Part shown: positions 1 to 27,548 of the stretch, one piece after another
Position numbering within the stretch: the stretch's first letter is position 1
Layout of the letters: every line of letters starts with the position of its first letter
Virus record (IMG/VR): IMGVR_UViG_3300034073_002621
Coordinates: 1-27,548 of that record
From: a virus
Length of the DNA: 27,548 nt
Strand: one strand, 5' to 3'
Notes under the pieces: generated by a model
Seen by the model: the letters and a program-made list of their open reading frames with translations, nothing else
What the model was told of the DNA's origin: nothing
The model's database searches: none
Translations under genes and position numbers: made by a program

Positions 1-53
1 GTAACATTACCAGATGCCGTAACAATCAACATAGCAAAAACAGTATTCATCAT
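1..53 (-). CDS. Small exported or membrane protein, partial (3' end outside window)
   Basis: Only the first 17 codons are inside the window. The start ATG overlaps the stop of the upstream 42-residue gene as ATGATG, the usual coupling in this region. The visible residues MMNTVFAMLIVTASGNVT are hydrophobic and look like a signal peptide or membrane anchor. They resemble the N-termini of the small exported proteins at 9130-9315 and 25355-25525. The function cannot be assigned. The start could be the first or the second ATG. Confidence 0.5.
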   Translation of the reverse strand, partial: MMNTVFAMLIVTASGNV

Positions 54-178
54 TTTACATTTTCCCGAATGACTTCTTTAGCAGAGTCAATTTGTTTATC
101 AGCAAAACTTGCAACGCCAGAAAAACCGACAGTCGCAACCGTAACACCAAGAATAAAACCAATAACAAGATTAATCAT
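50..178 (-). CDS. Micro-membrane protein, 42 aa
   Basis: A 42-residue frame beginning MINLVIGFILGVTVATVGF, with one N-terminal transmembrane segment (about residues 2-25) and a charged C-terminal tail ending EVIRENVK. It sits directly after the 72-residue membrane protein and overlaps the next start by 4 nt (ATGA). This is the layout of a translationally coupled phage micro-gene. It could be an inner-membrane peptide or a signal-anchored periplasmic tail. I do not recognise a family. The tight packing and the hydrophobic/charged split argue that it is real. Confidence 0.6.
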   Translation of the reverse strand: MINLVIGFILGVTVATVGFSGVASFADKQIDSAKEVIRENVK

Positions 179-180
179 TT

Positions 181-399
181 TCAAATCCTCAACATTAGAC
201 CAAAGACATAGATTGCCAAAAGGCCACTATTCACAACCACAATTGCGTTTTCTTTAATTCGAAAACCCCAAACAATAAACATTGCGGCACCGATATTCAA
301 TAGAATCACATTCAGAGGGTCTATTGAGAGAGCAACACACAGCGACCCCATTAAAGTAATCGCCGTGGCAACCCATTTCAAAACATTATTCGCAAACAT
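181..399 (-). CDS. Small integral membrane protein, 72 aa, about three TM segments
   Basis: The start ATG at 399 is preceded by GGAATAAACCTT, giving a GGAA Shine-Dalgarno, and the gene overlaps the 125-residue gene by 14 nt. The frame stays open further upstream, but a longer start would lie deep inside the neighbour. The protein is almost entirely hydrophobic: helices near residues 5-22 and 25-45 and a third near 52-70, with a short basic loop (FRIKENA). Length and topology resemble small PQ-loop or DUF6552-like phage membrane proteins, but that is impression only. No catalytic motif is visible. Confidence 0.7.
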   Translation of the reverse strand: MFANNVLKWVATAITLMGSLCVALSIDPLNVILLNIGAAMFIVWGFRIKENAIVVVNSGLLAIYVFGLMLRI

Positions 400-763
400 A
401 AGGTTTATTCCATTTACCAATATTGATGTCGTAATAATATGCGGTGTCAAAGTAATCGATTTGTGCATCCGAATTATTATAGTAACCAGCAGATTTCAGC
501 GCATCAAATGCCTCGGTAAGAAATTGTTTTGCCTTACCAGTAAAATGTTCGTGAAACCAATATGGGTTGACCTGAATGCCAAACTTCTTCGCATCTTCAA
601 CATCACCATAATCATTAAAGAAATCAACTTTGCCAGATTTGACATTTAGCACAATTGCCATATGATTCCGAACAGACAGCGTCCCTTTCACGCCATACTT
701 TTTCAGCACGGGTTTCAGTTTCGCAGCAATCACTTTCTTTTTGTCTTGATTCATATAAGCCAT
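386..763 (-). CDS. Conserved phage protein of unknown function, 125 aa
   Basis: First gene after promoter 796-824. A good Shine-Dalgarno (AAAGGAA, 7 nt from ATG) sets the start. The protein begins MAYMNQDKKKVIAAKLKPVL and has a conserved-looking SVRNHMAIVL strand, a central VNPYWF segment and a C-terminal NIGKWNKPYV motif. I recognise this composition as a small protein widespread in marine T4-like phages and some plasmids, always of unknown function. It is soluble, with no signal peptide. Overlap with the next gene implies coupled translation. Confidence 0.85.
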   Translation of the reverse strand: MAYMNQDKKKVIAAKLKPVLKKYGVKGTLSVRNHMAIVLNVKSGKVDFFNDYGDVEDAKKFGIQVNPYWFHEHFTGKAKQFLTEAFDALKSAGYYNNSDAQIDYFDTAYYYDINIGKWNKPYVCE

Positions 764-795
764 GATATAGTTCCTTTCTCAGTTTCGATGGGACT

Positions 796-824
796 ATTAT
801 ATAACATAAATCGGCATTTGTCAA
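796..824 (-). promoter_or_regulatory. Early sigma70-like promoter P1
   Basis: On the minus strand TTGACA (824-819) and TATAAT (801-796) are both perfect consensus, 17 nt apart, within the shared context GTGCTTGACA. It drives the 125-residue gene, with a leader of about 25 nt that carries a Shine-Dalgarno. One of five similar promoters in the left third of the window. Confidence 0.9.
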
Positions 825-831
825 GCACTTT

Positions 832-870
832 GTTGCATAAAAACAACTATGTTAGTGAACACTTACTTAC
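832..870 (-). promoter_or_regulatory. Upstream repeat box with hairpin, cassette 1
   Basis: Upstream of P1 lies a box (848-870) whose core reads GTTAGTGAACACTTAC on the plus strand, an imperfect palindrome GTtAGTG-AA-CACTtAC. Near-copies occur at 5738-5760 and 6594-6616, and a diverged copy at 5039-5060. Between box and -35 is a small inverted repeat GTTG/CAAC (832-835, 844-847; 8-nt loop). The stop codon of the gene at 863-1807 lies inside the box. Operator, activator site or terminator remnant are all possible. Confidence 0.55.
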
Positions 871-1807
871 ATGTGGTCGATGCCGATAATTTGCGTATTC
901 CTACTAGTTTTTGAGAATCAATCTCAATTACCTTTTGTTTACGGAAACCATACCAATCGATTTTGAAAACATCTTCTGGCGGGTCAAATCGTTCACAAAT
1001 TCCTAATTCAACTATATTGACCTCGATGGGTGCGAAAAGATAATTCAACATCATCTGCCTCAAATAAGGATCCTGTGTATTGATTCTCACACGATTCTCA
1101 AAAAATCCTGTCGGTCCCCATTGAATGTAAACTTCTTGGTTCGTTTCGCCTTCGGTATCTTTCTCTAGTTTTTCAAGGAATGCAATCATACTTTTCTTGT
1201 AATCAGGATTCCATTTTACTTCATATTCAATTGCAAGTTTAGCCTTGGCGTTACTTGGCAGAATCTTCACTTCACGAATTTTTGCATCCAGACCAACATT
1301 TCGAATTTGTGAGAAATAGTATTCTGCAATCTTTCTTCGTTGAATCATTGTCGCCTGAGCCGAACGGTGTTGCATTAACAAATCATCGCCGTTCACCTGC
1401 ATTGTTTGTGAATCGCCCTGTAGTTTACGAATAAAATTCCATGGCGATATCTTTGCGGTTACTTTGCATGTCACATATTCATTTTTTGTGCATGAATCAA
1501 TCGTATATGAATTGACAACACCAGAAGAATATGCTGCTGTTAAATTTCGTATCACTCGGTCATTTTCAATTGTTTGGTCTGATACAATCAGAACACCAAT
1601 ACTTTTTGAAATTGCCAATTGTAATGCATTCTCGACAGCCTCGGTTTGCGTTTTACCCATGCCGATTTCAGACACAACAATTTCTTTTGGTGTTGAATCA
1701 GCATGGAGAAAATGAATACCTTTGAAGACCAAATGAATCGCATCAAAGGAAGAAAACGCAAACACTGGCTGGCAAATGAATGCCAGAACCAGTAGAATGT
1801 GTTTCAT
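863..1807 (-). CDS. Exported FlgT/LPP20-like protein, 314 aa
   Basis: Residues 1-17 (MKHILLVLAFICQPVFA) form a clear signal peptide, so the product should reach the periplasm. Residues about 42-130 carry a pattern resembling FlgT N-terminal/LPP20 domains: a strand ending in GMGKTQTEAVENAL, a long helix, then a VNSYTIDSC...VTCKVTAKIS strand pair with two cysteines that could form a disulphide. The remaining roughly 180 residues are mixed alpha/beta and unrecognised. The start codon overlaps the stop of the lipoprotein gene (TAATG), so the two are translationally coupled and probably act together at the outer membrane. FlgT/LPP20 similarity is inferred by eye. Alternatives are a CsgG-like or TolB-N-like assembly factor. 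Confidence 0.7.
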   Translation of the reverse strand: MKHILLVLAFICQPVFAFSSFDAIHLVFKGIHFLHADSTPKEIVVSEIGMGKTQTEAVENALQLAISKSIGVLIVSDQTIENDRVIRNLTAAYSSGVVNSYTIDSCTKNEYVTCKVTAKISPWNFIRKLQGDSQTMQVNGDDLLMQHRSAQATMIQRRKIAEYYFSQIRNVGLDAKIREVKILPSNAKAKLAIEYEVKWNPDYKKSMIAFLEKLEKDTEGETNQEVYIQWGPTGFFENRVRINTQDPYLRQMMLNYLFAPIEVNIVELGICERFDPPEDVFKIDWYGFRKQKVIEIDSQKLVGIRKLSASTTCK

Positions 1808-2343
1808 TAGTTACCCATCAATGAACGAATCTGTTTTGCAGTTTCGATATCTTTGGTGCCAGTCTTTACAACCACTCGCACAGTATTTGTTGCCGTGTCA
1901 AACTTTTTGGACTCGACATAGACACCTTGCAGAATCGCCTTAGACTTTGAACGAATACTCTCTTGCACTTGATATGCAATGTTTGAGTTCACTTCAGTAT
2001 TTGCAGAACCAGAGAACGCCTGACTCTTTTGCAGAGAATCAGTTGCTGTATTTGTAAACTTGTCGCCTTCTAGTTCATTCTTCATAAACTCAACGACTTG
2101 TTGCTTGGCTCGCATCGTTGCAACAATAAATGCTTCTTCGGTTGCAGAAGGCAGAGAAGATGTTACCCGTGCTGTGCCGGCTGATTGTAGAGATTCAAAC
2201 TGCCCATCTTTGTTGAATTTTACTTTCAGGTCACCGCCCATAAACTCAGCAGTTACCGATTCAGGACCTTCTACTCGTTTGTCACCAAAAGTAGAACAGG
2301 CTGAGAGAGATACTGCCAACAACGCAATTACAAGACTTTTCAT
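1807..2343 (-). CDS. LPP20-like outer-membrane lipoprotein, 178 aa
   Basis: The start ATG at 2343 follows GGAG by 8 nt; an in-frame GTG at 2352 overlaps this site and is less likely. The N-terminus MKSLVIALLAVSLSACS has a basic start, hydrophobic core and lipobox LSAC, so Cys16 should be lipidated. The rest is an alpha/beta domain with a helix carrying ATMRAKQQVVEFM and a C-terminal strand NTVRVVVKTG, the pattern of LPP20/FlgT-type domains. It is followed at once by the 314-residue exported protein. Phage lipoproteins often mediate superinfection exclusion or surface remodelling, but no such role is shown here. Confidence 0.75.
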   Translation of the reverse strand: MKSLVIALLAVSLSACSTFGDKRVEGPESVTAEFMGGDLKVKFNKDGQFESLQSAGTARVTSSLPSATEEAFIVATMRAKQQVVEFMKNELEGDKFTNTATDSLQKSQAFSGSANTEVNSNIAYQVQESIRSKSKAILQGVYVESKKFDTATNTVRVVVKTGTKDIETAKQIRSLMGN

Positions 2344-2372
2344 TTCAATCACTCCATAATGTAAGAAATACT

Positions 2373-2381
2373 ACTATAACA
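2373..2381 (-). promoter_or_regulatory. Candidate extended -10 promoter
   Basis: The minus strand reads TGTTATAGT, a TGn extended -10 with TATAGT. No convincing -35 is seen at 16-18 nt. It lies in the 70-nt gap upstream of the lipoprotein gene and would give a leader of about 25 nt containing GGAG. Plausible but unproven. Confidence 0.4.
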
Positions 2382-2413
2382 CAAGACTACCACAAATTGC
2401 GGCAATCATCCAC

Positions 2414-2647
2414 TCACCAACTTCGTATGTTATCAATATAAGCCCGAGCCGTAGATAGAGAGTCCATATCCAAATATCTCTCCATCATTTCGTATCTTAG
2501 TAACTCAAGCAAAGATTCCACTTCCTGCATTGTTCGATACGGCAAGGTACAGTACCAGCTTTCGAATTCTTCTTTATCGCCAATCGCCCAAATACAATCG
2601 AGCAATCGACATTGTTCATCGTTCAAACCATCGATTCTTATGTCCAT
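2414..2647 (-). CDS. Conserved small acidic phage protein, 77 aa
   Basis: Begins MDIRIDGLNDEQCRLLDCIW and is helical and acidic, with a central ESWYCTLPYRTMQEVESLL helix. I recognise the type (an MxxRIDxLxxEQ start with LLxLL helices) from T4-like marine phages, where it is unnamed. Its start overlaps the end of the 120-residue gene by 10 nt. No signal peptide, membrane segment or enzyme motif. Probably a small early host-modulating or structural adaptor protein, but nothing in the sequence decides. Confidence 0.8.
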   Translation of the reverse strand: MDIRIDGLNDEQCRLLDCIWAIGDKEEFESWYCTLPYRTMQEVESLLELLRYEMMERYLDMDSLSTARAYIDNIRSW

Positions 2648-3000
2648 GTTCGATGCCTTTCTGCGACATGTTCTCGACCATCATACTCATGGATAAACCA
2701 TTCAATGCCATCGGGAATCTCTACGACTTTTAGATTTGCAGCATGACCATTTGCAGACTCACCAAGTTCTTCTACGACCGACACTAAATCTGCATCCGAC
2801 CGATTGTCATAGAAATCATAATCCGAGAGATAGAAATTGTCATCGCCTGCATGGCCTTTGACATAGAAACTCTCACGCTCAAAACCAAAGGTCTTGCCCT
2901 TCACGACTTCATACTCAATGCCTTTTCGTTGAAGCAATAATTCAAATGCTTCATTAGACAAACCAAATCCACCAAATTCTGTATTAATGACTACTTTCAT
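2638..3000 (-). CDS. Conserved phage protein of unknown function, 120 aa
   Basis: Begins MKVVINTEFGGFGLSNEAFE, a start shared by a widespread but uncharacterised phage family. The middle is aromatic and acidic (DDNFYLSDYDFYDNRSDADL) and the C-terminal part carries LKVVEIPDGIEWFIHEYDG, typical of that family. Soluble, no signal peptide. The ATG overlaps the stop of the 64-residue gene upstream (ATGA), and its own end overlaps the 77-residue gene, so it is the middle of a coupled trio. No function is known to me. Confidence 0.85.
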   Translation of the reverse strand: MKVVINTEFGGFGLSNEAFELLLQRKGIEYEVVKGKTFGFERESFYVKGHAGDDNFYLSDYDFYDNRSDADLVSVVEELGESANGHAANLKVVEIPDGIEWFIHEYDGREHVAERHRTWT

Positions 3001-3191
3001 TCATCAATCTCCTGTTCCCAATATCTACAATAGAAATGGTCACCACACAAATCGATTTCTCTCTGAGGATAACCTTCAGACAATAACCAGTCCCTTTGTT
3101 CTTCCCAGGTATCAAATTTCTGTGGTAGAACCTTAGGGAATCCATACTTCCAACCAGAAGGCGGGTCAATCATCATTACCATTTTTTTCAT
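2997..3191 (-). CDS. Small hypothetical protein, 64 aa
   Basis: The chosen start MKKMVMMIDPPSGWKYG has GAGGT 9 nt upstream; a longer frame reaches 3215 but without a better ribosome site. The protein has a PPSGWKYGFPKVLP stretch followed by TWEEQRDWLLSEGYPQ and two C-terminal cysteines (DLCGDHFYCRYWEQ). Tryptophan-rich, soluble and small. It overlaps the micro-membrane gene upstream by 26 nt and the 120-residue gene by 4 nt. Unknown function; the packing supports reality. Confidence 0.7.
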   Translation of the reverse strand: MKKMVMMIDPPSGWKYGFPKVLPQKFDTWEEQRDWLLSEGYPQREIDLCGDHFYCRYWEQEIDE

Positions 3192-3291
3192 ATTTTGTAT
3201 ACCTCGTAAGACCATATTTCATTAAAAGAAGCGTGACAGTAAAGTTTAGTATAAAGAATATACTAAAAATTGAAAGAATGAGGAGACCCAT
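3166..3291 (-). CDS. Micro-membrane protein, 41 aa
   Basis: A 41-residue frame starting MGLLILSIFSIFFILNFTVT, preceded by a very strong Shine-Dalgarno (AAGGAG, 9 nt spacing) located inside the preceding 58-residue gene. One transmembrane helix (about residues 2-24), then a basic/tyrosine-rich tail with KYGLTRYTKYEKN. The ribosome site and overlaps on both sides make this one of the better supported micro-genes here. Function unknown; an inner-membrane peptide is most likely. Confidence 0.7.
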   Translation of the reverse strand: MGLLILSIFSIFFILNFTVTLLLMKYGLTRYTKYEKNGNDD

Positions 3292-3439
3292 ATACCACAC
3301 TCCTTTGTGTAGTGTTTGATTTGTAACATTGAAAAGTCATTATGTCTTCTCTCTGTGGTCCTTCTTCCACATTCAAAAACTCGACTTCATCCAAAAAGTG
3401 TTCCTCATTACATGCCGGACAGATTACAAAGAATGTCAT
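3263..3439 (-). CDS. Small protein with a CxxC motif, 58 aa
   Basis: Begins MTFFVICPACNEEHFLDEVE. The CPAC motif resembles half of a zinc ribbon, with a further single Cys about 35 residues on (FQCYK), so a complete four-ligand site is not evident. The C-terminal third (NTTQRSVVYGSPHSF) overlaps the ribosome site of the micro-membrane gene. It is weakly preceded by AGG and lies 9 nt from a possible TACAAT box. It may be a truncated zinc-ribbon protein. Function unknown. Confidence 0.6.
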   Translation of the reverse strand: MTFFVICPACNEEHFLDEVEFLNVEEGPQREDIMTFQCYKSNTTQRSVVYGSPHSFNF

Positions 3440-3448
3440 AATAAACCT

Positions 3449-3457
3449 ATTGTATCA
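3449..3457 (-). promoter_or_regulatory. Possible extended -10 element
   Basis: The minus strand reads TGATACAAT 9 nt before the ATG of the 58-residue gene. There is no -35. A start here would leave almost no leader. Weak evidence; listed because the spacing mirrors the other promoters that abut start codons. Confidence 0.25.
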
Positions 3458-3485
3458 GAGTATGTATAGAATTTGCGGTAAAGTT

Positions 3486-3629
3486 TCAGAGTAGAACATG
3501 GGCTACAACTGCTGCATTTAAGGCTGATATGAATAAGTCACCATACCCAACAACATTTCTACCTTCTTCGAAATTGTCCATTGCAAACTTAAAGAATAGT
3601 ATAGAAAAGAAAAGATTGAGTATTATCAT
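3486..3629 (-). CDS. Micro-membrane protein, 47 aa, two hydrophobic segments
   Basis: The ATG follows the stop of the 67-residue gene directly (TAAATG), consistent with coupled translation. The frame MIILNLFFSILFFKFAMDNF gives one hydrophobic segment, then a polar FEEGRNVVGYGD loop and a second hydrophobic segment near residues 31-47. It ends abruptly at a TGA. No recognised family. A shorter start at Met17 would remove the first helix. Confidence 0.55.
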   Translation of the reverse strand: MIILNLFFSILFFKFAMDNFEEGRNVVGYGDLFISALNAAVVAHVLL

Positions 3630-3833
3630 TTAGTATTGCCTATGAACAGAACGAGCATTGTTATTCCGTGAAACAAAGTCATATACAGTATTTTCATTGA
3701 GTAGCACAGAGAGTTCTAGGTATTCGTCTTCGAGGCGCTCTTCGTAATCCTCGTTGAAATGCCTGAGGCGAACCATACTGGCGATATAACCTTTGAGTTT
3801 ATTTGAAGCCGTCTTTTCCATGACATTTTCCAT
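3630..3833 (-). CDS. Small hypothetical protein, 67 aa
   Basis: Starts MENVMEKTASNKLKGYIASM; a second ATG four codons on has a slightly better upstream GGAAAA, so the exact start is uncertain. Mostly helical and charged, with an acidic middle (EDYEERLEDEYLELSVLL) and a basic end (RNNNARSVHRQY). No membrane segment. It is the first gene after the 116-nt gap at 3834-3949, which holds a possible promoter and a hairpin. Function unknown. Confidence 0.65.
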   Translation of the reverse strand: MENVMEKTASNKLKGYIASMVRLRHFNEDYEERLEDEYLELSVLLNENTVYDFVSRNNNARSVHRQY

Positions 3834-3857
3834 CCAAAAAATTTTTGTGTGACACCG

Positions 3858-3885
3858 AGTATAGGATTGCGAATTTGGGGAACAA
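3858..3885 (-). promoter_or_regulatory. Candidate sigma70-like promoter
   Basis: The minus strand has TTGTTC (3885-3880) and TATACT (3863-3858) with 16 nt spacing, placed to drive the 67-residue gene and those after it. It is weaker than P1-P5 and lacks their GTGCTTGACA context. Confidence 0.4.
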
Positions 3886-3912
3886 CAGGGAAGGCGGAAA
3901 GAATCTAGAACA

Positions 3913-3948
3913 ACAGTAGACCATCTGTAGAGGACTCCCCGCTACTGT
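3913..3948 (-). other. Inverted repeat after a stop codon
   Basis: ACAGTAG (3913-3919) pairs perfectly with CTACTGT (3942-3948) around a 22-nt loop, starting 1 nt after the stop of the 50-residue gene. No U-tract follows, so it is a poor intrinsic terminator. It may be a transcript 3' end or a processing structure. Confidence 0.3.
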
Positions 3949-3949
3949 C

Positions 3950-4102
3950 CTAGGTGCCGATTTTGTCCTCACTATAGTCGCTAATCACTTGCTCGACCAT
4001 CTCTATAGACACGCCAAACATATTCGCAATTACACTCACAGGCAGATGCTCTTCCTCATACGCCTCTAGTATATCCATTACTAATTCTTTCATCTTAGCC
4101 AT
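3950..4102 (-). CDS. Small helix-turn-helix-like protein, 50 aa
   Basis: Begins MAKMKELVMDILEAYEEEHL and continues LPVSVIANMFGVSIEMVEQV. A first helix is followed by a compact helix-turn-helix pattern (VIANMFGVSIEMVEQVI: alanine/glycine turn, then a recognition-like helix). I recognise this as a tiny gene recurrent in T4-like marine phages, possibly a DNA-binding regulator. The start overlaps the stop of the 103-residue gene by 8 nt. Only the HTH pattern supports a role. Confidence 0.7.
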   Translation of the reverse strand: MAKMKELVMDILEAYEEEHLPVSVIANMFGVSIEMVEQVISDYSEDKIGT

Positions 4103-4406
4103 TTACAATTTCCTCATAATTTAGTGTTGGTTCTTTATACAGTATTTCCCCATCGAATTCTAATTGAGACTTTTCAAATTCTGATAGGTAGTCATCCTTA
4201 GCAGTAAAGAAGGAGATGATATATTCTTCAGAGAAGGTCTCATTGTATTCTATTTGGGACCGTATGGACAGAATGAATTTAGTCAGCTGGGTATCAGACA
4301 GGTCAGGTGCATTGGTCACCTTGTAATCTGACCCACCCTTGGACTTCCAGTAGGGTTCATCAGCAGTACCATAGTTCTCACGGTATTGGGTTTGTATGAC
4401 AATCAT
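4095..4406 (-). CDS. Conserved phage protein of unknown function, 103 aa
   Basis: Starts MIVIQTQYRENYGTADEPYW, a recognisable N-terminus of a family common in marine phages. It continues WKSKGGSDYKV, an IRSQIEYNETFSEEYI helix and a C-terminal FEKSQLEFDGEI. Soluble, acidic. It overlaps neighbours on both sides by 4-8 nt, so it belongs to a coupled string (4967 to 3950). No catalytic motif is known to me. Confidence 0.85.
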   Translation of the reverse strand: MIVIQTQYRENYGTADEPYWKSKGGSDYKVTNAPDLSDTQLTKFILSIRSQIEYNETFSEEYIISFFTAKDDYLSEFEKSQLEFDGEILYKEPTLNYEEIVNG

Positions 4407-4546
4407 TCTTGCACCTCAATTCGTATATCAAAACCCATACCACCCCAATGGACGAAACTGCGGCGGACAATTTGTGCTTCTTCCATCGTTTCACAAGCCA
4501 GGCGAACCACTTCACCTGCATGGTCAATTATCACGGTGTAGGTCAT
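4403..4546 (-). CDS. Small hypothetical protein, 47 aa
   Basis: The start at 4546 (MTYTVIIDHAGEVVRLACET) is chosen because it forms an ATGA overlap with the stop of the gene upstream; a longer frame to 4597 would lie inside that gene. Likely a beta-alpha-beta fold: TVIIDHAGEVVRL, a MEEAQIVRRSF helix, then GFDIRIEVQE. Similar one-domain proteins recur in phage early regions without known function. Confidence 0.7.
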   Translation of the reverse strand: MTYTVIIDHAGEVVRLACETMEEAQIVRRSFVHWGGMGFDIRIEVQE

Positions 4547-4758
4547 TCTTGCACTCCAAAATGTTCTAAAATCTTGTTGCTGACATTCAACGCACACTCA
4601 GAATAGGATGCTTCATATCCAACACCAGCACACTCTCGCACAATCAACTCGGCAAAATCCATAAGTTGATCCCAATTTGTTTCAATGTCGCCACGCATAT
4701 TCTTTCCGGAAATCCCAACCTTCCAGGCAAGTTCTTGGGCTTTTTGTACTTCGTTCAT
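4543..4758 (-). CDS. Small phage protein with FAELIVRECA motif, 71 aa
   Basis: Start at 4758 (MNEVQKAQELAWKVG) by ATGA coupling with the gene upstream. It carries a central WDQLMDFAELIVRECA, a motif very common in small early proteins of T4-like and other phages, and a C-terminal SNKILEHFGVQE helix. All helical, soluble. The family is conserved but functionally unassigned. The neighbouring 70-residue protein has a related AVRECVGSE segment, suggesting shared ancestry or a shared partner. Confidence 0.8.
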   Translation of the reverse strand: MNEVQKAQELAWKVGISGKNMRGDIETNWDQLMDFAELIVRECAGVGYEASYSECALNVSNKILEHFGVQE

Positions 4759-4967
4759 ACTTCGTACCATCCCAATTCTGAACCAACGCACTCACGGACT
4801 GCGGTATCTGTAGCCTCACCAAATCGTTCATCTTTAGACAGCGCACTCATTAACGCAAGGACCACGGTATCTTGGAGGTTGTGTATCTTAGAGAAGGTCA
4901 CAAGGTCAGCAACCGCAAGGTCACCAGCAGAGGTGAACATTTCATAAGAAGGAATCTGGTATTTCAT
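4755..4967 (-). CDS. Small hypothetical protein, 70 aa
   Basis: Start chosen at 4967 (MKYQIPSYEMFTSAGDLAVA), which has AAGGA 7 nt upstream. Two earlier in-frame ATGs (4991, 4988) sit immediately after the -10 box and would be leaderless. Mostly helical, with AVADLVTFSKIHNLQ and a C-terminal TAVRECVGSELGW resembling the VRECA motif of the next gene. First gene after promoter P2. Function unknown. Confidence 0.75.
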   Translation of the reverse strand: MKYQIPSYEMFTSAGDLAVADLVTFSKIHNLQDTVVLALMSALSKDERFGEATDTAVRECVGSELGWYEV

Positions 4968-4998
4968 CTTCGTATCCTTATCAATCATCATAGGTTCT

Positions 4999-5026
4999 AT
5001 TATACACGGTTTTCGGCAAATGTCAA
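4999..5026 (-). promoter_or_regulatory. Early sigma70-like promoter P2
   Basis: The minus strand has TTGACA (5026-5021) and TATAAT (5004-4999), 16 nt apart, in the shared GTGCTTGACA context. An ATGATG begins 7 nt after the -10. The likely translational start with a Shine-Dalgarno lies 24 nt further on. Confidence 0.85.
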
Positions 5027-5038
5027 GCACTATTTGGA

Positions 5039-5060
5039 TAGTCAGTACTCACTCACTTAT
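5039..5060 (-). promoter_or_regulatory. Diverged upstream repeat box, cassette 2
   Basis: The plus strand reads GTCAGTACTCACTCACTTAT, aligning with the box upstream of P1, P3 and P4 as GTnAGT...CACTnACTTA. It lies 12 nt from the -35 and has no inserted hairpin. More diverged than the other three. Confidence 0.4.
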
Positions 5061-5118
5061 ATTGAAGCACACTTAGCACGGGTTCTGCCCATATGTCTTA
5101 CAAATGCACTTCAATATA
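5058..5118 (-). ncRNA. Long structured hairpin in intergenic RNA
   Basis: TATATTGAAG (5058-5067) and CTTCAATATA (5109-5118) are perfect inverted repeats. On the minus-strand RNA the stem continues inward through UGCAUUU/AAGUGUG with G-U pairs, giving about 17 bp. An apical GGG-CAGAA-CCC hairpin sits within the loop. No U-tract follows. It lies between a stop codon and the P2 cassette. It could be a 3'-end protecting structure, a processing site or a small RNA. The compensating G-U pairs suggest RNA-level selection. Confidence 0.5.
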
Positions 5119-5120
5119 AA

Positions 5121-5136
5121 ACCTCTTAAACGAGGT
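5121..5136 (-). terminator. Weak intrinsic terminator-like hairpin
   Basis: On the minus strand ACCTC-gtttaa-GAGGT is followed by TTTAT, and the stop codon of the 82-residue gene lies in the loop. A 5-bp stem and short U-run make it weak. The larger 5058-5118 hairpin begins right after it. Confidence 0.3.
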
Positions 5137-5374
5137 CGACCTGGACATCAATACCATCGTTGGTGCGGGTACTGAATCCAACCATTTGCAATCCATGACG
5201 GCGGCGCATTGCCACTTGCATCAACGCATTCCACACAGCAACTCGCTGTTCCCGTTGAGGGAATCGAGCACCCATCAGGTCTTTCACTTGACAATCACCG
5301 ATAAAAACCCCATTGATAACAGCACGGAATTTTTGGGTGTTTTTCAGACCATCAATAATCACTTTGGTACGCAT
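5126..5374 (-). CDS. Small hypothetical protein, 82 aa
   Basis: Start ATG with a strong Shine-Dalgarno (TTAAGGAAACACT). Begins MRTKVIIDGLKNTQKFRAVI and contains NGVFIGDCQVKDLMG, then a basic stretch (ARFPQREQRVAVWNAL, AMRRRHG) and a C-terminal GIDVQVDLV strand. The basic middle suggests nucleic-acid contact, but no fold is recognised. Last gene before the structured intergenic region, cotranscribed with two small genes from promoter P3. Confidence 0.75.
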   Translation of the reverse strand: MRTKVIIDGLKNTQKFRAVINGVFIGDCQVKDLMGARFPQREQRVAVWNALMQVAMRRRHGLQMVGFSTRTNDGIDVQVDLV

Positions 5375-5383
5375 AGTGTTTCC

Positions 5384-5563
5384 TTAAGCAGCAGTATAAC
5401 GATTAATCACTTTTTCGGAGAAGCGGGGTTTACGCATCTTCCGCACTTTCACTTCGACCGCATTACAATCCAGAAAGGTATCAATTGCCATACGAATCGC
5501 AGCTTCTTGTTCTAACTTCGCAATTTTCTTTTGAAGAATATCGGAGGGAAGGGTCGTGTTCAT
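5384..5563 (-). CDS. Small hypothetical protein, 59 aa
   Basis: ATG overlaps the stop of the 26-residue gene (TAATG). Begins MNTTLPSDILQKKIAKLEQE. An N-terminal amphipathic helix is followed by a basic segment (VEVKVRKMRKPRFSEKVINR). Soluble, basic. Ends 9 nt before the start of the 82-residue gene, with that gene's Shine-Dalgarno overlapping its stop. No family is recognised; position in a tight operon supports it. Confidence 0.7.
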   Translation of the reverse strand: MNTTLPSDILQKKIAKLEQEAAIRMAIDTFLDCNAVEVKVRKMRKPRFSEKVINRYTAA

Positions 5564-5643
5564 TAGTCGATGTCCATAGGGTTCATTATCAGGGCGAGGG
5601 CAACAATTCCACTCACTAGAAAAAGCATCTCAATCACAATCAT
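5563..5643 (-). CDS. Micro-membrane peptide, 26 aa
   Basis: Reads MIVIEMLFLVSGIVALALIM then NPMDID: one transmembrane helix with an acidic tail. GGAG 6 nt upstream of the ATG at 5643 sets the start; an in-frame ATG at 5664 would be nearly leaderless. First gene behind P3, and its stop overlaps the next ATG (TAATG). Very short, so reality rests on ribosome site, hydrophobicity and coupling. Confidence 0.5.
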   Translation of the reverse strand: MIVIEMLFLVSGIVALALIMNPMDID

Positions 5644-5674
5644 TCGAATCTCCGTATCAATCATCACAGTACCC

Positions 5675-5702
5675 ATTATACAGGGATTGCGGCAAAAGTC
5701 AA
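5675..5702 (-). promoter_or_regulatory. Early sigma70-like promoter P3
   Basis: The minus strand has TTGACT (5702-5697) and TATAAT (5680-5675) with 16 nt spacing. The same GTGCTTGAC context and downstream TTGCCG-like bases as P1 and P2. Confidence 0.8.
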
Positions 5703-5711
5703 GCACTATTT

Positions 5712-5760
5712 GGACTGTTGCTTTTATACAACAGCCCTATGTAAGTGAACACTAACTAAC
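5712..5760 (-). promoter_or_regulatory. Upstream repeat box with hairpin, cassette 3
   Basis: The box core at 5741-5756 reads GTAAGTGAACACTAAC, an imperfect palindrome matching cassettes 1 and 4. Between it and the -35 is a 9-bp hairpin: GGACTGTTG (5712-5720) against CAACAGCCC (5729-5737) with one G-U pair and an 8-nt loop. It is analogous to the smaller GTTG/CAAC hairpin of cassette 1. The TAG of the 71-residue gene lies within the box. Confidence 0.55.
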
Positions 5761-5967
5761 TTTTGCCCAGACTAACTGCCGTTCTGTATTAAATCGATTC
5801 AGCAGGGCTTCTTGCTTAGACTTCGGGAGTTGGCTTATCGTATCTTCGAGGACTGATATCAGATACCCAGCAGAATAACTATAGGAATTATTGTTGGCGT
5901 AGTATTGTGCCTCGACCAAATCACTAATCATTGTATAGATTGAATCGTTCATATTAAAGGTTCTCAT
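5752..5967 (-). CDS. Small hypothetical protein, 71 aa
   Basis: Start at 5967 (MRTFNMNDSIYTMISDLVEA) by ATGA overlap with the upstream 46-residue gene and a GGGAG site 5 nt before it. Helical: DSIYTMISDLVEAQYYANN, a tyrosine/serine-rich SYSYSAGY turn, then VLEDTISQLPKSKQEALL. Soluble, no recognised domain. Last gene of the transcript from P4. Confidence 0.7.
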   Translation of the reverse strand: MRTFNMNDSIYTMISDLVEAQYYANNNSYSYSAGYLISVLEDTISQLPKSKQEALLNRFNTERQLVWAKVS

Positions 5968-6104
5968 TCGTTCTCCCAGTACCAAGGACCAGTTTCATCA
6001 TCAAAGTCAGGACCATAGAATCGAGGTCCCATCGCAAGCATATATTCTTCCATCTCAGCCTGTTCTTCGGGCGTCATAGGGGTTTCGTTCGGATCAGAAA
6101 TCAT
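5964..6104 (-). CDS. Small acidic protein, 46 aa
   Basis: Begins MISDPNETPMTPEEQAEMEE and ends GPWYWENE. Strongly acidic and rich in Met and Pro, with a MTPEEQAEMEEYMLAMG helix. It overlaps the GIY-YIG-like gene by 11 nt and the next start by 4 nt. Very small acidic proteins in phage early regions sometimes act as inhibitors or DNA mimics, but nothing here proves that. Confidence 0.65.
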   Translation of the reverse strand: MISDPNETPMTPEEQAEMEEYMLAMGPRFYGPDFDDETGPWYWENE

Positions 6105-6393
6105 TGAGTGTCGGCTCCATACTATAGATTAACTCACGCTCTCGGGCATAAGCCTTCTTACGCCCACGGACAACTTCTAGCACCTCATATTCTATCACAT
6201 TTGCATTCTGTAGTGCGGCACAAATGGACCAGTTCTTGTTCTCTACCTTAGCACGGGATAGGTGTTTTTGTACCCGCACTTTTACACTTCGGAGAAACGC
6301 ACGACCCACAGCCACAGTAAGTCCAATGTAGGTCTGGTCATCAACTGTCAGCTGGTACAGGATGTAGTTTCGGTCGTTTCGTTTTTTACGCAT
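6094..6393 (-). CDS. Small GIY-YIG-like nuclease-domain protein, 99 aa
   Basis: The GIY-YIG pattern is visible: YILYQLTVDDQTYIGLT near residues 10-26 (ILY in the first half, YIG in the second), a basic helix with RVQKHLSRA supplying the usual Arg/His, VIEYEVLEVV, and a late helix ARERELIYSMEPTLN carrying the expected catalytic Glu and terminal Asn. The first motif is degenerate (ILY for GIY). With no DNA-binding extension it is domain-sized, so it may be a repair-type or host-acting nuclease rather than a homing enzyme. It overlaps the upstream 52-residue gene by 8 nt. Confidence 0.6.
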   Translation of the reverse strand: MRKKRNDRNYILYQLTVDDQTYIGLTVAVGRAFLRSVKVRVQKHLSRAKVENKNWSICAALQNANVIEYEVLEVVRGRKKAYARERELIYSMEPTLNDF

Positions 6394-6544
6394 TGTAATT
6401 ACGGTTCTTCACACAAAAATCTATTGCACTTTTCTCAGCGACATTCAGACACAGCGGTTCAAACTGGTCTAACTTCTGAAGGCGTTGGGAAAGGAATTGC
6501 ACTAGATTGACTAGTTCTTGAAAAGTAGGTTCGTTTTTCATCAT
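6386..6544 (-). CDS. Small helical protein, 52 aa, probable leaderless start
   Basis: Begins MMKNEPTFQELVNLVQFLSQ and is helical throughout (QRLQKLDQFEPLCLNVAEKS). The first ATG begins 7 nt after the -10 box of P4, so the transcript should start at or next to the start codon, and no later in-frame start with a ribosome site exists. Two cysteines are present. Function unknown. It overlaps the GIY-YIG-like gene by 8 nt. Confidence 0.7.
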   Translation of the reverse strand: MMKNEPTFQELVNLVQFLSQRLQKLDQFEPLCLNVAEKSAIDFCVKNRNYNA

Positions 6545-6551
6545 AGAACCC

Positions 6552-6580
6552 ATTATAGACTAAAAAGGCAACAATGTCAA
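6552..6580 (-). promoter_or_regulatory. Early sigma70-like promoter P4
   Basis: The minus strand has TTGACA (6580-6575) and TATAAT (6557-6552), 17 nt apart, in the GTGCTTGACA context. The next start codon lies 7 nt beyond the -10. Confidence 0.88.
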
Positions 6581-6593
6581 GCACTATTTGGAC

Positions 6594-6616
6594 TATGTTA
6601 GTGATTACTTACTTAC
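6594..6616 (-). promoter_or_regulatory. Upstream repeat box, cassette 4
   Basis: The plus-strand core reads GTTAGTGATTACTTAC, differing at two bases from cassette 1. It lies 13 nt from the -35 with no hairpin between. Confidence 0.5.
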
Positions 6617-6628
6617 GGGGAGATTATA

Positions 6629-6916
6629 CTACCAATCCTCTGCTTTATTATAATCGTTATAATCAGAGAGGTCAGGGTCTAATGAGGGTATATCAATTGC
6701 AAAATCATCAGATACTAAGCCAGTATTAAATAATTTTTGTTGTGCGATACCTTCGGGAGTTCGATTGAATTCTATGGCAACTTGACGCATATTATCTGAG
6801 ACCTTCTTAGAATACTCTGGTCTATCACGATTAGCACACGATTGGGAACAGTAAAGTCCTCTTTTACGATGGTCTTTTTTACAGAATTTACAGCTTTTTA
6901 ACCTATATTGTCCCAC
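6629..6916 (-). CDS. Zinc-finger protein linked to homing endonuclease, 95 aa
   Basis: Start is GTG at 6916, overlapping the endonuclease end by 14 nt, with a purine-rich AGAAAAGA upstream. Near the N-terminus CKFCKK (residues 9-14) and CSQSC (23-27) give four cysteines of a CxxC...CxxxC finger, common in phage homing-endonuclease accessory regions. A basic helix (RPEYSKKVSDNMRQVAIEF) follows, then an acidic C-terminus. It probably binds DNA, either as a partner or as a detached domain of the Vsr-like enzyme. A remnant is possible. Confidence 0.7.
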   Translation of the reverse strand: MGQYRLKSCKFCKKDHRKRGLYCSQSCANRDRPEYSKKVSDNMRQVAIEFNRTPEGIAQQKLFNTGLVSDDFAIDIPSLDPDLSDYNDYNKAEDW

Positions 6917-7715
6917 TCTTTTCTCGCATTCCTACGCTATTCTCTGCCAATTCGGTTACTACTCTCTCTATATCAATCAGTTCTTTTATATAATATTCTT
7001 GATTATTATACTCTATACGCAAATTATCGACTTTACTCTGAGAAAAATTGTTCCAATCGTTTTCCCATATCTTAATCACACTATAACCTTTTTCTTTTAT
7101 GTCATTTATTCTCATTTCATCTTTCTTCCACTTATCTTTAACAACACTGCCAAGTATCTTTTGGTCGGGTTCGTAAAAAGAAGGATTTGCGTGGAAATAG
7201 TCTCCAAAGTATTCAATGACTAAATTTTTTACTAAACCATCTACGAAATATTTACCTATCTTTACTTCTCGATGTTGTCGGTCATTTGGAATTTTAAGAT
7301 AATCGAGACAGGAATCTGAACCATTGCTCTTTCTACTCCCCTTAGTGTTTAATTCTTCAAAGTTTGGAAGGGATACATTGAGTTCTTCATATATTCTCGT
7401 ATATGCTATTTTAGTTAAATCTACTCTAAGCCATGGTAAAGTGTAATTGTTTTCTTTTCGTATAGCATCTATATGTTTTTTGTATACTTCGTGATGCGGA
7501 TGTTTTGAATGTGAAATAGCAACTAATTTACCATTCACATTCATTCTAAGACCATTAATTAAAGATTGATTATTTGTTTTACCCACCTTCGAAATTGGAT
7601 GACGGCGTGTTCCATCAATAGCGAACCATCCATTTTTTGCCAGAACAAATTCAGTATAATGAAGATGTTCTCCAGTTACATGACAAGTATAGTATTCCTG
7701 AGGGATTTTACTCAT
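6903..7715 (-). CDS. Vsr-like (EDxHD) homing endonuclease, 270 aa
   Basis: Start at 7715 (MSKIPQEYYTCHVTGEHLHY) lies just past the stop of the 60-residue gene; an ATG at 7739 would overlap that gene. The N-terminal 100 residues hold a CHVTGEHLHYTEF segment and a basic middle. Around residues 155-195 comes the nuclease core: DRQHREVKIGKYFVDGL, then VIEYFGDYFHANP, then a helix with KKDEMRINDIKEKGYSVIKI and WENDW. The E...D...H spacing and terminal IWENDW fit Vsr-type/I-Bth0305I-like enzymes. Base composition is visibly more AT-rich than its neighbours, consistent with a mobile gene. Confidence 0.75.
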   Translation of the reverse strand: MSKIPQEYYTCHVTGEHLHYTEFVLAKNGWFAIDGTRRHPISKVGKTNNQSLINGLRMNVNGKLVAISHSKHPHHEVYKKHIDAIRKENNYTLPWLRVDLTKIAYTRIYEELNVSLPNFEELNTKGSRKSNGSDSCLDYLKIPNDRQHREVKIGKYFVDGLVKNLVIEYFGDYFHANPSFYEPDQKILGSVVKDKWKKDEMRINDIKEKGYSVIKIWENDWNNFSQSKVDNLRIEYNNQEYYIKELIDIERVVTELAENSVGMREKSGTI

Positions 7716-7722
7716 TCTATCT

Positions 7723-7905
7723 TTACTTCCAATACCCATCGCCATCAGGATATGCGGAGTCTAGGACTTCAGCAGGTTCTTTGCGTAGTTCTTCAATACG
7801 GGATTCTAATAGTCTTATGGCTTCTTTTATATGACCTGTACCGTGTTCTTCTATACGGGTCTTGAGCACTTCTACTTCATACTTCAAATGGTCTATATGA
7901 TTCAT
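7723..7905 (-). CDS. Small coiled-coil protein, 60 aa
   Basis: A very good Shine-Dalgarno (AAAGGAGAAGACC) precedes the ATG. Begins MNHIDHLKYEVEVLKTRIEE, with heptad-like spacing through EAIRLLESRIEELRKEP, then a short acidic tail (DSAYPDGDGYWK). This is a likely dimeric coiled coil, and similar small proteins occur widely in phage early regions. Its 3' end abuts the homing endonuclease insertion. Confidence 0.75.
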   Translation of the reverse strand: MNHIDHLKYEVEVLKTRIEEHGTGHIKEAIRLLESRIEELRKEPAEVLDSAYPDGDGYWK

Positions 7906-7916
7906 GGTCTTCTCCT

Positions 7917-8192
7917 TTATGGTCCTACTCTATCTACCCAATCAAATACAATTGTTCCTTTCTCGTCCTTAATCGCCCACTCATTGACAAGAAAACGGGA
8001 ATAGGTGAGGGCTGATTCTAGGGACTGAAACTCTATTTCTTCTCCGTCGTGTAAAAGATAGTATTTCATTGCTTGTTTCCTTAATACATTTGCGATGGCA
8101 TTCTTCTCAATGGGTGATAGACAATCTTTCTTTGTCACTGCCCATATAAGATAATTTAGTTCTCTAGTAGGGTTCGATTCTGTATGTTCCAA
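7917..8192 (-). CDS. Small hypothetical protein, up to 91 aa (start uncertain)
   Basis: The open frame reaches a TTG at 8192 and reads as sensible protein throughout (RELNYLIWAVTKK, LSPIEKNAIANVLRKQ). The best ribosome site (AAGGAAACAAGCA) fits the ATG at 8069, giving a 50-residue product MKYYLLHDGEEIEFQSLESA. Given how tightly genes overlap here, an 87-nt gap would be unusual, so I give the long form. The C-terminal part (FLVNEWAIKDEKGTIVFDWV) looks like a small beta domain. Function unknown. Confidence 0.6.
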   Translation of the reverse strand: MEHTESNPTRELNYLIWAVTKKDCLSPIEKNAIANVLRKQAMKYYLLHDGEEIEFQSLESALTYSRFLVNEWAIKDEKGTIVFDWVDRVGP

Positions 8193-8392
8193 TATTCTTC
8201 AGTCGCTTTCTTTGCGGTGTCATATGAGATATATTGCCCCAAATACTTTTCTTCATTGTGGTCATTGTATATTCTGGCACCATAGATGTTTGTGTGTGCC
8301 ATGTTATAGACTTGACCTACAATACGGCCGGTGTTTTGCGTAAAGTAATAAGACACCTTGTGTTCGGCATCACGCCATTCGTAGGTGTTCAT
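8156..8392 (-). CDS. Conserved phage protein, 78 aa
   Basis: Begins MNTYEWRDAEHKVSYYFTQN, then GRIVGQVYNMAHTNIYGA and a C-terminal LGQYISYDTAKKATEEYWNI. I recognise the LGQYIS...A...EEYW...RTLLE pattern from small conserved proteins of marine phages. Likely one alpha/beta domain. ATG overlaps the stop of the micro-membrane gene (ATGA). Unknown function. Confidence 0.8.
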   Translation of the reverse strand: MNTYEWRDAEHKVSYYFTQNTGRIVGQVYNMAHTNIYGARIYNDHNEEKYLGQYISYDTAKKATEEYWNIQNRTLLEN

Positions 8393-8505
8393 AGAAAAAT
8401 CTCACACCATGCCTTGCTGGGTGTTAGCATATAATAACAAGTCAAAAAATCTCCAATCGTATAAAGAATTAAAAATACTGCAATGAGCATCAGCACATAT
8501 CTCAC
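8389..8505 (-). CDS. Micro-membrane protein, 38 aa, GTG start
   Basis: GTG at 8505 overlaps the stop of the 106-residue gene (GTGA), and its own stop overlaps the next ATG (ATGA), so it plugs the gap exactly. The product MRYVLMLIAVFLILYTIGDF is one transmembrane helix, followed by a short tail with two cysteines (LTCYYM, AWCEIF). GGGAA lies upstream. A start at the internal ATG is possible. Another open frame across this region (8402-8617) is rejected. Confidence 0.55.
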   Translation of the reverse strand: MRYVLMLIAVFLILYTIGDFLTCYYMLTPSKAWCEIFL

Positions 8506-8822
8506 AGGTGTTCCCAGTCGGTGTCAAAGGGTAGGACTTTGATTTCATACTCAGACTTTTCAATGAGATTTGCAAGTACCGAATTTGTATAGGCACTAGT
8601 GGAATAACAATGCTCATGGTTCGGTACTCTATAAATCGAACCTGAATGGCCTGTCACTTCATAGACCTTGCCGACCTTTTTCATACTGACAATACCTGAA
8701 TTCAGTTTCCATGCATCACCAGTCAAATAACCTCCGTACCATGTCGAAAACAGTTTATATACCGTTTCGTTCGGTGTGCTGATTTGTATGACCTGCCATG
8801 CGTCTGGTGCGTATTCGTTCAT
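8502..8822 (-). CDS. Conserved phage protein, 106 aa
   Basis: Begins MNEYAPDAWQVIQISTPNET and contains STWYGGYLTGDAWKLNSGIV, a motif I recognise in a conserved small-protein family of marine T4-like phages (W-GGY-TGD-W-NSG). Beta-rich middle (VTGHSGSIYRV) and helical C-terminus. Soluble; unknown role. ATGA overlap with the upstream gene. Confidence 0.85.
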   Translation of the reverse strand: MNEYAPDAWQVIQISTPNETVYKLFSTWYGGYLTGDAWKLNSGIVSMKKVGKVYEVTGHSGSIYRVPNHEHCYSTSAYTNSVLANLIEKSEYEIKVLPFDTDWEHL

Positions 8823-9127
8823 TTATTTGCCCACCTTATCTTTGGATTTGTCTTTTCATACTCATTTACTATGTCTTTGAGTGACCACATTTCATCAGTT
8901 CTAAAATCATTTAACCAATCGCCAAAAGTCACCCAATCTTCAGACCTCATTGGCGGTACACCTATCTCATCGCCATAGATTGATTCGATGTTGCCGCCAC
9001 GAACATCGAGGCGACCACAAGAATAGTGTTCGGTGATTTCTCTTTTGTCGTTGAGTAGACCTCGTTCTTCGTACCACCAAAGACCAGCAGGTCCCATCCA
9101 GTTGGTACTATATCTGCACTTGCTCAT
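8819..9127 (-). CDS. Conserved phage protein, 102 aa
   Basis: Begins MSKCRYSTNWMGPAGLWWYE, continues REITEHYSCGRLDVRG, YGDEIGVPPMRSEDWVTFGD and ends NPKIRWANK. The TNWMGP start, GGRIDV-like strand and P-M-SEDW-F--WL motif mark a family frequent in marine phages, function unknown. Tryptophan-rich and soluble. It lies 3 nt after the stop of a neighbour upstream and overlaps the next gene by 4 nt. Confidence 0.85.
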   Translation of the reverse strand: MSKCRYSTNWMGPAGLWWYEERGLLNDKREITEHYSCGRLDVRGGNIESIYGDEIGVPPMRSEDWVTFGDWLNDFRTDEMWSLKDIVNEYEKTNPKIRWANK

Positions 9128-9129
9128 AA

Positions 9130-9315
9130 TTATTTTATCTCTATTGCTTCACATTTCAATTTTACATAGGTTTTATCGATAGATGGTTCTATGCGATTGC
9201 GTTCTGTATGGCACTCGGCCATTGTTTCAAAGTATCGTATCGTTTGCGTATTCGGTACGGCAACCATTGAATCGTTTACCGGTACTGCCAATAGAACGAA
9301 CAGAAACAGTTTCAT
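9130..9315 (-). CDS. Small exported protein with two late cysteines, 61 aa
   Basis: The N-terminus MKLFLFVLLAVPVNDSMVAV is a signal peptide or anchor. The mature part carries FETMAECHTERN and KLKCEAIEI, two cysteines 20 residues apart that could form a disulphide in the periplasm. The layout is shared with the 56-residue protein at 25355-25525, suggesting a paralogous family. ATGA overlap with the next gene upstream. Role unknown. Confidence 0.7.
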   Translation of the reverse strand: MKLFLFVLLAVPVNDSMVAVPNTQTIRYFETMAECHTERNRIEPSIDKTYVKLKCEAIEIK

Positions 9316-9500
9316 TCGTTTGGTTTGTCAATGATAACATGAACAGCAGGCTTATTGAGGCATTCTTGGATAACAGAGTTCAAATCTCTGCCGTTTTGTT
9401 GCCTTTGTTTCTTTTGTTCATTGAATTGATGACATTTGCGTGGATCCATCCAATCTGGCAATCTTGCATCATCGTCTGGTTCACCCCAATAGTTCTTCAT
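9312..9500 (-). CDS. Small hypothetical protein, 62 aa
   Basis: Begins MKNYWGEPDDDARLPDWMDP, then a basic glutamine-rich helix (HQFNEQKKQRQQNGRD) and a C-terminal VIQECLNKPAVHVIIDK strand. Overlaps genes on both sides by 4 nt. Charged and probably soluble. No recognised domain. The close packing supports translation. Confidence 0.7.
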   Translation of the reverse strand: MKNYWGEPDDDARLPDWMDPRKCHQFNEQKKQRQQNGRDLNSVIQECLNKPAVHVIIDKPNE

Positions 9501-9811
9501 TCTTTCCTCTCAATCTTAATCATTCGGCCATTGTTAAAAAGTGTATGATACTCAATCCATTTGTTACCTTCTTCTTTATTCTCACGGTAAAAGTCAATAA
9601 CGCCATCGAACCTATCGCAAAATACCCATTCGTGCGATACCTCTTGCATATAACCACCGAACATGGAATCTTTATCATCTTCCCATTCGTATTCAGTCTT
9701 TTTCCACCAAAGTTCATCACCACGGATTTCGTAGGTGTCTAGTGATTGTTGTGGTGTATCTTTGGTCTGATACATTTCCCGTTCATAAAAAATTTCATCA
9801 AACATTCCCAT
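9497..9811 (-). CDS. Conserved phage protein, 104 aa
   Basis: Good Shine-Dalgarno (AAGGATATATT) before ATG. Begins MGMFDEIFYEREMYQTKDTP, then YEIRGDELWWKKTEYEW and a C-terminal NGRMIKIE. MGMFDEI...YQTKDTP...YEIRGD-LW is a pattern I know from many phage and bacterial small proteins of unknown function. Acidic, beta-rich. An alternative 67-residue frame in the same place is a shadow. Confidence 0.88.
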   Translation of the reverse strand: MGMFDEIFYEREMYQTKDTPQQSLDTYEIRGDELWWKKTEYEWEDDKDSMFGGYMQEVSHEWVFCDRFDGVIDFYRENKEEGNKWIEYHTLFNNGRMIKIERKE

Positions 9812-9820
9812 AATATATCC

Positions 9821-10042
9821 TTATTGCAATGATGTCGTTCCTGCTTCGTGGCGCCTTGTTGACACTACATTCAATAACTTGTAAAAATTATCCAGTTCAT
9901 CTGTAGTCTCACACATTTTTGCTAGTCTTGCCAAAACCATACCTGATACTGCTGCTGTAGACATTCCTGTTTCTTCTGCAAGTTCATATAAAAAATCATC
10001 GATTCCGTGAGCCACTTCTTCCATCTCTTGTTGTTCTAACAT
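9821..10042 (-). CDS. Small helical phage protein, 73 aa
   Basis: Begins MLEQQEMEEVAHGIDDFLYE and continues ELAEETGMSTAAVSGMVLARL, with a helix-turn-helix-like break at MSTAAVSGMVLA. Ends in a basic tail (STRRHEAGTT). AAGGATT lies upstream. Overlaps the metallopeptidase-like gene by 47 nt. Perhaps a DNA-binding or adaptor protein; unproven. Confidence 0.7.
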   Translation of the reverse strand: MLEQQEMEEVAHGIDDFLYELAEETGMSTAAVSGMVLARLAKMCETTDELDNFYKLLNVVSTRRHEAGTTSLQ

Positions 10043-10445
10043 TTTTATAATCCTTGTATAGTTGAATGCCTAGTTCTTCTGCTTCTTTCTCCCATGGTAA
10101 GTCGAAATAGGATGTGCTATCAATATCTATGCTTCTTCCACGCCAACGATTACCTTCTTCATTGAGTTCACCACGACAATACTGGCGAACATGACACATT
10201 TCGTGACCAAGTGTTTTGAGTTTATCTTCTAGGGAATCAGATGCACGGAGTTCAATTTCAAATGAGCGTGGTTGACCGAGAACATTATAGTCTTCAATGC
10301 CAACCTGGCCGTGCAGAGGACCCAAATTCTTTCTTTGGGTAACTTTTACTTCAATGTGACGGGAGAGTTGATGCGTGAAAAGACGGTAAGCATAGTATTC
10401 TAGTGCTTGCCGCATTGTTGAATTGATTTTGCCAGTAATAATCAT
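9996..10445 (-). CDS. HExxH metallopeptidase-like (SprT/IrrE-type) protein, 149 aa
   Basis: The start at 10445 (MIITGKINSTMRQALEYYAY) matches the N-terminus I recall for related marine-phage proteins; the longer frame would read through promoter P5. Near residues 86-101 TLGHEMCHVRQYCRGELN carries HExxH, the zinc-binding/catalytic motif of gluzincin-like peptidases, with an upstream SFEIELRAS strand and downstream WRGRSID and LPWEKEAEELG, where a third ligand Glu is likely. No export signal. The ATG begins 6 nt after the -10, so it is probably leaderless. Possible roles are repressor or host-protein cleavage. Confidence 0.75.
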   Translation of the reverse strand: MIITGKINSTMRQALEYYAYRLFTHQLSRHIEVKVTQRKNLGPLHGQVGIEDYNVLGQPRSFEIELRASDSLEDKLKTLGHEMCHVRQYCRGELNEEGNRWRGRSIDIDSTSYFDLPWEKEAEELGIQLYKDYKNVRTTRDGRSGSRNR

Positions 10446-10451
10446 ATTGTC

Positions 10452-10481
10452 ATTATAACACGGCAGAAAGGGGTTTGTCAA
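10452..10481 (-). promoter_or_regulatory. Early sigma70-like promoter P5
   Basis: The minus strand has TTGACA (10481-10476) and TATAAT (10457-10452), 18 nt apart, in the same GTGCTTGACA context. It begins the left (early) gene block, right after the tail-gene block. Confidence 0.88.
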
Positions 10482-10500
10482 GCACTCTGTAAGTGCTTGA
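10478..10500. repeat. 9-bp perfect inverted repeat overlapping the P5 -35
   Basis: TCAAGCACT (10478-10486) and AGTGCTTGA (10492-10500) flank CTGTA. One arm overlaps the -35 and the conserved GTGCTTGA context; the other promoters lack the second arm. It could be the transcript end of the tail operon or an operator. No U-tract. Confidence 0.55.
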
Positions 10501-10512
10501 TTTAGTTATGGA

Positions 10513-10674
10513 TTATTCGTCAGCAGGTTCTGGTGTGTTGCCTTCAGCCAGCCACTCCAAATACTTTTGGTAGTCTGTGTTGGCGGGGTCGAAGGGGATG
10601 AAGGCGTTGTCGGATAGGCGTTTAATACCGTTTAACAAAGCCCCAGTCTCTAAACTCTTAACTTGTTTATACAT
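10513..10674 (-). CDS. Small tail-fibre accessory protein, 53 aa (copy 1)
   Basis: Begins [20 protein letters not shown] and carries [20 protein letters not shown], ending EPADE. The [14 protein letters not shown] motif recurs in small phage proteins next to tail fibres, probably fibre assembly or capping factors. It has a paralog at 16059-16223, including 27 nt of identical DNA. ATG abuts the stop of the 454-residue fibre (TAAATG). Confidence 0.75.
10567..10593. repeat. 27-bp direct repeat, copy 1 (copy 2 at 16119-16145)
   Basis: Identical DNA inside the two paralogous small tail genes, encoding the [10 protein letters not shown] region. Such patches can support recombination between the two fibre cassettes. 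Confidence 0.8.
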
Positions 10675-12039
10675 TTATAACTCCGCACTTGCAGTGTAAT
10701 GTAGGGTGGCAAACGCAAGACTTCCAATGCCCCCGGTAGCGATTGCATATATTCCTTTTGATGACGAGTTGTAACTTCCATTAAAACTTTTGTCTGTAAA
10801 TGAACCGTCCACCCCTTCTGAAATATAACCAGAACTTCCGGATTTTGAATACGCAGTAAAAGTGGGAACGGCTCGCATATTCACTGGCCAAATTATTGGA
10901 ATGTCAATGTCGTTTCTAGAAGAAGTATCCCAGTTTCGCATTGCAATAAGACCTGTCTGAGTATCCGTTCCAGGCGCCGTCCCAATTTCATACGATTTAG
11001 CGTAATACCGCTGACACAACGCCAACTCCATGCCAAATGGTCTGCGCTCAAAAGGCGTGGCGACACTACCGACTTCTAGTTGGACTCCTGTGATGTACCA
11101 AGTGGCGTTGATAGTATTGACTAATGCTGTTTCGCCTGTTGCTCCATGATACCTCGCAGCGCCCCAAGTATTTGCCGTTCCTAAACGAGTGGCTCCAGTA
11201 CCCAATGAAAAATAAAGTCTAATCCCAGTTGAATTATCAGTTGTCCAAGTTCCTGTTGTATCGCCAGCAACGGTAACTGTTTTATATTCCCAAGTATCTG
11301 CAACAGAAATTGAATATGTAAATGGGTATGACCTATCTAATGCATTATTTACCAAACTTCCGCTAAATGTACCAGTTACACTAGACCGCACCCAAAAAGA
11401 CAATGTAACTGTTTTTGCATTAGCAGTTCCCCAATTTAGGTCTGCCACATTAAAACCTTCAATCGGGTGTACTAAAAACAAACTTTGAGTTCCTGTTACA
11501 GAAGCATCTGCGGTTGTAATCGTAAACTTAATAGATTTATTAAACCCAGCAGGAACATCAGAATCTTGAATTGCAGAAAACGCCCCATCAGTTGAATTGC
11601 CAATGTTCATTCTGTCTACTGGGTACGAATCGTTTGCAGTCACAGCACCAGTGCCTCGTTGTGCAATCCTCATGTCACCATTGATGATGCGGTTCCTAAA
11701 CTGCGCCTCAAAACCAGTATCAGCAAAGTATTGTTCAACAGCACCAGAAGCAATCTGTGTGTTTGATACAGCACCAGTACCTAACTGCGAATTAGTAATT
11801 GTACCTGTGAGTTGAGTATTTGCAACAGAGGTAATTTGCGATGATACAATGTTACCAGAAATCTTTGTATTTGCAACAGAGACAATCTTATCAGAGGTGA
11901 TTGTATTGTTCCCAAAACTACTTGCAGACAATCCACTGGCCAGATTCGCAGAAAAGATTGTTGCACCAGTATTCGCAAGAAACGAAATACTGTTATCTGA
12001 ATCTGTCTTAATTGATGATACGACTATTTGTCCTGCCAT
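10675..12039 (-). CDS. Tail fibre / receptor-binding protein, 454 aa
   Basis: Residues 1-105 are repetitive shaft-like sequence with short Ser/Thr/Asn repeats (TSDKIVSVANTKISG, ITSVANTQLTGTITNSQLG). The C-terminal 330 residues begin FRNRIINGDMRIAQRGT, contain a beta-rich jelly-roll-like domain (TLSFWVRSS) and then GVQLEVGSVATPFERRPFG and LCQRYY, a signature of phage adhesin or carbohydrate-binding tail domains. The 430-residue protein at 16227-17519 has the same layout, and both end in SAEL. Likely trimeric and host-binding. Shine-Dalgarno AAGGA upstream. Confidence 0.85.
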   Translation of the reverse strand: MAGQIVVSSIKTDSDNSISFLANTGATIFSANLASGLSASSFGNNTITSDKIVSVANTKISGNIVSSQITSVANTQLTGTITNSQLGTGAVSNTQIASGAVEQYFADTGFEAQFRNRIINGDMRIAQRGTGAVTANDSYPVDRMNIGNSTDGAFSAIQDSDVPAGFNKSIKFTITTADASVTGTQSLFLVHPIEGFNVADLNWGTANAKTVTLSFWVRSSVTGTFSGSLVNNALDRSYPFTYSISVADTWEYKTVTVAGDTTGTWTTDNSTGIRLYFSLGTGATRLGTANTWGAARYHGATGETALVNTINATWYITGVQLEVGSVATPFERRPFGMELALCQRYYAKSYEIGTAPGTDTQTGLIAMRNWDTSSRNDIDIPIIWPVNMRAVPTFTAYSKSGSSGYISEGVDGSFTDKSFNGSYNSSSKGIYAIATGGIGSLAFATLHYTASAEL

Positions 12040-12041
12040 TA

Positions 12042-12578
12042 TTATTCCTTAGGCCAATTCTGTGTAGTTACCACACCAATGAGTTCTTCTACATCCTCAC
12101 ACGCCGCAATTGCTGTTTCTAATCTATCGCACTCTGTCACAACCGCAGCACGGAATGTAACAGTTGCAGTAGGTATATCTATGTCTCTTTCAAATTTGCG
12201 AGTGACCATCCAATCAGTCTGTGCCAGCATCTTACCAGCAGTATCTTTGACCTGTGCAGTCCATTGTGACTTGAGACCTTTTGTGACCAGACGCTCTTCG
12301 GTATCAACCATAGATTCAGTCTCAGCATCATACACTTTCACATAGAGTGGATTGCCGTCTTCATCAGATTCTTCACGGTCATTCAGTAACTTAGGATTGT
12401 TTGGACCCCAATAGAATCTCTGGTCATATGGTGTCTCTGGTTCATCTGCAACTTCTGTGATACCAATTGCGGCTTTCTGTTGCGATGTGGCCAAGCGTAA
12501 CCAATTGGCAGGATAATTGATACCATTGTGCGAGAATGGTCTATCAAGTGCAAGAGGTTTATCGTTCAGTAAAAACAT
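12042..12578 (-). CDS. Tail-fibre assembly-like protein, 178 aa
   Basis: Begins MFLLNDKPLALDRPFSHNGI with AAGGATTACCAA upstream. It has YPANWLRLATSQQKAAIG, FYWGPNNPKLLND and a C-terminal helix region of alternating acidic residues (VTECDRLETAIAACEDVEEL) typical of DUF4376-like fibre accessory proteins. Soluble, acidic. It sits between the 811-residue adhesin and the 454-residue fibre, fitting a chaperone or connector role. The C-terminal half aligns loosely with the 86-residue protein at 19183-19443. Confidence 0.65.
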   Translation of the reverse strand: MFLLNDKPLALDRPFSHNGINYPANWLRLATSQQKAAIGITEVADEPETPYDQRFYWGPNNPKLLNDREESDEDGNPLYVKVYDAETESMVDTEERLVTKGLKSQWTAQVKDTAGKMLAQTDWMVTRKFERDIDIPTATVTFRAAVVTECDRLETAIAACEDVEELIGVVTTQNWPKE

Positions 12579-12604
12579 TTGGTAATCCTTAGTGTTTGTT
12601 TTGT

Positions 12605-12612
12605 TATTTAGT
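12605..12612 (-). promoter_or_regulatory. Weak late-promoter-like box
   Basis: The minus strand reads ACTAAATA, two mismatches from TATAAATA, in the 33-nt gap before the 178-residue gene. Weak; listed for comparison with other late boxes. Confidence 0.25.
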
Positions 12613-15047
12613 TATCGAGCGAGAGAGTAGGCAAAGGGGTTTTCTGCGAAGGCGGCGTAAATGTAAGTGCCACCGTTTACATTGTAAATTGTTGATATAT
12701 GTCTAAAACCATTTGACAAAATGTCTATTAGGTTGTTGCCACTTCCTGTGTTTTCAGCATCCGCCAAATTTGCAAACAAAATATTTGAAGCAGCGTTGTA
12801 TGGACTTCTACTTGTATCTTGCATAGTCCAATCACTTACATTGTCTGTGCGTTTCATCATCACAAAGCGGGGACGAAAACCAGTGTAAATGAACGGCCCC
12901 GAACTTGAACCATTGCCTGTGTATGACCCAAACGCAGAATAGCCAGCGACAGAAGCGAAGCAGTAGGCGACATAATTGTTGCTAGTTTGGTTAGCGTTAA
13001 GAAGGTCTACCGTTCCAGAAATAAAACTGAAAGTTGTGGATGTGAGTGTTCCAACGCCTCCGTGAGATGTAGCGGATGAAACTGTGTATGCCCCATCTGT
13101 GTTTTGTAATGCTATGTTTTGTGTTGCACCAAGGGATACATGGCGTGTTACCCAACCATAAGCATTAGTTCTATTTTTTATAATAACCAAAGACGGTGTT
13201 ACTCCAAGGCCATGACCAACAGTAGCCGCTGCGGTTGAATTTCCAGCGTAAGTAACAATTGAGAACCCACTCGTTGTATTGACTGAGACATTGCTGCTAA
13301 TCGTGCCATCAGTATTGACTACACTTGCGCCACCTGCTTTCCAGTTCCATGCGACATAGGTGTCACCTGTTTCGTTTACGGCAGTATCATTACCAATTGT
13401 AAAACCATTAGCAATAAATGCCTGAAGTCTTTCTGTGTTAGTAACTGTTGCAACAGTTAAATTACTGACTAACGAATTAGTCGCCCCACGCAATACATCA
13501 AACAGTTGGTGGTTTTCTGATGCATCGCCTCTTGATTTGATCCAAGTGAAGTCAGTAGCAAACCCAACAGAAATGTCTCGGGCAGAGGTTGAGTTACCAC
13601 TCCACAACACCGTATTAAAGTATTCCCCACCATCCTCAATAGTCGAAGTCGGCAGATTAGTCGTGCATAGAGAAAGGAAACCAGAAGGTGCGGTGTATGC
13701 GAATGGGCGTTGACCGAAGTTGGATGACAAACCAGCCGCATCATACATAGCGACAGCAGGTGCAATAGTTCCACTTAAATTGGTGTATTGGGCATTTGAA
13801 CCCGTTGCTGGATTTCCTGAAGCCGCCCATGTTCCATTCCTTCCGAACCATATTTTTCCAGCATCTACATCTACTGCGACCATTGCAATATCGCCGTTTA
13901 CAAATGTACCCGCACTTACGCTACTTAATACACCGTTGGTTCGCCATTCTCCATTGTTGGCACCATCAAGAAGCAATGTCCAAGCATCTGCCGTTTCTCC
14001 TAAAAAAGAACCAACAGACCCGCCTTGTTTGAAGGCTCCAACAAAAGGGTAAGCAGAGTTACCTGCATTTCTAGTAAACTCAAAATAATACTTTCCACTC
14101 GCCGCACCAAGAGTTCCTATAGAATAAAAAGCTGTTGCGGTACTGGCTGCATAATCAAGATTTCCGTTTGATAAAGTTCCACCATTACTTTGCAAAGGAT
14201 TTAACACACAATAATTCCCCCGCACCTCACCACCAGCACCTGTGTCTGTGCCATAGCGTGTCGGTGAGTCAACCAGAGAATCATTGCCAGCACCCGCAGT
14301 CACCGAGAGGTTGTTGGCCGTCCAATCATTAGAGCCAGCCGCATCGTATCCAATGGTGGTCGTGCTGGTGTTATCCGCAAAGTCAAGATAGAACCCGTTA
14401 GTTCCGTAAGAACCTGTGTAGGCTTTAGGTTGCCATACACCTGTGGTGGAGTTGAATTCACCGAATGAAGTTGGGTCTAGGGCAGACCCGTCTACAAAAT
14501 GAATTTCGGTCATGTACTGATTGCTAAACGAATCAGCAGATGACAATTGCCGTGACCCAATCCTGTGGGCGTATGTGTAATTTACCCAAAAATCTTGGTT
14601 CAAAGAAAAAGACGAACCACTAAACCCTGCTTGTTGAACACCATTGACATATATTTTTGCTCTGTCTGCCGCAGTTGCTTGTGTAGTGTCTATAGCCAAA
14701 ACAATGTGATACCAAGCAGACGCATCACGATAAACTGCCGTTGTGGTTGCCGTTACTTGAGAACCACCAGTATAGTTTTGAAAAAACAACTTATCAGTAT
14801 TCCAAGCCAATGCGGTGAAATTATTGGAATCTGTACCAGCACCAAAAAATGTTCTTTCATCTGTGCTAATTTCGCACCGTTTAACCCACCCACTCCATGT
14901 CCAAGTCTTTCGGTTAGAAGCAGAGCCAGGAGTTCGACTAAGCGAAGTAGAGTCAGCAGAGTTAAACCGCAGAGACCGCTCTATTTGATACCCACCTCTC
15001 GGTCGATTGAATTTTTGTACCGCACCTGCAAATGGTATTAATGACAT
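12612..15047 (-). CDS. Large LamG/SPRY-like tail adhesin, 811 aa
   Basis: The largest gene here; start ATG has TTAAGGATTGTT upstream. Residues about 20-235 look like a LamG/concanavalin-type jelly roll (LRFNSADSTSLSRT, WTWSGWVKR, AWYHIVLAIDTTQ, IYVNGVQQ, EIHFVDGSALDP). Residues about 290-460 look like a SPRY-type domain (GKYYFEFTRN, DIAMVAVDVDAGKIWFG, FNGQRPF-like end). The last 300 residues repeat a beta motif seen in marine phages (FTWIKSRG, YVAWNWKAGG, PSLVIIKNRT, FVMMKRTDN). Probably a surface-exposed fibre or decoration protein that binds sugars. Domain limits are approximate. Confidence 0.8.
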   Translation of the reverse strand: MSLIPFAGAVQKFNRPRGGYQIERSLRFNSADSTSLSRTPGSASNRKTWTWSGWVKRCEISTDERTFFGAGTDSNNFTALAWNTDKLFFQNYTGGSQVTATTTAVYRDASAWYHIVLAIDTTQATAADRAKIYVNGVQQAGFSGSSFSLNQDFWVNYTYAHRIGSRQLSSADSFSNQYMTEIHFVDGSALDPTSFGEFNSTTGVWQPKAYTGSYGTNGFYLDFADNTSTTTIGYDAAGSNDWTANNLSVTAGAGNDSLVDSPTRYGTDTGAGGEVRGNYCVLNPLQSNGGTLSNGNLDYAASTATAFYSIGTLGAASGKYYFEFTRNAGNSAYPFVGAFKQGGSVGSFLGETADAWTLLLDGANNGEWRTNGVLSSVSAGTFVNGDIAMVAVDVDAGKIWFGRNGTWAASGNPATGSNAQYTNLSGTIAPAVAMYDAAGLSSNFGQRPFAYTAPSGFLSLCTTNLPTSTIEDGGEYFNTVLWSGNSTSARDISVGFATDFTWIKSRGDASENHQLFDVLRGATNSLVSNLTVATVTNTERLQAFIANGFTIGNDTAVNETGDTYVAWNWKAGGASVVNTDGTISSNVSVNTTSGFSIVTYAGNSTAAATVGHGLGVTPSLVIIKNRTNAYGWVTRHVSLGATQNIALQNTDGAYTVSSATSHGGVGTLTSTTFSFISGTVDLLNANQTSNNYVAYCFASVAGYSAFGSYTGNGSSSGPFIYTGFRPRFVMMKRTDNVSDWTMQDTSRSPYNAASNILFANLADAENTGSGNNLIDILSNGFRHISTIYNVNGGTYIYAAFAENPFAYSLAR

Positions 15048-15055
15048 AACAATCC

Positions 15056-15613
15056 TTAACGAATATCTAACACAACATCACATAGAATCTCAGTAGATGA
15101 TTTGACAACATAGGTCAGCATGTCTACGGCATTTGCAGTTGTTGTCAGAGTTGGTGCTGTTTGCGCTGGGAAGCGATAGTATGTATTGAATGATGCAGTT
15201 CTTGAGCCTGTACCATCCTGAACAAGAAAGATGACCCCGGCTTGACCTGTAGAGATATTGATTGGTGCCTGAAATGTCAGATTACCATCCAGTGTCAGCG
15301 TAAAGAAGTTGTTTGATGCAAAGTCTGGTGTGACATTTGAAGAAACATTTGCAAGTGTAGAAACCTGACCAATCTGAGCGCCACCAAAGGTCGATACGCC
15401 AGTTGAATTCACATTTGCAAGAGTCGAGACACCAGAGACACTTAGCGTATCATTAAGCGTAACTGCATCAGTAAAGACTGCGGTACTTTGAACATTGAGT
15501 GGTTGTGCAATGTTGAATGATGGAGCAGAAACCTCGATATAGGTTGTCTCACCAATGTTTAATTTTAGTTGCGAATCACCTTGTATGGTATCTGCACGAA
15601 TTTTTCCGGCCAT
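15056..15613 (-). CDS. Tail-fibre shaft protein, 185 aa
   Basis: Begins MAGKIRADTIQGDSQLKLNI, with AAAGAG upstream. The middle is repetitive (LNDTLSVSGVSTLANVNSTG, VSTFGGAQIGQVSTLANV), like beta-structured fibre shafts, and the C-terminus (FTLTLDGNLTFQAP, GVIFLVQDGTGSRTASF) is a recognisable phage tail domain. No enzyme motif. Probably a fibre or baseplate-attached protein, cotranscribed with the genes on both sides. Confidence 0.75.
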   Translation of the reverse strand: MAGKIRADTIQGDSQLKLNIGETTYIEVSAPSFNIAQPLNVQSTAVFTDAVTLNDTLSVSGVSTLANVNSTGVSTFGGAQIGQVSTLANVSSNVTPDFASNNFFTLTLDGNLTFQAPINISTGQAGVIFLVQDGTGSRTASFNTYYRFPAQTAPTLTTTANAVDMLTYVVKSSTEILCDVVLDIR

Positions 15614-15625
15614 AGTTTTTTCTCT

Positions 15626-16048
15626 TTAGAATACGGTAAATGTTGAGTTATTGGATATAGTCAGCGTAACATTATTTGCAATTGTAATGGGGCCAGCAGC
15701 CGAAGCGTTATAGCCTGTACTCACAACCGAGTTTGACACTAGTTCTTGCGGATTAATGCGAATCATACCATACTGGTCAGCAGAAAGATATGGTGTCGTT
15801 ACAACAGAACCACCAAGATAAATGACCTCGATGTTGTCTGTACCTGCTGGAGGTGTTGCAAGAAATACTATTTGACCATTAATGACGCCATACGAATCTG
15901 TTTTCTGTTTGACACCAGAAATGAATACAAGCACGGATGCTTCGTTGCCATATTCGTATAGCAAATTAAATGTGTTCGTAGAACCATCACCAGAAAAGAA
16001 CTGAGAACGAATGGTACCTGAGATTGGGTAGTTGCCTATGTATGACAT
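15626..16048 (-). CDS. Tail fibre / baseplate protein, 140 aa, leaderless candidate
   Basis: Begins MSYIGNYPISGTIRSQFFSG, continuing DGSTNTFNLLYEYGN and VLVFISGVKQKTDSYGVING, typical of short phage adhesin and neck/tail proteins with an N-terminal FSGDGS-T-F-L domain. The C-terminal half is a fibre-like Asn/Thr-rich region (NVTLTISNNSTFTVF). The ATG lies 7 nt after AATAAATA (16063-16056), with no Shine-Dalgarno, matching two other tail genes. Confidence 0.8.
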   Translation of the reverse strand: MSYIGNYPISGTIRSQFFSGDGSTNTFNLLYEYGNEASVLVFISGVKQKTDSYGVINGQIVFLATPPAGTDNIEVIYLGGSVVTTPYLSADQYGMIRINPQELVSNSVVSTGYNASAAGPITIANNVTLTISNNSTFTVF

Positions 16049-16055
16049 GATTAGT

Positions 16056-16063
16056 TATTTATT
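16056..16063 (-). promoter_or_regulatory. T4-late-like AATAAATA box, 7 nt before a start
   Basis: AATAAATA differs from the T4 late box TATAAATA at one base, overlaps the stop codon of the 54-residue gene, and is followed by 7 nt and then ATG. The same geometry occurs at 17527-17534 and 19180-19187. Confidence 0.5.
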
Positions 16064-16223
16064 CTGGTTGGTCAGCAGGTTCTGGGACACCGCCTTCAGA
16101 GACCCACTTCAAATACTCTTGGTAGTCTGTGTTGGCGGGGTCGAAAGGGATGCAAGCATTATCGGAAAGCCTTAAAATTGTCTTTACCGGCCCGAACAAA
16201 TTATCTGGTAGTTGTTTGTACAT
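16059..16223 (-). CDS. Small tail-fibre accessory protein, 54 aa (copy 2)
   Basis: Begins MYKQLPDNLFGPVKTILRLS and carries [20 protein letters not shown], ending EPADQPE. A paralog of the protein at 10513-10674, again directly behind a fibre gene with the SAEL ending. A fibre-cassette partner, probably for assembly; the exact role is unknown. Confidence 0.75.
   Translation of the reverse strand: MYKQLPDNLFGPVKTILRLSDNACIPFDPANTDYQEYLKWVSEGGVPEPADQPE
16119..16145. repeat. 27-bp direct repeat, copy 2 (copy 1 at 10567-10593)
   Basis: Same DNA as 10567-10593, inside the second copy of the accessory gene. Confidence 0.8.
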
Positions 16224-16226
16224 TAT

Positions 16227-17519
16227 TTACAACTCCGCTGAAAAAGAAAAGAAACTTGTGCCAGTTGTATATATTAGAGCTGCGTTGCCAGCAGTTAATC
16301 CAGTTGTTGTACCGTTTATATACGCTACATCAGTTGAAATACCAGCATATGTCAGAGTTGCTGCATTTCCAGAACCAGTTGAGTTATAAATTGTACTAGT
16401 CCCAGAAAAAGCAATTGTAGGGGCAGCCCGCTTTGTCACTTTCCATGTCATAGACGCTTGTATAGCTGTTGTTGAATATGCCTGCCCTATAAATGGAAGC
16501 GAATCTGTTGTATCCATTTTTTCATAATACCTCTGACACTTCGCTAACTCTACACCATAATCCAACCATTCATACGGAGTAGCAACAGTACCAGTTTCTA
16601 ATTGAATCCCTGTAACTGCCCAGTAGTTACCCACAGCATTTGCGAGGTTCAATTGTCCGACAAGACGATTGGCAGTTACATTTGATGCCCATGCAGAAGA
16701 ATTGAGAGTACCAGAAGTAAAATCTGTTCCTGCGGCTAACCAAAATGACAATTGAAAACTATTTGCATTATCATTATCAAATTGTCCTGTCGTATCTGGT
16801 GGTACCGTGATTGTTTTCTTTTCCCATGTATCTGCTGCATCAATTGTATATGACTTCGAAATTTGTCGGGTATTGTCGTTATCAAAAAATTCACAAATAT
16901 ATGTTCCAGTATTACTTGATTTTACATAAAAAGAAATGGTGAGGGATTCAGCTGCTGAAGTACCTTTTTTGATACTTTGAAGATTTTGCCCCTCAATTCT
17001 TTGAAGTAAACGAAATTGTTCATTTGATCCTAATGATGAATTAGCTGTTGTGCATATCACATTAGCTGATTTACGAAACTCTGTATTTGCGGGACCCGAT
17101 GATTCAACATTCATTGTCCATGTGCCAGCAGAAGAAATTCCTATTATCCAACGATCCGCAGTATAGTAACCGCCTGTTGTAATTCCTGTGACACTTGTGT
17201 TTCTTTGTGCTATCTGCATCGCACCATTGATAATCAGATTGCGATTACTCAGAGGGCGACCAGAAATCGCCATGTAGTTTTCGACCGAATTCGTCTGCAA
17301 TATTGTGGAGTTTACAGAATTGGCTGCCATCTGAGTAGCAGTGATTGTCCCAGTCAATTGTGTGTTTGCAACTGAGAGTACCACATTTGCCGCAGAAGTT
17401 ATCACACCATTGCTATCGAATGTGAGTGATACACCTGATGTAGTATTACCGATAGTTGTAGAGGTCACATTGTTTGCGACCTGAATCATATCTGGTGTAA
17501 CTTTTGTTATTTGACCCAT
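16227..17519 (-). CDS. Tail fibre / receptor-binding protein, 430 aa
   Basis: A paralog of the 454-residue fibre. The N-terminal 75 residues are shaft-like (ITKVTPDMIQVANNV, ANTQLTGTITATQMAANSVN), then LSNRNLIINGAMQIAQRNT, a beta-rich domain (SLTISFYVKSS, WEKKTITVPPDTTG) and GIQLETGTVATPYEWLDYG with CQRYYEKM. The terminal 70 residues differ from the paralog, where receptor specificity would be expected to vary. Ends FSAEL. ATG is 7 nt after AATAAATA with no Shine-Dalgarno. Confidence 0.85.
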   Translation of the reverse strand: MGQITKVTPDMIQVANNVTSTTIGNTTSGVSLTFDSNGVITSAANVVLSVANTQLTGTITATQMAANSVNSTILQTNSVENYMAISGRPLSNRNLIINGAMQIAQRNTSVTGITTGGYYTADRWIIGISSAGTWTMNVESSGPANTEFRKSANVICTTANSSLGSNEQFRLLQRIEGQNLQSIKKGTSAAESLTISFYVKSSNTGTYICEFFDNDNTRQISKSYTIDAADTWEKKTITVPPDTTGQFDNDNANSFQLSFWLAAGTDFTSGTLNSSAWASNVTANRLVGQLNLANAVGNYWAVTGIQLETGTVATPYEWLDYGVELAKCQRYYEKMDTTDSLPFIGQAYSTTAIQASMTWKVTKRAAPTIAFSGTSTIYNSTGSGNAATLTYAGISTDVAYINGTTTGLTAGNAALIYTTGTSFFSFSAEL

Positions 17520-17525
17520 AATGGT

Positions 17526-17681
17526 TTATTTATTCTCTGTTTTTTCTTCTTTTGGAACTTGTGGTTCTGCTTGTTGTTTAATCTTTACAACTAATGGCCA
17601 GGCACCAGATGATGTTGGTAATTGACCTAGGCATTGTAGTATTCCGTTTACTTCTTCAATTTCAAGTTCTAACTTAATCAT
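17526..17681 (-). CDS. Small fibre-region protein, 51 aa
   Basis: AAAGGTAAATT precedes the ATG. Begins MIKLELEIEEVNGILQCLGQ, continues LPTSSGAWPLVVKIKQQ and ends in a charged tail (VPKEEKTENK). I recognise MIKLELEI-EVN-IL--LG-LP as a small conserved phage protein found beside tail genes; function unknown. Its terminal GAATAAATAA forms the late-like box for the next fibre. Confidence 0.75.
   Translation of the reverse strand: MIKLELEIEEVNGILQCLGQLPTSSGAWPLVVKIKQQAEPQVPKEEKTENK
17527..17534 (-). promoter_or_regulatory. T4-late-like AATAAATA box, 7 nt before a start
   Basis: Overlaps the stop of the 51-residue gene and stands 7 nt before the ATG of the 430-residue fibre. One mismatch to TATAAATA. 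Confidence 0.5.
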
Positions 17682-17705
17682 AATTTACCTTTCATAATTA
17701 GTTTA

Positions 17706-19172
17706 TTAACCACTATACAACACACAAGTCACTAAGAATGACCCATCTTCATAGGTTACTTGTGGAATATTACTTGTGACTTTACCAACTGTCTTTGAAC
17801 GAATAATGTCATCTTCTTGCACAACACCACAACCATTGCCATCAGCTTCAATTAAATCACCAATCTGTGGTTCTTGCCCTTCTGCCATACGAACAACATA
17901 GTTACCAACTGCACCAACATACATATCGTTCCAAATACCACCGTCACCATTCTTATCGTTATTCCATGCAACAAATACACCATAGACTGCCTTAGATGCA
18001 GCAGTGTCGTTGATTTTAACTTTAACACCTTTGGTAAATTCTCTGTCTCTTTCTAATTCAACAATACCTTCATAAGTTTCACCTTCGTATTCAACAGAGA
18101 CAGTTGCACCTACTTCTGCATTACCATTGTAACAGATTTTCTTTTGAACTGGTCCAATGTGTGCTTCAACTGCTGGTTCAATTTCGTTGCCATTTTCATC
18201 TAGCACAGCTTTTTTTGCAGGGATTTCTTCTTCGACTTCAATAAGAGCATACTTGTAGATTACTAATTCATTGATTGAATCAAGTATTGTTCCAATTTTA
18301 ATATCTGGGCGAGACCAATCAGTTAGTGTAGCCCAGTGAGAACCCATAAACTGATTGTAAGAAACAGTTCCGCCAGATACAGAAATCGTTCCCTGCTCAT
18401 TACCTCCAGTTCTCATGGAAATTAAAGTGCCATCTGAGGTGTTTCGATTTACATAAAAAGGATTTGTATTGTCCCTAGAAACACCAAGTTTCCCCGAACT
18501 CTCAAGAAAAATTCCTGTTGTAGTATTGTTCTCGCCGGGGTATTGAACAGTATAGTTTCCAGAAGTATAAATATTACCGCTGGAGTCGATACGGGCACGC
18601 TCGGAGCCGTTTGTGGCAAATCTTAAATAATTTCCAGCATGGTCATAGGCTGCGTATCCAATTTGATTGTTGTCAGGATCACCAAAATAAAGACCAGACG
18701 ATTCCGTATTTTTAGCAATAATGTATACACTGGAATTTCTATTTGAACTTGAAAAGTATGCTAATAGGTTATCGTCTGTAGAACCTGTGGTTAGTGTGTT
18801 AACAACATGAAGTTTTCCACTAGGCGAAGTCGTACCAATCCCCACATTACCATTCGCATCAATCCGCATCGCCTCCGCACCACCTTCTGCAAAGGCTATG
18901 GTGTCTGCCGCAGGGAAGAAGATGCCTGTATTCGTATCACCAGTAGGGAAAATAGAAGGTGCTGTTGCTGAACCAGTGTTTGCAACTATATTCGTGTTTG
19001 CTGTTATATTGTTTGCAAGAAAATTACCTGAGATTGATAGAGTAGAATCTAACTTAGATGATGTAACATTCGCATCAGCAATTTTCGATGTAGTGACTGT
19101 ATTATCACCAATATCGGTCGCTACGATAGCACCGTCTGCAATGATACCTGATGTTATTCTTTGAATTGCCAT
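17706..19172 (-). CDS. Long tail fibre protein, 488 aa, distinct C-terminal domain
   Basis: The N-terminal 80 residues are repeats of the form DGAIVATDIGDNTVTTSKI and ADANVTSSKL, shared with the 219-residue fibre. A shaft follows with repeats such as GNVGIGTTSPSGKLHV, typical of phage fibres. From about residue 290 the sequence changes to SVSGGTVSYNQFMGSHW, EEEIPAKKAVLDENGNEIEP, YEGIVELERDREFTKGVKV and NDKNGDGGIWNDMYVG. This resembles C-terminal intramolecular-chaperone or Peptidase_G2-like tail domains, but I cannot confirm it. The ATG is 7 nt after AATAAATA. Confidence 0.8.
   Translation of the reverse strand: MAIQRITSGIIADGAIVATDIGDNTVTTSKIADANVTSSKLDSTLSISGNFLANNITANTNIVANTGSATAPSIFPTGDTNTGIFFPAADTIAFAEGGAEAMRIDANGNVGIGTTSPSGKLHVVNTLTTGSTDDNLLAYFSSSNRNSSVYIIAKNTESSGLYFGDPDNNQIGYAAYDHAGNYLRFATNGSERARIDSSGNIYTSGNYTVQYPGENNTTTGIFLESSGKLGVSRDNTNPFYVNRNTSDGTLISMRTGGNEQGTISVSGGTVSYNQFMGSHWATLTDWSRPDIKIGTILDSINELVIYKYALIEVEEEIPAKKAVLDENGNEIEPAVEAHIGPVQKKICYNGNAEVGATVSVEYEGETYEGIVELERDREFTKGVKVKINDTAASKAVYGVFVAWNNDKNGDGGIWNDMYVGAVGNYVVRMAEGQEPQIGDLIEADGNGCGVVQEDDIIRSKTVGKVTSNIPQVTYEDGSFLVTCVLYSG
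19063..19082. repeat. 20-bp direct repeat in fibre N-terminal repeats, copy 1
   Basis: Identical 20 nt at 20296-20315, both encoding the ADANVT part of the shared fibre N-terminus. A probable homology patch for fibre exchange. Confidence 0.7.
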
Positions 19173-19179
19173 AGTGGAT

Positions 19180-19187
19180 TATTTATT
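19180..19187 (-). promoter_or_regulatory. T4-late-like AATAAATA box, 7 nt before a start
   Basis: Overlaps the stop of the 86-residue gene; 7 nt before the ATG of the 488-residue fibre. No Shine-Dalgarno between. Confidence 0.5.
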
Positions 19188-19443
19188 CTGGTTTTATTTG
19201 TTCTATGAGAGTATTCATTGCAGTCTTTAACGAATCTGCATCTGAAGCATTATTGATTGATTCGTGTGCTGTAATGTCTCGTAGAGCCTGTTTCTGTTCA
19301 GCAATTGCAGTTTGTAATTCTGTGTTGCCTGATTCTACAGCTCGCATATAAGAAACATCGAGTGAAGCAAGAATTGGTGCTCTTTCTGCTCTTAGGTTGT
19401 CTTTAGCAATGTCTTTTGCTTTAGTTATATCAATTGTAATCAT
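19183..19443 (-). CDS. Tail accessory protein, DUF4376-like, 86 aa
   Basis: Begins MITIDITKAKDIAKDNLRAE with GAGGAAAG upstream and an ATGA overlap. Contains RAERAPILASLDVSYMRAVE and EQKQALRDITAHESIN. This R-ER-P-LA-LD...KQ-LRD pattern marks a helical accessory protein found with phage tail fibres, resembling DUF4376-type domains. The C-terminal helix ends MNTLIEQIKPE. Likely an assembly or connector protein. Confidence 0.75.
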   Translation of the reverse strand: MITIDITKAKDIAKDNLRAERAPILASLDVSYMRAVESGNTELQTAIAEQKQALRDITAHESINNASDADSLKTAMNTLIEQIKPE

Positions 19444-19733
19444 TCTCTTTCCTCAATTACTGGAGCAACATAGTCTGGGTGTTGCGGGTCAGTAATAAAC
19501 ATATTGGTTTCAGCACCCACGCCATCGGTCAGGTCTGCCTCGTTCACCGTCCACGCATTGCGGAAGGTGCGGTCTGATGGAATGTCTGCCACATCCACAA
19601 TCTTGTATGGCTTGCCAGCAGGGACATCTTTAGCGGCAATCTCCTCGATGGTGTGTTCTTGTAAGCAGTTGGGGGAAGGAACAATAATAGAAACGCCGCC
19701 TTCATCGTTTTGAAAAATAATTCGTTGATTCAT
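19440..19733 (-). CDS. Tail accessory protein, 97 aa
   Basis: ATG at 19733 has AGGAG 5 nt upstream (a GTG two codons earlier is less likely). Begins MNQRIIFQNDEGGVSIIVPS and contains EIAAKDVPAGKPYKIVDVAD and IPSDRTFRNAWTVN. This set of motifs is familiar from phage tail modules as a small structural accessory protein; the role is not defined. ATGA-coupled to the next gene. Confidence 0.8.
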   Translation of the reverse strand: MNQRIIFQNDEGGVSIIVPSPNCLQEHTIEEIAAKDVPAGKPYKIVDVADIPSDRTFRNAWTVNEADLTDGVGAETNMFITDPQHPDYVAPVIEERE

Positions 19734-19745
19734 GTTCACTCCTAA

Positions 19746-20405
19746 TTAACGAAATACAGAGCACATAACATAGTTAGAGTCATTATCACCACCGGCAACT
19801 CTAAAAGTTCTAATACGAAACGCCGTTGTGCTTGGAACGAATGCGCCGTCAGTATTAATCACCACAACATTATTGCCGTCTATAGTAGGAAAATATCCAA
19901 TGTTTGCCGTAATAGAATAATTCGCATCAACTATTGCGGCCGTAAAATTTATCGTGTATTCGCCGGGCCCTTCATCCGTAATGCTCGACACATTTCCGCT
20001 TCCACGAATAGAAGGAGTACTTCTGCCATCAAAGTTTACCCAAGCACGACATCCGTATGCAGTAGCGACTGAGCCATAGCCGGAGTTGAATTGAAGGTTT
20101 TCATTTGAAGCAATTTTAACTGCTGTGTTCTGAGAAGCACCAACTTTGAAATCAATATTGGCAGAAGAAATAATTGATGATGCGTTTACTGTAAGATTAT
20201 TTGCTAATTGGGATGTTATGATGACACCAGAGATTGCTGTATTACTAACTGATGTGATTTTGTCAGAGGTAATTGAACCCGCTAACTTAGAATTTGTAAC
20301 ATTCGCATCAGCAATCTTTGCAGTAGTGATAGAACCGTCAGCGATGTCTGCGGCAACTACGGTGCCGTCAGCAATTGAATTTGCAGTAATTCGACTTAGA
20401 GCCAT
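19746..20405 (-). CDS. Short tail fibre protein, 219 aa
   Basis: Begins MALSRITANSIADGTVVAAD, then repeats of DGSITTAKIADANVTNSKL and a shaft with ASSIISSANIDFKVG. The C-terminal 100 residues (CRAWVNFDGR, SGNVSSITDEGPGEYTINF, NYVMCSVFR) resemble a known phage receptor-binding tip domain with an A-W-NF-G motif. It shares its N-terminus with the 488-residue fibre, so both may attach to the same site. It is preceded by the best late promoter of the minus strand and AGGA. Confidence 0.82.
   Translation of the reverse strand: MALSRITANSIADGTVVAADIADGSITTAKIADANVTNSKLAGSITSDKITSVSNTAISGVIITSQLANNLTVNASSIISSANIDFKVGASQNTAVKIASNENLQFNSGYGSVATAYGCRAWVNFDGRSTPSIRGSGNVSSITDEGPGEYTINFTAAIVDANYSITANIGYFPTIDGNNVVVINTDGAFVPSTTAFRIRTFRVAGGDNDSNYVMCSVFR
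20296..20315. repeat. 20-bp direct repeat, copy 2 (copy 1 at 19063-19082)
   Basis: See the copy at 19063-19082. Confidence 0.7.
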
Positions 20406-20439
20406 AAAAAAATCCTGTGATTGAATACTCTATTTAGTC

Positions 20440-20447
20440 TATTTATA
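20440..20447 (-). promoter_or_regulatory. T4-type late promoter TATAAATA
   Basis: A perfect TATAAATA on the minus strand overlaps the stop of the 104-residue gene, 34 nt before the short tail fibre start, with an ACTAAATA copy just downstream at 20431-20438. Known T4-like phages use this box for gp55-directed late transcription. Confidence 0.75.
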
Positions 20448-20757
20448 ACTCATATGTCTCCTCAGCATCTAATTCAATGACTAAATTGATGAACATACAG
20501 GCATCATCTTCGTTTGTGAAGTGTCTCATAATGACTTGTCCTGTATATTGTGAGATGACTGTGAGAAGAACAAATGAATCTTTGTATACGGAGAACTTAA
20601 TAATCCATCCGTTGCGGACGACAGGTTGCCAAGACTTGGTTTTCAATGCCATGTCTAGAAACTTTTTGTTTGGTTGTCTTTTTGTTGGTCGATATTCACG
20701 CATACTCATTATGTATGCGTTTTGAAATCTAGGGTAGAAACTCTCGATTGACTTCAT
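20443..20757 (-). CDS. Hypothetical phage protein, 104 aa
   Basis: Begins MKSIESFYPRFQNAYIMSMR. A basic stretch (REYRPTKRQPNKKFLDMAL) is followed by alternating strands (WIIKFSVYKDSFVLLTVISQ, GQVIMRHFTNEDDA) and an acidic C-terminus. No Shine-Dalgarno is obvious; a start at Met17 or Met19 is possible. Soluble, perhaps nucleic-acid binding. It overlaps the 43-residue gene by 29 nt. Confidence 0.65.
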   Translation of the reverse strand: MKSIESFYPRFQNAYIMSMREYRPTKRQPNKKFLDMALKTKSWQPVVRNGWIIKFSVYKDSFVLLTVISQYTGQVIMRHFTNEDDACMFINLVIELDAEETYEL

Positions 20758-20860
20758 AATTTAACTGATACCATCTCCATGCATGTCCATAACGAAGTTT
20801 GAAGTAGAGCTCTATGGTCGCATCAGCATAGATTTTATAGAGCTCTACTGTCTTTAGCAT
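20729..20860 (-). CDS. Small hypothetical protein, 43 aa
   Basis: Frame MLKTVELYKIYADATIELYF, KLRYGHAWRWYQLNYEVNR, ending FLP. Start ATG overlaps the stop of the 46-residue gene and its end overlaps the next start, so it fills a gap that otherwise holds only a palindromic repeat. The 12-bp inverted repeat GTAGAGCTCTAT/ATAGAGCTCTAC (20804-20815, 20837-20848) falls on its two ELY peptide repeats. Aromatic and basic; function unknown. Confidence 0.6.
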   Translation of the reverse strand: MLKTVELYKIYADATIELYFKLRYGHAWRWYQLNYEVNREFLP

Positions 20861-20994
20861 TTTTTGCAGGCATTCCTTGCCATCATCATTGCTTTTGCTT
20901 CTTCATACTTACCCTCACGGGCCAGTGTAGAAGCGGCACGAGCAAATCCAATTTCTTTGAATATGCAATAGACTTTACGAAAGAAGTTTTTCAT
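20854..20994 (-). CDS. Small helical protein, 46 aa
   Basis: Begins MKNFFRKVYCIFKEIGFARA and ends NACKKC. An amphipathic, basic helix pair with AASTLAREGKYEEAKAMM. I recognise MKNFFRK-Y---E-IG-ARAAS-LA-G-Y-EAK as a small conserved protein of T4-like marine phages, function unknown. TAATG overlap with the 69-residue gene. Confidence 0.75.
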   Translation of the reverse strand: MKNFFRKVYCIFKEIGFARAASTLAREGKYEEAKAMMMARNACKKC

Positions 20995-21203
20995 TACTTC
21001 TTGCCTGTAAACTTTGCAACTTGCTCTGTAAATTGTGCATAAACAGAGTCAGCAATTTGTGTCACCGACTTAGCAAATGTAGTCTCGGCATCAATGAAAG
21101 ACTGAAATGGCTCACGAACTTTGGCATCAGTAACGATAGTTTTGAGGGTGTTGGTTTTTGCAGATTGAACGGTGTCAATGAAAGCGTTGGCGTATGAAAA
21201 CAT
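20994..21203 (-). CDS. Small helical phasin-like phage protein, 69 aa
   Basis: Strong Shine-Dalgarno (AGGAGAATTACC). Begins MFSYANAFIDTVQSAKTNTL and is almost wholly helical (FQSFIDAETTFAKSVTQIAD, YAQFTEQVAKFTGKK). The pattern EPFQSFIDA-T-FAK is recurrent in T4-like cyano- and pelagiphages, unnamed. A coiled-coil or phasin-like bundle is likely. It follows the 138-nt intergenic region. Confidence 0.75.
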   Translation of the reverse strand: MFSYANAFIDTVQSAKTNTLKTIVTDAKVREPFQSFIDAETTFAKSVTQIADSVYAQFTEQVAKFTGKK

Positions 21204-21261
21204 GGTAATTCTCCTATTAAGCGAGTGGATTAATCGTGACCTCTTTGAGCGTCACATCACT

Positions 21262-21274
21262 TTTATATATAATC
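21262..21274 (-). promoter_or_regulatory. AT-rich promoter candidate
   Basis: The minus strand reads ATTATATATAAAA; a -10 such as TATATA or a late-type TATAAAA can be drawn, but no -35 is clear. It would drive the 69-, 46-, 43- and 104-residue genes. Confidence 0.3.
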
Positions 21275-21300
21275 GCAACGCACAAAAATTGTTGCACTTG

Positions 21301-21335
21301 CACAGCATTTAGGGAATATTTTGCTGTGTTTTCCC
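21301..21335 (-). other. Two mutually exclusive hairpins downstream of a stop codon
   Basis: CACAGCA (21301-21307) pairs with TGCTGTG (21322-21328), while GGGAA (21312-21316) pairs with TTCCC (21331-21335); the two share bases and cannot form together. A T-rich stretch follows about 10 nt on in the minus transcript. A terminator or attenuator is possible. Confidence 0.3.
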
Positions 21336-21341
21336 TTTTGC

Positions 21342-21797
21342 CTAGGATTCTTCTTTCAAATTTTCATAAGTAGTTGGTGCTGCCTTTGATATAAGATGCT
21401 TTAGATGATCCTTCCTAATTTTACACGCTACCCATTGATTCCAATAATTTTCAGATAATAAAGCATGTCTCACGAAAATCTCATAAGTTTCATAATAATT
21501 TGTTTCAGACCTTGTTTTACAAAGGTGTAGTATTTCACGAACAAAAGCATTTTTGCCTTTAATTTCTATTTCTTTTAATAATTCAACATTTGAACCATAG
21601 TATTCTTCCCAATCAGATTTAACTCTGATCCTTTTTCTTTTACCTTTGACTTGCTTTGTTTTTGCTTTGGTTAAGTATTTACGACCAATGTATTTTTTAC
21701 CTGTTGAAATTTCTGTTATGCTGTAAACAAAGCCATAATAGTCTTCGACCTCTTCAGGATTTATTTCATTCGTGGTGTTTTGAAAGTACCAAGTCAT
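21342..21797 (-). CDS. GIY-YIG nuclease-like protein (Seg-type), 151 aa
   Basis: Begins MTWYFQNTTNEINPEEVEDY. GIY-YIG elements appear as YYGFVYSITE and KKYIGRKYL near residues 20-42, a basic QVKGKRKRIRVKSDWEEYYG insert, a FVREILHLC strand and ETNYYETYEIFVRHALL, with the likely catalytic Glu in that helix. I recognise the family from T4-like phages, where it is called a GIY-YIG or Seg-like endonuclease. No separate DNA-binding domain. It has no Shine-Dalgarno, and its start faces that of the + strand endonuclease across 85 nt. Confidence 0.75.
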   Translation of the reverse strand: MTWYFQNTTNEINPEEVEDYYGFVYSITEISTGKKYIGRKYLTKAKTKQVKGKRKRIRVKSDWEEYYGSNVELLKEIEIKGKNAFVREILHLCKTRSETNYYETYEIFVRHALLSENYWNQWVACKIRKDHLKHLISKAAPTTYENLKEES

Positions 21798-21815
21798 ATG
21801 GAAAATAAAAAAAAA

Positions 21816-21823
21816 TATAAATA
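21816..21823 (+). promoter_or_regulatory. T4-type late promoter TATAAATA, plus strand
   Basis: A perfect TATAAATA 59 nt before the ATG of the GIY-YIG homing endonuclease, the only one on the plus strand that serves a gene. On the minus strand the same site forms a T-rich tract. Confidence 0.75.
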
Positions 21824-21826
21824 GGT

Positions 21827-21877
21827 GTGGATCGCCGGTGGTCAGACCGCATCCACTCTAATACGAAAGGACCGTAT
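21827..21877 (+). promoter_or_regulatory. Structured leader with Shine-Dalgarno in a hairpin loop
   Basis: GTGGAT (21827-21832) pairs with ATCCAC (21851-21856) around CGGT/ACCG (21836-21839, 21846-21849). A second hairpin ATACG/CGTAT (21861-21865, 21873-21877) puts the ribosome site AAAGGA in its loop, 11 nt before ATG. T4 I-TevI is similarly held back by RNA structure. The first hairpin may also act as a terminator for minus-strand transcripts, which run into TATTTATATTTTTTTTT. Confidence 0.5.
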
Positions 21878-21882
21878 CAGCT

Positions 21883-22608
21883 ATGAATATTTATTCAAAC
21901 GATTACTATGTCTACGCTTATTTGAGAGCATCAGACAACACTCCTTATTACATCGGAAAAGGTAAAAAAGATAGAGCTTTTTCTCCTAAACATGTAGTAA
22001 CAGTTCCAAAAGATAAAAATAAAATTGTTTTTTTAGAAAAAAATCTTTCTAATATTGGAGCTTTAGCCTTAGAAAGACGATATATCCGTTGGTATGGAAG
22101 AAAAGATATTAATACTGGTATTCTTAGAAATTTGACAGATGGAGGTGACGGTGGAATAGGTTATAAACACACCGAAGAACATAAAAAATACATTAGTAGT
22201 ATATTAAAAGGAAAATCAATTTCAGAAGAATGTAGAAGAAAAATTTCAAAAACATTGATGGGAAGAAAAATGCTTCCGCATGTTAGAGAGATTTTAACAA
22301 AAGCAGTAAAGGGTAAGAAAAAAACCGATGAACACAGACAGAAAATTTCAAAAAGTCACACTGGCATCACTCATACCGATAAAACAAAAGAAATTTTATC
22401 TAAGATGAGTTCGAAAGGAACTTACACCTTTACATCACCAAACGGAAAAACTTTTACTCATCACTCAATAAATCAGTTTGCTAAAGAACATAAATTGAGT
22501 AATTTTTTACTTTATAGTAATGTCAATAAAGGTGTAATATGTGTGAAAAAACCTGGTCAATTAAGAATCACGGGTAAAAACACAATTGGATGGCAGATTA
22601 AACTTTAA
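21883..22608 (+). CDS. GIY-YIG homing endonuclease with NUMOD3-like repeats, 241 aa
   Basis: N-terminal GIY-YIG nuclease: YVYAYLRASDNTPYYIGKG (residues 8-26; first motif YVY), then a helix with LALERRYIRWYGRKD providing Glu/Arg, and ILRNLTDGGDGG with the usual Asn. After it come NUMOD3-like DNA-binding repeats (YKHTEEHKKYISSILKGKS, ISEECRRKISKTLMGRK, HTDKTKEILSK). The C-terminus (YTFTSPNGKTFTHHSINQFA) resembles an intron-encoded-nuclease recognition module. Late promoter and structured leader are upstream. The gene is AT-rich and runs against all others; its stop overlaps that of the zinc-ribbon gene. A recently acquired mobile gene. Confidence 0.88.
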   Translation: MNIYSNDYYVYAYLRASDNTPYYIGKGKKDRAFSPKHVVTVPKDKNKIVFLEKNLSNIGALALERRYIRWYGRKDINTGILRNLTDGGDGGIGYKHTEEHKKYISSILKGKSISEECRRKISKTLMGRKMLPHVREILTKAVKGKKKTDEHRQKISKSHTGITHTDKTKEILSKMSSKGTYTFTSPNGKTFTHHSINQFAKEHKLSNFLLYSNVNKGVICVKKPGQLRITGKNTIGWQIKL

Positions 22609-22754
22609 TCGTCATCTTCATCTAATTTGTCCACATCTACTATCATCTCTGCACAGAACGGACAAAAAGATGGGTCTGATTCTGTATTTTCTTCATCATA
22701 TCGTATCGTAAACTCAGACTCACAATTATCGCAAGTATGTTTCAATGACGCCAT
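22605..22754 (-). CDS. Zinc-ribbon protein, 49 aa
   Basis: Begins MASLKHTCDNCESEFTIRYD, continuing FCPFCAEMIVDVDKLDE with an acidic end. CDNC and CPFC form a classical four-cysteine zinc ribbon. I recognise this small gene (MASLKHTC--C-SEFTIRYDEE) from T4-like cyanophages; it may bind RNA polymerase or DNA, unproven. Start overlaps the stop of the nuclease gene (TAATG); its 3' end overlaps the convergent endonuclease gene by 4 nt. Confidence 0.8.
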   Translation of the reverse strand: MASLKHTCDNCESEFTIRYDEENTESDPSFCPFCAEMIVDVDKLDEDDD

Positions 22755-23185
22755 TAGTTACACCATGAAGATTTCTTTTCACCATGATAAGGTCTTGCAT
22801 GACCATTGGCAATTAATAATGCAGACAATCTTTGACCATTGACAATTACATCACCAAGAACACGACCACCATACTTGTCATGCTTCTGTAATTCAATCAA
22901 TACAGGCAGTTTATTCTTGTATGCATGATTGAGTGTGTCTTTTGTAAACTGTGATGCCTTCTCTGCGGCTGCTGCTTCTTGTGGGCAGGATGCACGATGA
23001 CCTTTCTCAGGAGTATCTACACCAAGAACCCGTATCGATAGTTTCTTTGGCAACGGATCAGGTAGAAATGGTGCTGCAAATTCTACTGTGTCACCATCAA
23101 TTACTCTTGTAACTTTCCAATCATATGGATTTGCAAATGCACTAATGGCAAATAACGAAAGTATTGTTGTAATTATAATTTTCAA
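22754..23185 (-). CDS. Exported Snase-like (thermonuclease) protein, 143 aa
   Basis: Signal peptide MKIIITTILSLFAISAFA. The staphylococcal nuclease fold is visible: VIDGDTVEF (calcium-binding Asp), IRVLGVDTPEKG with the Arg/Asp/Thr/Glu active-site set, a long AAAAEKASQFTKDTL helix, KYGGRVLGDVIVNG with the second catalytic Arg, and LLIANGHARPY. It should cleave DNA or RNA in the periplasm, a location that would suit host-DNA recycling or exclusion of other phages. It is conserved in several marine phages. Coupled to the zinc-ribbon gene. Confidence 0.9.
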   Translation of the reverse strand: MKIIITTILSLFAISAFANPYDWKVTRVIDGDTVEFAAPFLPDPLPKKLSIRVLGVDTPEKGHRASCPQEAAAAEKASQFTKDTLNHAYKNKLPVLIELQKHDKYGGRVLGDVIVNGQRLSALLIANGHARPYHGEKKSSWCN

Positions 23186-23194
23186 TTGTATCTC

Positions 23195-23392
23195 CTAAAA
23201 GTATTCTTTGAGTGCCTGCAATTTATCATGTGCATTCGCAAGTTCAGAAAGTTCTTTATCAATTGCTTCGGTAAAGTTTTCGTGTTCTGGTATTGCTCTT
23301 GGATTTGCAATCATAATATCTATATTCAGTTTGTGTTGTGCAATTTTTGATTCATATTGCATAATCATCGTATCAATTATATTTTCTTTCAT
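23195..23392 (-). CDS. Conserved small protein downstream of nrdB, 65 aa
   Basis: Start at 23392 (MKENIIDTMIMQYESKIAQH) by ATGA overlap with nrdB. A helical hairpin: NIDIMIANPRAIPEHENFTE and AIDKELSELANAHDKLQALK. I recognise this gene as a very constant small protein in T4-like cyanophages and pelagiphages (pattern MQYESKIAQH...IPEH...AID-EL), function unknown. Possibly a four-helix dimer. Confidence 0.88.
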   Translation of the reverse strand: MKENIIDTMIMQYESKIAQHKLNIDIMIANPRAIPEHENFTEAIDKELSELANAHDKLQALKEYF

Positions 23393-24387
23393 GCGGCTTT
23401 CCCCCATACATCATCCCAATTACCTGACAGAGCACCTTTTGCGTAGTCGGTACTTCTGTTTTCGAAAAAGTTAGTATGGCCCGGAGCATTCAACATAAAC
23501 TCCACCCAAGATAATGGATTCTTCTTAACCTTAAAAATTCCTTTGAGGCCAAGACTAATTAATCGTCTGTCAGCAATATATCTTATGTATTGCTTCACAT
23601 CTTCAGGTGTTAAGTTTTCCATTGGACCCATATTGAAAGACAAATCAATAAAGTTGTCTTCCAGTTCAACCATTTTTTCTGCAATTTTGTAAATTTCAGA
23701 TTTCAAATCATCATTCCAAATCTCACGGTTTTCTTCAACAAATGTTCTAAACATTTTAATCATTGCTTCACAATGTTGAGTTTCATCTACGATTGACCAT
23801 GCAATGATTTGACCCATACCTTTCATCTTACCGTGTCTTGCAAAGTTGAGTAACATGATAAAGGAACTAAAGAGTTGCATACCTTCAGTAAACGCAGAAA
23901 ATACGGCGATGTGTTTTGCGGTATTTTGTTTCGTTGTATTTTGATTTGAAATATCTAACACATAATCATGTTTGTCTTTCATTTCTTGATATTGCAGAAA
24001 TTCATTGTATGTCGAATCAGGCATACCAAGTGTTTCGATGAGGTGTGAATAGGCAGCAATGTGAACTGCCTCTCTTGCGGCAAAACCAAGAAGCATCATG
24101 CGAACTTCTGGTTGAGGAAAATAAGGCAAATAATTTTTAACATACGCACCGGCAACATCAATGTCACCTTGCGTAAAGAAACGAAAGATGTTTGTAAGAA
24201 AGTATTTTTCTTCTTTTGTTAATACATTTTTCCAATCTTTTACATCTTCTAACATCGGCACTTCATCGGCCAACCAATGAGAACTTTCGTGTTTTTTCCA
24301 TGCATCATAACACCATGGATAGTTGAATGGTCGAAAACTCATTCTTTCGTCTGTTAAAATTAATTCGTTATTTTTCTTCTTTGTCAT
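23389..24387 (-). CDS. nrdB: Ribonucleotide reductase beta subunit NrdB, 332 aa
   Basis: Class I R2, which holds the diiron-tyrosyl radical and with NrdA reduces ribonucleotides to dNTPs. ATG at 24387 overlaps the glycosyltransferase stop. Diiron ligands and radical site are present: Asp in GDIDVAGAYVKN, EAVHIAAY (Glu, His and the radical Tyr at the usual spacing), Glu in FTEGMQLF and the E-T-Q-H of IVDETQHCEAM. C-terminus GHTNFFENRSTDYAKG ends in GNWDDVWGKAA. Length is normal for a phage R2. Its separation from nrdA by about 2.5 kb of other genes is unusual. Confidence 0.96.
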   Translation of the reverse strand: MTKKKNNELILTDERMSFRPFNYPWCYDAWKKHESSHWLADEVPMLEDVKDWKNVLTKEEKYFLTNIFRFFTQGDIDVAGAYVKNYLPYFPQPEVRMMLLGFAAREAVHIAAYSHLIETLGMPDSTYNEFLQYQEMKDKHDYVLDISNQNTTKQNTAKHIAVFSAFTEGMQLFSSFIMLLNFARHGKMKGMGQIIAWSIVDETQHCEAMIKMFRTFVEENREIWNDDLKSEIYKIAEKMVELEDNFIDLSFNMGPMENLTPEDVKQYIRYIADRRLISLGLKGIFKVKKNPLSWVEFMLNAPGHTNFFENRSTDYAKGALSGNWDDVWGKAA

Positions 24388-25358
24388 TTCATTGCCTCTA
24401 AAAATTGTTGTCTTGCTCTCTGCCATGTCCAATTTCGTGATGAACTACTTACATCACCACGATTTAACGACAGGCATATTGTTACTGCTTTCTGTAAATC
24501 ATCTCCGTAATGCCCATTCACACCATTAAAAATTGTTTCTCTTGGTCCTGGTTCATCGTATGCAGCAACTGGTGTGCCACACGCCAATGCTTCTAAAATT
24601 ACAATACCGAAAGTATCGGCTTTTGAAGGAAAGACAAATACATCTGCACTTGCAATCCATTCTGCAAGTTCGGCACCCTCTTTTTTACCGATGAATTCTA
24701 CATCAGGATATTTTTCTTTCAATTCATTCAAATATGGCCCATTACCAATCAATACTTTACGATTATACTTTAGTTGACAGAAATCGTCAAGACCTTTTTC
24801 TTTTGATATCCGAGAAACACAAACGATGTATGGTTTTGTTTGTTGCCTTCTTTTCGGATTAAAGATTTCAAAGTCTACACCTCTTGTCCATACCTTTAGA
24901 TTTTGAAAACCTAAATTCTCTAACTTATACTTCATGCCATTTGTTGGCACTAATATGTTTTTTGACTTTTTATGAAACCATCTGAAGTATGGGTAGAATA
25001 ACTTCGCAGGTAAGCCAAATTGTTTCTGTATGAATTCAGGAAATAAGGTATGAAAACTTGTTGTGTATGTATATTTTCTTTTTGCCAGTATTTTTCTTGC
25101 ATATAAACCTAAAGGACCTTCTGTCGCAATGTGTATAGAATATTGTTCATGCATCATTTGCCATAGTTTTTGTTTAATTTCCCATGGATTGTAAACCACT
25201 TCAATCTCAGGATAGTTAGGCAATGCAATTCTTTTCAGACCAGGTAAATAAGGATGAATGATTTCAACACCATACATGTCTTTGGTAACATTTTGATATG
25301 TTCGCACAACACCATTGACTTGTGGTTCCCATGCATCGGTGATGATTGCAATTTTCAT
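24384..25358 (-). CDS. GT4 glycosyltransferase, Agt/SqdX-like, 324 aa
   Basis: Start at 25358 (MKIAIITDAWEPQVNGVVRT), where PQVNGVVRT is the acceptor-side signature of the lipid-glycosylating GT4 group that includes Agt, MgtA and SqdX. The C-terminal donor domain has VCVSRISKEKGLDDF and ADTFGIVILEALACGTP, with DTFG where other GT4 enzymes have ETFG. Ends WQRARQQFLEAMK, similar to the WEAAARQFL tail of Agt proteins. It would transfer a sugar, probably from a UDP donor, to diacylglycerol at the inner-membrane face. The PlcP-type neighbour supplies exactly that lipid in alphaproteobacteria. Sugar unknown. Confidence 0.85.
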   Translation of the reverse strand: MKIAIITDAWEPQVNGVVRTYQNVTKDMYGVEIIHPYLPGLKRIALPNYPEIEVVYNPWEIKQKLWQMMHEQYSIHIATEGPLGLYARKILAKRKYTYTTSFHTLFPEFIQKQFGLPAKLFYPYFRWFHKKSKNILVPTNGMKYKLENLGFQNLKVWTRGVDFEIFNPKRRQQTKPYIVCVSRISKEKGLDDFCQLKYNRKVLIGNGPYLNELKEKYPDVEFIGKKEGAELAEWIASADVFVFPSKADTFGIVILEALACGTPVAAYDEPGPRETIFNGVNGHYGDDLQKAVTICLSLNRGDVSSSSRNWTWQRARQQFLEAMK

Positions 25359-25525
25359 ATCTTCTCGCAACGGCCCTCGACCTTAAATGATTCAAACTTT
25401 AACCAATAATTCATTGTCTGTAATGCATCAAGACACTGTTGTTGTGTCTTGAACTCCATCGTTATTCTTCCTGGTATGTCGCTTGGATTGTTTATGTGAA
25501 CTGCCAGAAGTATCATTAGCCACAC
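25355..25525 (-). CDS. Small exported protein with two late cysteines, 56 aa
   Basis: A strong Shine-Dalgarno (AGAGGAG) fits a GTG start at 25525. The product MWLMILLAVHINNPSDIPGR has a short hydrophobic N-terminus. The mature part contains TQQQCLDALQTM and KVEGRCEKI, two cysteines. Architecture matches the 61-residue protein at 9130-9315. It overlaps the phosphoesterase C-terminus by 98 nt in another frame and the glycosyltransferase start by 4 nt. Role unknown; may be an envelope protein. Confidence 0.65.
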   Translation of the reverse strand: MWLMILLAVHINNPSDIPGRITMEFKTQQQCLDALQTMNYWLKFESFKVEGRCEKI

Positions 25526-26270
25526 CTTGTATCTCCTCTGTCCATGTGATAAGTTCCCATTTACCATTCATGTGTTCAACGAGTGCGGTACAAGATTCAA
25601 CCCAATCACCATCGTTCATATAAACAACATCATCAATCATTTTAATTTCTGCGTTATGTATATGACCGCAAATCACACCATCATAACCTTTCCGCTTACA
25701 ATATGCTGCAAGATTATTCTCAAACTGAAATATAAAATCTACTGCCTTCTTAACTTTAACTTTAAGATACTTAGATAGAGACCAATAGCCAAAACCAAGT
25801 CGATGGCGAATCCAATTAAACTTAGTGTTGAGATAGAGGACAAAATCATATGCTTTGTCGCCTAGAAACGATAACCAAGGCGCAAGGCGTGTAATACCAT
25901 CAAATAGGTCGCCATGAGTGACCAGATAGTGCTTACCGTCAACACCAATGTGTTCATACTGATTGAAGATTTCCACATTGCCAAAACTGAACCCATACGG
26001 GAGCATTGGTCTGAGAAATTCATCATGGTTTCCTGCAATATAGATGACTCTTGTGCCTCTCTTTGCATAACCCAGTATTCTTCGCACGACATTGGTGTGA
26101 CTTTGTTTCCATCGCCACTTGTTCTGTTGTATCTTCCAACCATCTATTATATCACCTATGAGGTAAAGCGTTTCGCATGTATTGTGTTTCAAAAAATTAT
26201 TTAATAATTCTGCCTTACAATCTTTAGTTCCCAAATGCACATCACTAATGAATATGCTTTTATAGTGCAA
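25428..26270 (-). CDS. plcP: PlcP-type calcineurin-like phosphoesterase, 280 aa
   Basis: TTG start at 26270 with GGAAG upstream, abutting the stop of the Bax-inhibitor-like gene; no ATG is available before the first motif. All calcineurin-fold motifs are present in order: FISDVHLG, IGDIIDGWKI, AGNHDEFL, VTHGDLFDG and ICGHIHNAEI, with NDGDWVESCTA near the end. The pattern fits LpxH-related PlcP (a phospholipase C releasing diacylglycerol) better than LpxH itself: the WESCTA and AYDFVLYLNTKFN segments are typical of PlcP. The extra C-terminal 35 residues after LITW are Ser/Thr/basic and overlap the next gene. The adjacent glycosyltransferase supports the reading. Confidence 0.82.
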   Translation of the reverse strand: MHYKSIFISDVHLGTKDCKAELLNNFLKHNTCETLYLIGDIIDGWKIQQNKWRWKQSHTNVVRRILGYAKRGTRVIYIAGNHDEFLRPMLPYGFSFGNVEIFNQYEHIGVDGKHYLVTHGDLFDGITRLAPWLSFLGDKAYDFVLYLNTKFNWIRHRLGFGYWSLSKYLKVKVKKAVDFIFQFENNLAAYCKRKGYDGVICGHIHNAEIKMIDDVVYMNDGDWVESCTALVEHMNGKWELITWTEEIQGVANDTSGSSHKQSKRHTRKNNDGVQDTTTVS

Positions 26271-26936
26271 TTATTCTTCCCTGTTTCCTAAGAGTTGTAA
26301 TAAACTTGTAAAGATATTGATAAAGTTGATATACAAACTCAATGCACCAAACCATTGCATTCTGCGAATTTCATCAGTATTTGCAGACCAAAACATATCA
26401 CGGATGCGATTCATGTCATATGCAGTCAGACCCAAGAAAATAAGAATGCAAAGAACATTCAATGTCATTTGTAATGCGGTCGATGCAACAAACATGTTTA
26501 CGATACTTGCAACAATCAGACCAATCACACCTGCAAAAAGAAATGGGCCAAAACCAGACAAGTCTTTCTTTGTAAAGTATCCATAGAATGCCAATGCACC
26601 AAATGATACTGTAGTTCCTGCCAATGCAAGAACAATACTTGCACTTGTGAATATATGAAACAGTAAACTTAAACTCAGACCCATGACACCTGCAAATGCA
26701 AAGAACCATGCCTTGATTGTGCCTTCACTCATCGATTCACCTTTGAATGCAATGAACAAACTCATTGCCAGTGGTGCAAAGATGATGACATAACCAAGAA
26801 GACTACCAAACAATACTGGTGCCATCGGTGCCATAACTGCTGCAATTAACATCGTAACAAAAACTGCAAGTGTCATTCTACTCAAAACACCTGCAACTGC
26901 TGTATTCAAACTTTGTGCTGCTGTAAGTGTGGTCAT
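26271..26936 (-). CDS. Bax inhibitor-1/YccA-like membrane protein, 221 aa
   Basis: Start at 26936 with GGAG 8 nt upstream. Seven hydrophobic helices in the BI-1 pattern (LSRMTLAVFVTMLIAAVM, LLGYVIIFAPLAMSLFIAF, WFFAFAGVMGLSLSLLFHIF and so on). It has FKGESMSEGTIKAWFFAF, YGYFTKKDLSGFGPF and YDMNRIRDMF, where the conserved Asp of the BI-1/TMBIM family sits. YccA in bacteria binds and restrains FtsH; TMBIM members also affect calcium leak. In a phage it could protect early proteins from FtsH or delay lysis. It lies directly before the PlcP gene in the same transcript. Confidence 0.88.
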   Translation of the reverse strand: MTTLTAAQSLNTAVAGVLSRMTLAVFVTMLIAAVMAPMAPVLFGSLLGYVIIFAPLAMSLFIAFKGESMSEGTIKAWFFAFAGVMGLSLSLLFHIFTSASIVLALAGTTVSFGALAFYGYFTKKDLSGFGPFLFAGVIGLIVASIVNMFVASTALQMTLNVLCILIFLGLTAYDMNRIRDMFWSANTDEIRRMQWFGALSLYINFINIFTSLLQLLGNREE

Positions 26937-26946
26937 ATTTTCTCCT

Positions 26947-27548
26947 TTACCCTTCACACGCAAGGCAAACTTCTTCTGTTGCCAATTGTTTCAAATCAAT
27001 TTCTTTGATAACTTCTCTTTCAATTCTCTTACTTACTTTGTCTGCCTTTGCAAGTTTCTCTGAACGGCAGTAGTAAAGCGTTTTCAATCCCTGCTTCCAT
27101 GCCTGAAAGTGAACGGCATGTAAATATTTTATGTTAACATCTGGTCGAAAAAAGAGGTTGACAGATTGCGCTTGGTCAATGTAACTCTGTCGGTTAGCTG
27201 CATGGTCCACGACCCATCTTTGGTCGATTTCCATAGAGGTCTTATAGACATCTTTCGTCCATTCATCCAGAAAGTCGAGATGTTGAACGGATCCGTCATT
27301 GGCGATGATGGAGGACCAAATTTCGTTATAGTCGAGTTTACTGTCATTCTCACATTTCTCCTTAATGATTTTATCCAAATGTTTGTTCTTGTTTAGAAAT
27401 GCACCACTCAATGTATCTTGGCGATAAGCATTAGCACGAAAAGGCTCGATAGATGGACTAGTGTTACCCATAAGAATAGAGGATGATGCATTGGGAGCAA
27501 TAGCCATGACATGACTAAACCTACGACCGGTACCAACAGCATCGGGTG
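26947..27548 (-). CDS. nrdA: Ribonucleotide reductase alpha subunit NrdA, C-terminal part, partial
   Basis: The gene runs off the right edge; about 200 C-terminal residues are seen. Motifs are PDAVGTGRRFSHVMAIAPNA, then SSSILMGNTSPSIEPF of the active-site barrel, WKQGLKTLYYCRSEK with the paired Tyr of the radical pathway (E. coli Tyr730/731), and the redox CLACEG tail. Together with nrdB this gives a complete-looking aerobic reductase. The stop abuts the next gene's ribosome site (GGAG). The N-terminal two thirds are outside the window. Confidence 0.95.
   Translation of the reverse strand, partial: PDAVGTGRRFSHVMAIAPNASSSILMGNTSPSIEPFRANAYRQDTLSGAFLNKNKHLDKIIKEKCENDSKLDYNEIWSSIIANDGSVQHLDFLDEWTKDVYKTSMEIDQRWVVDHAANRQSYIDQAQSVNLFFRPDVNIKYLHAVHFQAWKQGLKTLYYCRSEKLAKADKVSKRIEREVIKEIDLKQLATEEVCLACEG

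Follow-up and report, generated by a model that had tools for sequence, protein, structure and literature searches.

A PlcP-like phosphoesterase and an Agt-clade glycosyltransferase encoded side by side between ribonucleotide reductase genes of a T4-like phage

Phages, and cyanophages above all, carry genes for phosphate uptake. In bacteria, the plcP–agt operon, represented by SAR11 HTCC7211, Erythrobacter, Agrobacterium (Agt), Pseudomonas aeruginosa (PA3219–PA3218) and Methylosinus trichosporium, joins a PlcP phosphoesterase gene to a glycosyltransferase (GT) gene, two neighbours with which many bacteria exchange membrane phospholipids for glycolipids; in P. aeruginosa, the PlcP-type gene directly precedes that of the GT (PMC8528852). 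Single members of the PlcP family are also borne by Pelagibacter phage Mosig EXVC030M and Synechococcus phage S-SRM01, in which they are annotated as an LpxH-type hydrolase or diphosphatase. Here, we analyse a fragment of an uncultured virus (IMGVR_UViG_3300034073_002621; 27,548 nt, hereafter the window), the minus strand of which carries the gene block nrdA–BI-1–plcP–GT–nrdB. The window pair resembles the bacterial operon in its homologous enzymes, their order and their key residues. In contrast to that operon, however, it resides in a T4-like phage, within a ribonucleotide reductase (RNR) block and without a recognisable Pho box; the phage copies form clades of their own, and related phages often have a GT2 in place of the GT4. 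The PlcP proteins of Mosig and S-SRM01 share 53% and 35–36% identity with that of the window, and their loci, unlike the window, have no GT in the regions examined. The Mosig plcP adjoins a putative phosphate ABC transporter gene, and a fatty acid desaturase gene lies elsewhere in Mosig. Although the initial annotation knew of no phage copy, such single PlcP genes occur in named phages; for the pair itself, our literature search found no description. We consider it likely, from the sequences compared here, that this T4-like phage carries a proteobacterial two-enzyme lipid-remodelling cassette, converting phospholipid to diacylglycerol (DAG) to glycolipid, which would serve nucleotide and DNA synthesis.

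Locus architecture

All genes of the region are on the minus strand. The block begins with the C-terminal part of nrdA, encoding the RNR large subunit (26947–27507; Pfam PF02867, NF006577), the frame of which remains open toward the window end. Directly upstream of plcP is a gene for a Bax1-I/YccA-like (BI-1) membrane protein (26271–26936; PF01027, E 2e-44), with its ATG at 26936 in a listed open reading frame that extends to 26963, and with a stop codon that abuts plcP. The PlcP-like gene (25428–26270; 280 amino acids) starts with TTG, preceded by a GGGAAG-like ribosome site, and is followed by the GT gene (24384–25358; 324 amino acids), for which the listed frame is 24384–25370 and the ATG at 25358–25356 is the better start. 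Both frames thus lie where the initial annotation had placed them. Next come nrdB, encoding the RNR small subunit (23389–24387; PF00268, E 7e-79), and a gene for a staphylococcal-nuclease-like protein (22754–23185; PF00565).

The gap between plcP and the GT gene is 69 nt, and the GT stop codon overlaps the nrdB ATG at 24387, a spacing that suggests that plcP and the GT gene share one transcript. Between 22700 and 27548, neither promoter-like sites (14, against 16.6 in shuffles) nor terminator-like sites (2, against 2.7) exceed chance. The best promoter-like site (11/12 bases, 24790–24762) lies within the GT gene and is directed at nrdB, which may therefore have an additional promoter of its own. 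Compared with the related locus L003, both plcP (dN 0.036, dS 0.44) and the GT gene (dN 0.066, dS 0.70) are under strong purifying selection. Both also have close relatives, so that the two genes are more than chance reading frames. The dN/dS ratio of each gene is near 0.1.

The PlcP-like phosphoesterase

The phosphoesterase matches Pfam Metallophos (PF00149, E 8.5e-14). The five family motifs and the WVESCTA tail read from the sequence by the initial annotation are all present, as D10-x-H12, GD40, GN81HDE, H119GD and GH203IH205, and as W223VESCTALVEH in the GDWVES tail. Residues 249–280 form a hydrophilic end segment that is modelled with low confidence. The protein is 61% identical to a Hirschia homologue, 55% to a PlcP-type protein of P. 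aeruginosa, the gene of which lies directly before a GT, and 51% to that of Kordiimonas gwangyangensis. The GNHDE motif occurs in 87 of the 88 viral-group PlcP sequences, the exception being a 70-residue end piece. In a tree rooted with LpxH, the window protein falls among bacterial PlcP sequences, many of them with the plcP–agt pair; LpxH forms a far outgroup on a very long branch. Mn-dependent hydrolysis of phosphatidylglycerol (PG) and phosphatidylethanolamine (PE) to DAG is a prediction well supported by homology. No export signal was seen by eye, so the enzyme should act from the cytosol.

A predicted phosphorus-free lipid synthase gene adjoins plcP, as the Agt-clade GT gene 69 nt downstream. 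Such a gene beside plcP is common in bacteria and not universal; on a Mitsuaria plasmid, a betaproteobacterial plcP lies beside ppk1, with no GT annotated adjacent. A PlcP-like protein on Sinorhizobium meliloti pSymB was rejected as a characterised reference because we could not establish that it is the same protein as the PlcP that has been studied.

The Agt-clade glycosyltransferase

The GT matches Pfam Glycos_transf_1 (E 2.1e-22) and contains both signatures ascribed to it initially, PQVNGVVRT and ADTFG. It shares 43% identity with GTs adjoining plcP in small, low-GC alphaproteobacterial genomes, 40% with K. gwangyangensis, 36% with P. aeruginosa and 31% with an MgtA-labelled protein. Members of the published Agt clade are 46–58% identical to one another and less than 25% identical to other GT4 enzymes, and accepted Agts share 41–43% (PMC8528852, PMC9239053). 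The full-length identities of 36–43% between the window GT and Agt-type GTs are thus below the published within-clade range and similar to those between accepted Agts. In a tree that left out DNA-glucosyl enzymes and has no firm root, the GT groups with plcP-adjacent GTs of Alphaproteobacteria, including that of K. gwangyangensis, a species with a GT in the published Agt clade (PMC8231724). Grouping with lipopolysaccharide (LPS) enzymes, the outcome that the initial annotation had set against its own proposal, was not observed: Escherichia coli WaaG, WaaB and WcaC give weak, partial matches and WcaI none, and WaaG and WaaB take no firm place in the tree, on very long branches.

For GTcp, the SAR11 DAG glycosyltransferase, 14 residues are reported as crucial (G16, G82, G85, H104, T162, R163, R190, K195, D256, T257, F258, G259, E264 and W320; PMC8231724). 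All 14 are found in the window GT when mapped through alignment to relatives, without the GTcp sequence itself. These comparisons place the GT in the Agt clade, and formation of MGDG or GADG from DAG is predicted with good support from homology.

GTs acting on DNA or O-antigen are a known class in phages. For enzymes of that class, a PlcP partner would be unusual.

The pair in viruses and bacteria

Versions of the pair are common among uncultured phages. Among 80 viral loci found by PlcP alone, a GT lies directly downstream of plcP in all 77 with room for one (26 GT4 and 51 GT2), and the same holds for 58/58 testable viral clusters at 95% identity. Of 78 cellular loci long enough to show it, mostly alphaproteobacterial, 49 share the order of the window pair, a count that leaves out a phage contig in a metagenome-assembled genome (L130). 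The PlcP tree implies at least 13 changes of GT partner type. Because the slot after plcP always holds a GT in the testable loci, whether a GT4 or a phage-type GT2, and has been exchanged many times, the pairing itself appears to be under selection. On the Mosig side, where some loci may be cellular contigs and were kept out of the main viral count (L213–L292), 14/72 loci with room lack a GT; around PlcP in two phage-record matches (H2 and H5; L298 and L300), neither a GT4 nor a GT2 match was found.

The phage GT2, the partner of most viral plcP genes, is not known to act on DAG and has weak PHROG matches to O-antigen enzymes. It has no close home in plasmids (29.5% at best over most of its length, up to 37% in shorter pieces) or in phage records (pieces of 26–32%), and a search of 142 alphaproteobacterial genomes, run with no positive control, gave no match at E 1e-15. 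It may be an undescribed DAG glycosyltransferase.

Family models detect a desaturase in 22/50 plcP-bearing virus records and PstS in 10/50. Across 50,697 phage records, a desaturase appears only in Mosig, which also carries PlcP, whereas PstS appears in 90 records, mostly of phages of cyanobacteria, a rough comparison that sets one protein searched by tblastn against family models on other sequences. Neither gene was found in the nearest relatives of the window with the same GT (G001 and G050). In P. aeruginosa, plcP is controlled by the Pho regulon through a Pho box. The PhoB boxes that the initial annotation suggested seeking do not rise above chance, with two matches to one consensus in the window (3.56 expected), none of them before plcP, and no excess in the Mosig stretch. 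We do not treat the Pho box as defining for PlcP, because phage genes may be controlled independently of the regulon of the host.

Proposed function and alternatives

Homology gives good support to the proposed conversion of phospholipid to DAG and on to glycolipid. In the first step, metal-dependent PlcP would split host PG and PE, as its homologues indicate, into DAG and a phosphorylated head group. In the second, the GT4 would transfer glucose, galactose or glucuronic acid to DAG, with a UDP-sugar as donor, yielding a phosphorus-free glycolipid; this assignment is based on homology and on the finding that every catalytic and DAG-site residue that was mapped is conserved. Replacement by glycolipid would keep the membrane while phosphorus leaves it, and the cassette, placed between the RNR genes, would help the phage to make nucleotides and DNA where the water is poor in phosphorus. 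We are less sure of this purpose than of the chemistry. A phospholipase C releases a phosphorylated head group and not free phosphate, and no Pho box was found. The initial proposal, that phosphate might be stripped from host membranes or phospholipids replaced with glycolipids, is supported in its chemistry, with phosphate salvage as one possible purpose.

The same chemistry could instead alter the membrane or envelope, with phosphate gain a by-product, a reading that we judge somewhat unlikely. Charge, curvature, receptor anchoring or lysis timing might change, so as to exclude competing phages or to aid membrane-bound replication or lysis. The failure to find a Pho box, the desaturase in 22/50 records, a porin in 4/80 viral plcP loci and the changes of GT partner between families fit such a role, as does a study of aminolipids and phage attachment in Ruegeria pomeroyi that links lipids to phage binding (PMC9938194). 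Against it, PstS in 10/50 records and the position beside RNR genes speak for a role in supplying phosphorus and nucleotides, and PlcP, with no export signal by eye, would probably act in the cytosol.

A reading in which the pair modifies LPS, with an LpxH-like phosphoesterase of lipid A synthesis and a GT that acts on LPS or O-antigen, is very improbable. Phage records label PlcP relatives as UDP-2,3-diacylglucosamine hydrolase or diphosphatase, the best NCBIfam matches of the window protein are LpxH models, and pelagimyophage GTs are interpreted as LPS enzymes in PMC7029224. LpxH shares the metallophosphoesterase fold, and the solved structures nearest to the predicted PlcP model (pLDDT 79.4) are LpxH, at about 20% identity. 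However, the scores against two LpxH models (48.2 and 37.4 bits) fall far below their cut-offs (134 and 190), identity to E. coli LpxH is 21.6% over 125 amino acids, and the active-site motifs differ: where LpxH has GNRDF, GHTH and LGAWH, the window protein, which lacks GNRD and GHTH, has GNHDE, GHIH and GDWVES. We rejected the lipid A identity on these scores, identities and motifs and on the tree, in which PlcP sits among its bacterial namesakes rather than with LpxH, the grouping that the initial annotation had named as telling against it; the GT likewise falls with Agt-type GTs. Least probable of all, and hardly credible, is a phosphoesterase that cleaves nucleotides or cyclic nucleotides, in defence or in nucleotide recycling next to RNR, with the GT as an unrelated neighbour: calcineurin-fold enzymes include many nucleotide phosphodiesterases, PlcP has weak YfcE and Pol II small-subunit matches and its neighbours are RNR genes, whereas a GT adjoins plcP in 77/77 testable viral and 49/78 cellular loci and identity to PlcP of known role is high.

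The lipid-remodelling cassette, if correctly read, would give phages an internal phosphorus source beyond phosphate-uptake genes and would mean that viruses help to change membrane lipids in nature. Versions of the pair in many related, sometimes giant, phages suggest that the cell membrane is remodelled by the phage during infection. A bolder possibility, which we advance tentatively and somewhat doubt, is that T4-like phages, including contigs of 345–525 kb, run their own membrane-remodelling programme, mining phospholipid phosphorus and imposing a virus-specific glycolipid membrane; its core would be PlcP coupled to a lipid glycosyltransferase that can be swapped between Agt-type GT4 and phage-type GT2, and a DesA-like desaturase and PstS would often accompany them. 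Virus-made glycolipids are predicted in infected cells, for which Mosig PlcP in Pelagibacter offers a cultured test case, and viral copies may be among the plcP genes that are counted in metagenomes to gauge phosphorus stress in bacteria. Carriers of plcP include Gp23-bearing contigs of 136–525 kb, and several other phages have nrdA or nrdB in the vicinity of plcP.

Gene context of the phosphoesterase and glycosyltransferase

The 27,548-base IMG/VR virus record, which has PHROG matches to tail-fibre and virion proteins, carries on its minus strand, in order, the C-terminal part of nrdA, a gene for a BI-1/YccA-like membrane protein (26271–26936), a PlcP-like phosphoesterase gene (plcP, 25428–26270), a GT4 glycosyltransferase gene (GT, 24384–25358), nrdB (23389–24387) and a gene for an SNase-like nuclease. 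The TTG start of plcP at 26270 adjoins the end of the BI-1 gene, plcP ends 69 nt before the start codon of the GT (ATG, 25358), and the stop codon of the GT runs into the ATG of nrdB; the block from nrdA to nrdB is likely to form one transcript. Promoter- and terminator-like sites did not exceed the number in shuffled sequence, but the GT gene contains a strong promoter-like match (11 of 12) directed at nrdB. A 42-kb record (L083) is identical to the window in PlcP (202 amino acids in common), GT, NrdB and the SNase. The BI-1/YccA-like gene is also close to plcP in two other viral loci (L005 and L047), and a PHROG search with the window's protein gave no match. Elsewhere in the window are a SegE-type GIY-YIG endonuclease and, on the plus strand, an open reading frame with a NUMOD3 motif (PF07460; 21883–22608), which is probably a homing endonuclease.

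The phosphoesterase is of the PlcP type

The initial annotation read the phosphoesterase as PlcP-like, and identities, motifs and an LpxH-rooted tree place it there rather than with LpxH. LpxH models are its top NCBIfam matches, yet score far below their cut-offs (48.2 of 134 bits and 37.4 of 190 bits), and the best fold matches of its predicted structure (pLDDT 79.4) are to LpxH at roughly 20% identity, as would be expected of a sister family. Identity to Escherichia coli LpxH is 21.6% over 125 residues. The motifs GNRDF, GHTH and LGAWH of LpxH, of which GNRD is a hallmark, are replaced in the alignment by GNHDE, GHIH and GDWV[ED]S in the window and other PlcPs. Identity reaches 61% to a Hirschia protein, 53% to that of phage Mosig, 51% to that of Kordiimonas gwangyangensis and 55% over 243 residues to a Pseudomonas aeruginosa protein (L297), whose gene directly precedes a GT gene. 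This is the order reported for PA3219 (PlcP) and PA3218 (Agt1) (PMC8528852), and from species and gene order we infer that L297 is that locus. In the rooted tree (68 rows; LpxH branch very long, bootstrap not settled), the viral PlcPs nest within the bacterial plcP radiation, with 20 viruses of the window's group forming one clade (96/95) that phage S-SRM01 joins on a very long branch, and with Mosig and two further viral groups placed elsewhere.

The glycosyltransferase belongs to the Agt clade

Assignment of the GT to the Agt (diacylglycerol glycosyltransferase) clade likewise held up in full-length alignments, key residues and tree position. The GT aligns over its full length with GTs beside plcP in alphaproteobacteria whose genomes are small and low in GC (43% identity; SAR11-like in these two traits only), with those of Caulobacter ginsengisoli (42%) and K. 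gwangyangensis DSM 19435 (40%), the latter being the source species of the enzyme GTkg (PMC8231724), and with the P. aeruginosa GT (36%). The E. coli enzymes WaaG, WaaB and WcaC gave weak, partial matches and WcaI none. In the SAR11 Agt enzyme GTcp, alanine substitution at G16, G82, G85, H104, R190, K195, D256, T257, F258, G259 or E264 is reported to abolish activity completely or nearly so, and H104, T162, R163 and W320 are described as crucial and sited at the modelled diacylglycerol (DAG) site (PMC8231724). The window GT keeps 14 of these 14 residues, as mapped through relatives rather than the GTcp sequence itself. Three of the 35 rows of the GT alignment (A3), all viral, have Glu at D256; since this change costs GTcp more than 90% of its activity (PMC8231724), those GTs may differ in use. 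The predicted structure, a confident model (pLDDT 93.2), is GT-B-like, near BshA, MshA and PimA. The GT tree unites the window's enzyme with five phage relatives in one clade (100/99) that lies beside a larger phage GT4 clade (100/100), and both sit among GTs adjoining plcP (the root is weak, with E. coli outgroup rows scattered there).

Pairing in phages and bacteria

In other viruses, too, a glycosyltransferase gene follows plcP. A PlcP-only query of viral contigs met at least 598 relatives, and among the best 80, used for the count, the gene directly after plcP is a GT4 in 26 (including L073, whose plcP frame was misjudged) and a GT2 in 51, three loci ending within 130 nt of plcP; a glycosyltransferase therefore adjoins plcP in 77 of 77 testable loci. 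Six further loci, from a GT query (L083–L088), were excluded. Clustering at 95% protein identity left 60 clusters, 58 of them testable and all 58 with a GT (24 GT4, 34 GT2). On a quick PlcP tree (81 rows, 67 different; L073 branch very long), at least 13 switches of partner type are needed, 6 of them forced by starred branches. The partner thus varies while no testable locus lacks one, so selection probably acts on the pairing. Among 80 Mosig-side loci, the 72 with room comprise 44 with GT4, 14 with GT2 and 14 with neither; they were not taken as support because several contigs could be cellular. PlcP matched five phage records (one genome present twice), and the stretches examined there contained no GT4 or GT2 of these kinds.

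The GT2 genes (PF00535, with PF13506 also above cut-off in the one scanned) encode about 236 amino acids and lie directly after plcP at L033:6901-7617, L066:6895-7617, L030:6932-7642 and 48 further viral loci; searches of 142 alphaproteobacterial genomes, of plasmids and of phage records gave no close relative. A gene for a Gram-negative porin (Porin_4) also occurs near plcP, at L040:4836-5744 (E 3.5e-28) and in L022, L023 and L081.

In bacterial genomes, scanned with the phage PlcP alignment, we retained the best 80 of 257 relatives, mostly alphaproteobacterial by title, and left out one phage contig (L130); of the remaining 79 loci, 78 have at least 400 nt after plcP. GT4 is next to plcP in 49 of these 78, and the 29 others are mostly Hyphomonadaceae and kin by title. 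In a drawn set of alphaproteobacterial genomes, PlcP was found at E 1e-20 in 103 of 289, and 26 of the 30 best loci have GT4 next to plcP, one of the other four ending 70 nt after it. In published work on bacteria, SAR11 agt expressed in E. coli yielded MGDG and GADG (PMC4796936), and Methylosinus plcP–agt is required for GADG in phosphorus limitation (PMC9239053). The omitted contig (L130/L211, G054:C123), in a metagenome-assembled genome labelled Muricauda sp. TMED12, carries a phage-type plcP–GT4 with PhoH, endolysin and exonuclease genes and is apparently a misbinned phage contig.

The carriers are phages

Fifty of the largest records behind 88 viral loci were searched for phage markers. 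Terminase, also detected in 6 of the 14 control genomes, was present in 12 of 50; Gp23, detected in 0 of 14 controls, was present in 8 of 50. Ten of the 14 records above 120 kb have terminase and eight have Gp23, contigs of 345, 353, 367 and 525 kb being among these carriers. Ribosomal protein S8 was absent from all 20 records of at least 70 kb and present in 14 of 14 controls. These plcP-bearing contigs really are phages; most smaller records have neither terminase nor Gp23, which says little.

No description of a phage plcP–agt pair was found in the open full-text literature; subscription papers and preprints lay outside the search. In the accessible text, the Mosig announcement has none of six lipid and phosphate terms (PMC7892664), a pelagimyophage survey mentions a desaturase and LPS-type GTs without the words phosphoesterase or LpxH (PMC7029224), two further papers lack the PlcP-type terms tried (PMC9004378, PMC10504331), and an Ocean Gene Atlas paper assigns PlcP matches mostly to Proteobacteria and Bacteroidetes (PMC6030836). 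One entry, 'lpxH K03269', in the gene table of a Lake Baikal viral metatranscriptome (PMC9611531) is plausibly the PlcP family under another name.

Maintenance and possible purpose

Between the window and its phage relative L003, dN/dS values are 0.036/0.44 for plcP and 0.066/0.70 for GT, whereas silent sites of nrdB are near-saturated against L003 (dS 2.8) and L084, the adjoining plcP and GT being far closer. The lipid genes are therefore retained, and appear to pass from phage to phage separately from the neighbouring ribonucleotide reductase gene, by recombination between modules.

With both genes present, placed in their families by sequence and coupled, the pair would convert phospholipid to DAG and DAG to glycolipid, as the families imply. 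Phosphorus supply as the purpose is favoured by PstS, above cut-off in 10 of the 50 plcP-bearing records, and by the ribonucleotide reductase block; envelope change is its main rival. Control as a plain Pho-regulon gene is opposed by the missing Pho box: the search for PhoB boxes proposed initially gave, with the one consensus tried, 2 matches against 3.56 expected in the window, none before plcP, and 2 against 1.78 in the Mosig stretch.

Fatty acid desaturase genes occur in 22 of the 50 records (G001–G050; up to four per record), for example at L080:5191-5937 and L033:5293-5997, and a further one lies at 59705–60319 of MT647606.1; the one scanned is near DesA (378 bits, below the cut-off of 400). 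Against 50,697 phage records, a rough yardstick rather than a formal test as collections and methods differ, the desaturase query had one match, Mosig, which itself carries PlcP, and the PstS query 90, mostly of cyanobacteria. G001 and G050, the closest relatives of the window that share its GT, had no match to either gene. GalE is above cut-off in the window's sister contig and could supply UDP-galactose; there, at L212:10118-12726, a heptose-adenylyltransferase-like gene, an open reading frame lacking any PHROG hit, an RmlC-like gene and GalE stand in a row, a possible sugar-nucleotide module.
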